Assembly: GCF_037893185.1 (NCBI RefSeq)
Contig: NZ_CP140772.1
Location: forward strand, 4,836,001 to 4,900,000
From: Chitinophaga sp. 180180018-3
GTDB taxonomy: Bacteria; Bacteroidota; Bacteroidia; Chitinophagales; Chitinophagaceae
DNA length: 64,000 bases
Direction of reading: 5' to 3'
Both the position numbers and the translations under genes were made by a program. Below the pieces are notes generated by a model. It saw only the letters and a list, made by a program, of their open reading frames with translations. It searched no databases and was not told where the DNA came from. Each line of letters begins with the position of its first letter. The first letter of the stretch is position 1. Below are positions 1 through 64,000 of this stretch, piece after piece.

Positions 1-19
1 AGCAACAACATCCTCAATG

Positions 20-772
20 CTATTGTATCAGGTAACCACCGTCGACCGGCAGGTATGCTCCAGTACAGAAACTGGCATCATCGGATGCCAGGAAAAGAAA
101 TACTTTGGCTATTTCCTCGGGTTTTCCGAGCCTTTTCATGGCGTGTTTTGATTCCATATAGGCTCTGTACTCTGCGCCTGAGGCGGAATTATCCATCAGG
201 AGCGGCGTTTCGATATACCCCGGGCCGATAGCGTTTACACGAATATTATTGGTTGCATTTTCGAGCGCAGCCACTTTCGTTAAGCCAACAAGACCGTGTT
301 TGGAAGAGGCGTAAGCGGCAATCCCCTGCTCTCCTACCTGGCTCATAATTGAGCCCATATTAACGATAGCGCCGCCACCCGGTTGTTTGCGCATTTGAGC
401 AATCTGGTATTTCATACCGTAGAACACGCCACTGAGGTTGATGTTCAGCACCCGCTGCCATTCTTCGATTGTCTTTTCATGCAATAGCGAGGCATCAACA
501 ACGCCGGCGTTGTTAAGCGCTACGTCGAGAGAACCAAAAACAGCCACTGTTTCAGCAACTGCCCGCTCCACTTCTTCGGGCCTGGATACATCGCATTTCA
601 CAAACCGGGCATCCGTGCCTTCTTTCAGGATTTCGTTTAAGGCTTCCTGATTTTCTTTAACGTCTGCGACCATTACGCGGGCGCCTTCCCGGGCAATTAA
701 GATGGCGGCTGCTTTTCCAATGCCAGAGTTTCCGCCGGTAATAAAGGCTACTTTATTTGTAAAACGGTTCAT
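20..772 (-). CDS. SDR-family NAD(P)-dependent oxidoreductase
   Basis: This is a classical short-chain dehydrogenase of 250 residues, expected to be a cytosolic Rossmann-fold enzyme oxidising or reducing an alcohol/ketone pair. Visible motifs are the nucleotide-binding TGGNSGIG (residues 12-19), NNAG (87-90), and a catalytic Ser141, Tyr154, Lys158 set in a YASSK context. An Asp at residue 37, at the end of the second strand, suggests NAD rather than NADP preference (inference). I start at 772 and not at the in-frame ATG at 796, because a promoter-like TAAATTTG box lies at 794-801, so the longer start would sit in the promoter. The substrate cannot be told from sequence. It is a monocistronic minus-strand gene and nothing around it hints at a pathway. 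Confidence 0.9.
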   Translation of the reverse strand: MNRFTNKVAFITGGNSGIGKAAAILIAREGARVMVADVKENQEALNEILKEGTDARFVKCDVSRPEEVERAVAETVAVFGSLDVALNNAGVVDASLLHEKTIEEWQRVLNINLSGVFYGMKYQIAQMRKQPGGGAIVNMGSIMSQVGEQGIAAYASSKHGLVGLTKVAALENATNNIRVNAIGPGYIETPLLMDNSASGAEYRAYMESKHAMKRLGKPEEIAKVFLFLASDDASFCTGAYLPVDGGYLIQ

Positions 773-793
773 ATTAGTAATGATGTAGTTTTT

Positions 794-801
794 CAAATTT
801 A
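794..801 (-). promoter_or_regulatory. Bacteroidota -7 promoter box of the SDR gene
   Basis: Read on the minus strand this is TAAATTTG, a match to the Bacteroidota -7 consensus TAnnTTTG. It would start transcription about 14 nt before the ATG at 772. No good -33 TTTG was found at the expected distance, so the call rests on the -7 box and on its position. Confidence 0.45.
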
Positions 802-910
802 GGTATTCGTTGGAAGTGGGGTGATAGTGAAAGAGGGGAAATGCTTGTATAAAGGAGTGGGATTAGTTGTAGATTTTATAACTTCTCACGAGAGACAACA
901 TCCGGATATA

Positions 911-1760
911 AAAAAGGCGGTAAGAATACCGCCCTCCAATATTTTAACCATATTATATGTAAAACCTGATACAAAGATATGCCCACGATTTACATCCCGG
1001 AATGTGATTTCGTAAACGCGATGATCGGCTAAAGTAACGCTGAAAAAGCGAGGCTGTTAACCAGCTATTAACAAGTATTTCGTTCAACTCCGGCAATTAT
1101 CCGCATTCTCACAAAAACTCCACTCACATATGGACATAAAAAAAGGCGGTAAGAATACCGCCCTCCAATATTTTAACCATGTTATATGTAAAACCTGATA
1201 CAAAGATATGCCCCCGATTTACATCCCGGAATGTGATTTCGTAAACGCGACGATTGGCTAAAGTAACGCTGAAAAAGCGAGGCTGTTAACCAGCTATTAA
1301 CAAGTATTTCGTTCAACTCCGGCAATTATCCGCATTCTCACAAAAACTCCACTCACATATGGACATAAAAAAAGGCGGTAAGAATACCGCCCTCCAATAT
1401 TTTAACCATGTTATATGTAAAACCTGATACAAAGATATGCCCCCGATTTACATCCCGGAATGTGATTTCGTAAACGCGATGATCGGCTAAAGTAACGCTG
1501 AAAAAGCGAGGCTGTTAACCAGCTATTAACAAGTATTTCGTTCAACTCCGGCAATTATCCGCATTCTCACAAAAACTCCACTCACATATGGACATAAAAA
1601 AAGGCGGTAAGAATACCGCCCTCCAATATTTTAACCATATCCTATGAAAAACCTGATACAAAGATATACCCCTGATTTACATCCCGGAATGTGATTTCGT
1701 AAACGCGATGATTGGTTAAGGCAACGCTGAAAAAATGTGGCTGTTAACCAGCTATTAACA
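911..1760 (-). repeat. Four tandem copies of a 229-bp repeat with promoter- and terminator-like signals
   Basis: The hairpin GGCGGTAagaaTACCGCC occurs at 916, 1145, 1374 and 1603, an exact 229-bp period. Each unit is a core of about 165 bp (hairpin to GTTAACCAGCTATTAAC) plus a spacer of about 65 bp; copies 1-3 are nearly identical and the core of copy 4 is more diverged. Read on the minus strand each core holds a TATCTTTG box (972-979, 1201-1208, 1430-1437, 1659-1666), an imperfect palindrome around ACATCCCGGAATGT, and finally GGCGGTATTCTTACCGCC followed by six to seven T, which is a good intrinsic terminator. Copy 4 directly follows the stop codon of the ORF6N gene, so it can also end that transcript. 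No convincing long reading frame runs through the array. The region 802-1772 holds nothing else I can name. Confidence 0.85.
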
Positions 1761-1772
1761 GTATCAGTTGAT

Positions 1773-2309
1773 TTATTGGTTATGACGGGTAAAACCAATT
1801 TTGTTAAGCGGCTCCTGCAGTGGAGTAAGCAATTCTTTAAGGTATTTAAAAATTAGCTGTATTTCGGCATCGTGGTCGGTCGACTTCCTCTCCAACTGTT
1901 CCAGTTTTAATAAAACATCCTTATGTGTCGATAACATTTCCCGCATCTTCACGAAAATTTCAATAATGCGGATACTGACCTGTATGGCCCGATCGCTGCG
2001 CAGCACGTTTGCCAACATCAATACCCCATGTTCAGTAAAAACGTATGGGAAATAGCCACCCAGGTGCTTTTTGGAAGGTATCGCAAATTGCGATACCATG
2101 TTTTCCACCTCTTCATCTGTCAGCTGGAACATAAAATTCTCAGGGAACCGACTCATATTACGTTTAACCTGTTCTCTCAGCCGTATAGGTTTTACATCAT
2201 ATAACTCAGCCAGATCACGGTCTAACATTATCTTATGTCCCCTGACATAATAAATCTTACTGATGAGAATCTCATCAGTAAGCATGACTTCTTTTCGTTC
2301 GTTATTCAT
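1773..2309 (-). CDS. ORF6N domain-containing protein
   Basis: A 178-residue protein whose residues of about 10-100 fit the ORF6N domain, a DNA-associated module first described in phage and common in Bacteroidota accessory regions. Typical family stretches include MLDRDLAELYDV, the NMSRFPENFMFQL segment and the FTEHGVLMLANVL segment. The C-terminal part (about 120-170) is charged and probably helical. The cellular role of stand-alone ORF6N proteins is not established; DNA binding is inferred from the family. The gene is flanked on both sides by copies of the same repeat (core ends at 1760 on one side, begins at about 2451 on the other), which suggests a mobile or recombining cassette. ATG at 2309 was kept; an internal ATG at residue 9 is a possible alternative. 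Confidence 0.85.
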   Translation of the reverse strand: MNNERKEVMLTDEILISKIYYVRGHKIMLDRDLAELYDVKPIRLREQVKRNMSRFPENFMFQLTDEEVENMVSQFAIPSKKHLGGYFPYVFTEHGVLMLANVLRSDRAIQVSIRIIEIFVKMREMLSTHKDVLLKLEQLERKSTDHDAEIQLIFKYLKELLTPLQEPLNKIGFTRHNQ

Positions 2310-2450
2310 GATTAAATGATAAGGTTAACAATGCCTACCTCTTCCTGTACTTTAGGCTTCATATAGGTAGTGTATCTTATATACACCAGAAAACGCTACC
2401 ACGTCACATTCCTGACACTATCTTTCTGTTTTGGATAAACAAGCCAATTA

Positions 2451-2623
2451 AAAAAGGCGGTAAGAATACCGCCCTCCAATATTTTAACCATATCCTATGA
2501 AAAACCTGATACAAAGATATACCTCTGATTTACATCCCGGAATGTGATTTCGTAAACACGATGATTGGCTAAGGCAACGCTGAAAAAACGAAGCTGTTAA
2601 CCAGCTATTAACAATAACCTTCA
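2451..2623 (-). repeat. Fifth, dispersed copy of the repeat core
   Basis: This copy repeats the core of the 911-1760 array: the GGCGGTA hairpin at 2456, the CAAAGATA complement of a TATCTTTG box at 2512-2519 (the same 56-nt offset as in every other copy), and the TGTTAACCAGCTATTAACA end. It lies downstream of the Mrr-type gene that ends at 2712 and its hairpin plus T run can serve as that gene's terminator. The 229-bp spacer part is absent. The rest of 2310-2711 shows no gene. Confidence 0.85.
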
Positions 2624-2711
2624 CAGGTTTGCTGCTGAATTCCCATGTTAACAGGATAATATCTACGTCGCCAAAATCAGTCTGTAATCTGAGTAAATAT
2701 GTTTAAGATTA

Positions 2712-4487
2712 TTATTTTGAACTTTGTTTTGCCTCTCTAAGATCTATTCTTGCATTATGACCATGCTTTTGGAGTAAATAAAGAAGATTAGCTCCATTCA
2801 TCAGCGTAAGGGGCTTCCCTTTAACAAATTCATACGCATCCGGACCAAAGTCAGCAGTGGTAACTAAAATGCCCTTAGTAGCACCTTCATTCATAACAGT
2901 TCCATATAGATCTCTTACGGCGGAAACACCTACTGTATTTGTATAACGTTTAGCCTGGATAACGATTTTACCTCCCCGAATCGGATCCGGATCAAAAGCA
3001 ACGGCATCCACTCCTCCATCGCGACTTGCCTGCGTCACCTTAACTTCACCGCCATTTGTGCTAAATTCCTTTCCAAATACTTCCCGGATGAGATGTTCGA
3101 AGTCTTCCCAATCCATAGAAGCCAAATTGGTTGAACTATCGAGAGAGTCTGCAACATCATAGGAATTAATGAATCGAGCATCAGTTCTGCTTATCTGAAG
3201 TATTGGTTGCACAGGGGTTAATCCGCTAAGTTTACTACTTCCAACACCTTTTAGATTTTTAAAACAGATCTTGGGATCCACATGCCCAAGATCAATCTGC
3301 ATAAACTCGTCTTTTTTCACCTGAATTGTAAGAACACAATTGTTCTCTCTGTTTCCATTTGCTCTATTTACAGCATTGACCCATCCGTTAAACGAAACTG
3401 CATCAATCGCGTTTGCAGCATCGGATTCGAATATTTCATGTATAGTTCTTAGTGTAATTTTATACATCACGGCATCAAACATCTTCTGTATCTGAACTTC
3501 GGATACAGGATACTCTTTAACCTCACCTTTTACTACTTTAACTTCTGCTATATTCGGCAATTGTTCCTGATTAGGAAGGGCATAGTCAATTACCAATATT
3601 TTTGTTTCCGGATTATAGTCAAGTTCGAAACTTTTGGGGAATGACTCAGGATATTTGGAGTTATTTAATACAAGATCGCAGTATTCCAACAGAGAACCTG
3701 CCTCTTTTTTAAAATACCCCTCTTTGAGAAGTGTGACTTTATAATTAGCCTCTTCCCGACGCTTCAGAAATGCGGCCTTCTCCTGGCTCCATTCTTCAAC
3801 TTTTTGCGCATTACGTTGTTTTATCTTTTCAATTTCTTTATCGTATTTAAGAAGATCATTATTATTCTTTTCTTTAATGGCACTATTCTCACGATCTAGA
3901 CTTTCACAAATCTGTTTCCATTTATCCAGCGCATGCTGATATTGACCTTCTGCCTGCTGAAACTTCGCATCCTTCTTTGACTTTATAAGACCATCCAAAA
4001 AGGTAAGCTTAGGCTGGAACTCATTTATATCAGGCTGTTGCGGATAGGATAACACCGATGGTGCCAATGGCTTGCGCACTGCTGAAATCAACCTGGGCAG
4101 ATCGTCACCCGGATAGGGAACACTAAATCTCGTCTTATCTTTCAACATTTCCCAATCAACAGTGTCGTCAATATCCAACGTATAGATCAAAATATCATCT
4201 ATTTCCTTCAAGGCATCACGCGCTTCTTTATTTCGTTTGTCTGCATCCCTTAAAATTTCCTCCTTACTACGTACAACATTTTCTTTATTAACTATTTTGC
4301 TCCATCTTTCATTGAGTTTAGCTATATGGGCATTTACTTTATTCTGTAAAATTAATTGATGATCGGATGACAATACTTTGTAATCATTCAAGCCTTTATG
4401 TGTAATCTCAGCAATATATTTTGTTTTCAGCGTGCGTGTTCCAGTGTATTCTTGTCTATGCTTTATTTGAATCTGACTTGCTACCAT
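2712..4487 (-). CDS. Mrr-type restriction endonuclease-like protein with long coiled-coil N-terminus
   Basis: 591 residues. The C-terminal ~140 residues form an Mrr/PD-(D/E)XK nuclease domain: an N-terminal helix (MDWEDFEHLIREVF, about 455), then DGGVD (490-494) and IQAKRY with Gln511-x-Lys513, the expected catalytic D...QxK set. Family knowledge: such domains act in type IV restriction of modified DNA or in related defence nucleases. The N-terminal ~250 residues are very rich in Lys/Glu with long heptad-like stretches (about 60-115 and 165-245), so a coiled coil is likely. The middle region (about 280-440) is not recognised. There is no methyltransferase partner nearby, which fits a solitary type IV-like enzyme. 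The target cannot be inferred. Confidence 0.8.
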   Translation of the reverse strand: MVASQIQIKHRQEYTGTRTLKTKYIAEITHKGLNDYKVLSSDHQLILQNKVNAHIAKLNERWSKIVNKENVVRSKEEILRDADKRNKEARDALKEIDDILIYTLDIDDTVDWEMLKDKTRFSVPYPGDDLPRLISAVRKPLAPSVLSYPQQPDINEFQPKLTFLDGLIKSKKDAKFQQAEGQYQHALDKWKQICESLDRENSAIKEKNNNDLLKYDKEIEKIKQRNAQKVEEWSQEKAAFLKRREEANYKVTLLKEGYFKKEAGSLLEYCDLVLNNSKYPESFPKSFELDYNPETKILVIDYALPNQEQLPNIAEVKVVKGEVKEYPVSEVQIQKMFDAVMYKITLRTIHEIFESDAANAIDAVSFNGWVNAVNRANGNRENNCVLTIQVKKDEFMQIDLGHVDPKICFKNLKGVGSSKLSGLTPVQPILQISRTDARFINSYDVADSLDSSTNLASMDWEDFEHLIREVFGKEFSTNGGEVKVTQASRDGGVDAVAFDPDPIRGGKIVIQAKRYTNTVGVSAVRDLYGTVMNEGATKGILVTTADFGPDAYEFVKGKPLTLMNGANLLYLLQKHGHNARIDLREAKQSSK

Positions 4488-4708
4488 ACGGGTCTAGGGT
4501 TTATGAAAAGGGTTAATAATAAAACGCCGAAGATACAGCATATTTCGGACTAGACATTGACAGATGCTATTTGAGCTATTTTATCACGGATTCAGGGTAC
4601 CTTGAAATGAACCATCCTGTTTGGATTATTTCAAAAATATGTCCTCGGGAAACACATATCAAGAAAATTTTATCAATTATTACATTACTTAAACTACCTG
4701 TGCTGAAA

Positions 4709-4740
4709 GCGTGATATGCCTTCAACAGAACATATCACGC
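4709..4740 (-). terminator. Possible terminator after the acyltransferase gene
   Basis: A 10-bp perfect stem (GCGTGATATG with CATATCACGC) and a 12-nt loop lie 18 nt past the stop codon at 4758. Only a short T run (TTT) follows on the minus strand, so it is a weak intrinsic terminator at best. Confidence 0.45.
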
Positions 4741-4757
4741 CTCTATAAATATTTCCC

Positions 4758-5921
4758 CTAGACCTTCAAAAACACTTTCTTCTTATACATAAAGTACAAG
4801 AACGCCCACTTCACTAAAACCAGCGTCACGGCTAATCCAACCGCCCCAAACGGATCCCCTGTCAACTGTTCCAGCCATTTGAAGAACGCATTATTGGAAT
4901 AACCCCAGTCTATAAAATGCCCTGAGATGTATATCAGGATAGAATTCATCCCGATAACCCTGAAAAAGAAGGCCCATCGCTGGTACCCCAAAATATCGAT
5001 GACGTAATAAAACAATGCCAGCAGCAACAAGCTGATACCACCTACCTGCAATACGAAGGAGCTGGTCCACAGGTTCTTGTTAATAGGAAAATCGAGATTC
5101 CATATCTGCGCCAGTATAATGAATGCTACTCCGGCAATGCTCATGATCCCCACTTTTTTCATAGCAGGCACCCCATTATTACGCAGCAGGTTGCCGGTAA
5201 TAATTCCCAGCAATGCGGTACTGATAGCCGGGAAAGTGGATGCAACGCCTTCCGGATCATGGATACCCAGGTACAATTTTCCGGGTACAATACAACGATC
5301 CAGGTAAGATGCGAAGTTGCCCTCCATCGTCAGATCTCCGGGCGCAAATCCAGGGGCCGCCGTAAATTTCAGCAACAGCCAGTAAGCAACGGGGATCGCT
5401 GCAAACCAGATCAGCAGCGCCCTTTCTTTTGAATACAGGTAAATAATATTGGCAAACATATAAGCCAGTCCGATCCGGCCCAATACGCTACAGAAACGTA
5501 TCTGCGATATCGGCTGCAGCTGCAGGCCGTTATTATAGATAATTCCCAGCAATACCAGCATCAGGCCCCGCTTTATCACCCGCGCCAGGAGCTGGCTGCG
5601 GCTCTTCCCCTTCTCCAGTTCACGGCCTACCGAATAAGGCGTTGATACGCCGGCCATAAACAGAAACAACGGGAAAATAAGATCATAAAAATGAAAGCCG
5701 TTCCACTTAGGGTGTTCCAGCTGTTCGGCTATGGCGCCCCAGAACGGTGAACCGGTGGCCTTATCAAGTGCATTAAAGATACCCCCTCCTCCCATGATCC
5801 AGAACATATCAAATCCGCGAAGAGCATCCAATGAATATAGCCGGCCTTTTTTTTCACTGTCACCGGCAGTAGGTACGGCTGCCTGCCCAGCCTGAGCAGG
5901 GGTTGTTGTTAATGTGGTCAT
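4758..5921 (-). CDS. HGSNAT-like / DUF5009 membrane acyltransferase-family protein
   Basis: 387 residues, an integral membrane protein with roughly ten hydrophobic segments. The start of the membrane part (RLYSLDALRGFDMFWI, about 27-42) and the later FPLFLFMAGVS segment are hallmarks of the heparan-alpha-glucosaminide N-acetyltransferase-like family (DUF5009/YeiB-related). In Bacteroidota these proteins often accompany loci for GlcNAc-containing glycans and are thought either to acetylate or to transport aminosugars; the exact reaction is not settled. Here it is the last minus-strand gene of PUL1, separated from the upstream lipoprotein gene by a hairpin at 6035-6054, so it may be expressed at a lower level or on its own. 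The ~25-residue N-terminal extension is Thr/Ala-rich and unremarkable. Confidence 0.8.
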   Translation of the reverse strand: MTTLTTTPAQAGQAAVPTAGDSEKKGRLYSLDALRGFDMFWIMGGGGIFNALDKATGSPFWGAIAEQLEHPKWNGFHFYDLIFPLFLFMAGVSTPYSVGRELEKGKSRSQLLARVIKRGLMLVLLGIIYNNGLQLQPISQIRFCSVLGRIGLAYMFANIIYLYSKERALLIWFAAIPVAYWLLLKFTAAPGFAPGDLTMEGNFASYLDRCIVPGKLYLGIHDPEGVASTFPAISTALLGIITGNLLRNNGVPAMKKVGIMSIAGVAFIILAQIWNLDFPINKNLWTSSFVLQVGGISLLLLALFYYVIDILGYQRWAFFFRVIGMNSILIYISGHFIDWGYSNNAFFKWLEQLTGDPFGAVGLAVTLVLVKWAFLYFMYKKKVFLKV

Positions 5922-6034
5922 TGATGGTGTAAAGTTGAAGCGTTCAAAGGATTATTTTAACATGCAAATGATTTTGGCTGCATATAGCTTACAAGCTACT
6001 AAAAATGAAATTAAATTTTTTTAAAAATAAATAA

Positions 6035-6054
6035 GGGAGGTAGAAATACCTCCC
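6035..6054 (-). terminator. Hairpin between PUL1 lipoprotein and acyltransferase genes
   Basis: GGGAGGTA-gaaa-TACCTCCC is an 8-bp perfect stem. On the minus strand it is followed by TTATTTATTTTTAA, a moderately T-rich tail. It lies 40 nt past the stop at 6096 and may end or attenuate the PUL1 transcript before the acyltransferase gene. Confidence 0.6.
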
Positions 6055-6095
6055 TTTTGTCATCTGTACCGTCCTTTATTAAAGGAAATCGCTTG

Positions 6096-7532
6096 TTATT
6101 CGAACGCCTGCAGTTCCCCTAAACCTGCGGCGTACCCGGAGTATTTCGTCACCACGAACCGGAAATACCTGCCATCAACAGATTGATAAAATTTTATATA
6201 ACGGAAATCAGGATTAGTCGTACTACCCTGGGGGGCTGTACCGGAAAAATCGCCCTGGGCGGTCCAGTTCACGCCATCGGTGCTGCTGTATACTGTCATA
6301 GTGGTAGGCGCCGAGATATAGGTACTCCCATAGAAATTCCAGTACATCGGCGTAAAGGAAAAACCTTTGACGCTATGCGCGCTGCCCATGTCCAGTGTGA
6401 ATACAGGCGTGTTATCGCCAAATACTTTCGATTGCCAGCCTGTAGCATAATCTCCATCAAATGCGGCAGCTGCGGAAGCCTGGCTATAATAGCTTTCTGT
6501 AGAGCTGACGATAGCATTCCACCCTGTTCTGGCGACCTGATTTCCTGTCACTTTACCATTTGCCGGATCGATGTTCTGGAGTTTCACTGTGAGTGAAACA
6601 TACACCGCATTATTCTTAGGATCTGCCGCCACCGGACCTTCATCTTTTATCCTGATGGGCAGCAGGTAAGTTTTTCCGGGAGTAAATGCACCGGAATTGA
6701 GAGGCGCTACGTTGAAAGTATCTGTCGATGTTACTGCTCCGGCGGGGATGTTTACCAATTGTTGTAACAGGTTATAGGTTCCTGCTGGAAATGCCACTGC
6801 ACTTGTCTTATTCGATGTATTATATGCATCAATCAGTGTGTTATCAACGGTAACGCCTACACTGAGATTAGCAGAAAATTTTGTATTGAGTGTGGCGCCG
6901 AATTGTGCCTGCTGCGGGGTAAATACATCCCCCGCCGGCGTACGGTTTATGGTTAATGGAATGGTATTGCCGGACTGATATCCGTTAAGACCAACATTGA
7001 TGGTTTTAAAGGCAACCCTGACGAACATCGTTTTTCTGTTGCTGCTCAGCGGTACGCCATCTTCCGGTATATTTAATACTACAGGTACCGTATATACCCT
7101 GCTGGGATCAATTTTCGCGGGATCAGTTATCATTACAACAATGGAGTCTGCAGATGTTGTTTGCCCGGCTTTTATAGTAACCGATCCTGTACCGGAGAGC
7201 ACAAAGGTACCGGGTTGTGGTCTGGCAGATGTTATGTTATTGATGCTGTCGTATGTTGCAATCAAACTGGTATCTATCCGGGCGGTGACCTGTACATCTG
7301 ATTTAAATGCCCGCGTCAGTAATACCGGGAAACCAGCTTTGTTCACGGGGAAAATACCGGAACGGGCCATCACGTAATCCTGCTTCCAGGTATCGGCTGA
7401 AACGGTGCCTGCCGGCGTATATGCAAACAATCCATCTGTATTGAAAGTATCTTTCTTACAGGCTGTCATTCCCCATAAAAAGCCCGCCATCAATAACAGG
7501 GATCTGATATGTTTTAATCTTTCTTTCTTCAT
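6096..7532 (-). CDS. DUF1735 / F5/8 type C (discoidin) domain surface lipoprotein
   Basis: 478 residues with a lipoprotein signal peptide ending in a MTACKK lipobox (Cys25), so it is expected at the outer-membrane surface. Two successive beta-rich repeats of the DUF1735 (BT_3987-like N-terminal) type follow, recognisable by the paired IDTSLIATYDS and VDNTLIDAYNTS segments and the repeated TITLNI/AGAVTSTDTF-like strands. The last ~150 residues (from NQVARTGWNAIVSS, about 330) form an F5/8 type C carbohydrate-binding fold with the typical AFDGDYATGWQS and FTLDMGSAHSVKGF segments. Such proteins bind glycans beside SusD. It has no catalytic domain. Position in the PUL1 operon, next to GH18 and a second DUF1735 protein, supports a role in glycan capture. 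Confidence 0.85.
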   Translation of the reverse strand: MKKERLKHIRSLLLMAGFLWGMTACKKDTFNTDGLFAYTPAGTVSADTWKQDYVMARSGIFPVNKAGFPVLLTRAFKSDVQVTARIDTSLIATYDSINNITSARPQPGTFVLSGTGSVTIKAGQTTSADSIVVMITDPAKIDPSRVYTVPVVLNIPEDGVPLSSNRKTMFVRVAFKTINVGLNGYQSGNTIPLTINRTPAGDVFTPQQAQFGATLNTKFSANLSVGVTVDNTLIDAYNTSNKTSAVAFPAGTYNLLQQLVNIPAGAVTSTDTFNVAPLNSGAFTPGKTYLLPIRIKDEGPVAADPKNNAVYVSLTVKLQNIDPANGKVTGNQVARTGWNAIVSSTESYYSQASAAAAFDGDYATGWQSKVFGDNTPVFTLDMGSAHSVKGFSFTPMYWNFYGSTYISAPTTMTVYSSTDGVNWTAQGDFSGTAPQGSTTNPDFRYIKFYQSVDGRYFRFVVTKYSGYAAGLGELQAFE

Positions 7533-7572
7533 AAAAACAATTGATTTTATAATTACCAGTAAGAAGATGTTG

Positions 7573-8694
7573 TTACTGGTCGCACCTGACGCCGGCGATC
7601 CATTTCACAGGTCCTGCTGCCGTGGCATTATGGCCTTTTCCACTGATGTCACTGGCCACATTACCCTGTCCTTCATTCAACTTCCAGTATGCCTCCAATC
7701 CTTTGCTGGCAGGGTCTACTCCACAAAGGCCATTCAGGATCTCTGCCTTCGACAAAGCCCGCGACCATACCCTGCATTCAGACAGTGCTCCATCGAGCTG
7801 GCGTCCTCCTGCAGAACGGCCCAGGTAAAAATCGCCGCTGGTCAGATCTACTGTTCTGCTGAGGCTCTTGGTAGCCACCAGCGCTCCGTTTACATACATA
7901 TTCTCGATACTGCCATCGAAGGTTACGGCTACATGATACCACACACCAGTGGAAAACGGCGTTGGTATTGTCAGTGCTGCGCCGCCACCAGCCATTTGCA
8001 GCTGGCTCTTATCGATCGTTACGTCTCCGAAACGCAGCAGGAAATTCTCTTCAATACCCATCACCGAACTGATAAAAGGACTGTACGACTGAAAGCTGTT
8101 TACCATCACCCGGGCTTCGTAAGTCACGGCACTCATGGATTTCAGCGCATCGTTATTCTTTGAGAAATCGACTTTAAAATAATTATTCGTAAGGCTCGCT
8201 ACTGTCATATACAATACCTTCCGCACGAGGATATACAGTACCCTCGACGATTCCAGCACTCTCATGTTGCCGCTCACACTGCTGATCCGCACCGGTACCA
8301 GGTATCCGGCACCATCGGCAATCTTATCGGGCGATGTGATATTGAGTGTGATGGCATTCGAGATATTGGTTCCCGCTTTAATGGTAACCTGATCCGCAGA
8401 AAGACTGTAGGTTCCATCTGGCAGGGCTTTGAAGCTTTTGTTACCATTGGCTTTGTTATATGCGTCGATCAGGCCGTTATCTACCCTCAGTTGTACGGTG
8501 ATATCGTTTGCGACCAAGCCTGAAGCGGTGATGCTAACAGCGGTACTTACCGGTTTTTTATCGATACTCAGTGCAGTAGTAGCATTCTCCTCTGTACCGG
8601 TGATATAGATAGCATCACTGTAGTGCTCCTTTTTACAGGAGATGGCTATAATCAGCCCAATACAAGCCATGAAAAATAAATGGAGATATCTCAT
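7573..8694 (-). CDS. DUF1735 / LamG-like domain surface lipoprotein
   Basis: 373 residues. The signal peptide ends with AISCKK (lipobox Cys20). Residues of about 35-140 make one DUF1735/BT_3987-like repeat (VDNGLIDAYNKAN, then DGTYSLSADQVTIKAGT). Residues of about 165-345 fit a LamG/concanavalin-like sandwich: GVWYHVAVTFDGSIENMYVNG and the later DFYLGRSAGGRQLDGALSE and WSRALSKAEI stretches. This domain binds glycans and no catalytic residues are evident. It sits between the discoidin lipoprotein (40 nt downstream) and the GH18 gene (32 nt upstream), clearly in one operon. Inferred role: a surface glycan-binding protein handing substrate to GH18 and SusCD. Confidence 0.85.
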   Translation of the reverse strand: MRYLHLFFMACIGLIIAISCKKEHYSDAIYITGTEENATTALSIDKKPVSTAVSITASGLVANDITVQLRVDNGLIDAYNKANGNKSFKALPDGTYSLSADQVTIKAGTNISNAITLNITSPDKIADGAGYLVPVRISSVSGNMRVLESSRVLYILVRKVLYMTVASLTNNYFKVDFSKNNDALKSMSAVTYEARVMVNSFQSYSPFISSVMGIEENFLLRFGDVTIDKSQLQMAGGGAALTIPTPFSTGVWYHVAVTFDGSIENMYVNGALVATKSLSRTVDLTSGDFYLGRSAGGRQLDGALSECRVWSRALSKAEILNGLCGVDPASKGLEAYWKLNEGQGNVASDISGKGHNATAAGPVKWIAGVRCDQ

Positions 8695-8726
8695 TTTAAA
8701 TAAATAGACTGGTTAGAAAAATGTAT

Positions 8727-9740
8727 TTACCGCACGGCAGGATTCATGATTTGAATAGCCTGCCGCATATACAGATATGGCATGGTGGGATTGGCATATT
8801 CATACTCCGCATGATAAGCGCCCATTCCACCTTTTCTGCCTGCAGCCGGCTGCCAGTAAGCCATTCCCAGCAATGAAGGTATCTTGCCTCTGACCGGATC
8901 ATTGTAATCCACGCCGCCGGTTTTCCAGAAGTCTTCGAAATTTTCCGTTACGATATACTTTTCCGGGGGCAGCCATCCTGACACAGCACCATAGCGACCG
9001 TTGATGCTGCCCGGGCTGCTTGTACCATAAGCCTGTGATATGGCATAGCTAAGCCCCGCGCCCGCATCTGCAGGTACCTGATCTATTTCTCCATCTACGA
9101 TCAATAGTTTCCCGGTACCTGATTTCGGTCCAAAGTACTTAGACAGTGCCTTGAGAAACAATCCGAAATTACGTGGGGTGTACACCGTAGTCCAGTTACT
9201 GCAACCGCAAACATGTGGTTCATGATCCAGATCAATGCCGTCCATGCGGTTCTTATTCACTTCGTCGGCCAATGCCTTAGCCACCAGTTCAAAGCCCTGT
9301 ATCAGTGTTGCCTCATCGCCAGGATCCTTGTATTTTTTGAGAAAGTCGCCCCCACCGTAATGCGTAAAGAATGGATCATTGGTAAATGTCACCTGTACCA
9401 TTTTAGTGCCTTTCTTTTCCTGGGCAAAGCGCATGGCAGCCATTTGCGGACTGCTGTCTGCCGGCATACCACCCCAGAAGCTGACGATATCCATACTATC
9501 GGGGATGCTTTCCCAGCGTACATTCATTGCCGGTGATTTGCCGTCGCCGCCGCTGTTGCCGAACCATCCGAACGCTACCTGGTGATCGGATTTTTTATAT
9601 GCGCGCAATGCTTCGAGGTATTGGTCCGTCAATACTTTCGGATGTTGCAGCGCGATAGCGGCTGGTTCATTCTGTTTTTTGCATGCTTCGCCCGCTGGTA
9701 TGAGTAAGAGGATAAGTGCAAAACGCAGTATTATTTTCAT
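8727..9740 (-). CDS. GH18 endo-beta-N-acetylglucosaminidase-like lipoprotein
   Basis: 337 residues with a lipoprotein signal (GEAC, Cys20). The GH18 active-site motif DxxDxDxE is intact as DGIDLDHE at 167-174, with Glu174 as catalytic acid. GH18 enzymes cleave chitin or, in the EndoF/EndoS branch, the chitobiose core of N-glycans using substrate-assisted catalysis. The compact single-domain size, lipoprotein anchoring and company of DUF1735 proteins and a SusD-like partner favour the endo-glycosidase branch (inference; compare the Bacteroides thetaiotaomicron BT3987 locus, from memory). A chitinase role cannot be excluded. It is in the PUL1 operon, 25 nt after the SusD stop. Confidence 0.85.
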   Translation of the reverse strand: MKIILRFALILLLIPAGEACKKQNEPAAIALQHPKVLTDQYLEALRAYKKSDHQVAFGWFGNSGGDGKSPAMNVRWESIPDSMDIVSFWGGMPADSSPQMAAMRFAQEKKGTKMVQVTFTNDPFFTHYGGGDFLKKYKDPGDEATLIQGFELVAKALADEVNKNRMDGIDLDHEPHVCGCSNWTTVYTPRNFGLFLKALSKYFGPKSGTGKLLIVDGEIDQVPADAGAGLSYAISQAYGTSSPGSINGRYGAVSGWLPPEKYIVTENFEDFWKTGGVDYNDPVRGKIPSLLGMAYWQPAAGRKGGMGAYHAEYEYANPTMPYLYMRQAIQIMNPAVR

Positions 9741-9765
9741 TGTTTATTATTTAGAATTAACAGAT

Positions 9766-11376
9766 TTATTTTTTATCCCACCAAAGCGTAGTTGCGATGT
9801 TATCAGGCCCTCCCAGCAGTGATACTCCTTTCTGTACATTAGCGCTATTGTTCAGGTATTCGTTTTGCGGGAAAGGGCTTCGCCGGATAGTACCTTTCTT
9901 CAGCTGAGCGGTCGGCATCCCATAACTCCGTGGTATTTGAAATATTTTAGGATAACCTGTTCTCCGGAACTCCGTCCATGCTTCCATTCCATCGGGATAT
10001 ATCGCGAGCCATTTCTGTGTAATGATTCTCTCTTGTTTAAGTTCATTATTATCGCTGTCATTCCATTTTATAGTAATCGTACTTAGCATCTTATCACCGT
10101 TCTTCACACTGTTACTTCCTGTTATCGGATCTACAAATTGCGCGGGCGTGTTTGTACCATCATTCAGATAAGCCGTAGCATCGCCAGCCGCTTTCTGCGT
10201 ACCGCCAATTGGCTGAGCAAAAGCAGTTTTGATCCCGGTTTCATACAAATCCTTCGCTGTGCCATTCATATTCCACCCCCATACAGCGCCCTCTGCCCGC
10301 AGGAACCAGGCTTCTGCTGCCACCAACCATTGAATAGGCGTACCGGCTGTAACGTTGAGTGTAGAAAACACATCGTAGCTATGTCCTGAAAACATACTGC
10401 CAGGCCGAATCCCATGGTAATCGTCTGCCAGAGCTCCGGTGCCCTTGTTAAACAACAGGCTGATACGTGGATCTTTATATCCTTTCAGGAAAGATTCCAT
10501 ATTGGCCCCCATACGGGTATCCCCATACGAATAGCAGATCATGTAAAGTGGATTTACAGAAGATACGCCGTCTACTACCAGCAATGCGTTATCATCGTTG
10601 GATGTCATTACTCCGGCTGCCACTGCTTCTTCTGCAGCCTTTTTAGCCAGCGCAGGATCAGCGTAAACTACGTGAAGGGCTAAACGCAGTTTAAGCGTAT
10701 TCGCAAACTTCAGCCACTTATTGAAATCACCTTTGTAGATGAGATCATACTTAGCCAGTGGCCGCGCATCAGGGGAAGCGCCGACAAACGTGGTCAATAC
10801 GCTGATGGCGCTGTCCAGTTCCCTGAAGAACGACTGATAGATTTCCTGTTGCGAATTGTAGGGGGTGGATGAACTGCCGGGTGTAAAATTGAGATAAGGT
10901 AGCGGCCCATAAGTATCCGTAATACGATGCATGGCCATTACTTTCAGTATCTGCGCTATTGCGTAGGTAGTGGATGCTTTCAATGTTGCGGCGCGCGTTT
11001 TTACCTGGTACCAGGGACCCATCTCGTTCTGATAGGCATATGGAAATGCCGCTCCATACCAGCCTGGTATCATGGCGTAAGTGGTATTATTGATACCATT
11101 GCTGCTAAAAGCATTCGAGGCTCCCTGCTGGCCCGAATAGATATCTCCCATGAGACTGTATATCAGCTGATAGCTATTTACATCCCCATTATTACCATCC
11201 GTCTGCGAGGGAATCATCTTTGTTTGCATCTGTAGCAGAAACGATCCCAGTCCCAGGTTGTCGTGCTTCAGATCTTCATCAGTGGCGTTGTTGGGGTCTG
11301 TATTAAAATCCTTGTATTTCTTTGTACAGCCAGCTCCCAGCAATAATATCAGTAGCAGATAAAATATATTCTTCAT
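9766..11376 (-). CDS. SusD/RagB-family outer-membrane lipoprotein (PUL1)
   Basis: 536 residues, lipobox LLGAGCTKK (Cys17), followed by the typical KYKDFNTDPNNATDEDL start of SusD-like_2 proteins. TPR-like helical stretches include the RLALHVVYADPALAKKAAEEA segment and the conserved C-terminal region EGMEAWTEFRRTGYP-like (here DGMEAWTEFRRTGYPKIF). It is the surface glycan-binding lid of the SusC transporter encoded directly upstream (21-nt gap). The subfamily is the one often seen with GH18 and DUF1735 genes. The length is normal and no defects were seen. Confidence 0.92.
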   Translation of the reverse strand: MKNIFYLLLILLLGAGCTKKYKDFNTDPNNATDEDLKHDNLGLGSFLLQMQTKMIPSQTDGNNGDVNSYQLIYSLMGDIYSGQQGASNAFSSNGINNTTYAMIPGWYGAAFPYAYQNEMGPWYQVKTRAATLKASTTYAIAQILKVMAMHRITDTYGPLPYLNFTPGSSSTPYNSQQEIYQSFFRELDSAISVLTTFVGASPDARPLAKYDLIYKGDFNKWLKFANTLKLRLALHVVYADPALAKKAAEEAVAAGVMTSNDDNALLVVDGVSSVNPLYMICYSYGDTRMGANMESFLKGYKDPRISLLFNKGTGALADDYHGIRPGSMFSGHSYDVFSTLNVTAGTPIQWLVAAEAWFLRAEGAVWGWNMNGTAKDLYETGIKTAFAQPIGGTQKAAGDATAYLNDGTNTPAQFVDPITGSNSVKNGDKMLSTITIKWNDSDNNELKQERIITQKWLAIYPDGMEAWTEFRRTGYPKIFQIPRSYGMPTAQLKKGTIRRSPFPQNEYLNNSANVQKGVSLLGGPDNIATTLWWDKK

Positions 11377-11397
11377 AGTTGCTTGTTTATGGGTAGA

Positions 11398-14300
11398 CTA
11401 TAAATTCACTTTCACACTAAAGCCAAAGCTTCTGAGGCTGGGCATCATGAAATAATCTATTCCCTGGAAATAGGTGCCCGTAGATGCCGTACTTTCAGGA
11501 TCGAAAGGTGCCTTGTTATAGAACATAAACAGATTGTTCCCTATGACCGATACCGTAACATCCCGAAGCTTGTCTGCGAATACCCTGGCCGGGATGGTGT
11601 AACTCAGGGCAGCTTCTCTCAACCGTACATTGGTGGCGCTGTAAACGTATTGCGACAATACGCCGGTGCCTAAACCAACGGCCTGATAATAAGTTTTGGC
11701 GTCGGAAGGATAACCGTTGATGAGGACGCCTCCCTTGTCGCGTGCATTCCCGCTGGCTTTGGAGGTACCGAAACCATCCATCAGCGCCTGTGTAGCAGAC
11801 ACTACTTCTCCCCCTATTCTTGCATCCACCAGGAAACTGAAATTGAATTGCTTATAGGAGAACCCATTTCTGAACCCAATGTTATAGCGGGGATTGGGAT
11901 TGCCGGCGTAAATAAGATTGGTGTTATCTACCCGGTAACCGTGGGTAGACGGGTCCTGGTAGATATATCCTTCCGGATCCCTTACAAGACTGTTCACAAA
12001 AATATCCCCGATAGATCCGTTTTTCACGGCAGCAGAAGAGGCGGAACCTATGCCGGCCATATAGAAGGTATCCCGTTTAAGTCTCTGATTATTGAAAGGA
12101 TTAACGGCATTTTCAGCCAGTTCCATGATCTTATTGCGGTTCATGGTAAAGGTGGCGTTTGCATTCCATTTCACCGGACCGATATTACCGTTGTATCCGA
12201 GTGATGCCTCGATCCCCCTGTTTCTCACTCTTCCTGCGTTTACTTTGAAATTGGCATAACCACTGCCATCCGGCGCCAGGAATACGAATATCTGATTGTA
12301 CGTATTGGCATTATAACCAGTGACAGTAAGATTGATCTTATCGTGCCAGAAACTGGCGTTGATACCGGCTTCGGTGGATTTCGTTCTTTCCGGAACAAGG
12401 TTGAAGGGAAGGTCGCGGTTCAGGCCCGGGCCGGCCACGGTGGTAGTATATCCCGGATGTGCATCGTATGGCAACGGAGGATTGCCCACTTCGCTATAGG
12501 ATCCTCTTACCTTCAGATAGGAAAGTACGGCAGGTGATACATTGAACATATCTGAGAGTACGGCCGACAATCCAACGGAGGGATAGAACAACGATGTACT
12601 ACTGCTGTAAGCCAGCTGGGAAGGCCATTCGTTTCTGCCTGTCAGATCGAGGAAGAGCATCTTTTTATAATTAAGCTGCGCAGTGGCGTATACAGATTGT
12701 ATCTGGCTGATCACCGGCTGACTTCCCGGAAGAGGCTGTGGTATGACGTTACTCGACGTAAAAAGATTCGGCACTTTCGACAGCGGTGCTCCGTTGCTGG
12801 CAACATCCGCATTACCGGAAACAGACATGCGGCTATCGAGCAAACTGGCGCCGGCATTGGCCATCAGGCCCCAGGAATGGAATGTTTTGTTCGCAGACAC
12901 CAGCACATCTGCGTAGGTTTGCCGGGTGCGGGTAGTGAGGTCAAGATAGGAACCATTGTCAGAATTGGAAGCCAGCAATGGTAAGGTGGAAGCATAGTTC
13001 GTAACCTGGTTGGCCGCATTGTTGTTATCAGTTCTGACTCTTCCCATTACATCCAGCCAATCCAACACCTTATACTTTAATGCAGCACCGAGTATGTAGC
13101 GTTCCTTATCCATCCGGTTGAAATCACGGTTCACTGTCCAGTATGGATTCTGCATCGCGAGGCCCATAGAGCCATACGGCCACCACTGGGTTTTGAAACC
13201 ACGCACTACATCGTAACGCTCATACAGTTTGTATTTTTCCATATCCTCGCCACGGGGAAAAAGATACAATGGCACCAGGGGATTGAAATACTGCCCCTGA
13301 GAAATCATATTCTGATTCTTAGTGCGTATGTACATTCCCGTTAGGTCCAGGCTCAGTTTGTTATCGAGGTAGTATGAGGTGTTGCGGAAAGTAAGATTGT
13401 ATCTGTCGAACGTATTGTTGGGGACAATTCCATTAGCATTGGATGCGGACGCGGAAAAGTAGGTGATATTCTTTTCTCCGCCAGACGATACGCTGATGCT
13501 GTTGGTTTCGTTATTGCCCGTCTGAAAGAAATCTTTCGGCGAAAATGTGGAAGGCTTTTCCAGCTTATCGCCCCAGCTATCGAAAGTTCCGGGTGATGAA
13601 GCACCGTAATTTTGCTGGAATTCAGGCAACACAAAAGGTCGGAAAAAAGTAGTGTTGTTTGCATAGCTGACCCGTGGTTTCCCGGCGGCGCCATTTTTTG
13701 TGGTGATGAGTACGGCGCCGTTGGCTGCCATGCCCCCGTATAATGCGGAAGAAGCAGCACCGGTTAGTACGGAAAGACTTGCAATATCTTCCGGGTTGAT
13801 GGAGGAAATACCATCCCCACCATCTTTCCCACCATAAATACCATTTGATCTTACACTATTGGAAGAGAACAGATTGGGTAAAGGAATACCATCCAGTACG
13901 TACAATGCGTTGTTGTTACCATCTGCCCGGAGTGATTTGTCGCCACGCATCACCACCCTCGTAGAACCGCCTATCCCCGACGCGCTCCCGTTGATGGTGA
14001 CACCGGCAACCTTTCCTGCCAGGCTATTCACAAAACTTGCATTAGGCACCCTGGTAACTTCCTCTCCTTTAATTTCCTGCACATTATAGGAGAGCGCCCT
14101 GTTCTCCTGGCGTATACCCAATGCCGTTACCACTACCTGGTTCAGTACTTTACTGGAAGGCTGCAACACAATCGTGAGTGCGGCAGATGAGTCTACCGTT
14201 ACCTCACGGGTTTCATAGCCCATGAAAGAAACGATCAATACATCACCGGCAGCAGCCCTGATCCTGAATTCACCGTTTACATTTGCCACGGCGCCCTTAC

Positions 14301-14775
14301 CCTGACCTGTTTGATTTTTCAGGGTAATGGTGGCGCCGATGGCTGGTTGGTTACGCTCTATCAGCACCCGGCCTCTGACATCAGTTACCTGCTGTTCCGG
14401 GGCCGTTTGTTGTGCCTGCGCGTCTTTGTCTTTTAATACAATCACTTTATCCACCACCTTATAAGTTAAAGGCAGATCCTTTAAACAGCGATCCAATACC
14501 GTTTCCAGGGGAGCATTCTTTACAGATAAGCTCAACGGCTTAGCATCTTTCAGCATACTTTCATTGTAGAAAACGCGAAGTCCGGTTTGCTTACTGATAG
14601 CATCCAGTATAACCGGCAATGGCTGCCGTTTTACATCCAGCGTGATTCCCTGCGCTATGGCCTGAACGCTCATCATCAGGCTAATGAATAACAGCAGCAT
14701 GAACGACTTCCCACCGGGTAGAAGGCTACAGCGACCAGTGCAACAAGACGATCCTGAAGTCGGGCTAAAATTCAT
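11398..14775 (-). CDS. SusC/RagA-family TonB-dependent transporter with STN domain (PUL1)
   Basis: 1125 residues. After a hydrophobic signal (about 25-42) comes an STN (secretin/TonB N-terminal) domain (about 43-115), which passes the signal to FecR, then a carboxypeptidase-regulatory-like beta sandwich (about 130-210), a plug starting near LNQVVVTALGIRQENRALSY, and the 22-strand barrel ending in the aromatic SFGFSVKVNL terminus. The plug contains the SusC-type LYVLDGIPLPN and GAASSALYGGMAANGAVLITTKNG segments. It imports oligosaccharides released at the surface, together with the SusD encoded 21 nt downstream. The N-terminal extension before the signal (Cys-rich, about 20 residues) is unusual, and a start at the internal MLLLF methionine is possible. 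Confidence 0.92.
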   Translation of the reverse strand: MNFSPTSGSSCCTGRCSLLPGGKSFMLLLFISLMMSVQAIAQGITLDVKRQPLPVILDAISKQTGLRVFYNESMLKDAKPLSLSVKNAPLETVLDRCLKDLPLTYKVVDKVIVLKDKDAQAQQTAPEQQVTDVRGRVLIERNQPAIGATITLKNQTGQGKGAVANVNGEFRIRAAAGDVLIVSFMGYETREVTVDSSAALTIVLQPSSKVLNQVVVTALGIRQENRALSYNVQEIKGEEVTRVPNASFVNSLAGKVAGVTINGSASGIGGSTRVVMRGDKSLRADGNNNALYVLDGIPLPNLFSSNSVRSNGIYGGKDGGDGISSINPEDIASLSVLTGAASSALYGGMAANGAVLITTKNGAAGKPRVSYANNTTFFRPFVLPEFQQNYGASSPGTFDSWGDKLEKPSTFSPKDFFQTGNNETNSISVSSGGEKNITYFSASASNANGIVPNNTFDRYNLTFRNTSYYLDNKLSLDLTGMYIRTKNQNMISQGQYFNPLVPLYLFPRGEDMEKYKLYERYDVVRGFKTQWWPYGSMGLAMQNPYWTVNRDFNRMDKERYILGAALKYKVLDWLDVMGRVRTDNNNAANQVTNYASTLPLLASNSDNGSYLDLTTRTRQTYADVLVSANKTFHSWGLMANAGASLLDSRMSVSGNADVASNGAPLSKVPNLFTSSNVIPQPLPGSQPVISQIQSVYATAQLNYKKMLFLDLTGRNEWPSQLAYSSSTSLFYPSVGLSAVLSDMFNVSPAVLSYLKVRGSYSEVGNPPLPYDAHPGYTTTVAGPGLNRDLPFNLVPERTKSTEAGINASFWHDKINLTVTGYNANTYNQIFVFLAPDGSGYANFKVNAGRVRNRGIEASLGYNGNIGPVKWNANATFTMNRNKIMELAENAVNPFNNQRLKRDTFYMAGIGSASSAAVKNGSIGDIFVNSLVRDPEGYIYQDPSTHGYRVDNTNLIYAGNPNPRYNIGFRNGFSYKQFNFSFLVDARIGGEVVSATQALMDGFGTSKASGNARDKGGVLINGYPSDAKTYYQAVGLGTGVLSQYVYSATNVRLREAALSYTIPARVFADKLRDVTVSVIGNNLFMFYNKAPFDPESTASTGTYFQGIDYFMMPSLRSFGFSVKVNL

Positions 14776-15012
14776 AACGTTTCAATTGTTTTAGAGAATA
14801 ATAATGTGAACTGATCATTAAGCATAGGGATAACTGCAGAAGCCGCGCGCGCTTCTGTATCCGTATGATATTTGTTTTACTGGTTGATATAACTACACCT
14901 GATCGGTATTCCCGGAAACTATCCACAGGCACAGGGCATACTCATCCTGTTCCGGATTACCGTTGTAATCAGAAAATATTTTGCTCATCTTTGGGTTGCT
15001 ACAATATCAGGA

Positions 15013-16179
15013 TTATTTACCTGCTTCTTCTGTAGTACTCTTCCTTTCGTTGGTTGGTAATATGACAATCTTATTTCCGCTTAGTTGATAATGTACCCTG
15101 CTATACTCCAGGATTTGTAATGCCTGTTCCAGAGAAGACGACAGCGGTATGCTTCCCGTAAACAGGTCAGTTGGTTTATTTCCCTTGTACTCCACTTCCA
15201 CATTGTACCATCTGTGAAACTGATTCATGACGTGCTCTATATTAACACCGGAAAAGATAAAGTATCCGTTTTTCCAGCCCAACACCTGTTCGGTATTGAC
15301 ATGCCGGATCAGCGCTATTTTACCATCGTTGCCGACACGCGCCTGCTGTCCCGGGGCCAGTTGCTGCGAGTTTGTGCCATTATTGACCTGTACCGCTCCT
15401 TCCAGCAAGGTAGTGCTGACATTTCCTTCCTCACGGTAAGCGTTTATATTGAAGCTTGTGCCCAGTACTTTTATTTGAGTGGTATTATCGACATTCACGC
15501 CAAAAGGCATCGCTGCATTTTGTGCTACTTCAAAATATACTTCGCCTGTCATGGAAACAATGCGCTCTTTGCCCGTAAAGGAGGAAGGGAAAGTCAGCGA
15601 AGAACCCGCATTCAGCCAGGCTTTGGTACCATCTGGCAGCACCACGCTGTACTGGGTTCCGGCGGGCGTTTCTACCCGGTTATCGACCGGCATGCTTTCC
15701 CCGTTCGATTCATACACGAGCTGTCCTTTTGTATTATTAATGACCGTATTTCCCAACGTGGTAACCAGGCCATTGCCGGCGCTATCCAACACGATCGGTG
15801 GGCGGTTGCCTATAGTCAGTATAACATTTTTACCATTGCTTCTGCCGGATCCTGCTGTCTGATGAGCCAGCAAAGGTTCTTTGACAGAATGTTGATGGCG
15901 GTAAATGAAGTAAAATGCTCCGGCCAGCAGTATGGCAACAGCTGCTGCAGCACCCCGCCACGATCTGCGTATATGCACTACCGTTGTTTCAGCAGGTGGT
16001 ATTGCTTTCTCCTGCTGATGTGCAGCCCATGCGCTTTTCAGGTCGTCCTGCAGAGAAGATGCCAGCAGCCGTTCAAAAACCGGATCTTTCGAAGCATCCA
16101 GAAATTCTTCTAATTCCCGGGCAGAAAGTGACTGGTTTTTAAACCCTTCTATCAACTTTATAAAATCTGCTGCTGTCAT
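15013..16179 (-). CDS. FecR-family anti-sigma factor (PUL1)
   Basis: 388 residues. The N-terminal ~70 residues are the cytoplasmic sigma-binding part, one transmembrane helix (about 74-91, AAAAVAILLAGAFYFIY) follows, then the periplasmic FecR domain with GTQYSVVLPDGTKAWLNAGS and the RIVSMTGEVYFEVA strand, and a C-terminal DUF4974 domain that resembles and docks with the STN domain (GVNIEHVMNQFHRWYNVEVEY). It holds its cognate ECF sigma inactive or primes it until SusC reports substrate. It lies between the ECF sigma gene (103-nt gap) and susC. Confidence 0.92.
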   Translation of the reverse strand: MTAADFIKLIEGFKNQSLSARELEEFLDASKDPVFERLLASSLQDDLKSAWAAHQQEKAIPPAETTVVHIRRSWRGAAAAVAILLAGAFYFIYRHQHSVKEPLLAHQTAGSGRSNGKNVILTIGNRPPIVLDSAGNGLVTTLGNTVINNTKGQLVYESNGESMPVDNRVETPAGTQYSVVLPDGTKAWLNAGSSLTFPSSFTGKERIVSMTGEVYFEVAQNAAMPFGVNVDNTTQIKVLGTSFNINAYREEGNVSTTLLEGAVQVNNGTNSQQLAPGQQARVGNDGKIALIRHVNTEQVLGWKNGYFIFSGVNIEHVMNQFHRWYNVEVEYKGNKPTDLFTGSIPLSSSLEQALQILEYSRVHYQLSGNKIVILPTNERKSTTEEAGK

Positions 16180-16282
16180 GGAACGCTGTCTGGTTTTAGC
16201 TGCTAATTAAATGTGCTATAATATGAAGACGGCCATCTGCATAAAAAGGGGGACAACGGCAATAATTTTTTTGGGGGACTAT

Positions 16283-16843
16283 TTAAATGAACATCCTGAT
16301 ACTCTCTAAATTGGCCAACAGAAAGCTTTTGAGGCTCTTTAAGCCCCGGGACATATGTTCCTTTACCGTTTCCCGGGAAACGTTCATTACTACAGCTGCT
16401 TTCTCGTAAGTAAATCCTTTCTGGCGGCATAGCAGAAAGGCTTCGCGCTGGCGTTCCGGAAGGGAAGCAATAGCCTTTTCCAATAACTCTTCCCGCTGAC
16501 GGGTGATCAGCAATTCCTCCGGCGATTGATATTCTTCCGAAAATACCTGTAACAGATATTGCCGGTAAGTACTTTCCGATCTTCTCTTCCGGAATTTATT
16601 CAGGAATTCGTTTCGGGCAATAATAAAGATCCAGTCTTCAAGCGATTTTACTGCAGGTAACTCCTGCCGTTTTTCCCAAAGCCGGAGAAACGTAAGCTGC
16701 AGAATATCTTCCGCATCTTCGGCATTCTTTGTATACTGTAACATCACCGCATAAACAGGCTTATAGAAATTACTATACAGCTGGTTGTATGCCTGCCGGT
16801 CATCCTGGGCTACCAATAATGCCAACTCCCTGTTACTTTGCAT
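16283..16843 (-). CDS. ECF RNA polymerase sigma factor (PUL1)
   Basis: 186 residues, an ECF sigma-70 factor. Region 2 covers about 20-90 (YSNFYKPVYAVMLQYTKNAEDAEDILQLTFLRLWEKR) and region 4 covers about 125-175 (LPERQREAFLLCRQKGFTYEKAAVVMNVSRETVKEHMSRGLKSLK). In PULs of this kind it directs transcription of the downstream susCD operon under control of the neighbouring FecR. It is first in the minus-strand PUL1 cluster. No separate autoregulatory promoter was pinned down. Confidence 0.92.
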   Translation of the reverse strand: MQSNRELALLVAQDDRQAYNQLYSNFYKPVYAVMLQYTKNAEDAEDILQLTFLRLWEKRQELPAVKSLEDWIFIIARNEFLNKFRKRRSESTYRQYLLQVFSEEYQSPEELLITRQREELLEKAIASLPERQREAFLLCRQKGFTYEKAAVVMNVSRETVKEHMSRGLKSLKSFLLANLESIRMFI

Positions 16844-17107
16844 AGTGTAAAGAGACTAATATAAGTATGTAATCCAGACTATCGCGCAGCTAAAAGTAGC
16901 AAAATAAATAATAAACAATCAGCAACTTTTTTATGAAAGGCCGGCAGCCCTTATAAAAAAGAAAGCAAACATAAAATGAAAAATATTAATAAATAAATTT
17001 TCGTTATATAAAACCTAATTGAGACAAATAAAGGAAAGATCGATACGAATCAGTACTTTTTTTAAATCACTGTTCCGGATATTTGCCCCAACAGCCAATT
17101 TCATGCT

Positions 17108-18181
17108 ATGAAAAAAAACAGATTCACTATTTCGCGCAGATTGCGATTGCTACCCGTCTTTCTTTTCTTCTTTATTTCTACCTATTCACAAAATAAATGG
17201 TCAGCTGAAAAAGCCAATGAATGGTATGCCGGTCATAAATGGCTGAGCGGTGCTAATTATATTCCCTCCAATGCTATTAATCAACTGGAGATGTGGCAGG
17301 CGCCGACTTTCAGCCCTGATTTGATCGATAAGGAACTTGCGCTGGCGGAAGATATTGGCTTTAACACCATGCGGGTGTTCCTGCACAGTGTTGCCTGGAA
17401 ACAGGATCCGAAGGGATTTAAAGACAGGGTCGACCGCTTTCTATCTATCTCTGCAAAACATGGTATACAACCACTGTTTGTTTTTTTTGACGACTGCTGG
17501 AACAAAGATCCTAAGCCAGGTACGCAGCCGGCGCCTAAAACAGGTGTCCACAACTCAGGCTGGGTACAGGATCCGGGTGATCCGGCTTACATGGATAAAT
17601 CCAATTTTCCGGAATTGGAAAAATATGTAAAAGATATCCTCAAAACATTTGCTCACGATAAACGCATATTGGGCTGGGACCTTTACAATGAGCCCGCCAA
17701 TAGCGGTAAGTTAAACAACACGTTGCCGCTGCTCGAAGCCATCTTCTCGTGGGCAAGAGTTGTAAACCCGGATCAGCCGGTCACTTCCGGCGTGTGGAAA
17801 TTAGACCTCGACCAACTGAGTACCTTCCAGATTACGCATTCCGATATTATCACGTATCACTGTTACGAAGATCCGGGTAAGCACGAAGCGCTGGTGCAGA
17901 CCCTGAAAGCCTTTGGCCGGCCGGTGATCTGTACCGAGTATATGGCCCGCACCCGCAACAGCCGTTTTTCCAATACCATGCCTATGCTGAAAAAAGAAAA
18001 TGTGGGCGCCATTAACTGGGGCTTTGTAGAAGGGAAAACGAATACGATTTATGAGTGGAACCATGTTATTCCTGATGGCAGCCAGCCGGATGAATGGTTT
18101 CATGATATTTACAGGAAGGACTTTACGCCTTACCGTAAAGATGAAACGGATTTGATCAGGAAGCTGAATAAAACGAATTGA
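17108..18181 (+). CDS. GH5-like (clan A) secreted glycoside hydrolase
   Basis: 357 residues with a clear N-terminal signal peptide (PVFLFFFISTYSQ). It has a TIM-barrel glycosidase pattern of clan GH-A: GFNTMRVFLHS in the early barrel, WDLYNEP with acid/base Glu195, and VICTEYMAR with nucleophile Glu277. It is close to proteins commonly labelled cellulase or 1,4-beta-xylanase in Bacteroidota, but substrate cannot be decided from sequence; mannan, glucan or xylan cleavage are all possible. The gene points toward the PUL2 susD gene and shares a bidirectional terminator with it, so it is not in that operon, though the neighbourhood suggests a functional tie. The upstream region (16844-17107) is AT-rich. 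Confidence 0.82.
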   Translation: MKKNRFTISRRLRLLPVFLFFFISTYSQNKWSAEKANEWYAGHKWLSGANYIPSNAINQLEMWQAPTFSPDLIDKELALAEDIGFNTMRVFLHSVAWKQDPKGFKDRVDRFLSISAKHGIQPLFVFFDDCWNKDPKPGTQPAPKTGVHNSGWVQDPGDPAYMDKSNFPELEKYVKDILKTFAHDKRILGWDLYNEPANSGKLNNTLPLLEAIFSWARVVNPDQPVTSGVWKLDLDQLSTFQITHSDIITYHCYEDPGKHEALVQTLKAFGRPVICTEYMARTRNSRFSNTMPMLKKENVGAINWGFVEGKTNTIYEWNHVIPDGSQPDEWFHDIYRKDFTPYRKDETDLIRKLNKTN

Positions 18182-18195
18182 TCCATACTTTTAAT

Positions 18196-18227
18196 AAAAA
18201 GCCCGGCGGTAATCGCCGGGCTTTTTT
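18196..18227. terminator. Strong bidirectional terminator between GH5 and PUL2 susD
   Basis: AAAAA-GCCCGGCG-gtaat-CGCCGGGC-TTTTTT: an 8-bp G/C-rich stem with A and T tracts on either side, so it works on both strands. It lies between the convergent stops at 18181 and 18253. Confidence 0.92.
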
Positions 18228-18252
18228 AATGACTACATGTTAATTACCATAA

Positions 18253-19917
18253 TCACCAACCAAAATTCTGCGGCGCCAGATTCGGATTCAAATTAAGCTC
18301 CTGCAACGGAATAGGCAGCAGATACATCTTATCATTCCAGGTACGCGTTGTGATCGCATACGGTTGTACATAGTAGTTATTATTCACTACCACGTTGCTT
18401 ACATCATAAGTGTATTGCGCTCTCATGGCCGGCAGCAATTTCATTCCCAGGATAGTTTCGCTGTTATTGATCAGGGTGCCTGCATGCCATCTGTGCAGAT
18501 CGTCGAAACGGAATCCTTCTGTAGCCAGCTCCACCCTGCGTTCTCTTCTTATTTCATCTATTAACACAGGTACATTCGGGAAATGTGATTGCGGATCCCG
18601 TTGCAGGCTGGTCAGTTGCATATGCGGCATTCCTACCCTGTCTCTGAGCTTATTGATGGTGTTATCCAGCACATCCTGCGTACAGGTGCCCAGCTCGGCT
18701 CTGGCCTCTGCATCTATGAGCAGTGTTTCTGCATACCGGAATATGAAGAAGTCGTAGGTGGAGTTGTTCGCGTTCCAGGCGGTAATGCTGGAAGAACGGC
18801 CCTTGATACATTGATACCCGGTAGAAGTAACGTTGGTGCCTACTCTTGGTAAGGTGATCAGATCACCATTCAGGAAATCAAATCCCCTTGTGGCGATGGT
18901 TTGCTTAATCCTGGGATCTCTGTTGATGATTTCCATCCCTAATGAATCATCTCCTTTATACAACGCGCTGAGCGAGGTTGGCAGGCCATCGGTACACAGG
19001 TAAGTACGTACAAAATCTTTGCTATAACCGTCGCCGGATTCACCCAGCTGGCGATCCACATTGTTATAAGTATTGGCGGAAGCCATGTAACGCATGGCCA
19101 TAATCGCTTCCGGGTTGCCTTTCAGCTCGTCCTGGATAAAGAGATTGTAGTAGTCCGACTGTGGCTTGCCTGTTGAAAAGATGCTATAGCTCTTCGAATT
19201 AATGATCTGTTCAGCCGCATCAGCAGCTGCCTGCAGATAAGCGGTACCATCGCCGGCGCTGAAATACTTCCGGTAAGTACCTTCCCATAAACATACCCTT
19301 GCTTTAAATGCAAGCGCCTGATATTTGCCAAGCCTTCCATCCTGTGAGGGAGCTACCGGCAGGTAACTTACGGCAGTATTCAAGTCGGCCAGTACAGCGT
19401 CCATCACCCCTGCATGAGTTGTTTTAGGACCATATAATACAGAGATACTGGTATCTGTAAGATACCTGGTGATATAGGGTACATCGCCATATTGTTTAAC
19501 AAGATTGAAATATTGCATGGCCCTGAAGAAGAGCGTTTCCCCTACATAAATATTTTTTATAGAATCAGGAATATTTGCTTTCTGATAGCTCATCATAAAA
19601 AAGTTGCAGGCCCTGATATTGGCATAAGGTGTGTTCCAGTTACCATCGCTTTGCGGAATGGTATATGTTCCCGCCAGCAATGTATTCTGCGATTTGGGCA
19701 CTTTATCATCCGACTGCCCGTCTGCATTTACAAGGAATTGTGTTGGCAGCCAGCTATAATATTGATTGCAATAGACCTGCAGGTCACTTTCAGTATTAAA
19801 AAAAGTTTGCGGCGTAATGGCGCTCAGCGGCTGCCTGTCGAGAAATGCATCCTTCCGGCACGAGCTTATGGAGAAAATTACCACTGCCACAAAAAAAATA
19901 TCTATCAGCTTTTTCAT
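18253..19917 (-). CDS. SusD/RagB-family outer-membrane lipoprotein (PUL2)
   Basis: 554 residues with lipobox ISSCRK (Cys20) and the SusD start DAFLDRQPLSAITPQTFFNTESDLQVYCNQYY. Central SusD motifs include GETLFFRAMQYFNLVKQYGDVPY and the conserved ELATEGFRFDDLHRW C-terminal segment. It caps the SusC encoded upstream (20-nt gap) and binds glycan at the surface. Neighbouring genes give no clear substrate, because PUL2 contains no glycosidase on its own strand. Confidence 0.93.
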   Translation of the reverse strand: MKKLIDIFFVAVVIFSISSCRKDAFLDRQPLSAITPQTFFNTESDLQVYCNQYYSWLPTQFLVNADGQSDDKVPKSQNTLLAGTYTIPQSDGNWNTPYANIRACNFFMMSYQKANIPDSIKNIYVGETLFFRAMQYFNLVKQYGDVPYITRYLTDTSISVLYGPKTTHAGVMDAVLADLNTAVSYLPVAPSQDGRLGKYQALAFKARVCLWEGTYRKYFSAGDGTAYLQAAADAAEQIINSKSYSIFSTGKPQSDYYNLFIQDELKGNPEAIMAMRYMASANTYNNVDRQLGESGDGYSKDFVRTYLCTDGLPTSLSALYKGDDSLGMEIINRDPRIKQTIATRGFDFLNGDLITLPRVGTNVTSTGYQCIKGRSSSITAWNANNSTYDFFIFRYAETLLIDAEARAELGTCTQDVLDNTINKLRDRVGMPHMQLTSLQRDPQSHFPNVPVLIDEIRRERRVELATEGFRFDDLHRWHAGTLINNSETILGMKLLPAMRAQYTYDVSNVVVNNNYYVQPYAITTRTWNDKMYLLPIPLQELNLNPNLAPQNFGW

Positions 19918-19937
19918 AATAGTACGTTTGAAGAATT

Positions 19938-22900
19938 TTATAAACCAATCTGAACCCCGGCAGACAACGTTTTATTAAGCGGATAACTGGTATAACCGGA
20001 AATCAGGTCCGGGTCAAAGCCGCCGAATAAAGAAGTAATTTTAAAGAGGTTCTCTCCGGTTACATATACCCTTACATTTCTGATCTTCGAATTTCCAAAC
20101 ACGGAATTAGGGAAAGTGTAACCCAGGGTTATTTGTTTGAATCTTGCGTAGGCAACACTCTGCAGATATTTGGTTTGTGTTTGCTGGTTACCGCCTCCAC
20201 CAAACCTGACTCTGGGGAAATAAGCATTGGGATGATCAGGGGTCCAGTAATCCATCGCATATGCGTAGGGTATACTCCATTCACCACCAGCGAAGGCGTT
20301 AAAAACATTACTGCCGGTTGGACTGAAATCCTGTTTCAGCAGGCCCTGCACAAACATGGTAAAGTCGAATCCTTTATATTCCAGGTTTAAATTGATACCA
20401 AACCTGTAACGCGGCTGGCTATTGCCGATTACGGATAAGTCGCCATGATCCGCCAGTGTTCTTTTCCCATCAGTAATTTTCTTATCGCCATTCAGATCTT
20501 TATACTTTATATCACCGGCCAGCCACTTATACCCCGCCAGTCTGCTGTTATCCACGGCCTGTGCCTCTGCATCTGTCTGATAAAATCCATCCGTGATATA
20601 GCCCCATATCTCGCCCATTTTCCTACCTGGATTCAGGTCATCAATACTGTGGGTAGGATTCTGATTGTATTTAGTAACCGTAGTTACGGCGTCGGACAGG
20701 TTAACGCTAATAGCGTAGCGGAGTTTATCATTTATTATTTTATCCTTCCAGCCGATGTTGAACTCCCAGCCGTTTGTACGAAGCGACGCTGTGTTCTGCT
20801 TGGGAGCACCCGTTCCGAGTACGGCAGGCAGCTGTTGCCCCCCGGTGATCAATCCGGAAGTATTGGTGATAAAATAATCGAAGCTGCCACTCAATCTGTC
20901 GTTCAACAGCGAATAATCCAGGCCGAAGTTCGATGTGGCTATCTTTTCCCAGGTCAGATCACTACGAACCAATCCGGAAGGAGTTACTACTATTCCGGGC
21001 TGATTGTTAAAAAGGTACCCTGTGGTACTATTTCCCATCGTAGGTAATGTAGGATAGAAGTTGCCAATAGAGATAGCACTGGTGGATGCGCGCTGATTAG
21101 GCAGATTTCCATATGAAGCACGCAGCTTCAACTGGCTGATCAGCTTTACATCCTGCATAAATGCTTCGCGGGAGATGTCCCAACCAGCAGATATTGAAGG
21201 GGAAAATACGTAACGGTGCCCCTGCTGAAACCGGGATGTACCATCATATCTGCCGTTCACTTCAATCAGGTATTTATCTTTATAAGCATAGTTTGCCCGG
21301 AAAAAAGTACCAATCAGGGCATATTCTATATCGAGGCTGCTAATGGAAGGCTTAGGATCATTATTCAGACCTATAGCTGGTATAGTGGGTACAATAATAT
21401 TGATTGCCGTTGGCTGTACATTGATAAAGTGCTTGTACTCCTGGTTATAGCCCACCATCGCTTTTACTGAATGATCCCTGCCAAAAGTATTTTCATAGGT
21501 AGCATAGCTATTGAAGGCATAATAGGTATTATTCCACCGTGTTTCAATTACACGCGGGGTTTTAGTCCAGGGGAAAACATCAAGGAAGACCCCGTTTACG
21601 CCATATTCATTGTAAGGCATCAGATTGGCCTTGTCATAGTCTGTATTACTGTTCCACGTATAGTCGGTAATGATAGTAAGATGCTTCACCGGTTGAAGCG
21701 TTGCCCTGGCAGTGGCCCAGTAATCGTTTACATTATCCACATCCCTGCCAGACAGGGCGTTCATTGCCATTGGGTTGGTAAAGCTGCCCTGGCCGGAAAA
21801 ATTCCCGTCGGGGTGCTTTACCGGCATCACCGGTCGCAGGTCACCAGGTATCCACGAACCACCCTGACCAATGAGCGACAGCGCAGGCTTGTTGTTCGTG
21901 GTGCGTGTCATGCTCATATTAAGATCCAGCGACAGCCAGTCGGTAATCTTAGAGGTCAGTTTCAGGTTGGGAGTATACCGGCGATAAACCTGGTTTGCTG
22001 ATTTCTGTAATCCATCCTGTGAAAAGTATCCCATACTTGCCATATAGGTCAGTTTTTCCGTACCACCTGAAAGCGATAAATTATGCTGCTGCATCGGCGC
22101 CCATCCGGGATACAAAGTCTTCACCCAGTTATTGTTGCCAACATAACGATACAGTTTAGGATTGCCCGGATCCGGGTACATATCAGGATTATGAGCAGGA
22201 TCGTTATAGTAGGCCATGATCATCGCTGAGTCTTTTGCTGTAAACGGGCTGGTGGAGGTATTTCCTCCTGTGATGCTACCGGTATACTGGGCTTGATTAA
22301 AAAGTGTCAGAAATCCTTTGGAGTCAACATACTTAGGAAGATTGGCCGGCCTGGCGAAAGAGTAAGATCCTGAATAATTCAGCGTGGGCTCTCCGGTTTT
22401 TCCTTTTTTTGTGGTGATTAATATAACCCCGTAAGCAGCACGGCCACCATAGATTGTAGCGGAGGCCGCATCTTTCAATACAGTAACACTCTCTACGTCC
22501 GATGGGTTTATCAGATTTGGATCACGTTCTACCCCATCTACCAGTATCAGCGGGTTTCCCTGGCCTGGATTATTTATCGTAGGTAATCCGCGGATATTAA
22601 AAGAAGCACCCTGCCCCGGCTGTCCGTTGCCCATGCTAACGTTGAGGCCGGGCACCAGCCCCTGTAGTCCATCTGCCAGGTTCACCAGTGGCCTGCTGGC
22701 CAGTTTCTCCGCACCTACCGAAGCTACAGCACCGGTAAGGTGTATTTTCTTCGTGCTACCATATCCCACATTCACCACCACTTCTCTAAGTGTACCGGTG
22801 GATGGCGCCAGGGCTACGTTGATGGTGCTGGCATTCTGCACCACTATTTCTTTCTGATCATAACCAATGAAGGAGAATATCAATACATCTCCGGGGTTGG

Positions 22901-23396
22901 CATTGATTTTATATGCTCCATCGCCATTGGTGATAACGCCTTTGATGGTGCCTTTGATATGTATAGACACACCCGGCAACGCGCCACCCGTTGAGTCGGT
23001 AACGCGACCGTGTATTTCCATCCGCCCCTGAACAGCTCCCAATCGCTTGATGGTAATCGCTTTTTCAATAATCTCATACGTTAAAGGCTGGCCTTTAAAA
23101 CAGATATCCAGGAAGTCTTTCAGCGGCGCATTTTTCACATTGATCTCCCGGATTACTTTCGCGTCGGACAACAACTCGTCCTGATAAAAAAACTGGTAGT
23201 CCGTCTGTTTTTTTACCATTTGAAAAATTTCAACAAGCGACAAATTTTTGCCATAAATGGTGACCTTTTGCGCCCATGTTTCCGCATGTAACTGAGTGAC
23301 GGCAATCAGCATTAATAAACTGGTTAATTTCATAATCAGCCATGATTTTGGTTTCCTTTTACGCTGGTAAAAGGTAAAGTTTGCAAGCTTTATCAT
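19938..23396 (-). CDS. SusC/RagA-family TonB-dependent transporter with STN domain (PUL2)
   Basis: 1152 residues from the chosen ATG at 23396, where the typical MIKLANFTFYQRKRKP leader begins; the reading frame stays open further upstream but that part has no family features. A signal peptide (LTSLLMLIAVTQLHAETWAQ) is followed by the STN domain (KVTIYGKNLSLVEIF), a carboxypeptidase-regulatory-like domain (HGRVTDSTGGALPGVSI), the plug (NPLILVDGVERDPNLINPSDVESVTVLKDAASATIYGGRAAYG region) and the barrel. It imports glycan fragments with the downstream SusD. The STN domain pairs it with the FecR gene upstream. Confidence 0.92.
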   Translation of the reverse strand: MIKLANFTFYQRKRKPKSWLIMKLTSLLMLIAVTQLHAETWAQKVTIYGKNLSLVEIFQMVKKQTDYQFFYQDELLSDAKVIREINVKNAPLKDFLDICFKGQPLTYEIIEKAITIKRLGAVQGRMEIHGRVTDSTGGALPGVSIHIKGTIKGVITNGDGAYKINANPGDVLIFSFIGYDQKEIVVQNASTINVALAPSTGTLREVVVNVGYGSTKKIHLTGAVASVGAEKLASRPLVNLADGLQGLVPGLNVSMGNGQPGQGASFNIRGLPTINNPGQGNPLILVDGVERDPNLINPSDVESVTVLKDAASATIYGGRAAYGVILITTKKGKTGEPTLNYSGSYSFARPANLPKYVDSKGFLTLFNQAQYTGSITGGNTSTSPFTAKDSAMIMAYYNDPAHNPDMYPDPGNPKLYRYVGNNNWVKTLYPGWAPMQQHNLSLSGGTEKLTYMASMGYFSQDGLQKSANQVYRRYTPNLKLTSKITDWLSLDLNMSMTRTTNNKPALSLIGQGGSWIPGDLRPVMPVKHPDGNFSGQGSFTNPMAMNALSGRDVDNVNDYWATARATLQPVKHLTIITDYTWNSNTDYDKANLMPYNEYGVNGVFLDVFPWTKTPRVIETRWNNTYYAFNSYATYENTFGRDHSVKAMVGYNQEYKHFINVQPTAINIIVPTIPAIGLNNDPKPSISSLDIEYALIGTFFRANYAYKDKYLIEVNGRYDGTSRFQQGHRYVFSPSISAGWDISREAFMQDVKLISQLKLRASYGNLPNQRASTSAISIGNFYPTLPTMGNSTTGYLFNNQPGIVVTPSGLVRSDLTWEKIATSNFGLDYSLLNDRLSGSFDYFITNTSGLITGGQQLPAVLGTGAPKQNTASLRTNGWEFNIGWKDKIINDKLRYAISVNLSDAVTTVTKYNQNPTHSIDDLNPGRKMGEIWGYITDGFYQTDAEAQAVDNSRLAGYKWLAGDIKYKDLNGDKKITDGKRTLADHGDLSVIGNSQPRYRFGINLNLEYKGFDFTMFVQGLLKQDFSPTGSNVFNAFAGGEWSIPYAYAMDYWTPDHPNAYFPRVRFGGGGNQQTQTKYLQSVAYARFKQITLGYTFPNSVFGNSKIRNVRVYVTGENLFKITSLFGGFDPDLISGYTSYPLNKTLSAGVQIGL

Positions 23397-23554
23397 ATAC
23401 TCGTGGAGGTTTTGATACTTTAGAAAACAGACACCCGCTGAGGAAGTAAAGGCACCCCTCAAAGTTTATCGGTGGTAAACAACGGCCCACCGGCATCCTT
23501 TCCCGCACATGCTTATCCGGGAATTATTGTTTTACGGCTTTGTAATTACAGACA

Positions 23555-24721
23555 TTAAAAAACGATTAGCCTATCCTTCTGTATTTTGAACTGCAGTCCT
23601 CCTGTTTCCAATATTCTCAATACCTGAGAGAGATTGTTATCTCTCTTAATAGAACCGGAAAAATGTCCGGTTGGGATTTTGGTTTTATATTCAATCGTGA
23701 AATTATACCACTGTGATAGCATCGATAATATAGCCGGAACATCCCAGCCATTGAAATTAAATTCATTGTTCTTCCACGCCAGTGCTTCTTCCATATTCGG
23801 ATGCTGCAGCAGGTCGGATACGCCATTTCCCACAACAGCCTGTTCACCTGGTTTCAGCATCAGTTCATCGTTTACATCCACCTTCCCTTCTATGAGCGTT
23901 ACTTTCGTTTGTGCGTCATCGTTATAGGAACGGATATTGAAATGTGTTCCCAATACTTTGACTTTACTCTTACCAGCTTTTACTATGAATGGATGCGCCG
24001 GATCATGCTTTACTTCGAAATAAGCTTCTCCATATAAAGAAACAGTACGCTCACTTCCGGTGAAGGCATTGGGGAACGTAATACCGGATGCGGCGTTCAG
24101 CAGTACAGACGTACCGTCGGCCAGCAATAAATGAATCGGCTTACTACCTCTGGGAACGGTGAGCGTATTGGATACCGGCTTTTTGGTGCTGCCTTCAAAG
24201 GCAAGTGTACCATCAGTATGCTTGATGACTTTAACATTCTCCTGGGTTGTTACCATACCCGAATGGGCATTCTCAAAGCGAATGCTGTTACCGTCTTCAG
24301 ATTTCAGCATCCCTATTGACTCAGTAGGCGCAGCAATATCATTTTCCGCCGTGATATTCTCCGGGAGAAATAAACTCTTTTTATACACAAGACAATAACA
24401 ACTCACCCCTATCATTAAGGCGATACCGGCAGCAATGCCGGATAGATAGATCATTCTTCTCTTCCTAACAACATCAACTGGCTTGACAATGTTCAAAAAT
24501 AATTTTCTTTTCTGCTCCGGGGTAAAAAAAGGCGCAGGCGGCTGCTGAAAGTAAGCAGCCTGGGAGAGCTTCTCCAGCTCATTATACATACCAGCTTCCT
24601 GCAGTAGCTGCATTAGCTCGCGAACATCTTTTTCATCAATGGTATTATCACACCATTGCTGAAAGAGTAATTCAATTCTTTGCTGCTTTGAAAACTGATC
24701 CATGAAGACATGTTTTTTCAA
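23555..24721 (-). CDS. FecR-family anti-sigma factor (PUL2)
   Basis: 388 residues. Cytoplasmic N-terminal part (about 1-85), one transmembrane helix (about 88-112, MIYLSGIAAGIALMIGVSCYC), periplasmic FecR domain (RGSKPIHLLLADGTSVLLNAASG, TVSLYGEAYFEVK) and C-terminal DUF4974 (NGWDVPAILSMLSQWYNFTIEY). It is expected to control the ECF sigma encoded 81 nt upstream. A second ATG at residue 7 (24703) is an equally possible start. Confidence 0.9.
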   Translation of the reverse strand: MKKHVFMDQFSKQQRIELLFQQWCDNTIDEKDVRELMQLLQEAGMYNELEKLSQAAYFQQPPAPFFTPEQKRKLFLNIVKPVDVVRKRRMIYLSGIAAGIALMIGVSCYCLVYKKSLFLPENITAENDIAAPTESIGMLKSEDGNSIRFENAHSGMVTTQENVKVIKHTDGTLAFEGSTKKPVSNTLTVPRGSKPIHLLLADGTSVLLNAASGITFPNAFTGSERTVSLYGEAYFEVKHDPAHPFIVKAGKSKVKVLGTHFNIRSYNDDAQTKVTLIEGKVDVNDELMLKPGEQAVVGNGVSDLLQHPNMEEALAWKNNEFNFNGWDVPAILSMLSQWYNFTIEYKTKIPTGHFSGSIKRDNNLSQVLRILETGGLQFKIQKDRLIVF

Positions 24722-24802
24722 TACGTGGCCAACTGCTCACTGGCTGTCTTTAATTAATTGACGCAGGAAATTTCAAAAAGGGGGTATCGGGGAAGAAAAA
24801 TC

Positions 24803-25384
24803 TTATAAATTTTTTATAACGGCGAGGAAAAGCCCAACTGTTGCGACGCCGGAAACCTCTGAAATAATAGACTGGGTGGCTATTTGCAGGTACTTCTTAA
24901 CGGTTTCGGTTGATAAATGCATTTGCTCGGCAATCTCCTTATAAGAAAGCCCATCATGACGGCTCAGCGTAAACACCTTCTTCTGTTGTGGTGGCAGTTG
25001 CGCGATCGCCTTCTCTATAGCACTCAGTTTCTCATCCTCCCAGCTATTGTCGTCCTGATCCCAAAGGTTATGCGTAATCAATTCCTTTCCGGCCCTTTCC
25101 CGGATGGCCTTTCTCAATGCCGAGATAGCCTGATTTTTAGAAACAACATACAACCATGCATGAAAATTACCGACGCCGGGAAGCATTTGCCTGGCATTCC
25201 AGATCTTCAAAAAAACATCCTGTACTATTTCTTCTGTTATTTCTCTCGAATGGGTGAGCCTGAATATATATGCTCCAAGAATATCACTAAACCGGTTAAC
25301 CAGCCATTCAAAAGCTTTTTCGTTACCATTGGCAACCTGAGCAAGTAACTCTCCTTCTGGCATACTATTGTAATGACTGAGCAC
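24803..25384 (-). CDS. ECF RNA polymerase sigma factor (PUL2)
   Basis: 193 residues with region 2 (FEWLVNRFSDILGAYIFRLTHSREITEEIVQDVFLKIWN) and region 4 (LPPQQKKVFTLSRHDGLSYKEIAEQMHLSTETVKKYLQIA). The last ~20 residues are hydrophobic (VATVGLFLAVIKNL), a short tail often seen in PUL sigma factors. It heads the PUL2 cluster and is expected to switch on susCD in response to FecR. Confidence 0.92.
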   Translation of the reverse strand: MLSHYNSMPEGELLAQVANGNEKAFEWLVNRFSDILGAYIFRLTHSREITEEIVQDVFLKIWNARQMLPGVGNFHAWLYVVSKNQAISALRKAIRERAGKELITHNLWDQDDNSWEDEKLSAIEKAIAQLPPQQKKVFTLSRHDGLSYKEIAEQMHLSTETVKKYLQIATQSIISEVSGVATVGLFLAVIKNL

Positions 25385-25518
25385 AATCCTAAGTTAATGA
25401 AGTTTGTATGGATACAATGGGCTCTGAAGCGGTAAGTCAATTTAGTATGATGAAATGAATAAAAAGTATTATTAAAACAGAACGGAGTTATACATTATTC
25501 ACATAAAAATATACAAAA

Positions 25519-26523
25519 TTAACACATACGATCTGCCTGACGGCATCTTCCGTATGTAAACCGCATACAATGCCAGATATTCCCCGGTTTCTCCATATCT
25601 ATAATCAGCGCTTTTCGGGGAAGGGTATGAAGGTCGGGCATTACATTCTGCTGCTGTTGTATAGTGCGAAACTGCCGGAGTGCCATATCCCCAAAAGAAC
25701 AGATAGCCATCATATTTAACCGGAATTTCCGTCTGCGTGTTTCCGGTACCGGCAATGCCGCTATCTCTTCTTCCAGCTCATCCACCATTTTTTTGAATGT
25801 CTGATATAACTGATTGGCATCCTTCATTCTTGTGGGCAATGTTTGTATGCCTTCCTGAAGATCTTTAAAGGTATCAAACAGATCGTTTGTAAGTTGTATG
25901 ATGCCGCCTAACAAAAACCAGCATTGTTGCCAGTTGTGCGATATCTCCATATCATCCATATAGAAATTACATAACAATACAGCAAAGGCGCCTTTCCCAA
26001 CAGTAATACCATAAAGCTCTTCGTTGGTCAGGCCGGGGTCCGTTTGCCTCACAGAGTTGACCTGCGCCTGAAACAATGAACGGGTCACTTCACCGTAATG
26101 TTGCTGATCCTTCACAAAATCTCTGAGTGCCATATGGGACTGTAAAAACAGGCGCTCCTGCGGCGTCCGTGCCATAAAGCTTTCAGAAGCAAACGCAATA
26201 TCATTCAGTTCTGCAACGGTCAGTTCTTCATCGTCGGTAAAATTATCGAAGGTGGTACTGCAAATGAAATATTGCAGCATCCTTGTTCTTTCGCCCTGCG
26301 AGGTTGGCCGGCCACGCAGTGTTGCAAAGGCATCTATCACCATCGGAAGATAAATACTGTAGGCAGTCAATACTTTCTTTCGCGCGTCTTCCGGTAGCAC
26401 TGTACCGGCTGTTGATTCCAGCCGGGCAAGACAGGTCTCTGCCCATTGCATTTCTTTTTTACGGCGTACCATTATCTGAACCACCCGCTGCGCAATACCT
26501 GTCCCAAAACTCAAAAGATACAT
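25519..26523 (-). CDS. Class I isoprenoid synthase-like protein (terpene synthase fold)
   Basis: 334 residues, predicted all-helical. Two metal-binding motifs of class I isoprenoid enzymes are visible: an aspartate-rich DNFTDDEE (93-100) and NDLFDTFKD (213-221), which resembles the NSE/DTE or second DDxxD motif that binds the Mg-diphosphate. The family includes prenyl diphosphate synthases, squalene/phytoene synthases and terpene cyclases; which reaction applies here is not decidable. The gene begins 6 nt after the stop of a UbiA prenyltransferase gene, so the two are almost certainly co-transcribed. Inference: a two-step isoprenoid pathway in which one enzyme acts on a prenyl diphosphate and the other transfers or cyclises it. 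The N-terminus before residue 20 is unusual and the true start may be internal. Confidence 0.7.
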   Translation of the reverse strand: MYLLSFGTGIAQRVVQIMVRRKKEMQWAETCLARLESTAGTVLPEDARKKVLTAYSIYLPMVIDAFATLRGRPTSQGERTRMLQYFICSTTFDNFTDDEELTVAELNDIAFASESFMARTPQERLFLQSHMALRDFVKDQQHYGEVTRSLFQAQVNSVRQTDPGLTNEELYGITVGKGAFAVLLCNFYMDDMEISHNWQQCWFLLGGIIQLTNDLFDTFKDLQEGIQTLPTRMKDANQLYQTFKKMVDELEEEIAALPVPETRRRKFRLNMMAICSFGDMALRQFRTIQQQQNVMPDLHTLPRKALIIDMEKPGNIWHCMRFTYGRCRQADRMC

Positions 26524-26529
26524 GCCTCC

Positions 26530-27498
26530 TTATTTAAGTAAGTATTGAATGAAGATCATAGATAGTATGCCTGTTAACATCACTCCTTTGATATAACTGC
26601 TTAGCCGGTGGTATTCTTCTGCAGCATTTGTATTAAATATCTTCCGGATAATCCATAAAAGCGGTACCATGATAAGTAAGATGGAATAAACAGACAGCAC
26701 CCTGCTCCCGGGTACATTCCTCTGCCATAATACCGGCTGAATGAACACCAGCCCTCCTACTACACCAAGCAGGCTACATGTAACAACACTATGTGCCGCC
26801 TTCCGGCCAAGTACAATAGGAATCGTGCGGCCACCGTATGTGCGGTCGCCCTTTACATCTTCCAGATCTTTTATCAACTCCCGCGCAAATGAGATGACGA
26901 TTGCAAAGCAGGTATATATCAATGTAACCGTTATTATAAAACGGAACTCCGATGGTATCACCATACTGTATTGCATAAAGGTCATAGATGGCTCTGCAAG
27001 GATCAGCACCGGGATAGCGGAAGCGGTAACAACCGCTACGATCACATTACCGATAAGGAATTTCTTCTTGAAGAATGCAGAATAGCAGAATAAAAATATT
27101 TCGCTTAAGAAGATACAAATAATAAGACTGATATTTCCCAGCTTAAAACTTACGATAACTGATAGTATCAATGCTAACAGGTTCATGACAAGATAAACTG
27201 CTAAAGCGCCCTCCTTGCTAATTCCCCGGCCAATATACACCTTATCAGGTTTATTGATTTCATCAATAGCCAGATCAAAATAATCATTGATGATATAACC
27301 CGCTGCCGCTATTAACTGATATACTCCGGCAATCATCAGAAAATCAGTGACACGAAGTTGTGGCGATATGTTAATATGCGACAGCAGTGGATGAATGATG
27401 CAGTACTGGAATAGCAATTGTGTCAGGAAGATAACTAAAAGATTAGGCCAGCGTATAATACGCAGAAATAGGAGATACGTTCTAAACATCGATGACAA
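26530..27498 (-). CDS. UbiA-family membrane prenyltransferase
   Basis: 322 residues, polytopic membrane protein with about nine hydrophobic helices. Both UbiA aspartate motifs are present: NDYFDLAID (71-79) and DLEDVKGD (211-218). Family knowledge: they bind Mg-prenyl diphosphate and attach the prenyl chain to an aromatic or glycerol-phosphate acceptor; some members (UbiA-type terpene cyclases) cyclise the prenyl chain instead. It lies first in a two-gene unit with the isoprenoid synthase (gap 6 nt). No quinone- or lipid-pathway gene is near, so the acceptor is unknown. It resembles (geranylgeranyl)glycerol-phosphate transferase-type members of the family. Confidence 0.85.
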   Translation of the reverse strand: MSSMFRTYLLFLRIIRWPNLLVIFLTQLLFQYCIIHPLLSHINISPQLRVTDFLMIAGVYQLIAAAGYIINDYFDLAIDEINKPDKVYIGRGISKEGALAVYLVMNLLALILSVIVSFKLGNISLIICIFLSEIFLFCYSAFFKKKFLIGNVIVAVVTASAIPVLILAEPSMTFMQYSMVIPSEFRFIITVTLIYTCFAIVISFARELIKDLEDVKGDRTYGGRTIPIVLGRKAAHSVVTCSLLGVVGGLVFIQPVLWQRNVPGSRVLSVYSILLIMVPLLWIIRKIFNTNAAEEYHRLSSYIKGVMLTGILSMIFIQYLLK

Positions 27499-27598
27499 TT
27501 GTAGGTAAGAGATATCAATAGGTCATCCAAGATACAAAATCTAATTAAAAAACAAGCTTTTGTACAGAATAGCTTATAGCTGCAATTGACGGGGGGCA

Positions 27599-28510
27599 TC
27601 ATCTTTGGATAGCTTTCCGCACCAGCTCACTCAACTCATCAACCGTCTTTCCGGAACTCATATTATCCATGAATAATTTTACGATCTTCCCTGTTTTCGT
27701 ATCTCCGTGTTGTTGTATAAAGGAGATGTATTCTTCTTTGTTCTCTGGCAGCAACGAGCCGGGGTTCGTGTGATCATCAAAACTCGGCGTATTGTCTTCT
27801 CCAAACAGGTAATCACGACAATAGCCCTCGTATAGTTGTTTTGCAGTGGTAAAGAAGTAGCTTCGGGGGTAGGTGTCCAGGAACTTTTCCCAGTTGAGCG
27901 CTCTTTTCCCCACCAGGCTGAATGGAATTACCAGACCTGCGTCTGCGGTATACAGTACCGTATCTTCATCGGCTTTAAGTTGCAGATATGCCCTATAGTC
28001 GTCGGGCAGGGATTTCCCGAACAGGTCCTTATAGAAGCCTGGCACAGTACGCAGTTCCGTGTAGCCCTCTCCTATATTCCAGGGTTCAATGCCGGCGGTG
28101 GCGAGCAGATCAATCCGGCGTTGTACTTTAGCAGGCGGAACTGCGGCGTGTTTTTCATCGGAATAATAGTTGGCATATTCATTCAGCCATGCCTCGTTGC
28201 CCATGATATCTGCCATGGCAGTATCCATATAAAGCACCAGCGCATGATACAGCTGAGTGGCCTTTTCTGCATTTACGCCGGGTAGCTGACTGGTAACAGC
28301 CTGCCTCCGGCTGATGATGCCGGCAACATAAGCTTCCGTAGAAACAACAGATGTATCGGCCGGCTTATGCACTGCAGTTCCTGAATCCGCTGCAGCATTG
28401 GTTACCACGGCCTGTTCGCTTTCAGGCTTTTTACTGTTACCATTGCAGGCTACCCATGATATAGCCATCGCTACGCAAACCACCGGGAGGTTAATAAACA
28501 TTTTCTTCAT
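27599..28510 (-). CDS. Uncharacterised lipoprotein
   Basis: 303 residues with a lipoprotein signal ending WVACNG (Cys22), then a low-complexity linker (about 25-60, Ser/Ala/Thr/Lys-rich) and a predicted mostly helical body. I do not recognise the family. Segments such as GEGYTELRTVPGFYKDLFG and WEKFLDTYPRSYFFTTAKQLYEGYCRDYLFGEDNTPSF look like a folded domain and not disordered sequence. It lies 21 nt after the stop of the equally unknown gene at 28531-29367, so the two may form an operon. No function is proposed. Confidence 0.75.
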   Translation of the reverse strand: MKKMFINLPVVCVAMAISWVACNGNSKKPESEQAVVTNAAADSGTAVHKPADTSVVSTEAYVAGIISRRQAVTSQLPGVNAEKATQLYHALVLYMDTAMADIMGNEAWLNEYANYYSDEKHAAVPPAKVQRRIDLLATAGIEPWNIGEGYTELRTVPGFYKDLFGKSLPDDYRAYLQLKADEDTVLYTADAGLVIPFSLVGKRALNWEKFLDTYPRSYFFTTAKQLYEGYCRDYLFGEDNTPSFDDHTNPGSLLPENKEEYISFIQQHGDTKTGKIVKLFMDNMSSGKTVDELSELVRKAIQR

Positions 28511-28530
28511 AGTGTATATAAGTAAATCAA

Positions 28531-29367
28531 TTAAAACAAGCTGCCTTGTATCACTGCCGGCGGCACAGTTGGCTGGAACAGGCCAACAATCGTGAATGGC
28601 TGTTTGCTGCTGGCATGTACCTGCTGCGTGGTACCGAGGAAGAAATGCAGATCGCTGTTCCTGGCATATTCATACAGGTATTTCTTTCTTATCTCGTTAA
28701 CGGCTTTCAGCTCCTTCTGAGCACCACTGTGCTTTTTTACCATCTTCCAATACAGGGATGCCAGTTGCCAGTCTTCCACAGGCAGGGTCATCTCCTGGTT
28801 TTTGATATCAATAAACCGGTAAGAAAATTTGTATGGAAGCTGCTTCATCACGGCAAACGAATCCTCGGATTGTTCAACAACCCTTCCGCTGCTTTTTTCT
28901 TCCTGAAGTTTCTCTATGCGCTTACTATCCCATTCCCGATCAGTTTCTTCTGCTATAAAATCGAGTATACGCAAAGGTTTAAACACGACCAGCGAAGTAT
29001 AGAACGCCTCGTGTTTTGCTTCTACGATCAGGCTCGACATATCCCGGTATACATTTTTCAGTACTATTGCTTTCCGCTCGCTCCAATGATCTTCGGTGCC
29101 CATGTGCCCTATTACTTTTACCGGGGCATCCGGGGTAACCGGACTGAAACTTTCCAGCCTGAAATCCCTGGTATTGCGCACAAGATCCAGCTCTACCCAA
29201 TCATAGAGCTGATATTGCTCCTCGTAAGTTTTTTTTGAAAACGGAATGGGATATATCCTGATAAAGCTGCCATCTTTTCTGAAACCAGCTATACTAACTT
29301 GTTCATCATAATGAGAAGATACAGTGGGGTAACTTTTAACAGTGATCAAAATTGCTGTCACGGGCAT
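28531..29367 (-). CDS. Uncharacterised protein, possible dual OB-fold family
   Basis: 278 residues, no signal peptide or membrane segment. The N-terminal half (ILITVKSYPTVSSHYDEQVSIAGF, then SFIRIYPIPF and YQLYDWVELDL) recalls the so-called dual-OB proteins of unknown function, but this is from memory and weak. The C-terminal half has FSYRFID and NSDLHFFLGTTQ segments. It is cytosolic by prediction. It is likely co-transcribed with the lipoprotein gene downstream. The PUL3 terminator at 29528-29560 separates it from PUL3. Confidence 0.6.
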   Translation of the reverse strand: MPVTAILITVKSYPTVSSHYDEQVSIAGFRKDGSFIRIYPIPFSKKTYEEQYQLYDWVELDLVRNTRDFRLESFSPVTPDAPVKVIGHMGTEDHWSERKAIVLKNVYRDMSSLIVEAKHEAFYTSLVVFKPLRILDFIAEETDREWDSKRIEKLQEEKSSGRVVEQSEDSFAVMKQLPYKFSYRFIDIKNQEMTLPVEDWQLASLYWKMVKKHSGAQKELKAVNEIRKKYLYEYARNSDLHFFLGTTQQVHASSKQPFTIVGLFQPTVPPAVIQGSLF

Positions 29368-29527
29368 GCTCGAAATGTTTTATAAAATATTAAATCCAGT
29401 GGTTGTATGTATAAACTGTATTAATTTCTACAATTAACCATGTTGCAAAACTAAGGTTAATCATTGAGAATCATTGCTTTCCCGGAGAAAATAAACTATT
29501 TCGGCTGTGAATGCTATTGGTTATAAA

Positions 29528-29560
29528 CAAAAAGACCTGCAACAGATGCAGGTCTTTTTG
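29528..29560. terminator. Terminator at the end of PUL3
   Basis: AAAGACCTGC-aacagat-GCAGGTCTTT (10-bp stem, 29531-29557) with A and T tracts outside. It can end minus-strand transcription coming from the GH106-like gene (stop at 29598). Confidence 0.85.
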
Positions 29561-29597
29561 TAAATCAGAGATATCTTATTGCTTACATGATGCACTA

Positions 29598-31874
29598 CTA
29601 CTTTGTGCCCACCAGGAACAAAGAGGCCGTAGCATCCAGTTTCAATGGCAGTACCGTTACAGGTGTACCATCGGCCAGTGTTTCCTGTTTCGCTGCTGTT
29701 GCTTTTTGCGTAGTGCCCCTATGAGGATCCCAGATCTCCAGGTCTTTCACTTTCCCTCGTAGCGTCACCATTGATGCCATCGGATTATCAGTAGTGTTAA
29801 TGAAATAATAGATATCCCTGCCATCTTTCTGTTTATGTGTGTAATTAATACAACCTGCTCCCAGCGATGGCAGTGATCTTTCGTCAAATGCTACATCTGG
29901 AGTAATATTCATAGTAGTCAATGCAGCGGCCATACTTTGCTTATCTACAGTGGGCAAATAAGCAAACTGTCCACCCTGCTGATTTTTCACAAAGAGGCTT
30001 TCAGACGGGAAGCCGTTGAAGATATCGGCAATGATCTTTTTCACTTCCTCATCGCGGCCAAATTCGGCGGCGTGCCTGGGCAGCGCGCCTACTGCTATTA
30101 CCTTTCCACCATGCTGATAATATTCCTTTATGGCATGAAGTGAGGCGGCGGAAATCACATCTCCACCGGGAATAATCAGTACTTTAAAATGCTGTTCATT
30201 GACCTTATTATTCAATACCAGTTCAGTGCCTCGTGCAGTAACCTTACCATTGGTAAGATCTTCCGGCCGGATGTACGTAAAATCGCGGCGAACGGAATCT
30301 GTGAGCACGCCGCTCAGCTGATAATTCAATACTCCCGGTGGAATCCATTGTGCGACCGCCAACCCAGACTGGTTATCGCGGCCGATCCAGCTTTCTCCCT
30401 GCACAGCATTGATAGGCCAGTACACAGCAATATCCACTACCCTTTTTCCATTCTGTAACAGCACACAGGAGCGGGCAGTAAAAGCGCTGTAATCAGATAC
30501 CGCTTTCCCGATATAAGTGCTTTTGTAAGAGATCAGCGGCGGAATGCGGATATGTGCGGTATCATCATCATACCATAAACCATGTGGCACAATAAAATTC
30601 ACACCTCTTACCATGGTTTCCATGGCAACACGATATAATTGAACTGAGTCCATATCCTGTGCAAAAGCACCACAGAGCTCTGCTCCTACCAGCCCTTTAT
30701 CATCCAGATCGGCTGCGGAGCTTACCTGCTTATATCCATTCCTGCCGCGACCATAGTGAAAGATAACATCCAGCAATGGGATATCAGCATGGCGATAAAA
30801 TTTCAGTATGTCTCCACAGGTAACTACCGAATTAGGGCTGTAGTTTTCCGGCGGATGCCCCATACTTTTCACATGATATTTTTCCGCCCATTCAGACACC
30901 TGTTTCACATAACCTTCTGCCATCAGCTCAGAACGGGCATCATAAAACGCCACTCTGGCTGCACGCGTTTCAGGACCAATGTCGTAGTACAGCGCGGGGT
31001 AATACAGCGCCGGGTCTTTACCGGTTTTTTTCTGAAAGATATTGGAGATCTCTTTGTTCCATGTCTGATCCATGAAAACAAATCCCACATCATCGAAGAA
31101 AGTTTTATTGATTACGTTACCGAGATAGTTACCGAAGCGTTTTCCATATTCATCGTAAGTCATTTCCATGAGCTTTTCTATGGCGGCCGGTTCCATATAA
31201 TCCACCAGATGTCCGTGCGGCGGCCCTACATTATATTCGATCAGAAATGCCATGATCCGCCAGGTGCCGGCAGGCGCGTTCCAGTTCAGCTGGTTACCCT
31301 TTAAAAAAGGTTGCAGGCTGATGACTTGTCTTGTAATAGTATCCATTGCGGACAATGCCATCCAGGATTGCGCGGGCTTCAGCTCATAAGCTTTTGTAAC
31401 GGTATGTCCACCGGCTGCAATAAACTCCTGCTTCTGCAGGTATTTGCGGGTGTATTGCGGATATTCTTTCAGCAATCGCCCTGCCGCTGAACCTGAAGGG
31501 AAATCAATATCATCATACAACACAATATGAGTACCCTGTTTGGCAGATACCTCCAGCATATGACGGTATATGTCGAAATATTCATTGCTGAGAAAATCGG
31601 GTGTCATACCCGGGCACAGATGATGATCGTGCCAATGCGGCCCCGGCGATACCGGTAGCGGCGCAATGCCGCCAAAGCCCGAATATTTGTGCGCTTCAAT
31701 GAGCTGTTTTTCTATTTCCGGTTTGGTGAGATGCCCGTTCAGATGCAAAAACGGCATCGGACGGTATTCATTGGGCGGATCAAGAAAATGCTCACGCAGT
31801 TTATCCGGTGTTGAGCAAGACCAGGCGAAACATCCTATTATCCCTGCTATTGCTAATTGCTTCAATGAGATCAT
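29598..31874 (-). CDS. GH106-like glycoside hydrolase lipoprotein
   Basis: 758 residues from the ATG at 31874; a longer frame exists but it would overlap the preceding gene's stop at 31889, so the MISLKQ start is preferred. Lipobox FAWSCST (Cys20). The N-terminal region (FLDPPNEYRPMPFLHLNG, HKYSGFGGIAPLPV, YDDIDFPSGSAAGR) resembles the Glyco_hydro_106 / alpha-L-rhamnosidase-like barrel family. At about 758 residues it is shorter than the usual GH106 enzymes of about 1000 or more, and the C-terminal part (about 560-758) looks like a beta-rich accessory region plus a GATase-like Rossmann-type stretch (VLIIPGGDVISAASLHAIKEYY). The reaction is uncertain; it sits at the 3' end of PUL3 beside GH110. 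Confidence 0.7.
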   Translation of the reverse strand: MISLKQLAIAGIIGCFAWSCSTPDKLREHFLDPPNEYRPMPFLHLNGHLTKPEIEKQLIEAHKYSGFGGIAPLPVSPGPHWHDHHLCPGMTPDFLSNEYFDIYRHMLEVSAKQGTHIVLYDDIDFPSGSAAGRLLKEYPQYTRKYLQKQEFIAAGGHTVTKAYELKPAQSWMALSAMDTITRQVISLQPFLKGNQLNWNAPAGTWRIMAFLIEYNVGPPHGHLVDYMEPAAIEKLMEMTYDEYGKRFGNYLGNVINKTFFDDVGFVFMDQTWNKEISNIFQKKTGKDPALYYPALYYDIGPETRAARVAFYDARSELMAEGYVKQVSEWAEKYHVKSMGHPPENYSPNSVVTCGDILKFYRHADIPLLDVIFHYGRGRNGYKQVSSAADLDDKGLVGAELCGAFAQDMDSVQLYRVAMETMVRGVNFIVPHGLWYDDDTAHIRIPPLISYKSTYIGKAVSDYSAFTARSCVLLQNGKRVVDIAVYWPINAVQGESWIGRDNQSGLAVAQWIPPGVLNYQLSGVLTDSVRRDFTYIRPEDLTNGKVTARGTELVLNNKVNEQHFKVLIIPGGDVISAASLHAIKEYYQHGGKVIAVGALPRHAAEFGRDEEVKKIIADIFNGFPSESLFVKNQQGGQFAYLPTVDKQSMAAALTTMNITPDVAFDERSLPSLGAGCINYTHKQKDGRDIYYFINTTDNPMASMVTLRGKVKDLEIWDPHRGTTQKATAAKQETLADGTPVTVLPLKLDATASLFLVGTK

Positions 31875-31888
31875 TATGCTTTTGTTTA

Positions 31889-33814
31889 TTAACGTTCTTC
31901 GATATTTTCGTTGTTCACGGATCTGATTTGTACACATTTGTTATCAGCTTCAATCGTAGCTATACCACCCTGGTTGTACTTGTTTTTTTCTATACGGATA
32001 TTTTTACAACCGGAGAAGACAAATGATGGCCCGTTCCCCTCTGCAACCGGGTAATCCGTGCTTTTGTTGATACTATTGCCTCTGAATACAAAATTCTCCA
32101 GGGACCTGGCTTCCACTATTATACGGCTGAATGTGTTGATCGTGTTATTCTCCATTATAATATTCCGGTGGTAATACCAGGCACTATCCGCCAGGGCGTG
32201 CACTTCCGGCACCACCACCAGGGCGGGTGCATTGCCAACTGCTAACCCCTGGTCTTCAAAAAGATTATCACGGATCACCAGATCAGCTACCGGTCCGGAT
32301 TCAAACCAGTAGTTAGCATCCCCGGCCGTTTGTATACCGGCATATGTACATTTCAGGAAACGGTTTTTTTCTATCAATACCTTTCCCGCTGTGGAGATCA
32401 GGATACCTCTTGCCCTGTTCTGCCGTACCTCGCAGTGCCGCATTACAACATCCGGCTGGCAGGAACGATTTTCGGCCACCGATCCTTTCCTGATAAGGGG
32501 CGTAACTTTTTCTTTAAAGGTCACTTCAAAATAAAAGTCGTTCACGTTCCTGACGGCTGCCACGGTAAGGGTAGCATAGGGTTTCAGGGTATTCCTGTCT
32601 GCAAGCCTGACCTTTTCTCCTACCCGGGCGAAATCAAATCCCTGTTGTTGGGAATGGCCTCTTGTCATTCCCAGTGTGTAGGAATCTACCGCCTCTTCTA
32701 CTTCTGCGTATATCCCGTGCACGTTAGTGCCATCATCCAGCATATTTTCAAATATGCAGCTATCCAGCGTGATGGTTCCCCCGCAGCCTACGAAATGAGA
32801 AGCATCTGCTGTGGAGGTAACGAAACGACCAGATCCCTCCGGCAGCGTGACATTATACCGGTGCAGGGTAATATTCTCTGAGCGTTCTGCAATAAGGGCC
32901 ATACCGGCCGCATGATGTACCGTTACCTGTTCTATCTGCACCTGCTTACAATGCGATATATGTATCGCCGGCGATAACCGGTTTTTGGAAAGAATGCCGT
33001 TACAAATAAGCACCCAGCCTACCTTTGGCAGTGTATCTGCCGCATTGGTCAATCGCACTACATGATGCTCCAGCTCCGTAGCAATAGCCCGCTTGTTCAG
33101 CTTAAAATTCCAGGCATTCACGCGGGTGTCGTTTTCGTTGCAGTAAGCCGGCGCTTTGGTGGCAGGGTCATACCAGATATTCCAGTTAATATTCTGCTCC
33201 CAGATCACGTCTTTTTGCATGCAGGGAGCCATCGAATACCAGCCGGTTGTTTTCCCCGCTTTCTTATTTGAGAAAATGAGATCAGCACCCTGGATCTCAT
33301 AAGAGCATTCGTCAAAGATCCTGATATCAAAGGCATTCAGTTCCGGGTGAACCGCCAATACCTGCGCCTGTAAATAAAAGGGAGCGGCCCAGTCCACGGA
33401 AAAATTCCTGAGTGTGATATTTGTTGAATTTGATACATCAAAAGGGACCATATGATCATGACAAATAAACCTGCTCCCGGACCCATCTATCTCGAAATGA
33501 TCAAAGCCTTCCAACAGGAAGACAATCCTTTTTTTGCCGGCATCGTTGTTGGAAATACTCCGGTAGGCTTCTGCCGCCTTTTCGGGAAAGATGTCGTATA
33601 TGCCTTTCGGAATCACCAGCCTGGTGGCCTTCCTTGTTTTGCATGCCTGGATGGCCTTTGTAAGCGCAGGGGTGTTATCTGTACCTTCCTTCAGACCAAA
33701 ATCCGCCGCATTCACCACCCTTTCAGATTGACTGCCGGGTAATGCAGTTCCCTGTGATATCAACGGCGCCAACGACCAGCTGCACAGGATCATCCATCTC
33801 TTAAAATTTGTCAT
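31889..33814 (-). CDS. GH110-like alpha-1,3-galactosidase (right-handed beta-helix)
   Basis: 641 residues with an N-terminal signal (SWSLAPLISQGTA). The protein starts with a pectate-lyase-like NAADFGLKEGTDNTPALTKAIQAC segment and continues as a parallel beta-helix with many RNFSV/MENNTI-type rungs. The motif ENMLDDGTNVHG (about 357-367) with the adjacent aspartates Asp360 and Asp361 matches the catalytic region of GH110 enzymes, which remove terminal alpha-1,3-galactose, including blood-group B antigen and linear alpha-Gal (family knowledge). It is 67 nt after the unknown lipoprotein gene and 14 nt before the GH106-like start, so all belong to PUL3. Inferred substrate: alpha-galactosylated glycans. 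Confidence 0.82.
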   Translation of the reverse strand: MTNFKRWMILCSWSLAPLISQGTALPGSQSERVVNAADFGLKEGTDNTPALTKAIQACKTRKATRLVIPKGIYDIFPEKAAEAYRSISNNDAGKKRIVFLLEGFDHFEIDGSGSRFICHDHMVPFDVSNSTNITLRNFSVDWAAPFYLQAQVLAVHPELNAFDIRIFDECSYEIQGADLIFSNKKAGKTTGWYSMAPCMQKDVIWEQNINWNIWYDPATKAPAYCNENDTRVNAWNFKLNKRAIATELEHHVVRLTNAADTLPKVGWVLICNGILSKNRLSPAIHISHCKQVQIEQVTVHHAAGMALIAERSENITLHRYNVTLPEGSGRFVTSTADASHFVGCGGTITLDSCIFENMLDDGTNVHGIYAEVEEAVDSYTLGMTRGHSQQQGFDFARVGEKVRLADRNTLKPYATLTVAAVRNVNDFYFEVTFKEKVTPLIRKGSVAENRSCQPDVVMRHCEVRQNRARGILISTAGKVLIEKNRFLKCTYAGIQTAGDANYWFESGPVADLVIRDNLFEDQGLAVGNAPALVVVPEVHALADSAWYYHRNIIMENNTINTFSRIIVEARSLENFVFRGNSINKSTDYPVAEGNGPSFVFSGCKNIRIEKNKYNQGGIATIEADNKCVQIRSVNNENIEER

Positions 33815-33881
33815 GGGTTATACTCGTTATATACCTGAGTTATTTTGCGCCGGCCCGGAAATGAGCCGGCACAAAACAATG

Positions 33882-35258
33882 CTACCAGTTCAGTAGTTGA
33901 ATGATTTGATTCGCCGCATGCGCCATGGCGCCCGGGTTGCTCTCGGCAATAGCACTTCCTGTTTCATAAGGGCGATGCGACCAGCTGCCTACGCGCAATT
34001 GCATACCATCTTCATAGATGCCGCTGTTTATCAGGAATTGCATGATTGCCAGCAGTGTGTGCTCATAGAGAACATTGGGATTAGCTCCTGCAACGGTCCG
34101 CGTGGAGAGTGTGGCGCCATCCAGATATAGCTCCTGGTCGTCTGTCATGCTGGCGTCTACAATGTTAATACCCATTTGCACGCCTTTGGCCTTTAGTGCT
34201 GTTTTGTGCCGCATTAATACTTCGGTGATGTATGGCACATTGTATCTCCAGTCAACATCCATCAGCACTGTTTTTGGTTTGAAGCCGGCAGTGGTCATCA
34301 CATCTACCAAACTATTCAGATACTGTACAGAATTGTACTGTGGGTAGTTCTGCACAATCCCCCAATAGTTCGCTGGCGTAAAGAAGTATGTTGGATAGTG
34401 CGCATTGATACTATCCAGTCCTCTCTGGTCGCGCCATTCCCAACCAGGGTTTACATTCCAGTGCACACTCGCAGCAGGCATATTTGCGCCCCATTTTGCT
34501 TTTGCCACATTCAGAAACTTTGCATAGTCCTGTCTCAGTGATTCCAGTCCTGCATCAAAATTCCCCATGGTAACCGGGCAGCCGTTGTTGATCTTCGCAG
34601 CTGTTTTTCTGTCGTCCCAGGTACCTGGCGTAGTAGCAAGCTTATCCGGATCAATCTGTGGCAGGAGATTCGGTTGGCGTTCATCGAATAATATCTCATC
34701 GGGCACCCAGTTTACCGTATCTTTTGTTACAAACCAGCCCCGGTTGTTAGGATCTATCCTATCGGTTGTATTGGTAATAACAAAGATCTGTGAAAAGATA
34801 TTCATGCCATTTACAGGCTGTCCGTTCAGTTCTGCCTGTCCTAATGGCGTACCGTCTATACACTGTGTAAATCCGGGCAATTCCACTGAAACAGGAATTC
34901 CTTTTGCTTTCAACAGCGGGATCAATCCATTTGCTGATGACATATGCCCTACTTCTGCTGCAAACAGCGAAAAGGAGCCTCCGGTTCTTTGGAGATTACT
35001 TATCAATACCGGCCACCAGTTCTGATTCCCGAAACTTTCATCCAGGTGGCCATTGACCAGCGTACCACCTGGTTTGTACCAGGCGTTTGCGGCTATCTGG
35101 TTGGGAACGAAGGAAAACTTTACTACCTGGTTTGTTTTCACAACGGTATCCAGGTTTTTTTTGATAATTTTCAAAGCGACATCAGGCCGGCATTGTGTCA
35201 GAAAAACAACAATTGCGGCGGTAGCCGGGATCAGTAATGTAATAGTGATCTTTTTCAT
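33882..35258 (-). CDS. Unrecognised lipoprotein of PUL3, possible new carbohydrate-active enzyme
   Basis: 458 residues from the ATG at 35258 (MKKITIT), with lipobox FLTQCRPD (Cys19). I do not recognise its family. The pattern of beta-strand/helix alternation (GGSFSLFAAEVGHMS, GIPVSVELPGF, KTVLMDVDWRYNVPYI, KGVQMGINIVDAS) suggests a TIM barrel like those of glycoside hydrolases. Candidate acidic residues are in AAEVGH, VELPG, MDVDWR and NIVDAS, but I cannot name a catalytic pair. It is in the operon between SusD (35321) and GH110 (33814), where PULs usually carry enzymes or glycan-binding proteins. Confidence 0.7.
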   Translation of the reverse strand: MKKITITLLIPATAAIVVFLTQCRPDVALKIIKKNLDTVVKTNQVVKFSFVPNQIAANAWYKPGGTLVNGHLDESFGNQNWWPVLISNLQRTGGSFSLFAAEVGHMSSANGLIPLLKAKGIPVSVELPGFTQCIDGTPLGQAELNGQPVNGMNIFSQIFVITNTTDRIDPNNRGWFVTKDTVNWVPDEILFDERQPNLLPQIDPDKLATTPGTWDDRKTAAKINNGCPVTMGNFDAGLESLRQDYAKFLNVAKAKWGANMPAASVHWNVNPGWEWRDQRGLDSINAHYPTYFFTPANYWGIVQNYPQYNSVQYLNSLVDVMTTAGFKPKTVLMDVDWRYNVPYITEVLMRHKTALKAKGVQMGINIVDASMTDDQELYLDGATLSTRTVAGANPNVLYEHTLLAIMQFLINSGIYEDGMQLRVGSWSHRPYETGSAIAESNPGAMAHAANQIIQLLNW

Positions 35259-35320
35259 AACAGGGGATTTATTTTCAATAAATAGTACAACATTGCATGA
35301 TGAGGGCCTCTTCATACACG

Positions 35321-37159
35321 CTACCAACCGGGGTTTTGCCAGTTCGCCCCCGTATATCGTTCCATCTTGCTTACTTCAGCAAATGGCAACGGGAATAACA
35401 GAAACCGGGTGGCATTGGATCGGCGACTATCTACGGAGAACCGGGCATTCGCATAATTGAATGTGCCATCCGGTTTCCTGGATATGTTCATGCCGGTGAT
35501 CTGCTGGTCGGTTTTCTCCAGTATTTTCCAACGTCTCACATCGAAGAACCGGTGTTGCTCAAATGAGAGTTCCACCCGTCTTTCGTTCCGGTACCTGGCC
35601 CTGAACCCGGACTGAGTAAGGCTACCAGTCGCATCAAATGCGGGCATACCTGCTCTGCTTCTGACGGTGTTCACCGCTGCCAGCGCTGTTGCTACCGGTC
35701 CGCTTATTCCAGGCACCGTTGCTACGGGGCCATAAGCTTCATTAGCCGCCTCTGCAAAATTTAGATAGAGTTCAGCGAGGCGGAATATTTTCATATAGCC
35801 ATCTGCCTGATTACTGATGTTGGATCTGTTATTATGATATTTCCGCAGATAGTAGCCCGTGCGGGTATACCGCTGATCGGAATAAGAAACGCCGCAATTC
35901 CCATTGTTATAGACTTGTAACGCCGAGCCGGGATTGGTAAAATCCAGCAATGCCCCGTTAAAATAGATGGTGGCGGCAAGTCTGGGATCCCGGTTGTTAT
36001 AAGGGTGATCCGGATCGTAGCCACTGGCAGTATTGATGCGGGGGCTCACTCCATCATAGATCACGGAGCCGTTGTTGTCCAGCATGAAGGGAGAATGGCC
36101 ATCAGCCATTTCGTAGGCATCTACTATTTCCTGCGAAGGGCATGCTCCCGCTTTCACCGCACCATTATTCACCGGCAATGCGGCGTCTCTCCAGATGGTG
36201 AGCTGGTTCTTACATTCCAGGATGGTTTCTTTATCCCTGATCCTTGCAGGATCGGAATGACTGAAGAAAAATGTTTGATAAGCACTTTGAGAGCTTGCCA
36301 ATACTTCCCCCGAGGGCATTTCTGTAAACAGTTGATATCCGTTGGCCAGGCATTCGCTCAGGGCTTTGCCGGTGAGGAGCGCGGCGCGGCGCCATTGTTC
36401 GTCTTTTGCCGCGGAGGTGTTCCACAGGTCGCTGGCAGCATACAATGCGGCTTCCGATTCTATGGCATAGGCCACTGCACGGGTCATGCTGCCCCGGTCT
36501 CCCTCCTGCCCCAGCCCTATCTGCCACATCAGGCCATCAGCAATGGCCTTATCACAGTCGGCAATAACTGAATCCACACATTCGGAAAAGGGCGGTCGTT
36601 TATACTGCGAAAAATCATGTTGATCATCTAATGATTGACTGATGACCGGGGCAGGTCCGTAGCGTTTTAAAATCTGCCAGTAATAAAAAGCACGGAGTAC
36701 CAGCACCTGCGCTTTCCAGCCCTGTACCTCTCCGGCAAGAGCTGGCCGTTTTTTAACGAATGCGGCATCTTCTATTCCCTTCAGGAAAATATTACAGGCT
36801 CTGATCCCTTCATAATATTGCGACCAATAATCTGCCATGGGGAATGCGCTGGCCGACACATTTCCCAGGTACCAGTTCTGCAAACCGCCACTCTGAGAGT
36901 TCTGTACATCCTCTGCTTCATCACTGAAGGAGGCCAGCAGCGTACCGTTGTAGGACATCGCATAATCTCCTACTGTTCCTCCATAAGGCATGTATGAATA
37001 ACATCTGTTCAGATATCCCCTGGAGAGGTCGTAGTCACTGAAAATCTGGTTCAGGCTCACCCTTCCGTCCGGGGGCATATCCAATGATTTGTTGCAAGCT
37101 GTAACGATGAGGCTCATCATTATCACGATTGCTATTTTCTTATTATTTACATTCATCAT
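35321..37159 (-). CDS. SusD/RagB-family outer-membrane lipoprotein, second pair of PUL3
   Basis: 612 residues, lipobox VTACNKS (Cys22), then the SusD start LDMPPDGRVSLNQIFSDYDLSRGYLNRCYSYMP. Conserved features include VLRAFYYWQILKRYGPAPV and the C-terminal RRVELSFEQHRFFDVRRW segment. It pairs with the 972-residue SusC encoded just upstream (9-nt gap). The first bases of the upstream coding frame of the 33882 gene overlap the stop only if a longer start is used there; with the start at 35258 there is a 62-nt gap. Confidence 0.92.
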   Translation of the reverse strand: MMNVNNKKIAIVIMMSLIVTACNKSLDMPPDGRVSLNQIFSDYDLSRGYLNRCYSYMPYGGTVGDYAMSYNGTLLASFSDEAEDVQNSQSGGLQNWYLGNVSASAFPMADYWSQYYEGIRACNIFLKGIEDAAFVKKRPALAGEVQGWKAQVLVLRAFYYWQILKRYGPAPVISQSLDDQHDFSQYKRPPFSECVDSVIADCDKAIADGLMWQIGLGQEGDRGSMTRAVAYAIESEAALYAASDLWNTSAAKDEQWRRAALLTGKALSECLANGYQLFTEMPSGEVLASSQSAYQTFFFSHSDPARIRDKETILECKNQLTIWRDAALPVNNGAVKAGACPSQEIVDAYEMADGHSPFMLDNNGSVIYDGVSPRINTASGYDPDHPYNNRDPRLAATIYFNGALLDFTNPGSALQVYNNGNCGVSYSDQRYTRTGYYLRKYHNNRSNISNQADGYMKIFRLAELYLNFAEAANEAYGPVATVPGISGPVATALAAVNTVRSRAGMPAFDATGSLTQSGFRARYRNERRVELSFEQHRFFDVRRWKILEKTDQQITGMNISRKPDGTFNYANARFSVDSRRSNATRFLLFPLPFAEVSKMERYTGANWQNPGW

Positions 37160-37168
37160 TTTTAAGCA

Positions 37169-40087
37169 TTAAAAAGTCAACTTAACACCGATGTTGAATA
37201 CCCTGTAGATCTGGAATTGATCCAGGCTTGCAATTTCAGGATCAATGCTGCGGGTTCTGAGACAATCCCATGTAAACAGGTTTTGCGCGTTGAAAACAAG
37301 CCGCGCCTGTTCTGCTTTTATACACCGCAGCACAGCAGGCGGAAACGACCAGGCGAGTTCGAGATTTTTGATACGTACATAAGAAGTATTCATGGTAAAG
37401 AAATCATTGGGCTGCAAACTTACAGACTCCTGCTGCGACAGTGCAGGGAAGCTGATTCCCGCGCCGTTTGCCGCCCGCTCCGGAGTCCAGGCATTCTGAT
37501 GAATATCTGAATATATTCCGCCGTACCGGCTTTCATTCACACCAATCGCGCTTTGGTATTGCCGGGAAGAAAGCCCTGTGCCCTGTACCAGGCAACTCAG
37601 TTCAAATTGTTTGTATACCACACCTACACTGATCCCGTAGCTTACTTTCGGGATCAACGGATTACCTACCGGCGCTATGTCTTTTTCATCAATGATATCT
37701 TTGCCGTCGGCGGTTTTATCGCCATTGAGATTCTTGTAGATAAAGTCGCCCAGCCGTGGCGTGCCGAAACCATAATGCACCCTGTTCAGTTCTTCTCTGG
37801 AAGTAAAGTAGCCGCTGCCATTTGATCTATCCACCAAATAACCAAACTGCTGACCAAATGAATACCCTTCCATTCTTTTCTGATAAGCATACCCGGCGCC
37901 CATCACTGTTTCATTAGCATTGAGTATTTTGTTGGCGGCGTACAGGAAATTGGCATTGGCGTAAACAGACAGCTTTTTATTCAATTGCTTCATGTAGCCC
38001 ACACTCATATCGAAGCCTGCATTTCTCATTTTCCCTTCATTCACGGGAGGATAAATAGCGGGGGTAAGTCCGGTAAAGGCTGGTATTACGCCTGCACCCT
38101 GGATCAGCATATTGTTATTGCGGTTGATAAAATAATCGAATGAGAGCGACAAGTCTTTCCATAACACCAGATCGATTCCATAATTCTGTTGCAATATTTT
38201 TTCCGGTGCCACCAGGGGATTTCCTTTGTAATATTCCGTGATCATGTAGTTGAGATTGTTGATATACCTGTTACCACCGTTTACCAGGTAATCCACATAC
38301 ATAAATCGTCTTCCGCCCAACTGATCGTTAGCTGCCATTCCTACAGCAGCGCGCAGCTTCAGTTCTGTAAGCCAGCTGACCCCGGATAGCCATCGTTCGC
38401 CCGAAAGTACCCATGCTGCTGACACCGCAGGAGTAGCTGTAAAACGACGGTCCCTGGCAAATTGCTCGGAGCCGGCGTAGCCCAGGTCTCCTTTCAGGAA
38501 ATATTTGTTCCGGTAGCCCCAAAGAGCGGTCAGCCCCATGCTCAGCCTGTTGTATGGAAATACATAGTACCCGTCAGCTCTGTCCTTTACCTGATTCTCA
38601 TAATACACATATCCCATTCCGGATACCTGATGAGCACCAAAGCTCCGTTTGTAATTCAGCTGTGCGCCTGTGCTCAGCTGATAGGAAAACAATGTATATT
38701 TTGAATATGCCAGCGGTGTATTGGTCCAGGTGCCTGCCCCTACCTGGTTAAAGCTCAGCGTAGCGGGGTCATTACTTCTCACCCAGCGCTCATAATCCTG
38801 CGTGGTCATCTGATTGCCGGAAGAATTTGTCTGATAGGCAAAGCGGCCGCTAAGTGTGAGGCTATCCGTCAAAAAGCCCATATCGAGGTCCAGTCCTGTC
38901 TGCGCCATTACGCGGGTACCGGTGTACCGGCCATACCCCGACCTGTTCAACAACCCATAAGCTGGGTCGTTTACATACGCGTTTGTGAGCACCTCGCCAC
39001 CCAATTTTTTCTTAGTGTCTGCCGGATCAGTAGTTATTGGTGTATAAGGGCCATACATAGTGGGCGGCTGGTAAAACAGGCTGCTATAGATCACGCTATT
39101 AGGCTGACTACCGGTGCTTTCTTTCGTCACATTACCATTTAAGCGAATAAAGCCGCTAAGTATCCTGTTGATCTGAAAGTCGAGGTTAGTGCGGTAATTA
39201 AACCAGTAATTATTACCGGCTTTGGAATCATACACCACCTGTCCGGTTTTGAAAGTAGTCTGATCTGTAATAAACTGCCCTCCCTGATGCATAAAATTCA
39301 CGTTGGAGAACATGTGTATTTTTTCATTACCTGCAGCAACATTGATTGCAGCCCGTTCCATCATCGTAGAAGGTCTGAACATTTTGCTGTAGAAATTATT
39401 ATTTGGATACAGCTCCCTGTTACTTCCGTTTGTAAAGCCTTCCAGATCTTTCTGCGAGTAGGGAGGGGCGCCCGCTGCGCCGTCGTTCTGCCATGCCTGG
39501 TTCCTGAGGGCCGCGTATTGGCCGGCATCAATAAAGTGGGGCTTTCTCGTCATTTCCTGGAAAGAATGGTCATAAGAAAACGTGACTTTCAGCTTTCCTG
39601 CGTGTCCCCGTTTTGTATTGATGACAATAGCGCCGTTAGCGCCCTGTATACCGTATATGGCCGTCAGGGAGGCGTCCCTGAGCACTGCCACCGATTCAAT
39701 TTCTTCCGGTGTGATATATTGGATGCTTTCCAGTGAACAGGTCACGCCATCCAGTATACACAACGGTTGCTGACCGTTAATGGTGGAAACACCTCTGATA
39801 TATGTCCCGAAGGTTTCATGAGACAGCTCGCCACCCTGCTGCATCATGATCAATCCCGGCAACCGGCCGGTGAGTTTCTGTGATAAGCCTGCTACCGGAG
39901 ACTTCTCCAATTCCCGACCGCTGACCGCGCTCACAGCTCCAGTCAGCGACAACCGCGACTGGGAAAAATACCCAAGATCGATCTGCTCATTGCTATCGAC
40001 CTTTTGTGCCTGTGCGGGCAATGTTGTTACTCCGCAAAGCACGCACAGCACAACATTGTATCCGGCCCTTTTTATTATATGCTTCAT
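37169..40087 (-). CDS. SusC-like TonB-dependent transporter lacking STN domain (PUL3 second pair)
   Basis: 972 residues, shorter than the other SusC proteins in the window. The signal peptide (VVLCVLCGVTTLPAQAQ) leads, within about 20 residues, straight into the plug (SLTGAVSAVSGRELEKSPV, then QQPLCILDGVTCSLESI and NGAIVINTKRG), so both the STN and the carboxypeptidase-regulatory-like domains are missing. The barrel and its C-terminal FNIGVKLTF are complete. Family knowledge: without STN it cannot signal to FecR, so it likely only imports. The other SusC of the locus (42085-45555) can carry the signal. No disrupting stop was seen. Confidence 0.9.
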   Translation of the reverse strand: MKHIIKRAGYNVVLCVLCGVTTLPAQAQKVDSNEQIDLGYFSQSRLSLTGAVSAVSGRELEKSPVAGLSQKLTGRLPGLIMMQQGGELSHETFGTYIRGVSTINGQQPLCILDGVTCSLESIQYITPEEIESVAVLRDASLTAIYGIQGANGAIVINTKRGHAGKLKVTFSYDHSFQEMTRKPHFIDAGQYAALRNQAWQNDGAAGAPPYSQKDLEGFTNGSNRELYPNNNFYSKMFRPSTMMERAAINVAAGNEKIHMFSNVNFMHQGGQFITDQTTFKTGQVVYDSKAGNNYWFNYRTNLDFQINRILSGFIRLNGNVTKESTGSQPNSVIYSSLFYQPPTMYGPYTPITTDPADTKKKLGGEVLTNAYVNDPAYGLLNRSGYGRYTGTRVMAQTGLDLDMGFLTDSLTLSGRFAYQTNSSGNQMTTQDYERWVRSNDPATLSFNQVGAGTWTNTPLAYSKYTLFSYQLSTGAQLNYKRSFGAHQVSGMGYVYYENQVKDRADGYYVFPYNRLSMGLTALWGYRNKYFLKGDLGYAGSEQFARDRRFTATPAVSAAWVLSGERWLSGVSWLTELKLRAAVGMAANDQLGGRRFMYVDYLVNGGNRYINNLNYMITEYYKGNPLVAPEKILQQNYGIDLVLWKDLSLSFDYFINRNNNMLIQGAGVIPAFTGLTPAIYPPVNEGKMRNAGFDMSVGYMKQLNKKLSVYANANFLYAANKILNANETVMGAGYAYQKRMEGYSFGQQFGYLVDRSNGSGYFTSREELNRVHYGFGTPRLGDFIYKNLNGDKTADGKDIIDEKDIAPVGNPLIPKVSYGISVGVVYKQFELSCLVQGTGLSSRQYQSAIGVNESRYGGIYSDIHQNAWTPERAANGAGISFPALSQQESVSLQPNDFFTMNTSYVRIKNLELAWSFPPAVLRCIKAEQARLVFNAQNLFTWDCLRTRSIDPEIASLDQFQIYRVFNIGVKLTF

Positions 40088-40118
40088 TTTGCTTTAGTCG
40101 TTTTATGGTTCGAACTGT

Positions 40119-42074
40119 TTACCATCCGGGATTCTGCCAGTTATGGCCGGTAATTGTTTCTAACCGGGTTGCCTCATCCAACGGGAGTGGTTGCAACAGG
40201 TATTTGCCGGTATAACATTCTCTTTGCAAATCACGCACAGGCCTACGGGTATAGGAAAGCATACTGTGGTCCTTTGCAGTGGAAATATCGGCAATCTCCA
40301 TAGCGGTAACCCATCTGTCTGTTTCCCTGAGATCTGCGCTGCCCCCTTTGGGCAACCAGCGCCGGATATCGAAGTAGCGTGCCTCTTCAAACCCCATTTC
40401 AATCCGCCGCTCCTGGCGCACGATCCTGCGCATCTCCGCCTGATCGCCCGGATTAGCGGGCGTTATTTCCGGCATGGCCGACCGGCGTCTTATTTCATTG
40501 ACCAGTGCTACAGCTTCAGCAGGATGTCCTGCTTCTATTGCTAATTCAGCAGTGTTGAGGATCATCTCTCCCAAGCGGAACAAGCGCCAGCCTGCACCGA
40601 AATACGTAAGATCCTGAGGTCCTTCGGTAGGATGCAGGTATTTCTGAGCATAATATCCCGTTCTGGTATACGCCCTGTTTGCATCACTGTTTCCGGGTCT
40701 TATACCTGTCCGGGGATCGTCCTTATCCGTCCAGATAGTCATCCAGGCATTGTCGGATACAATGAACCGTTTTGACCCGTTGTAATACACCGTTGCATAG
40801 AACCTGGGATCCCTGTTCCTGTAGGGATTGTTTTTATCGTACAGTGGCTTGCTGTTGACCGTTCCATTATAATTGTACGTGAGTACCGAAGGATTATAGT
40901 TAGGCTGTAAATGTTTTTCATCGCCGTATGGGCTTACGGGATCCAGCACGGTATGCGCCACGATGCCGTCTGTTGCTTCAAAAGCGTCCACATATTCCTG
41001 CGAGGGGCAGGCCCCGCATTTAAAACGTGCCAGGAAGGAGGCTACCAGCCATTGCCTGTCTTGTTTTACCTGATGCTGCCAAATTGTTTCCTTATCCCAT
41101 GGGCTCGCCGAATATTCCATGTCGCCACAGAAGTACTGTTTACAGGCGCCGGCAGCATTTATCAGTGCCTGTTCCTTAGGTCCTGAGAATACGCCGTTCC
41201 TGAAAGGGTCTGTAAAAACGGTCTGCGGTGTAGCGCTGTTATCTTTGTTGTATAATTCATAGCCGTTATTTCTCAGGTTCTGTAACGATTGTTTGTTGAT
41301 CCCGTAGGCATCCTCCTTTGAATAGGTACCGTCGTCGTAACGGGGGCTTACTGCGAACAATACGGCTTTGGATTTAATGGCTTCTGCCACGGCCTTTGTG
41401 ACCCGCATTTTTTCGGCTTCGGTAGTAATACGCCAGGGCAGATTACCAGACGACAATGCTTTGTCGCAATCCGTTACGATGAATTTTATCACTTCTCCGT
41501 AAGTGGCCTGTTTCAAACCTGAAAAATCCTGGTCTAATACATAAGGATCTTCGCTGAGCGGCAATGCAGCACCGTACCACTTCAGCAGTTCCATGTAATA
41601 ATAAGCTCTTAATATATGAGCTTCGGCTCTCCAGCGATCCCGGTCAATTTCACTATTCACCGATGCTTTATCTATATGTGCCAGGAACTCGGCACAGTTC
41701 CGGATGGCTGTCCAATAATACTTCCAGTAGGTACCCATGCGTTTGTTGCCGCCTGGCATATCTTCGTAAAGCGGATTGCTGGCAGCCGATACATTTCCGT
41801 TGTAGTATTGCACGACCCTCAGCCCTACGCAGTCGTCCGCATCCCATGCCTCGTCTGACAAGGTACTGGGCACTGATGTAACAAAGTAGTACCAGTTACC
41901 TTTGGCCGGCACATAACTGTAACAGGTATTGAGATAAGCCGCCACTTTTTCATTATCCGAAAATATCTGCTCCAGCGTCAATGTGCCATCAGGCGATACA
42001 TTCAATACCCTGGAGCAACCGGATAAAAGAATAACGGTGACCACTATACTAAAAAGATTGTATATACCCTTCAT
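40119..42074 (-). CDS. SusD/RagB-family outer-membrane lipoprotein, first pair of PUL3
   Basis: 651 residues with lipobox LLSGCSRV (Cys20), followed by the typical NVSPDGTLTLEQIFSDNEKVAAYLNTCYSYVP. SusD hallmarks include HILRAYYYMELLKWYGAALP and RIEMGFEEARYFDIRRWLP. It is paired with the STN-containing SusC just upstream (10-nt gap). It is about 50 residues longer than usual but without an obvious extra domain. Confidence 0.92.
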   Translation of the reverse strand: MKGIYNLFSIVVTVILLSGCSRVLNVSPDGTLTLEQIFSDNEKVAAYLNTCYSYVPAKGNWYYFVTSVPSTLSDEAWDADDCVGLRVVQYYNGNVSAASNPLYEDMPGGNKRMGTYWKYYWTAIRNCAEFLAHIDKASVNSEIDRDRWRAEAHILRAYYYMELLKWYGAALPLSEDPYVLDQDFSGLKQATYGEVIKFIVTDCDKALSSGNLPWRITTEAEKMRVTKAVAEAIKSKAVLFAVSPRYDDGTYSKEDAYGINKQSLQNLRNNGYELYNKDNSATPQTVFTDPFRNGVFSGPKEQALINAAGACKQYFCGDMEYSASPWDKETIWQHQVKQDRQWLVASFLARFKCGACPSQEYVDAFEATDGIVAHTVLDPVSPYGDEKHLQPNYNPSVLTYNYNGTVNSKPLYDKNNPYRNRDPRFYATVYYNGSKRFIVSDNAWMTIWTDKDDPRTGIRPGNSDANRAYTRTGYYAQKYLHPTEGPQDLTYFGAGWRLFRLGEMILNTAELAIEAGHPAEAVALVNEIRRRSAMPEITPANPGDQAEMRRIVRQERRIEMGFEEARYFDIRRWLPKGGSADLRETDRWVTAMEIADISTAKDHSMLSYTRRPVRDLQRECYTGKYLLQPLPLDEATRLETITGHNWQNPGW

Positions 42075-42084
42075 TATACTGATT

Positions 42085-45000
42085 TTAAAAAGTGAGGTTG
42101 ATACCTAAGTTGTACATTTTAGTAATAGGATAAACGATCCCGCTCAGGTTCGAAGAAGCGGAATATACTTCCGGATCCAATGTGTTCATCCTGAGTTTAT
42201 CCCAGGTGATGAGGTTTTGACCACTGATGTAAATGCGGGCACTGTTAATCTTCATCCGGCCCAGTAGGCGGGCAGGCAGCGTATAACCTATTTCCGCGTT
42301 CTTGAGCCGGACAAAGGATCTGTCCATCACAAAAAAACTATTCACGTTATGATTGGGGCTGGCAGACAGGTGTAAGGCCGGATAAGTGATCCTGGCATTT
42401 GAGGCATAACGTTCAGGCGTCCAGGCATTGCGGTGATAATCAAAGTAATTACCGCTATATAGTATTTCATACACCCCTTCATTGGAATAGCACATGCTCG
42501 TTTTCCCCAGGCCCTGGAAAAACACAGACAGATCAACTCCTTTGTAACTTGCGCCAAATGTAACGCCATAGGATATCTCCGGGATCATGGTATTTCCCAG
42601 CGGTACCTTATCTTTTTCATCGATTACGCCATCGCCGTTCTTATCAACATATTTAAAATCGCCCAATCCGTAGTTGCCAAAGTTGTAGGTGATGCGGTTA
42701 CCTTTTTTATCCACATATTTATTGATCTCATCCTGGCTGTTAAAGTAACCGTTACCGTTACTGTAGTCAATCTCATAACCGAAGATGGTACCCAGCGGGA
42801 AGCCGGTTTGACGATAGTGATAAACATAGCCATCGCCTAATCTTGGCTCATCTATGAACAGTACCTTGTTTTTATTGAAGGAAAAATTACCGCGTAGTGA
42901 AAGCTGCAGATCAGGGGTAATGCGTTTATTATAGCCAGCCTCTATTTCGAAGCCTTTATTATTCACCCTGCCCATATTGGCTTTGGGAATATTACCCAGA
43001 TCTACGCCCTGCAATGCGGGTACCATGGAACGGGTGATGAGGATATGATCTCTGTTCTCGAAGAAATAATCAAAACTCAGATCAAGGCTTTTGAATAACT
43101 GAATTTCCACGCCGTAGTTCTGTTTGGTGGCAACTTCCCAGGTCAGATCCTTGTTGCCCATTAAACCTTCCTGTATGTAATGACCGTTACTCAGGCTGTT
43201 GAGAAAGAACTCGCCGTAGGCGCCATTAGCATTCTTGTCGAGGTAGTACATTTCGTCGATATACAGGAAACGGCTGCTGGATATTTTATCGTTACCTACC
43301 TTTCCGAATGAACCTCTCAATTTGAGCCTGGATACAGTTGGCAACAGCGGTTTAAAAAAATCCTCGTTGCTGATCATCCATCCGAGGGAAGCTGCCGGAA
43401 AAAAGCCAAACCTGTTCCCTGGCGCAAATTGCTCTGAGCCATTATATCCTACATTTAATTCCGCGAAATACCTTTGTTTATAGGCGTAAGTAACACGTCC
43501 TGCAAAACCGATCACATTGTAGGGAATATCGGGTGCGGTAGATTCCCAGTAGTCGCGCTGGAACAGCACGAGCCCCCCCACGTCATGACTGCCATTAAAA
43601 TTGCGCGCATAATTCAGCGATGCCTGCATATTCACATTATACCGGTAGTTAGCGGCCTTTGTCATGGTCATAGTTCCCTTGCCAAGATTGGTCGTAAACT
43701 CCGGGATCTCCTTTCCGCCAACATTTACAATCCTTGCGCTATATTGTTGTGGCCCCACCCGTGCATCCAGTACAGTAGCGGAGACGTTGTCAAAGGAGAT
43801 CATTCCTTTTGCGGAAAAACCTTTTGTTAAAAAAGACAGGTCCCAGTCCATTCCGTATGAACCGTTGAAGTTCATCCGCGTATCGTTACGGTAACCTGAG
43901 CGGTTCACCATCTGAAAACCAGTACGGTTTAGGTTATCAAACTTAATGACCTCTCCGGCCGGTACGTTGGAGTCAGGTACATCTATGGTGACAGGGCCCA
44001 TCTCAAACGGCCGTTCGTATTGCAGCGAGCGGAAAATGTCAGTCATCATAGCATCCTCATCACCATTATAGTCAGTGGTGCCTGGCATAGCCACCTTTTC
44101 CAGGTAGCTGCCGATATTTAAAAACGCCTTCAATCCTGCTACCAGCTTGTAGTCTACATTTGCGCGAAAGCTGTATCTGTCGAGCCGTGGTTGCGGGTTA
44201 TATCCGAGCCCACTTTCTGTTTTGAATTGTCCGCCCTGATGGGTATAAGCGCCGTTGATGAAATACTTCATCTTGTCTGTGCCACCGCTCATATTCAGGC
44301 TGGTTCTGGTTTGCGGAGCAAATGTCCGCATAAGTTCTCCGTAGTAAAAATGGTTGGGATACATGTATTGCTCCAATGCACTTTTGTTGGGGTTGGTATA
44401 CTTCGCAATCGTTTCGTCGGAGTAGATCAGGGGCTGATGATCGTTAGCAGCTGCTTCGTTCTTCAGGCGCATATAATCCCAGGAGCTCAGTGGCTTAGGC
44501 TTCCTGGTAAAGGATTGTAAGGATGTTTCTGCGTTTAGTGACAATTGCATTTTTCCTGCTTCTCCTCTTTTAGTAGTAACCAGGATCACTCCATTTGCTC
44601 CCCGGACGCCGAACACGGCAGTGGCGGAAGCATCTTTAAGCACTGATATGGATTCAATCTCGTCGGGGTTTAGTACACTCAGGTTATCGCGTGGAACGCC
44701 ATCGATCAATATCAAGGGAGTGGTTGAATTGGTGGTAGCAGCGCCTCTCAGGTATATAGCCGCATTGTCTCGTCCCGGCTGTCCTGAACTTTGAACAATA
44801 GAAAGGCCTGAAATGCGGCCAGCCAGCGCGTTGACAAGATTTGCTGAAGAACTTTTCTTCAGGTCTTTTGTGTTTATGCTGGAGATGGCCCCTGTAACAG
44901 ATTCCTTTTTCTGTGCACCATACGCCACCACCACTACTTCGTCCAGCTTCCTGTTGTTAGGGGTGAGCGCTAATCTGTAGGCGTTCTTCCCGGCCACATT

Positions 45001-45555
45001 GATATACCCGACATTATAACCGATATAGGAAACCCGCAATCGGGCGCCGGGAGCGGCTTCAAGAGAAAAAGAGCCGTTGACGTCTGTAGTAGTACCCTTG
45101 GAGGTACCTTCAGCTACCACTGTTGCACCTATAATCGGAATGCCATCTTCTCCGGTGATAATCCCTGAGATCTTATCTTTCTTTTCAGGCGGCTCTTGCC
45201 GGCCGGGTGTTGCGGATCTTCCGGAAATATATACCTGTGTACCTTCAATAGTAAAAGTATTGGGAGTATTTTTGAATACTTCTTCCAGTATCCTGGCCAG
45301 CGGCTGATCTGTAAGTTGAACGGATATTTTGCGATCGAGATCAATGTCCGCATCTTTATAAAAGAAAAAGATATTGGCTTTCTTCTCAATGATGTCAAGG
45401 ATCTCCTTAACCGTTTTATGCTGCTCCCGTATAGTTAGCTTTGCTGCCTGCTGTGCATACCCGATAGTTGCAATCAGCTGAATTGCTATTATCATCACCC
45501 AAGAGGCAAAATGGTATCCCCTCATGGATGGCAATTTGTTTTTTTTGCCGGCCAT
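42085..45555 (-). CDS. SusC/RagA-family TonB-dependent transporter with STN domain (PUL3)
   Basis: 1156 residues. Signal (FASWVMIIAIQLIATIGYAQQ), STN domain (about 35-110, KLTIREQHKTVKEILDIIEKK), carboxypeptidase-regulatory-like domain (about 128-200, KISGIITGEDGIPIIGATVV), plug (LDEVVVVAYGAQKKESVTGAISS; PLILIDGVPRDNLSVLN), and barrel. It is the signalling transporter of PUL3, expected to contact the FecR encoded upstream. It precedes its SusD by 10 nt. Confidence 0.93.
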   Translation of the reverse strand: MAGKKNKLPSMRGYHFASWVMIIAIQLIATIGYAQQAAKLTIREQHKTVKEILDIIEKKANIFFFYKDADIDLDRKISVQLTDQPLARILEEVFKNTPNTFTIEGTQVYISGRSATPGRQEPPEKKDKISGIITGEDGIPIIGATVVAEGTSKGTTTDVNGSFSLEAAPGARLRVSYIGYNVGYINVAGKNAYRLALTPNNRKLDEVVVVAYGAQKKESVTGAISSINTKDLKKSSSANLVNALAGRISGLSIVQSSGQPGRDNAAIYLRGAATTNSTTPLILIDGVPRDNLSVLNPDEIESISVLKDASATAVFGVRGANGVILVTTKRGEAGKMQLSLNAETSLQSFTRKPKPLSSWDYMRLKNEAAANDHQPLIYSDETIAKYTNPNKSALEQYMYPNHFYYGELMRTFAPQTRTSLNMSGGTDKMKYFINGAYTHQGGQFKTESGLGYNPQPRLDRYSFRANVDYKLVAGLKAFLNIGSYLEKVAMPGTTDYNGDEDAMMTDIFRSLQYERPFEMGPVTIDVPDSNVPAGEVIKFDNLNRTGFQMVNRSGYRNDTRMNFNGSYGMDWDLSFLTKGFSAKGMISFDNVSATVLDARVGPQQYSARIVNVGGKEIPEFTTNLGKGTMTMTKAANYRYNVNMQASLNYARNFNGSHDVGGLVLFQRDYWESTAPDIPYNVIGFAGRVTYAYKQRYFAELNVGYNGSEQFAPGNRFGFFPAASLGWMISNEDFFKPLLPTVSRLKLRGSFGKVGNDKISSSRFLYIDEMYYLDKNANGAYGEFFLNSLSNGHYIQEGLMGNKDLTWEVATKQNYGVEIQLFKSLDLSFDYFFENRDHILITRSMVPALQGVDLGNIPKANMGRVNNKGFEIEAGYNKRITPDLQLSLRGNFSFNKNKVLFIDEPRLGDGYVYHYRQTGFPLGTIFGYEIDYSNGNGYFNSQDEINKYVDKKGNRITYNFGNYGLGDFKYVDKNGDGVIDEKDKVPLGNTMIPEISYGVTFGASYKGVDLSVFFQGLGKTSMCYSNEGVYEILYSGNYFDYHRNAWTPERYASNARITYPALHLSASPNHNVNSFFVMDRSFVRLKNAEIGYTLPARLLGRMKINSARIYISGQNLITWDKLRMNTLDPEVYSASSNLSGIVYPITKMYNLGINLTF

Positions 45556-45777
45556 AATAATTAGCGTAGTTTATATTTCCTGAAATTCTGTATTAGTGGT
45601 GATCCGTACGTACTGAAAGTGTGAACGTGGTCTTATTTACGGATCCATCCAACATGACGGTTTAAAATGAATTTTTATGCAATAGCTATCCTGGTAGCGG
45701 TGTTGCTACCGCCAGTGATATCATACGTTTCATATACATGGAATTTTTTTTATAATATCATGCTGCAATACGCCATG

Positions 45778-46977
45778 TTATTCAAAATGTATCAGACATT
45801 CATGACGCTCATTTACTACATAATGCATAGGAGTGATTTTAGATAATCCGTTCAATAGCTGATAGAAATCATCCTTCAATACCAATTTACCCGAACAGGT
45901 AATGTTTGCAGGAGAAGACGTCAGCCTGATGGTCACGTTATAGTAACGCGACAAACGGCGCAAGATATTCTCAATAGATTCGTTCCTGAATACATAGCGG
46001 CCGTCTTTCCAGGATGTATAGTTCTCTGTATTGATATTCTTCTCCAACGTACATGTGTTGCCGCTATAGGTCATCATTTGTTCCGGTTTCAGCAGGGTAC
46101 CTTCCCTTCCTTTCGGCTGTGCCTTCACGGCGCCTGTAACCAGCACTACAGAAGATTGCCCATCGTCTTTATAAGCGGCAAGGTTAAATGTCGTGCCCAA
46201 TACATGTACATCCATGCGGGTGGTTTTTACAGTAAAAGGGCGGGCGGCATCCTGCAGGACATCCGCATACACTTCACCTTCCACAAATATTTCGCGCTTG
46301 TCTGGCGCAAATGTAGATGGATATTGCACTACAGAGCCAGCGTTCACCCAGAGGGAGGTGCCATCCGGTAATTTCAGATATGCTCTTTTACCGTAAGGCA
46401 CGCGCAGCTCATAGTTTCGCGGTTGTTTTTTTTCACCAAATTTAACCGGTGTCCGGTTCACACTTATTTGTCCGTTGTTATCATACTCAATATCCGCTTG
46501 CTGCCCCTCTACGTTCATTTCTTCGTTATCGGCTATCAACTGTACATGGTTGGAGACGGGAGCAGGATTAATAACCTTTTCATAGGAACGCTGCTGAGGT
46601 AGTACAGCCATCTGATCTGCCGGCTTCTTCTTTAACAGGAAAAATACAGCTGTGGCTATGAATGCGGCAATACTGGCTGCAGCGGCATAACGAACGATAC
46701 TGAATCGTACTTTCTTTGACTGGCCGCCTTTCTGATTGGTGTCCATAACCCTCTCCCATACTGCGTCTATACGTTGCTCAGACACATGTTCCCTGTTGTG
46801 GTGCAGGAATTCAAGCACTTTCTGTGCAGTCTCGAACTCGGCTTTATCTACCAATCCATTGCGGATAAGCTCACACCAGAACGTTTCGCTTTCCCTGGTA
46901 GGATGCAGCATGGTCTCAACGAAATAATCGTCTGTCAAAAAATCATCCGACTTGTACGAGCTGTATCGTGTAACCAT
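45778..46977 (-). CDS. FecR-family anti-sigma factor (PUL3)
   Basis: 399 residues from the ATG at 46977 (MVTRYSS); the frame extends further upstream to an ATG at 47061 but that part is not family-like. A cytoplasmic region is followed by a transmembrane helix (AAAASIAAFIATAVFFLL), the periplasmic FecR domain (KRAYLKLPDGTSLWVNAGS, REIFVEGEVYADV) and a C-terminal DUF4974 domain (ESIENILRRLSRYYNVTIRL). It is expected to regulate the ECF sigma at 47149-47769. Confidence 0.9.
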   Translation of the reverse strand: MVTRYSSYKSDDFLTDDYFVETMLHPTRESETFWCELIRNGLVDKAEFETAQKVLEFLHHNREHVSEQRIDAVWERVMDTNQKGGQSKKVRFSIVRYAAAASIAAFIATAVFFLLKKKPADQMAVLPQQRSYEKVINPAPVSNHVQLIADNEEMNVEGQQADIEYDNNGQISVNRTPVKFGEKKQPRNYELRVPYGKRAYLKLPDGTSLWVNAGSVVQYPSTFAPDKREIFVEGEVYADVLQDAARPFTVKTTRMDVHVLGTTFNLAAYKDDGQSSVVLVTGAVKAQPKGREGTLLKPEQMMTYSGNTCTLEKNINTENYTSWKDGRYVFRNESIENILRRLSRYYNVTIRLTSSPANITCSGKLVLKDDFYQLLNGLSKITPMHYVVNERHECLIHFE

Positions 46978-47148
46978 TACAGTGATGTTCGTTATATGGT
47001 ATAGTATAAAAAACTGTTTTGGGGTACTCATCTTCTGGCAACTTTTTTTAAAAAAAGTCACATAATTTAATTTATTATTTTAAATAAATTAATAATCAAT
47101 ATAATAGACTAGGAAAATATGATTAGGAAATATTACTTGCGGTGCTCT

Positions 47149-47769
47149 TTACTGGCCATCTTGCAGGTGTTCGCTCTTTATCATTACTGGTTGATCAGGG
47201 AATTTTTTTTGTGTAAACGTGTTTGCAGTGCCCATGACAGACATTGTTCTTAATTTTTTAACGGCCCTGTGAATGAGATTTTTCACGGACTGATAATTGA
47301 TTCCCATTACGGCGGCGATTTCATCAGGGGAGAGACCATCCATAAACCGGTAATATATAACCTCCCGTTGCCGTGGGTGTAAACCGGACAGCAGTTGTTC
47401 TACCAGAAATGCCTGTTCACGGGTGTTTTCTTTTTCCACCAGGGGGTCGATATCGTTATCCACTACATTCAATTCGTTGTCCGCAATAGCAGTATAGGAG
47501 CTGGTCTGTTTGGACAGCGTGTTTAATTTGTTCCGGAATGCGCCCATCAGATACAATTTCAGATTGCGCACGTTCACCAGTTTGTCTTTCTTCTCATAGA
47601 TCTCGGTAAATATGTCGTGGATGGCATCCTCGATCAATGCCGGTTTTGCACGGAGAAACAGACCGAATGCATACAGATCCCTGGAATATAATCTGTATAT
47701 CTGCCCGTAAGCCGTTTCATTTCCTGCAAGAAACTCGTTCAGGAGTGTATATTCATTTGTATGCCCCAT
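47149..47769 (-). CDS. ECF RNA polymerase sigma factor (PUL3)
   Basis: 206 residues, ECF sigma with region 2 (YGQIYRLYSRDLYAFGLFLRAKPALIEDAIHDIFTEIYEK) and region 4 (LHPRQREVIYYRFMDGLSPDEIAAVMGINYQSVKNLIHRAVKKLR). The C-terminal ~25 residues form a polar extension. It begins PUL3 on the minus strand. The gap to the DUF899 gene behind it (47770-48088) holds a terminator and AT-rich DNA only. Confidence 0.92.
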   Translation of the reverse strand: MGHTNEYTLLNEFLAGNETAYGQIYRLYSRDLYAFGLFLRAKPALIEDAIHDIFTEIYEKKDKLVNVRNLKLYLMGAFRNKLNTLSKQTSSYTAIADNELNVVDNDIDPLVEKENTREQAFLVEQLLSGLHPRQREVIYYRFMDGLSPDEIAAVMGINYQSVKNLIHRAVKKLRTMSVMGTANTFTQKKFPDQPVMIKSEHLQDGQ

Positions 47770-48041
47770 CGCTACAAATAGAGATTTATAGATTCCCCCT
47801 CTTATTATTATATATAGACCCGCACCAGTTTTCGTTATACGTGGTAATAGACTGGTGGAACGTCATCTGTTGTTCAAGCCTTGATCTGCTTCTTCTGAAG
47901 TCAACTGTTTTTCATAAAACCCAACGTAGAATCATACAAATATATGTTTTTGGTTTTAGAGTTGTTTATAATTTAATTTATTCCTGAGTAACTAATGTTT
48001 CAGGTAAGTTGAGATTCTTATCGACGTTAGGTGGTATAAAA

Positions 48042-48071
48042 AAGCCTTCAGATCGCCGGACCTGAAGGCTT
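48042..48071 (-). terminator. Terminator after the DUF899 gene
   Basis: A perfect 10-bp stem AAGCCTTCAG / CTGAAGGCTT with a 10-nt loop, followed by TTTTTT on the minus strand. It lies 18 nt past the stop codon at 48089. The remainder of 47770-48041 shows no gene. Confidence 0.85.
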
Positions 48072-48088
48072 CAAAACATATCCCCCAC

Positions 48089-48880
48089 TTATCGCCGGTC
48101 GTACTCATCATGACGGCGCCACCATACACCGTTCGATTCATTGCGTCCCTTAGGCGCGCGATCGAGCCACTGATACACTCCCCAGAGGCTATCCAGTCCG
48201 CGTGCATACGAAGAATACGTATGATAAACAACGCCGTCTTCCAATACAAACGTGCTCATACCGGGCCTGTCGCGGTGATAGGTAGGTGTATCAGTACCAC
48301 ACATGGCTGCAAATGTTGCTTCCGCATCTTTACCTCCACCTTCCTGATCGGGCCGCCACACGAATTCTTTCTCCCGTTTGTAGTTATAGTCAATCTTATT
48401 TGTACGCTGTTGTTCTTCCGTGAACCATACGTTGAAATCGAAATTAAAATCGTTTGCCTGCGACGAAGCCCAGGGAAAACCCCAGCCCATTCTTTGTTTA
48501 TAAGCGTCCAGTTTTTCAAGCGGTGCTCTTGAAACAGCCCAGAGCATTACATCGTGGTTGGCAAGATGTACTGAGAATCCATTGAAGCCGTCGGCTATCA
48601 AGGAGCAGGAAGGGCAGCCGGCGGTATAATCAGGACCGAACATAAAGTGATAGATCATGAGCTGGGAGCGGCCTCTGAAGAGATCAGCAAGCGTAGCAGT
48701 ACCCTTATCGGTGTTGAAGAGATATTCTTTATCGATGCGAACCCAGGGAAGCTGCTGCCGGCGTTGTGCAAGCTCATCGCTACGTTGAGTAAGCGCTTTC
48801 TCAGCGTTGAGGAGTTCGAGCCGGGCAGCCAGCCATTCGTCGCGCGTTGCTACCGGATGATTGAGCATTTGGTTTTCCAT
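48089..48880 (-). CDS. DUF899 thioredoxin-like protein
   Basis: 263 residues of the DUF899 family. Characteristic stretches are the DEWLAARLELLNAEKALTQ start, the RSQLMIYHFMFGPDYTAGCPSC segment with Cys89 and Cys92 (CPSC, a thioredoxin-like CxxC), and FVLEDGVVYHTYSSYARG. The family is predicted to have a thioredoxin fold and is widespread in soil bacteria; no reaction is established. It has its own promoter-like box (48912-48919) and terminator and stands alone. Confidence 0.88.
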   Translation of the reverse strand: MENQMLNHPVATRDEWLAARLELLNAEKALTQRSDELAQRRQQLPWVRIDKEYLFNTDKGTATLADLFRGRSQLMIYHFMFGPDYTAGCPSCSLIADGFNGFSVHLANHDVMLWAVSRAPLEKLDAYKQRMGWGFPWASSQANDFNFDFNVWFTEEQQRTNKIDYNYKREKEFVWRPDQEGGGKDAEATFAAMCGTDTPTYHRDRPGMSTFVLEDGVVYHTYSSYARGLDSLWGVYQWLDRAPKGRNESNGVWWRRHDEYDRR

Positions 48881-48911
48881 GGTTGTAAGATTTGAGTTTT
48901 TGGGTATGGTA

Positions 48912-48919
48912 CAAAGGTA
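48912..48919 (-). promoter_or_regulatory. Bacteroidota -7 promoter box of the DUF899 gene
   Basis: The minus-strand sequence TACCTTTG matches TAnnTTTG. It would give a 5' untranslated region of about 25 nt before the ATG at 48880. No clear -33 element was found. Confidence 0.45.
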
Positions 48920-48923
48920 GGTG

Positions 48924-49421
48924 CAAATCCGTAAGTGAGGGGGTGGAAAATGGACTTTAGTAAGGGGGAATTGGGACCTGTTTTTATCTCCCGGGTAATC
49001 ACAAATTTGTCCTGTGCATAATTTTTTTTCCGCAGTTTATTTTCTTTTCTTAATTTCAAAAAACAGGAATATTGCCATATCCAATATTCCAGATCTTAAT
49101 TATTTCAAACCCCAAAGGAACATTGATTTTTAACCCTTAACCTGATAATATTAACTATGTTGAAGATAACATCCCTGTAGCGTGTATCCGTCATCGTGAT
49201 ATCCATTATATTTTATGATCAATAACGTGAGGCTCCTTCCTATCCGGAGGATTTTGTCAATGTTATTCAAATAGCTAAAACCCTATAGACCCCCATCTAC
49301 ATAAGGTTTAATAAACAAAATATAAGCCTGGAATACAGGAAATACACGCCTGAAATCTTCAGCACAAAGCAAGCATGCAATGAATATTCAGCATTCTTAA
49401 CAACATAAACCTATACAAATT
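48924..49421. other. Long AT-rich intergenic region
   Basis: About 500 bp between divergent genes. I see AT-rich sequence and no reading frame of interest. It probably carries the promoter of the tailspike-like gene, but I cannot place it. Confidence 0.5.
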
Positions 49422-50927
49422 ATGCAAGTATTTAAAACGATTAGTGACCTGCGAGCTACTCCAGGCGCAGCCCCCGATTATTATGCAAAGTTATTGGGAT
49501 ATTCTGTTTCCGGCGATGGCGGCGGTGGTGATTTTTATTGGGATATCAACGATCTGAGTAGTCCGGATAATGGCGGAACTATTTTCATTGTTCCTGGTGC
49601 AACTGGCCGGTGGAAGCGGCTCTACACCGGCGCTGCCAATGTTCGCTGGTTCGGGGCTAAATGTGATATTGTTTATACAGACGACACCCAGGCGATCCAG
49701 AATGCCGTTAATGCCTGTAATGATGTGATCATAGACGGCATATCCCTTATCACCAACACCATACTATTGCGATCCAGCAACAGCGGCACTTCTTTTACGG
49801 GTGTAAGCAAGGGCACATCAGGACTGAGAGCAGCCAAACCGGCCAATGCCCCTGCCGGATATGTTCTGCCGCAGTTCGACATGCTCCAGGTTCCTGCTGC
49901 TACCGCTGTCAGCGCGAATATTTCGGTAAGCAATATCCAGCTGATATTTTATGGAAATGATAATTTTGGAGATAAAGCGGCCATCCGCATACTACCTGGT
50001 AAAACAACCAGCTGGATGCGACTGGACAATATCGATATTATCGGAAGCCCATCTCAGACCCGACAGGGAACAGGATTGCTGATTGAAACAGTGTATAGTG
50101 AAAGTACGAAAGGCACACAATATTACCTGGACTTTGCCAACTTCACCAATTTCACTTTGTACTATTTGAATGCCGGTGTTGTGTTGAACAACATTATAGA
50201 CTATCCACCGGATCAGATTCCTGCAGCATCCAAATACAACACCAACTTTATCAACGGAAACCTCTTCAACACCTTCGTTATTAATGATACCATTACCCCG
50301 GTTCGCATTCATACGGATGCCAGTCTGGATGTACAAATGACCGGGCTGTCGAATGTCGACAACAATTACTTTAAGAATTTCATCATTGAACATCGTGAGG
50401 ATATCTACCATGTCTCTACGGGAGTCAGGATCGAAGGTGGAACGAACAATGTATTTGACATGGCTCATTTCGATGTGGGTATTGCAGGCAATCAATATAA
50501 ATTCAGTGATGAAACCAGGGGGAATTTCATCACAAACACAGCAAACAGTATGAGGATCCTTCCCTTTCCGGGTGTTCCTGCTGTCAGCAATCTGGGTAAA
50601 AACACGCTGGCAGATAATTCAAGAACTAAAGCCAACGGCAGTTTTAACGGAACTAATACGGTAACTATAAAAGACACTTATAATGTCCAGTCCATCGTAA
50701 GAATGAGCAAAGGAAGATACCTTGTTACTTTCGCGTTGCCGATGGAGGATATTAACTATAAAGTGTTTGTATCCAGTGATACGTTGTATATCAACAGAGC
50801 TTACAATTGCTGTTTTGTTGGTATCAGCAGAACAGTAAATAGTTTTGAGATTGCAGGCTGGGTGATTACGCCTGACGGTGCGGTTGACTACGAGGATGCG
50901 AATGAAATAAACTTTATGGTGTTGTGA
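49422..50927 (+). CDS. Tailspike-like beta-helix protein without signal peptide
   Basis: 501 residues. The N-terminal ~95 residues match the start of phage tailspike/pectate-lyase-3 proteins: LGYSVSGDGGGGDFYWDIND, a DNGGTIFIVPGATGRWKRLY turn and VRWFGAKCDIVYTDDTQAIQNAV. The middle (about 100-380) looks like a right-handed beta-helix with repeated Asn-rich rungs. The C-terminal ~100 residues (VTIKDTYNVQSIVRMSKGRYLVTFALPM) resemble receptor-binding tail-fibre ends. There is no signal peptide or lipobox, and no other phage gene is nearby. It may be a domesticated phage depolymerase or part of an unrecognised contractile injection or secreted system (inference). The gene is monocistronic, with a hairpin behind it. 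Confidence 0.6.
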   Translation: MQVFKTISDLRATPGAAPDYYAKLLGYSVSGDGGGGDFYWDINDLSSPDNGGTIFIVPGATGRWKRLYTGAANVRWFGAKCDIVYTDDTQAIQNAVNACNDVIIDGISLITNTILLRSSNSGTSFTGVSKGTSGLRAAKPANAPAGYVLPQFDMLQVPAATAVSANISVSNIQLIFYGNDNFGDKAAIRILPGKTTSWMRLDNIDIIGSPSQTRQGTGLLIETVYSESTKGTQYYLDFANFTNFTLYYLNAGVVLNNIIDYPPDQIPAASKYNTNFINGNLFNTFVINDTITPVRIHTDASLDVQMTGLSNVDNNYFKNFIIEHREDIYHVSTGVRIEGGTNNVFDMAHFDVGIAGNQYKFSDETRGNFITNTANSMRILPFPGVPAVSNLGKNTLADNSRTKANGSFNGTNTVTIKDTYNVQSIVRMSKGRYLVTFALPMEDINYKVFVSSDTLYINRAYNCCFVGISRTVNSFEIAGWVITPDGAVDYEDANEINFMVL

Positions 50928-50941
50928 GGTAGATTATTTTT

Positions 50942-50985
50942 TTTGTAGATGTCGGGGCAATAATAATCCCGACATCTGCAAAAAA
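50942..50985. repeat. 20-bp inverted repeat after the tailspike-like gene
   Basis: A stem formed by T-rich GTAGATGTCGGG and CCCGACATCTGC with A-rich ends, one T/G pair, and an 11-nt loop. The T tract is on the 5' side and the A tract on the 3' side on both strands, so it is not a classical terminator, though it may stabilise the mRNA end. Confidence 0.6.
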
Positions 50986-51007
50986 AATTTGGAATTCGGA
51001 GATATCA

Positions 51008-51023
51008 ATCGTAATATTGCGAT
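51008..51023. promoter_or_regulatory. ArsR-like operator upstream of arsM, distal
   Basis: ATCGTAATATTGCGAT, an almost perfect palindrome around AATATT. The same motif precedes arsR (63964-63979) and follows it (63583-63598), and recurs at 51076-51091. It is inferred to be the binding site of the ArsR at 63618-63947 or a relative. Confidence 0.65.
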
Positions 51024-51075
51024 ATATACAGAAACATGAAAGCAATCTGTTGTCAAAAATTTTCTGCTCTAATAA

Positions 51076-51091
51076 ATCGCAATATTGCAAT
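51076..51091. promoter_or_regulatory. ArsR-like operator upstream of arsM, proximal
   Basis: ATCGCAATATTGCAAT, the second palindrome of the arsM control region, 20 nt before the ATG, where a bound repressor would block transcription. Confidence 0.65.
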
Positions 51092-51111
51092 AACACAATC
51101 ATAAGAAAATC

Positions 51112-51954
51112 ATGTCTACCGACCAGCAAATCAAAGATATGGTAAGGCAACAATACAGTGAAATTGCCTTACAGGACAAAGCCGACAACCAGTCATCCTG
51201 CTGTGGCTCCGGCTGCTGCTCCACTGAAGTGTACAATATCATGAGCGACGACTACGCCAGTATCGAAGGGTATAATGCCGATGCGGATCTGGGCCTGGGT
51301 TGCGGGCTGCCAACACAATTTGCCCGGATCAGGAAGGGCGATACTGTCATTGATTTAGGCAGCGGCGCCGGTAACGACTGTTTCGTGGCCCGTCATGAAA
51401 CGGGAGATACAGGGAAAGTAATCGGTATCGACTTCACCCCTGCTATGATTGAAAAAGCCAGGGCTAATGCGGAGAAACTGCATTACAACAATGTTGAGTT
51501 CCGCCAGGGCGATATTGAGAAAATGCCGGTAACGGCCGGCGTTGCGGATGTAATTGTCAGTAATTGTGTATTAAATCTCGTACCAAACAAGGACGGAGTT
51601 TTCAGGGAAATTTTCCGTGTGCTCAAAGCGGGCGGACATTTCAGTATGTCAGATATTGTGCTGGAAGGTAATCTGCCCACCATCATCCGGCAGGCCGCGG
51701 AAATGTACGCCGGTTGTGTATCCGGTGCGATTCAAAAGCAGGAATATCTGCAGTTGATTGCCAGCAATGGTTTTGTTAATATTACCCTGCAGAAAGAAAA
51801 AGTGATTGTTATACCAGATGATATATTAGCCAATTATCTTTCGGAAGATGAGATAAACCGGTTCCGATCTGGTGATACAGGCATTTACAGCATTACTGTT
51901 TATGCAGAGAAACCTCAGGGCATAGTTTGTTGCGCACCCGGTTGCTGCGACTAA
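51112..51954 (+). CDS. arsM: Arsenite S-adenosylmethionine methyltransferase
   Basis: 280 residues. It methylates trivalent arsenite with S-adenosylmethionine to volatile or less toxic methylarsenicals. Visible are the SAM-binding DLGSGAGND (81-89), GIDFTPAMI, and the three conserved arsenic-binding cysteines at about Cys64 (LGCGLP), Cys152 (NCVLNL) and Cys202 (AGCVSG). Extra Cys pairs sit at the N-terminus (CCGSGCC, 30-36) and C-terminus (CCAPGCC, 272-278). Two ArsR-like operators precede it, so induction by arsenite is likely. It lies about 11 kb from the ars operon at the window's right end, separated by insertion sequences and PUL4. Confidence 0.92.
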   Translation: MSTDQQIKDMVRQQYSEIALQDKADNQSSCCGSGCCSTEVYNIMSDDYASIEGYNADADLGLGCGLPTQFARIRKGDTVIDLGSGAGNDCFVARHETGDTGKVIGIDFTPAMIEKARANAEKLHYNNVEFRQGDIEKMPVTAGVADVIVSNCVLNLVPNKDGVFREIFRVLKAGGHFSMSDIVLEGNLPTIIRQAAEMYAGCVSGAIQKQEYLQLIASNGFVNITLQKEKVIVIPDDILANYLSEDEINRFRSGDTGIYSITVYAEKPQGIVCCAPGCCD

Positions 51955-52001
51955 AAGTACGCGGCGCCCCTCACTTTCTTCTATTTAGACTAATTATTCA
52001 C

Positions 52002-52009
52002 TATATTTG
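52002..52009 (+). promoter_or_regulatory. Bacteroidota -7 promoter box of the orphan sigma gene
   Basis: TATATTTG matches TAnnTTTG and would give a 5' untranslated region of about 72 nt before the ATG at 52088. The -33 element was not found. Confidence 0.4.
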
Positions 52010-52087
52010 TATTGTTACGAAATTCCTTTTTTAATACTCCAATTGTTTGTTAGTTATATTAGCGTATCAATATAGGTTGTTATATTT

Positions 52088-52642
52088 ATGTCCACTTCTG
52101 AAGAACTAGGAGCGTTTTTATCCACGGGCGATAGAGATTTATTTAACGATTTATACAAACGGTATTGGGAGAAGTTATTCAATGTTGCTAACAAGCATCT
52201 GAAAGATGCAGTGGCAGCGGAAGACGTGGTGCACGATGTATTCCTGAGTTTATGGAACAACAGGAAGAAAGTTGCCATCAATCAATTCGAAAACTACCTC
52301 GTTACCGCAGTCAAATACCAGGTGCTAACACAAATCAGGAAGAAAGCTTATGCCCGGAAATATACCAGGGATGCTGCTATAGCTGACCCTCCGGAACTGG
52401 TGCCCGAAATCAGCAACGCGGTACACAACAGGAAAATACTGGAACTTGTATACAAAGAAATAGACCTGCTACCGGAAAAATGCAAGCTCATTTTTCAATA
52501 CAGCCGGGAAGAAGGAATGACTTCAAAGGAAATAGCGCAAATACTGAAAATCAGCAAGAAAACAGTGGATAACCAGATCCATAAGGCCCTGGAGCGGTTA
52601 AAGTTCAGACTTAAGCATATGCTGTTTACATTCCTGGGATAA
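52088..52642 (+). CDS. Orphan ECF RNA polymerase sigma factor
   Basis: 184 residues with region 2 (FNDLYKRYWEKLFNVANKHLKDAVAAEDVVHDVFLSLWN) and region 4 (LLPEKCKLIFQYSREEGMTSKEIAQILKISKKTVDNQIHKALERLK). The usual FecR/SusC partners are not downstream; instead the 3' end runs into a large inverted repeat carrying two insertion sequences. PUL4 (55671-62425), on the opposite strand, has a FecR but no sigma of its own, so this gene could be its cognate partner (inference). It ends 5 nt before the left arm of the inverted repeat. Confidence 0.9.
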   Translation: MSTSEELGAFLSTGDRDLFNDLYKRYWEKLFNVANKHLKDAVAAEDVVHDVFLSLWNNRKKVAINQFENYLVTAVKYQVLTQIRKKAYARKYTRDAAIADPPELVPEISNAVHNRKILELVYKEIDLLPEKCKLIFQYSREEGMTSKEIAQILKISKKTVDNQIHKALERLKFRLKHMLFTFLG

Positions 52643-52647
52643 CTCTT

Positions 52648-52708
52648 AAGAATTACGAATTAAAAATTACGAATTACGAATTAGAGCGAAGACCCAAGCG
52701 GATAATAT
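52648..52708 (+). repeat. Left arm of an ancestral 61-bp inverted repeat
   Basis: These 61 bp are exactly complementary to the right arm once the two insertion sequences are removed (right arm 54186-54235 joined to 55655-55665). The loop in the restored structure is CTACCTACA (52709-52717). The arms contain AATTACGAATT repeats typical of intergenic DNA in this group, then AGCGAAGACCCAAGCGG. Confidence 0.9.
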
Positions 52709-52769
52709 CTACCTACAATATGGAGTGAACCCAAAAGGTTAGACGTTTTTTAAAATTAAAGAGATTAAG

Positions 52770-53573
52770 TTAAATGGCCTGAGTTCGGTAATTTACAGGG
52801 CTCAGGCCATTTAATTTTAGTTTGATTCTATCGTTATTGTAGTAGCCAATATATTCTTCAATCTGCTGTTTTAAGACTGTAATAGAGTCAAATTTTTCAA
52901 GATAGAACAACTCTGTTTTTAGGACACTAAAGAAACTCTCCATAGCAGCATTGTCCAAACAATTACCTTTTCCAGACATGCTCTGCTCGATATTGCAGTC
53001 AATCAGCATCTTTTGATATTGTTTCATCTGGTATTGCCATCCCTGATCAGAGTGTAATATCAGTTTGCTATCGGTAGGCAGCCTGGGGAAGGCATTTTGA
53101 AGCATATCAATGATTGGCTGAAAGGTGGAGCGTTCCGATAGACTATAACTTACTATTTCCCCATTGTACAGATCCATTATAGGAGAAAGATAGAGCTTTT
53201 GATCTCCTACCATAAACATGGTTACATCTGTAACCCATTTTTGGCAGGGCTTCTCTGCTTTAAAATCCCTCTTTAGCAGATTGGGCGCGATTCTGCCCTG
53301 CTGCCCTTTATAAGATCTGTATTTTTTTACCCTGACCAGGCTTTTCAAATTACAGGCCCTCATCATTTTCAGTACTGTCTTGTGATTAATTTCCCTGCCT
53401 GATCGCCTCAATGCTGCTGTTATGCGTCTGTAGCCATATCTACCTTTATGCTGATGGTAAAGCGCTGTTATTGCTCCTTTTAATATGGCATGTTTATCAG
53501 GTACTGACACTTGTTTGAGATAGTAATAATAAGTACTTCGAGCCATCCCTGCCACCTTCAGCAGTAACTCCAA
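52770..53573 (-). CDS. IS3-family transposase OrfB (DDE integrase core)
   Basis: 267 residues beginning at a TTG. The catalytic DDE residues are Asp116 (VTDVT), Asp176 (HSDQG) and Glu212 (MESFF), with 35 residues between the last two, as usual. An HTH_21 domain (GRYGYRRITAAL) precedes the core. It lies in the -1 frame relative to OrfA, so it is made mainly as an OrfAB fusion by programmed frameshifting and the TTG start may be artificial. The reading frame is intact, so the element may be active. Confidence 0.93.
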   Translation of the reverse strand: MELLLKVAGMARSTYYYYLKQVSVPDKHAILKGAITALYHQHKGRYGYRRITAALRRSGREINHKTVLKMMRACNLKSLVRVKKYRSYKGQQGRIAPNLLKRDFKAEKPCQKWVTDVTMFMVGDQKLYLSPIMDLYNGEIVSYSLSERSTFQPIIDMLQNAFPRLPTDSKLILHSDQGWQYQMKQYQKMLIDCNIEQSMSGKGNCLDNAAMESFFSVLKTELFYLEKFDSITVLKQQIEEYIGYYNNDRIKLKLNGLSPVNYRTQAI

Positions 53574-53587
53574 TGAATAATGCGGCC

Positions 53588-54142
53588 TTAATTCTCTGAT
53601 GGCTCTTGCCGCTTGTTTTGATCCTGAGCGGCTTTTTCTTCCTGAATTAAGGCATCCAACTTTTTTAGGTAGGCATTCTCCGCCCGCAAATACAACAGCT
53701 CTGCCTCTAAAGCCGCTAGTTTGGCCTGTGTTGGATCTGTTACTGGTTTTTTACTCTTTTTCGATTTTTTTGTCATCGTCGAACTTTTTCGGCCTCTTGT
53801 CTCTTTTAACAACCCGGCAGCTCCCTCTCGTTCATACTTTTTAAGCCATCGACCAACTATATTATCCTGGGTAATACCAAAAATCATGGCTGTTTGCATT
53901 AAAGATAACCCCTTTTCAAACATATACTGGAGCACCTGGAATTTAAATGTTCCTGTATAATTACCTGGGCGCTGCTGTAATCCTGCTTGTCCATGAAGCT
54001 TATAAAGATTGACCCAACGGTGAATTGTGGTATCGGTGCCTCCGATCTTGCGGGCAGCTGAGCTAAATGTGTCATGACCTGACAGTACGGACTTAACTGC
54101 TATTTGCTTTTGTGCTAAACTGTATTTGATTCGCTTATCCAT
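53588..54142 (-). CDS. IS3-family transposase OrfA (helix-turn-helix)
   Basis: 184 residues with two HTH modules (AQKQIAVKSVLSGHDTFSSAARKIGGTDTTIHRWVNLY and SLMQTAMIFGITQDNIVGRWLKKYE) and a basic linker followed by a leucine-rich coiled coil (about 140-170) for multimerisation. It binds the element's ends. Near its 3' end, GAAGAAAAAGCC at about 53635 is a likely -1 slippage site; shifting there continues as KSRSGSKQAARAIREL into the OrfB frame without a stop. Confidence 0.92.
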   Translation of the reverse strand: MDKRIKYSLAQKQIAVKSVLSGHDTFSSAARKIGGTDTTIHRWVNLYKLHGQAGLQQRPGNYTGTFKFQVLQYMFEKGLSLMQTAMIFGITQDNIVGRWLKKYEREGAAGLLKETRGRKSSTMTKKSKKSKKPVTDPTQAKLAALEAELLYLRAENAYLKKLDALIQEEKAAQDQNKRQEPSEN

Positions 54143-54185
54143 AAAAATGCCCCCATAAAGTGTCTAACTTTTTGGGGGCACTTCA

Positions 54186-54235
54186 ATATTATCCGCTTGG
54201 GTCTTCGCTCTAATTCGTAATTCGTAATTTTTAAT
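54186..54235 (+). repeat. Right arm of the ancestral 61-bp inverted repeat, first part
   Basis: 50 bp of the right arm, cut by the IS4-family insertion; the remaining 11 bp are at 55655-55665. The last 11 bp (54225-54235, TAATTTTTAAT) are the target duplication of that insertion, with the second copy at 55644-55654. Confidence 0.9.
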
Positions 54236-54274
54236 CATTGGTGTCCGGGGAAAAAAAGAAGTCAATGAATAAAA

Positions 54275-54300
54275 ACGGGGACAATCGTCCCCGTTTTTTG
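54275..54300 (+). terminator. Terminator in front of the IS4 transposase gene
   Basis: ACGGGGAC-aatc-GTCCCCGT followed by TTTTTT. It lies inside the element, 35 nt before the transposase ATG at 54335, and would stop read-through transcription from outside, a known way insertion sequences limit their own expression. Confidence 0.85.
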
Positions 54301-54334
54301 GTATTTTCAAGTTACCACACTTAAAAAAAGTACC

Positions 54335-55552
54335 ATGAGTAAAGGTATATATTTTACCGGACAGCCGATATTTAGTCAGTTACTTTCTTTTATTCCCAGA
54401 CCGCTGGTGAACAAATTAGCCATTCACTATCAGGCAGATCGTTGCTGTAAGCGATTCAAGACCTATGATCATCTGGTGACGCTACTTTACAGTATAATTA
54501 ATCAGTGTAGCTCCTTGCGGGAGGTTACTACAGGCATGCTGGCCTGGGAGCACCGACTAGCCCATCTGGGCATCACCCATCCGCCCAGAAGGAGTACTAT
54601 TTCTGATGCCAGTATACGTAGAGGTACAAAAGTTTTTGAAGCCATCTACCTGGAACTATTAAAGCGGTATGGACAATTTTTACCGGACAGCCGGCCGGCA
54701 AAACTGGCATCAAAACTTTATCTGTTTGATTCTACCACTATCAGCCTGTTTCAGCAGATATTAAAAGGGGCAGGTAAATCTGATATGGATGGAAGACGCA
54801 AAGGCGGTATTAAAGTACACACTTTAATGAGAAGCGATCAGGATGTACCCTGTATGGTTAGATTCAGCGCTGCTGCCAAAGCTGATGTTTCCTTTCTTAA
54901 AAAAGTGGTGTTACCTGCCGGGTCAATCCTGGTATTTGATAAAGGATACAGAGACTATAGTGCTTATAACACTTTGGATGAAGGAGCCATTACATGGATA
55001 ACCCGTAACATCGATAGTTCCATTCATACAATTATCGAAGATCGTCCCATCAGTGAGTCGCAGGTAAACAAGGGGGTTTTAGCTGACCGGGAAATTGAGT
55101 TAGGACATAATCATAATAAAAAAAATGCTAAGGTAAAGGCCCGACTTATTACTTATAAGGACAAAAAAAGCGGCCATATCTTTGAATTTATAACTAATGA
55201 TTTTCATCTCAAACCTGCTACTATAGCTGATTGTTATCATAAAAGGTGGCAGATTGAATTATTATTTAAGCGGCTAAAGCAAAATTATCCCCTTAGATAC
55301 TTTCTGGGAGATAGCCCCAATGCTATTAAAATACAAATCTGGTGTGTAATGATTGCTGATCTTATTCTTAAAGTAATCAGCTCTAACTACAAATGCAAAT
55401 GGTCCTTTTCTAATCTGGTTAGTATGGTCAGGCTACATATGATGACTTATATGAACCTTAAAGCCTTTATCACGGCGGCCGAAAAAAGTCTTTTAGACAG
55501 GTTCAATCAGTATAAAGCTAAAGATTCTCCGCTTTTGCTATTTGTCACATAG
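54335..55552 (+). CDS. IS4-family DDE transposase
   Basis: 405 residues. Catalytic residues are Asp132 (FDSTT), Asp202 (FDKGYRDY) and Glu308 in the YREK signature (Tyr301, Arg304, Glu308, Lys315; YHKRWQIELLFKRLK). The N-terminal domain (about 1-110) with the KRFKTYDHLVTLLYSII stretch is the DNA-binding DUF4372-type part. It is intact and probably active. Confidence 0.95.
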   Translation: MSKGIYFTGQPIFSQLLSFIPRPLVNKLAIHYQADRCCKRFKTYDHLVTLLYSIINQCSSLREVTTGMLAWEHRLAHLGITHPPRRSTISDASIRRGTKVFEAIYLELLKRYGQFLPDSRPAKLASKLYLFDSTTISLFQQILKGAGKSDMDGRRKGGIKVHTLMRSDQDVPCMVRFSAAAKADVSFLKKVVLPAGSILVFDKGYRDYSAYNTLDEGAITWITRNIDSSIHTIIEDRPISESQVNKGVLADREIELGHNHNKKNAKVKARLITYKDKKSGHIFEFITNDFHLKPATIADCYHKRWQIELLFKRLKQNYPLRYFLGDSPNAIKIQIWCVMIADLILKVISSNYKCKWSFSNLVSMVRLHMMTYMNLKAFITAAEKSLLDRFNQYKAKDSPLLLFVT

Positions 55553-55654
55553 GGGCCTGGAACTTTAAATATCCCTTTTTTGAATCTTTTATGCCCGTAA
55601 AACCTAGGCTTTTTGATCAAGCCTAAGTTTTACCGGACACCAGTAATTTTTAAT

Positions 55655-55665
55655 TCGTAATTCTT
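55655..55665 (+). repeat. Right arm of the ancestral inverted repeat, last part
   Basis: TCGTAATTCTT, the final 11 bp of the right arm, directly after the second copy of the IS4 target duplication (55644-55654). It ends 5 nt before the susD stop codon region at 55671. Confidence 0.88.
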
Positions 55666-55670
55666 TATCC

Positions 55671-57545
55671 CTACCACCCTAAATTCTGCACCAGCTTCCC
55701 TCCTCCTTTATCTATTTCTGACTGGGGAATTGGCATGAGATAATGCCGGTCCAGGAATACACGGGTTTGTATAGTAGTGAGGCTGTAAAATACGGCAACG
55801 CCTGCTGCCTCGCTGTTAGGATCAAGTCCGGTAGCCTGTAGCTCAGCTGTAGTCGGGCGGGCATTCATACCATGTACACTTCCATTGTCCACACTCCTGG
55901 CAATCAGCCAGCGGCGCACATTCCAGAAGCGTTTTCCTTCAAAGGCAAATTCCACGCGCCACTCATTTTGAATCCGCTTCCGCATTCCGGCCCTGGTGTT
56001 ATCGTCTGTGCCGTTCACTGGCAATGCGGGCATGGATACACGGGCTCTTACCTTATTGATGGCATCATACACGTCCTGGCTGGGAGCATCCAGGTATTCA
56101 TTCATGGCTTCGGCATAAATAAGATAAATTTCAGCCAGCCGGATGATTGGAAAATTCCTGTTACCGTTCCCTGCTCCCCGGAGGTTTACACCCGGATCAC
56201 ACCATTTCCTCATGTTATAGCCGGTTTCGCAATTGGTTCCTGATTTGGGCCAGCCATCGGAAGCGCCTCCATTGTTTCCAAAATATGCATATTTTAACGG
56301 CCGTCTGTGGTTGGCAGAATCCCACAGAGCATACTGAAAATTGATACTGGCATAAAACCGCGGATCCCTGTTTTTATACATATTGGAAACGCTCTTTGCC
56401 TGCCTGAAAGCTTTTCCATCCCATAGCGGGCCATCCCAGAAGCCGTCTTTGACATAGCCGGAATTAGGATCTGTAATGGGTAATCCGTTTTTCATTTCAT
56501 ACGCATCCACCATTTCCTGCAACACGCTGAATTTACCATATCCTCCGGCAGACTGGGCATCCTGTCCGTTCGGCTGAACAACCTGATCCAGATCCCTGGT
56601 AGAGCCCAGTAACAAGGGCAAAATGGTCTCTTTATACTCCCGTGAGAAGAACAGACGGGCGTAGTTGTCGATAGGATTCGTTGGATTGGGGTTATTTAAC
56701 GTATATACGTTCATATCCAGCACCGCTTTTGCTGCGTCGGCGGCCTTCTTCCATTTTTCTTTGTTGTAGGCTTGCGGAAAAAGCTGTGTTCCATCCGTAT
56801 TTTTTATGCCCGCATACATGGTATTGCCATTCAACAAAGGGCTGGCTGCATATAGCCATGTAATAGCCTTTAATGCCATGGCCGCACCGCGGGTAATACG
56901 CCCTGTTTCCCCGGGATTATCGGTGTAGTCAACGGGCAAAGTGGGTGCTACCTGGTCCAGTTCCGTTACTATATAATTTACAACATCATCAACCGGCTTC
57001 CTGATGTTCAGTTCATCAGGTACTTTCGCACTTACATCTGTAACATCATCTCCCAGCAAAGGAACCGGGCCATAGGCACGGAGCAGCTCAAAATATAATT
57101 TGGCTCTGAGAAAACGTACTTCCGCCTTATACTGGGGAATCCGGGTACTATAATAATCTGCCCTGTCTTGCGGGATAGGAGTTTTATCGATATTCTTCAG
57201 AAAAATATTAGCCCTCCTGATAAACTGCCAGGCATTTCCCCAATTATCGAGGGAGTTATCTGTTGGCCCCCATGCTCCGGAATTAAACTTCAGTTCAGGA
57301 ACGTTTTCCCAGTGGTTCTTGCATTCGTCCGTACACGCAGCAAGGGTAGTGTTGGTATAAATATTTGTGGAACTTGTATTTAATGACGTATACATATTGG
57401 CCCAGGCCCGTTCCGCCGTGTTAATATTGTCGTAAATATCTTTCTCAGTAACTACCTCCTTGGGTACAACATCCAGATATTTCTTACAGGATATTACTGT
57501 TATGCAAAACAGCAGTAGTCCGTGGAATAATAATTTGCGCATCAT
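55671..57545 (-). CDS. SusD/RagB-family outer-membrane lipoprotein (PUL4)
   Basis: 624 residues, lipobox VISCKK (Cys20), then LDVVPKEVVTEKDIYDNINTAERAWANMYTSLN. SusD motifs include EVRFLRAKLYFELLRAYGPVPL and EWRVEFAFEGKRFWNVRRWLIARS. It forms the last gene of the minus-strand PUL4 (fecR-susC-susD) and is intact, unlike susC upstream. Confidence 0.93.
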   Translation of the reverse strand: MMRKLLFHGLLLFCITVISCKKYLDVVPKEVVTEKDIYDNINTAERAWANMYTSLNTSSTNIYTNTTLAACTDECKNHWENVPELKFNSGAWGPTDNSLDNWGNAWQFIRRANIFLKNIDKTPIPQDRADYYSTRIPQYKAEVRFLRAKLYFELLRAYGPVPLLGDDVTDVSAKVPDELNIRKPVDDVVNYIVTELDQVAPTLPVDYTDNPGETGRITRGAAMALKAITWLYAASPLLNGNTMYAGIKNTDGTQLFPQAYNKEKWKKAADAAKAVLDMNVYTLNNPNPTNPIDNYARLFFSREYKETILPLLLGSTRDLDQVVQPNGQDAQSAGGYGKFSVLQEMVDAYEMKNGLPITDPNSGYVKDGFWDGPLWDGKAFRQAKSVSNMYKNRDPRFYASINFQYALWDSANHRRPLKYAYFGNNGGASDGWPKSGTNCETGYNMRKWCDPGVNLRGAGNGNRNFPIIRLAEIYLIYAEAMNEYLDAPSQDVYDAINKVRARVSMPALPVNGTDDNTRAGMRKRIQNEWRVEFAFEGKRFWNVRRWLIARSVDNGSVHGMNARPTTAELQATGLDPNSEAAGVAVFYSLTTIQTRVFLDRHYLMPIPQSEIDKGGGKLVQNLGW

Positions 57546-57616
57546 TTGTCGCTGATTTTAAGTTAATCAAATAACCAGTGCGGGAATGGTATAATTATCC
57601 AATTGCATTCATGTTA

Positions 57617-60600
57617 TCAAAATGAAAAAGTCAGACCTGCATTGATTACCCGCTGCTGGGGATAAGTACCTGTACCACCATAACTACCTGTACCCCCATC
57701 GGATATTTCAGGATCAAAAATTTTCAATTTATCCCAGGTAATGAGATTAATACCATTAACAAAAACCCTTGCATTGCTGAATCCTATATGATTCAGCCAG
57801 TATCGGGGGATATTGTATCCTATTTCCACTGTTTTCAGGCGGAGATAATTACTGGAGTAAATCCAGAATGTGGAATTCTGCTGGTTATTAGTATTATCCT
57901 GTGAAGACAAGCGCGGATATTTATAGTTTCCGTCAGGATTGGAAGCTACCCAGTGGTTATCTTTAACTTCCGCCAGCACACCTGCAAATCTTGAAAAAGG
58001 AAAAATACCTGATCCGTTAACCAATAGAGATCCACCGTAAGCACCCTGGAATAAGACGCTGATATCAAAGCCGGCGTAGTGGTAAGTAAGACTTACCCCC
58101 AAAATAGAAGTAGGTTGACTGCGCTTTCCTGGCAGGTAACCCGCATCAAGGGAGTTGATGATACCATCTCCATTGAGATCCTTGTATTTGATATCGCCCG
58201 GTTGTACTGTTCCAAACACCGATTGTGACGGGCTTTTAGCAATATCATCATTGTTTTTGAAGAAGCCGATGGCAGTATAGCCATATATAGATCCAACTTC
58301 GGTACCGGCCCTTGCCTGCCATTCCCGGCCTTTATAATCCGGTTGCGCATAGTAGGCAATCCTGTTAGTTGCATATGAGTAATTCACACGAACGGCGTAA
58401 CCCTGCTTCCTGAATTCCTGCCGGTGTTCAACAGACAAATCTATTCCATGCTTATTGACAATAGCAGCATTCAAAGCAGGTTGATTCAGGAGCCCCACTG
58501 ATGCAGGCACCAGTTCAGAGTTAATAAGAATGTCCTTACGTTTTTCCTTGAAATATTCCACCGTCAGGTTCAATCCCCCCTTCCACAAGGCAAGGTCCAG
58601 CCCTACATCCGTCTTATACCCTTTCTCCCAGGTCAGATTGGGGTTGGGCAGACGCTGTTCATAAGCACCATTATAGCTTGTACCATCCCTGTTCACACCA
58701 AATTGATAGCCTGCATTATTATCATTCGGATTCCACTGGCTCAGGTAGGAAAATCTTCCGGACGGCAAAGCGTAGGTACCCGTCACGCCATAGGAACCTC
58801 TTATCTTTATCTGATCAATAAATGACAACCCTGGGCTGGATGTAATAAATCTTTCCTTCGCTATATCCCAGCCTGCGGAAATAGCGGGGAAAAAGCCAAA
58901 GCGTTTACCCGCAGGAAAGTTTTCAGCACCATTGTAAGCGCCGGAAAACTGTATGGTGTAGCGGCTATCATAGTTATACATCACTCTTCCTACTACACCC
59001 TGATTTTTATATGGAAGCCCGGGAATGGCATTTGATATCCCTCCTCCTACTCCATCAAAGAATGATGACTGCGTATAGAGCACCATGGCTTGTACCGTAT
59101 GCCGTCCGAAAGTATTATCATAATTAAGGTATGTTTCCAAAGTCGTACGCCTGTTACCGTTAGCATTAACATCATAGCCCAGGGTGCCATCCCCGTTATC
59201 AATAACCTGGTAGGTACCACTTCGCGCCAGGTCGGTAACTGTATCCGCTATTACACCGGGAAGTAACTTGTAAAGAAAAGTACGTTTAGAAAGACCGCGT
59301 TTCACATTCCGGTAGTTAGTATTATCAAAGGAGAGCCTTACTCTGGAGCTTAATCCTTTGAGGAAATAGCGCATATCCCATTTAAAGCCTGCGGTCGACT
59401 GTAAGTTAGTTTCGAAGTTTCGTTGATAGCCGGATTGGGTTAACTGTACATATGGAGAGGCCGGCACAGTATTAAATGCTGCAGGGCTGCCATCAGGATT
59501 CGTGATCGGGTACCACCAGGCAGGTGTTGCTTTGATAGCGCCAAATATATCACCGGCATTTGCACCCGGATAATTCCGGTCCCGTACAATAGCTCCCAGC
59601 CCTAATTCCATACTGAGATCTTTGGAAATCTGGAGATCGATGTTGGACCTGAAATTATACTTGTTGGTAATGGCCTGCATATTATAGCCCTGAATCTGAT
59701 CTTCATACCTGTACAGTCCGTTTTGTCTTAAATACCCCATTGATACGAAGTATTTGGCAAACTCATTCCCCCCGGTAACGTTGATGTTTCCCTGTTGCAT
59801 CAGCGAATAAGGTTTCAGCATAGCGTCCATCCAGTTAACATTCGGGTAGACATACTGATAAGCCGGTTTGCTCCTGTCGCGATAATACTTCAATACAGAA
59901 TCGGTATACTGTATAGGCACCGGCAGGCCGTCATTCATCAGGCCTTCCCTGTACATGGAGAGCCCGTCGTAGGAGTCGGCGTACTTCGGCAATCTCGTTG
60001 GGCTCTGCCATCCGTTTTGCATGGTCACATTTATACGCGGCTTGGAGGTAGTTCCTCTTTTGGTAGTAACCAGTATTACACCGTTTGCTCCGTTGATACC
60101 ATAAATGGCTGTTGAACCAGCATCTTTCAGGATACTGATATCTGCCACCTCGTTTGGATCAATATCGCCGAAGGAACGTTGAATACCATCTACCAGGATA
60201 ATCGGGCTGTTGTTCCCTGTGGTACTTAATCCTCTGATGTAGAGATTGGATCCGTCGGCGCCGGGCTCTCCGCTGTTTTGTACCGTAATCAGCCCCGGCA
60301 GTCTGCCTGCCAGCGCATTGCTGATATTGGCAACAGGACTCTGCCTCAGTTCCCTCGGTCCAATAGAAGCAATAGAACCTGTCAGGTATTTTCGTTTCTG
60401 TGTACCATATCCCACCACCACTACTTCTTCTATGCTCTTTGCATTCAGCTGCAAAATAACATCCATGGGAAAGCGGGTACTGTTGAGTACACTGATCTCC
60501 TGAGAAATATAAGTGGTATAACCTATAACGAGCGTTCCTCCTACATCAGGCACCTTGATAGAAAATTTGCCTGCGTTGTTGGTGATAGTGGATATCTGCG

Positions 60601-61000
60601 TTCCTTTAAGCATTACCGCAGCCCCCACCAGGGGTTCCCCGATATTATTATAAACGGTGCCGGTGGCCACAAAACTTTGTCCCTGTCTTACATCAGCACC
60701 GGGCCCCGGTTTGCCTTTAATAATAATTGTCTTGTACTTTATCTCATAAATAAGCGGCTGGCTTTTGAAGACCTGCAACAGCACTTCTTCCAGTGGCTTA
60801 TTTACTTCGTTAATAGTTACAGGTACCGCTTTTTTTAGCAGGTCATCCTGGTATACAAAAGCATAGCCGGTTTGCAATTTAATGTTTTCAAATATGCTCA
60901 ACAGCGGCATGTTGGCACCTCTTATTGTTACCGTTTATGCCATGGTAGTAGCATTCACCTGAAAAACGGCAACGAGAATGAAACAGATAATTAACTTCAT
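57617..61000 (-). pseudogene. SusC/RagA-family TonB-dependent transporter, disrupted by an in-frame stop
   Basis: Intact it would be 1127 residues. The frame from ATG 61000 reads MKLIICFILVAVFQVNATTMA, then TAA at 60937-60935, then TVTIRGANMPLLSIFENIKLQ and on to the normal end at 57617. Relatives have MAQTVTI at this place, so CAA (Gln) most likely became TAA. The STN domain (from about residue 24), the carboxypeptidase-regulatory-like domain, the plug (AGRLPGLITVQNSGEPGADG, SPIILVDGIQR) and the barrel are otherwise complete. Starting at the internal ATG (60910) gives a protein without a signal peptide that could not reach the outer membrane. It may be a pseudogene, a polymorphic stop, or rescued by readthrough. 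Confidence 0.85.
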
Positions 61001-61143
61001 GAGTAGAAAAAAACGGGCATGAAAGGGCCTCAGATATTTAAATCTGCCCCGAATGGGAATAAGATTCATATCTTTGCGATGTTTGGGTGATAAATTGGTT
61101 GTAAGATGATATTGTTACAGGCTGTTTAGGTCCAAATGTATCC

Positions 61144-61179
61144 ATCCGGAAGTGTGACCGCACTTCCGGATTTTTTTTG
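61144..61179 (+). terminator. Plus-strand terminator between PUL4 fecR and susC
   Basis: ATCCGGAAGTG-tgaccg-CACTTCCGGAT followed by TTTTTTT. It works on the plus strand, opposite to fecR and susC, and so would block antisense transcription coming from the susC side. On the minus strand no T tract follows. Confidence 0.7.
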
Positions 61180-61240
61180 GGACCTGAGTGTTCGTGGAAT
61201 TTTACGTGCTATTCATTGGCAATGTATTTTGGGAATATTG

Positions 61241-62425
61241 TTATTTGGTTGACACAATAATTTTATTTCCTTCCAGTTGATAATGCGCTGTACCAGTGGC
61301 TTCCAGGATGTACAGCATTTGACTGATCTCATTTTTCCTGGAAAAGACTCCCGACAGGTAGATATTATCCATATTCCCCCTGTACTCCACCGATACATCA
61401 TACCAACGGGTAATTTGCCGCATAATGCCTTTGATGTCCATCCGATTGAACCGGAACTCTCCGTTCTTCCAGGCAAGTGCACGCTGTATATCGGCTTTGG
61501 ATACTTTAAACCGGGTAGTTGTTTTCTCTAAGGTCGACTGCAGGCCCGGCAACAACGAAGCATTCTTATCTGAATAAACAGTTTCCACCCGTCCTTCCAG
61601 TAAAACAGTTTCTATAGTAGCCTCGTCGTTATACGCCATCACATTGAATTTGGTACCAAGCACTCTTACCTTCATATCATCAGGCGTGCCTGCATTACGG
61701 ATGGAAACAATAAACGGGATTTTACTGCCTTGTTCAGACAAAGCCGTAGCCACTTCGAAATATCCTTCACCCGAAAGTTCCACTTCCCTGCGGTCCCCGT
61801 TAAACGCCACCGGATAACGGAGCGATGAGGCTGCATTTAGCCATACCTTTGTTCCGTCCGACAGGGTAACGCTGTATTGTCCGCTCTTAGGAGTAACAAT
61901 GGTATTATAAGTAACAGCTGCTGATCCGGTCTGGTGACCGGTAGAAACATAGGCCACTTTTCCATCTTCCGATTTTATCACTTCCATCCCATTCTTGTTA
62001 TCAATGGGGCCATTAGCGGTACTATCCAGCTCAATTTTTTTTCCATCCGCCAGAATGAGCGTGGCCCTGTTATTTCCAACTGCTACCGGCTTTGTTACGG
62101 TTTTAGCAGCAAGTAGCGGTTTATCAGCGTTGTTTCTCTGGACCCATCCATATATCCCAATGCCCAGTATAACGGCGGCAGCCGCGGCAACTCTCAGTAT
62201 CCTGATACGTTTAGCTTTTTGCTCCTGCCTGATGGATAAGGCGATGCTCTTATCCAGGCGGCTGTGTATTCTATCTCCTATCTGTCTTCTTAATGCTACC
62301 AGTGCTTCATCAGGCATATCCTGTTCTTCATCGAACGAATAGAACCAGTCATTTACCAGCCGGGTTTCCTGCTCGTTAGCTTCTCCACGCAAATACTTTT
62401 CTATGATGTGAATTGGTAAGTCCAT
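61241..62425 (-). CDS. FecR-family anti-sigma factor (PUL4) without adjacent sigma gene
   Basis: 394 residues. Cytoplasmic part (about 1-75), transmembrane helix (about 78-95, VAAAAAVILGIGIYGWV), FecR domain (SGQYSVTLSDGTKVWLNAASS, REVELSGEGYFEVA) and DUF4974 domain (MDIKGIMRQITRWYDVSVEYRG). It is intact. Upstream of it is a divergent HopJ-like gene and not the expected ECF sigma gene; the nearest candidate partner is the orphan sigma at 52088-52642. Confidence 0.9.
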   Translation of the reverse strand: MDLPIHIIEKYLRGEANEQETRLVNDWFYSFDEEQDMPDEALVALRRQIGDRIHSRLDKSIALSIRQEQKAKRIRILRVAAAAAVILGIGIYGWVQRNNADKPLLAAKTVTKPVAVGNNRATLILADGKKIELDSTANGPIDNKNGMEVIKSEDGKVAYVSTGHQTGSAAVTYNTIVTPKSGQYSVTLSDGTKVWLNAASSLRYPVAFNGDRREVELSGEGYFEVATALSEQGSKIPFIVSIRNAGTPDDMKVRVLGTKFNVMAYNDEATIETVLLEGRVETVYSDKNASLLPGLQSTLEKTTTRFKVSKADIQRALAWKNGEFRFNRMDIKGIMRQITRWYDVSVEYRGNMDNIYLSGVFSRKNEISQMLYILEATGTAHYQLEGNKIIVSTK

Positions 62426-62615
62426 GATAATAGAAGTATACTGAAGGAAGGAACATACCTATGCGGAATGAAAAAAAAGTGTGTTTTTTACCTTTTTCTT
62501 TGTGAAGACAACTATCTAGCTCTAATACAATATTAAAAATCAGTCAATTAGAAGATTATTCGCTTTTCCCCGAAATTTCTATTTTTACACCTGCAAACAA
62601 AACATATTACACTGC

Positions 62616-62957
62616 ATGAAAGAGCAATTAGCAACGCTGATCGGAAAATTAAAAGACAACACCATTACTTTTAAAGAAGTCATTGCATTCATCGAAAGTA
62701 AATATCATCACCAGCCTACCGCCTTTAAAAACGGTGACGCATATAATGAAGCCACGCAAAACCAGGGCAGTGCTAAAGTTTTTTCTTTCGCTCAGCTGAA
62801 TAACCTGTCAAAGGAAGATACCCTTTACTTATTCGCTGAACATTACCAGTCGGTGTTACATCATCCCGACGGAGAAGACCATCAGAATATCAGGCAATTC
62901 ATGACTCACGGATGGCCAGGGGTTGTTTTTGAAGGAACGGCGTTACAGGCGAAATAG
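62616..62957 (+). CDS. HopJ type III effector-family protein
   Basis: 113 residues of the HopJ family: FKEVIAFIESKYHHQPTAFKNGDAYNEA, the glycine/serine-containing SAKVFSFAQLNN stretch and the GEDHQNIRQFMTHGWPGVVFEG end. Despite the name, members occur in many non-pathogens without a type III secretion system, and the role is unknown. It is probably cytosolic and has no recognised partner here. Confidence 0.88.
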   Translation: MKEQLATLIGKLKDNTITFKEVIAFIESKYHHQPTAFKNGDAYNEATQNQGSAKVFSFAQLNNLSKEDTLYLFAEHYQSVLHHPDGEDHQNIRQFMTHGWPGVVFEGTALQAK

Positions 62958-62992
62958 TAATACGGGAAAGCATACACGAAAATAGACTTCAA

Positions 62993-63406
62993 CTACAGAT
63001 TTGCTGCTACAAAGGATCTTGCATAGTCTTTAATCAGCTGCCTGACTGTGCGGAATTGTTGCATGACTTCTTCCTCTGTTCCTGTTGCCTTAGCAGGGTC
63101 GGGAAAATTTTCATGGAATTTCTGTGCGGTGGCAGGGAAAAAAGGGCATCTCTCCTTTGCGTTATCGCAAACTGTGATGACATAATCAAACGGTATATCC
63201 TCGTACTCCGTAACATTATTAGAGGTATGTGCTGATATATCAATACCATCTTCCGCCATCGTAGCTATTGCCCGCGGATTTACGCCGTGAGTTTCAACAC
63301 CGGCGCTGTAAATGGTTGCTTTATCTCCTGCAAAGTGTCTTAAATAACCTTCTGCTATCTGGCTGCGGCAGCTGTTGCCAGTGCAAAGGACCAGTATTTT
63401 TTTCAT
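62993..63406 (-). CDS. arsC: Thioredoxin-coupled arsenate reductase
   Basis: 137 residues of the low-molecular-weight phosphatase-like arsenate reductase family. The active-site loop is CTGNSCRS (Cys8-Arg14), with the resolving cysteines Cys80 and Cys87 (CDNAKERC) and Asp103 (FPDPAKA), exactly the spacing of the thioredoxin-linked group. It reduces arsenate to arsenite. It is last in the minus-strand ars cluster, 30 nt after the remnant of acr3, so with arsM it could feed methylation instead of efflux. Confidence 0.93.
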   Translation of the reverse strand: MKKILVLCTGNSCRSQIAEGYLRHFAGDKATIYSAGVETHGVNPRAIATMAEDGIDISAHTSNNVTEYEDIPFDYVITVCDNAKERCPFFPATAQKFHENFPDPAKATGTEEEVMQQFRTVRQLIKDYARSFVAANL

Positions 63407-63436
63407 ATGATATGAGATATAGAATGATGAAGATAT

Positions 63437-63580
63437 TTATACTTTTATGGTTGTAACCGGCGTGCCGTACCACTTTTTCCAAAGCCGGAAAGCAAAGTTC
63501 ACCAATGCTATCAGCGCAGGCACTTCTACCAATGGTCCGATTACTCCTACAAATGCCTGGCCTGAATTAAATGCCTGCAT
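63437..63580 (-). pseudogene. acr3: acr3 arsenite-efflux remnant (C-terminal 47 codons)
   Basis: The sequence MQAFNSGQAFVGVIGPLVEV and the following ALIALVNFAFRLWKKWYG are the typical last transmembrane part of Acr3/ArsB-type arsenite permeases. The remaining ~300 residues are missing. The first base of the ATG (63580) lies 3 nt from an ArsR-like operator (63583-63598), so it looks like a deletion joining promoter and 3' end. As a small membrane peptide it could still be translated, but efflux activity is not expected. An open frame runs upstream as far as 63727, inside arsR, but has no homology there. Confidence 0.7.
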
Positions 63581-63582
63581 CC

Positions 63583-63598
63583 ATTGTAATATTACGAT
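63583..63598. promoter_or_regulatory. ArsR-like operator inside the ars cluster
   Basis: ATTGTAATATTACGAT, third copy of the palindrome, between arsR and the acr3 remnant. It may have been the promoter/operator of the original acr3-arsC unit. Confidence 0.6.
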
Positions 63599-63617
63599 AT
63601 AACCGGTCAAAAAAATA

Positions 63618-63947
63618 TCAGCAGCAATTATTCCGCGGATCAACGTCTTTAAAAAATGTGTTAAAAAGCTCTTTATACTGCTTCCATACTTTAGGATTAA
63701 TGCAGTAACATACGCTGACACCTTCAATGGAGCCTTGTATGATTCCGGCAGTTTTCAGCTCTTTCAGATGTTGGGAAGTAGTGGCCTGAGCCAGACCTAA
63801 TTCTTCCACCAGATCCCCGCAAACACAGGCATTTTTTTTAACCAGGTATTGCAGGATGGCAATACGGGCTGGATGCGCCAACGCCTTGGCCATAGCGGCG
63901 ATTTCATTCTGCTGTTTGGTAAATAAATCTGTTTTGGTAGCGCCCAT
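63618..63947 (-). CDS. arsR: ArsR-family arsenic-responsive repressor
   Basis: 109 residues, winged-helix repressor: LAHPARIAILQYLVKKNACVCGDLVEELGLAQATTSQHLKELKTAG. The metal site CVC (Cys41 and Cys43) on the alpha3 helix matches ELCVC-type arsenite sensors. The C-terminus ends with an extra CC pair. In the absence of arsenite it should bind the palindromes at 63964-63979 and 63583-63598, and probably those before arsM. Confidence 0.92.
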   Translation of the reverse strand: MGATKTDLFTKQQNEIAAMAKALAHPARIAILQYLVKKNACVCGDLVEELGLAQATTSQHLKELKTAGIIQGSIEGVSVCYCINPKVWKQYKELFNTFFKDVDPRNNCC

Positions 63948-63963
63948 AAATCTGCATCTTTAC

Positions 63964-63979
63964 ATCGCAATATTACGAT
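63964..63979. promoter_or_regulatory. ArsR-like operator upstream of arsR
   Basis: ATCGCAATATTACGAT, the fourth copy, 16 nt before the arsR ATG, where it would allow autorepression. Confidence 0.65.
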
Positions 63980-64000
63980 ATATCTCTAAACACACAAAAA

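Follow-up and report, generated by a model that had tools for sequence, protein, structure and literature searches.

The analysed window is a 64,000-nucleotide stretch (positions 4836001-4900000) of the single-contig 8.13-Mb genome of Chitinophaga sp. 180180018-3. At 52648-55665 of this window, between an ECF sigma factor gene (52088-52642, forward strand; sigma-70 regions by Pfam) and a convergent SusD-family gene (55671-57545, reverse strand; Pfam SusD_RagB), lies a long palindrome interrupted by two insertion sequences. Features are given on the forward strand unless stated otherwise. The left arm of 61 bp (52648-52708) consists of outer GAATTAC-type heptads, which in the family have a period of 7, and an inner core, GAGCGAAGACCCAAGCGGATAATAT. 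It is followed by the 9-nt loop CTACCTACA (52709-52717) and the first copy of the target duplication ATA (52718-52720) of an IS3-family element (52721-54185, reverse strand; one of five full copies in the genome). This element encodes OrfB, the transposase with an rve integrase core (52770-53573, reverse strand), and OrfA, a helix-turn-helix protein (53588-54142, reverse strand). The inner 50 bp of the right arm (54186-54235) start with the second ATA (54186-54188) and end with the first copy (54226-54235) of the 10-bp duplication AATTTTTAAT, produced by an IS4-family element (54236-55644; one of six full copies in the genome) with a DUF4372 and DDE_Tnp_1 transposase (54335-55552). The right arm closes with its outer 11 bp (55655-55665), preceded by the second copy of this duplication (55645-55654); together they span 55645-55665. 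The transposition genes were taken from the ORF list and assigned with Pfam and NCBIfam.

After both insertion sequences were removed, 52648-55665 closed into two 61-bp arms, 100% complementary to each other, around the loop at 52709-52717, the right arm being composed of 54186-54235 and 55655-55665. The earlier note had proposed precisely this structure and its location between the two convergent stops, and both proposals were borne out: the palindrome ends 5 nt from each stop (sigma factor ORF end at 52642, start of the susD stop at 55671), and the next pair outward from the arms is T-T. The reconstruction is supported by an uninterrupted family copy at genome position 436503, which carries the identical 9-nt loop. 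No other inverted repeat scoring ≥25 was found in the window as it stands, and none in 1.6 Mb of Markov sequence; thus, the palindrome is not a product of chance.

A DNA search of the genome recovered 73 pieces, most of them arranged as head-to-head pairs. A covariance model was built from 36 aligned copies, and the best 150 of its 2650 candidates corresponded to at least 80 distinct places among the matches listed, which confirmed the suspicion that the palindrome is one of a family of elements. Family statistics were calculated for 76 of these at least 80 listed places (those at 7040018, 5092436, 3446788, and 772687 were excluded). In these 76 copies the median arm length was 49 bp and the whole hairpin measured about 120-130 bp; 29 copies were perfect palindromes, and only 117 of 3624 pairs were mismatched. 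Over the inner 45 bases, the arms within one copy were 97% identical on average vs. 72% between copies (52 copies with arms of ≥45 bp), and 139 cells were changed on both sides in the 36-copy alignment vs. 39 in shuffles. The outer arms are degenerate heptads, with an identity of 0.79 at lag 7 and 0.82 at lag 14; no other lag up to 15 exceeded 0.39. The likeness of the arms within copies would be explicable either by arm-to-arm copying or by selection on pairing. When folded as single-stranded DNA, two intact copies formed the hairpin (z of -21.8 and -13.4). The search of related strains that the earlier note had suggested traced the family further: when 30 genomes of the genus were sampled, counting the own one, 18 had model matches at E ≤ 1e-5.

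REPs and REPINs are short palindromes of about 20-40 bp, and both the arms and the whole hairpin are too long for this size class. A REP with its own RAYT was rejected as well: PF01797 (Y1_Tnp) was present in 0 of 1 genome here vs. 5 of 14 control genomes. Three loci tried against known RNA families gave no matches at the gathering score. ERIC-type elements are long intergenic palindromes dispersed in enterobacteria; the present family is likewise long, dispersed, and intergenic but differs in its heptad arms, in arms that stay matched within diverging copies, and in its terminator position at stop codons.

The facing stop codon lay at most 30 nt away in 72 of the 76 copies, which thus have the intrinsic-terminator trait of a stable hairpin just 3′ of the stop codon (two copies were folded); among convergent copies, both stops were within 30 nt in 35 of 42. 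According to gap classes from a simple ORF caller, 42 copies occupied convergent, 29 codirectional, and 4 divergent gaps, and one was overlapped by a called ORF, vs. 7, 51, and 25, respectively, for the other gaps in the same loci (n = 83; Fisher 1e-10). The copies 3225293, 3305328, 6755379, and 8046869 have an IS4 element on one side. A scan of the interrupted palindrome alone detected no terminator-like site, and the palindromes have no obvious U tract; AT-rich heptads come after the core. By its position, the palindrome is best explained as a gene-end hairpin element, which probably ends or protects transcripts on both strands.

An empty site had been anticipated in relatives, and this expectation failed. 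At the orthologous junction, four relatives (G040, G039, G014, and G059; aligned parts 86-89% identical for the sigma factor and 87-94% for SusD) carry no insertion sequence and no family member, but a different, GC-rich terminator-type hairpin; uninterrupted copies were found elsewhere in the window's own genome. Comparison of 86 own sites with the G014 contig gave any match for 22 and both flanks adjacent for 10. Nine of these ten junctions were inspected by eye: six held a hairpin of the terminator type, two a palindrome from another family (AGCAGAAAGC heptads), and one, a divergent gap, nothing evident. Because orthologous junctions carry either structure, palindromes and terminators can share one slot. 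We infer that one of them replaces the other at a junction, and the palindrome probably does the same work as the relatives' terminator-type hairpins. The palindromes suggest that gene-end hairpins get replaced between close species, a turnover that strain comparison could catch. In 1.6 Mb of G014 scanned, 31 inverted repeats scored ≥25 vs. 0 in the Markov control; by eye they belonged mostly to other families, and they also favoured convergent gaps (15 convergent, 12 codirectional, and 4 divergent vs. 8, 52, and 19 for other gaps). The own-genome site 3191034, one of the six with a hairpin in G014, is a heptad tract without a palindrome.

It seems rather unlikely to us that the palindromes are instead a non-autonomous mobile element which inserts at gene ends and has no function for the host. 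Such an element would account for the many dispersed related copies, for the cores common to copies within one genome, and for a site being palindromic in one species and holding another hairpin in another; yet neither a target duplication nor terminal repeats in common with a transposon of this genome were noticed, and the genome is without a Y1 (RAYT-type) transposase. Moreover, insertion would keep the old terminator alongside, whereas the palindrome fills the whole gap between the stops at the window site.

The six full copies of the IS4 element define its ends and its 10-bp duplication. The repeat had earlier been read as 11 bp, but the 11th base is the end of the element itself, differing from the target in four of the six full copies; in the remaining two (L050 and L051) the target base would be identical to the element end. 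The element has a single ORF with matches to DDE_Tnp_1 and NF033592 and belongs to the IS4 family, for which the part of PMC2266710 cited here describes a DDE transposase and a duplication of about one helix turn. A 76%-identical partial relative of the transposase was found in Chitinophaga solisilvae and likewise in genomes of the window's own genus. Together with a sister element (five copies, protein 46% identical), all 11 copies had a 10-bp duplication, and in 11/11 it was AATTNNNAAT or its complement, so that the target reads AATT-N3-AAT, which the heptads supply. Eight of the 11 copies, the window's and seven more, were in the arms of long palindromes, in the outer arm and not at the apex. 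Of the other three, L055 is close to the loop in a short heptad palindrome (apex score 12), L076 is in a coreless heptad tract, and L054 adjoins an IS4 remnant. All nine copies of an IS4 relative in G035 were located, by eye, within AATT heptad tracts; the target of another relative, L170 in G051, is a variant incompatible with AATTNNNAAT. Since the window holds about seven other places with an IS4-type target beyond the palindrome, palindromes make up a large share of the IS4 targets, not all of them. Hairpin targeting by the IS4 element was ruled out, as the copies followed AATT-N3-AAT, with one (L055) near a short loop. The IS4 element would have arrived at the window palindrome independently, reading its target from two neighbouring heptads of the arm.

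The IS3 element has the inverted ends TGGAGTGAACCCAAAAGGTTAGAC and TGAAGTGCCCCCAAAAAGTTAGAC, and its assignment to the IS3 family follows from matches to Pfam rve, HTH_21, HTH_28, and HTH_Tnp_1 and to NCBIfam NF033516 (OrfB, 321 bits). The five own copies end in TG...CA and are flanked by the duplications ATT, ATA, ATTA, ATT, and ACC. Each of the five full copies occupies the tip of a different palindrome and has a half-stem on either side, in agreement with the earlier suggestion that the element had inserted by the loop. Stem-loop replacement of the IS1272 type was rejected: half-stems and the 3-4 bp duplication persist at 5/5 own sites.

The search for relatives of the IS3 element covered 79 genomes of the genus, 294 of the family, and 395 of the phylum, and loci recovered by two overlapping searches were counted once. 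For each of 20 two-sided sites in 12 Bacteroidota genomes, we scored the hairpin whose loop contains the insertion point; element ends for G054 and for groups outside the genus were fixed by a 12-nt rule. Loci with one flank missing or a partial element were excluded: L135, L147, L154, and L159 (G013), L148 (G052), L140 and L150 (G051), L338 (G498), and L141 (G044). If L159 with L135 and L140 with L150 each represent one contig-split site, their hairpins score 15 and 36. Tip scores were ≥8 at 16 of the 20 sites, ≥10 at 15, and ≥12 at 12, vs. 1.5%, 0.29%, and 0, respectively, of 16000 background positions in the same, mostly coding flanks. The own genome gave 57, 50, 45, 48, and 29; G028 gave 16, 17, and 13; G698 gave 10, 13, and 18; and G533, G561, G052, G054, and G048 gave 21, 13, 11, 11, and 8, respectively. 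At L341 of G698 the insertion was 9 nt off the hairpin apex. The site in G060 (L100), a palindrome whose arms align with a gap of one heptad, scored 6 ungapped, the site in G652 (L342) was weak with a score of 7, and a hairpin was absent in G300 (L186) and G185 (L187), both with a score of 4, the element of the latter being shortened. No 3-bp duplication was present at G052, G060, G054, G652, and L344 of G698. The stems were largely unrelated in sequence between genomes, and those in G028, G561, G533, and G698 were terminators with A and T runs. Outgroup IS3 elements of the same genus (33-35% identical) had 0/7 insertions at hairpin tips, with scores of 3-5, and formed a separate clade in the tree (support 100/100), while the exceptions without a hairpin nest within the hairpin-targeting clade. 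The outgroup loci L142, L143, and L144, whose ends were not fixed, were used in the tree only.

The placement of the clade at apices is shown by this comparison of sites, and we consider it fairly probable that the clade targets the apices of hairpins or cruciforms, with gene-end hairpins as its landing pads. The transposase would pick the apex largely regardless of the stem sequence and insert there, usually giving a 3-4 bp duplication. Recognition of structure is our reading of the sites, and the transposase could recognise the structure of the DNA, an RNA, or a host protein. The earlier idea that a hairpin had attracted the insertions holds for the IS3 element (5/5 own copies, 15 of the 20 clade sites) and fails for the IS4 element, with its sequence-set target in 11/11. 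Gene-end hairpins would thus offer landing pads at which insertion breaks no gene. Structure-based target choice, if true, would explain the spread of insertion sequences without gene breakage, and the IS3 element offers a DDE transposase for direct tests of hairpin targeting.

Many of the targets are terminators or gene-end palindromes beside stops, as would be expected if the transposase met terminating RNA polymerase or an RNA hairpin and did not read DNA structure. We regard such transcription-coupled targeting as quite improbable: insertions lie near the symmetry axis for stems from 8 to 61 bp, while a polymerase-based ruler would be expected to place them at a distance set from the release point. 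It is very improbable that the IS3 element inserts widely and only harmless gene-end insertions persist, hairpins being common there. Palindromes and terminators do occupy the gene-end gaps, where insertion is least harmful, but the insertions lie at the apex and are not scattered over stem and spacer, and the outgroup elements of the same genus were at hairpins in 0/7 cases. The chance product for the loop ±3 nt within the footprint, 1.4e-9, also speaks against it, as a descriptive value for 15 sites chosen for their tip hairpin. That the transposase is guided, in a REP-like manner, by the core conserved in the palindrome family is hardly credible, for although the five own-genome targets share a GCGAAGA...AGCG type core, this core is absent from the targets in G028, G052, G048, G054, G561, G533, and G698.

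Apex targeting by the IS3 clade can be extended to a wider picture, which we offer tentatively and with some doubt: a Bacteroidota IS3 clade would read DNA structure and not sequence, capturing extruded hairpins or cruciforms at their apex, so that terminators genome-wide would be its safe harbours, and in some Chitinophaga lineages heptad palindromes specific to each species would be taking the place of terminators, one hairpin for another, while arm-to-arm copying would keep their two arms similar.

Insertion at the apex of REPs has already been published for ISPsy8, an IS3-family element of Pseudomonas syringae with 5/5 copies at the symmetry axis of the predicted hairpin (Tobes and Pareja, PMC1525189). 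ISPsy8 resembles the present element in its family, its 3-bp duplication, and its axial position, and the gene-end site is discussed there as safe. In the passages of that paper used here, however, ISPsy8 always breaks one REP sequence at one base, whereas the present clade enters varied stems, including ordinary terminators. IS1397 and ISKpn1, also of the IS3 family, have palindromic intergenic targets as well, the palindromic units of E. coli and Klebsiella (experimental work, as cited in PMC1525189); they are set apart by their description there as specific to defined units, while the present clade is largely independent of stem sequence. An IS3 clade splitting hairpins of unrelated sequence at the apex, terminators included, was not found in the open-licence literature searched; the new part is the independence from stem sequence. 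In the excerpted account of IS1272 from Staphylococcus (PMC5678879), stem-loops of unrelated sequence are targeted too, but IS1272 replaces the stem-loop without any duplication, whereas the present IS3 element splits and keeps the hairpin, mostly with a 3-4 bp duplication. Copies of the IS4-family element ISRm22 are found in repeated palindromes, the REPs of Sinorhizobium, like those of the IS4 element here; as far as PMC1525189 summarises it, ISRm22 inserts at the palindrome axis, in contrast to the IS4 element described here, which enters the outer heptads by way of AATT-N3-AAT.

Judged by eye, all nine copies of the IS4 relative in the related genome G035 were located inside AATT heptad tracts (loci L165, L168, L171, L173, L175, L177, L179, L181, and L183), and two of the nine lay in long tandem AATTAAG arrays. 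In another related genome, G060, the arms of the palindrome holding an IS3 relative (locus L100) differed by exactly one heptad, which suggests gain or loss of heptads in whole units.

Contig C11 of the related genome G014 contained, judged by eye, at least three further palindrome families, of the types AGCAGAAAGC, AGCGAATTTTAAGCCCGC, and CACGCAAAGGAGC; examples among loci L258–L337 are those at positions 862968, 398926, and 300787 of the joined stretch. Some palindromes of these other families had a core resembling that of the window family, the dispersed gene-end palindromes of the Chitinophaga genome itself.

Both insertion sequences splitting the window palindrome carried a hairpin near one end, at window positions 52767–52817 in the IS3 element and 54271–54298 in the IS4 element. 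These hairpins of their own might restore termination after insertion. Elsewhere in the same genome, a full copy of the IS4 element adjoined a remnant of that element that was short and carried an internal deletion (5736059–5737610; L054, L056). At genome positions 4974187–4974224 (L072), two IS3-type ends faced each other as a short inverted repeat with no transposase between them, possibly a remnant.

Upstream of the ECF sigma gene, the SAM-dependent methyltransferase gene (window 51112–51954) had a homologous stretch in most of the searched genomes of the genus.
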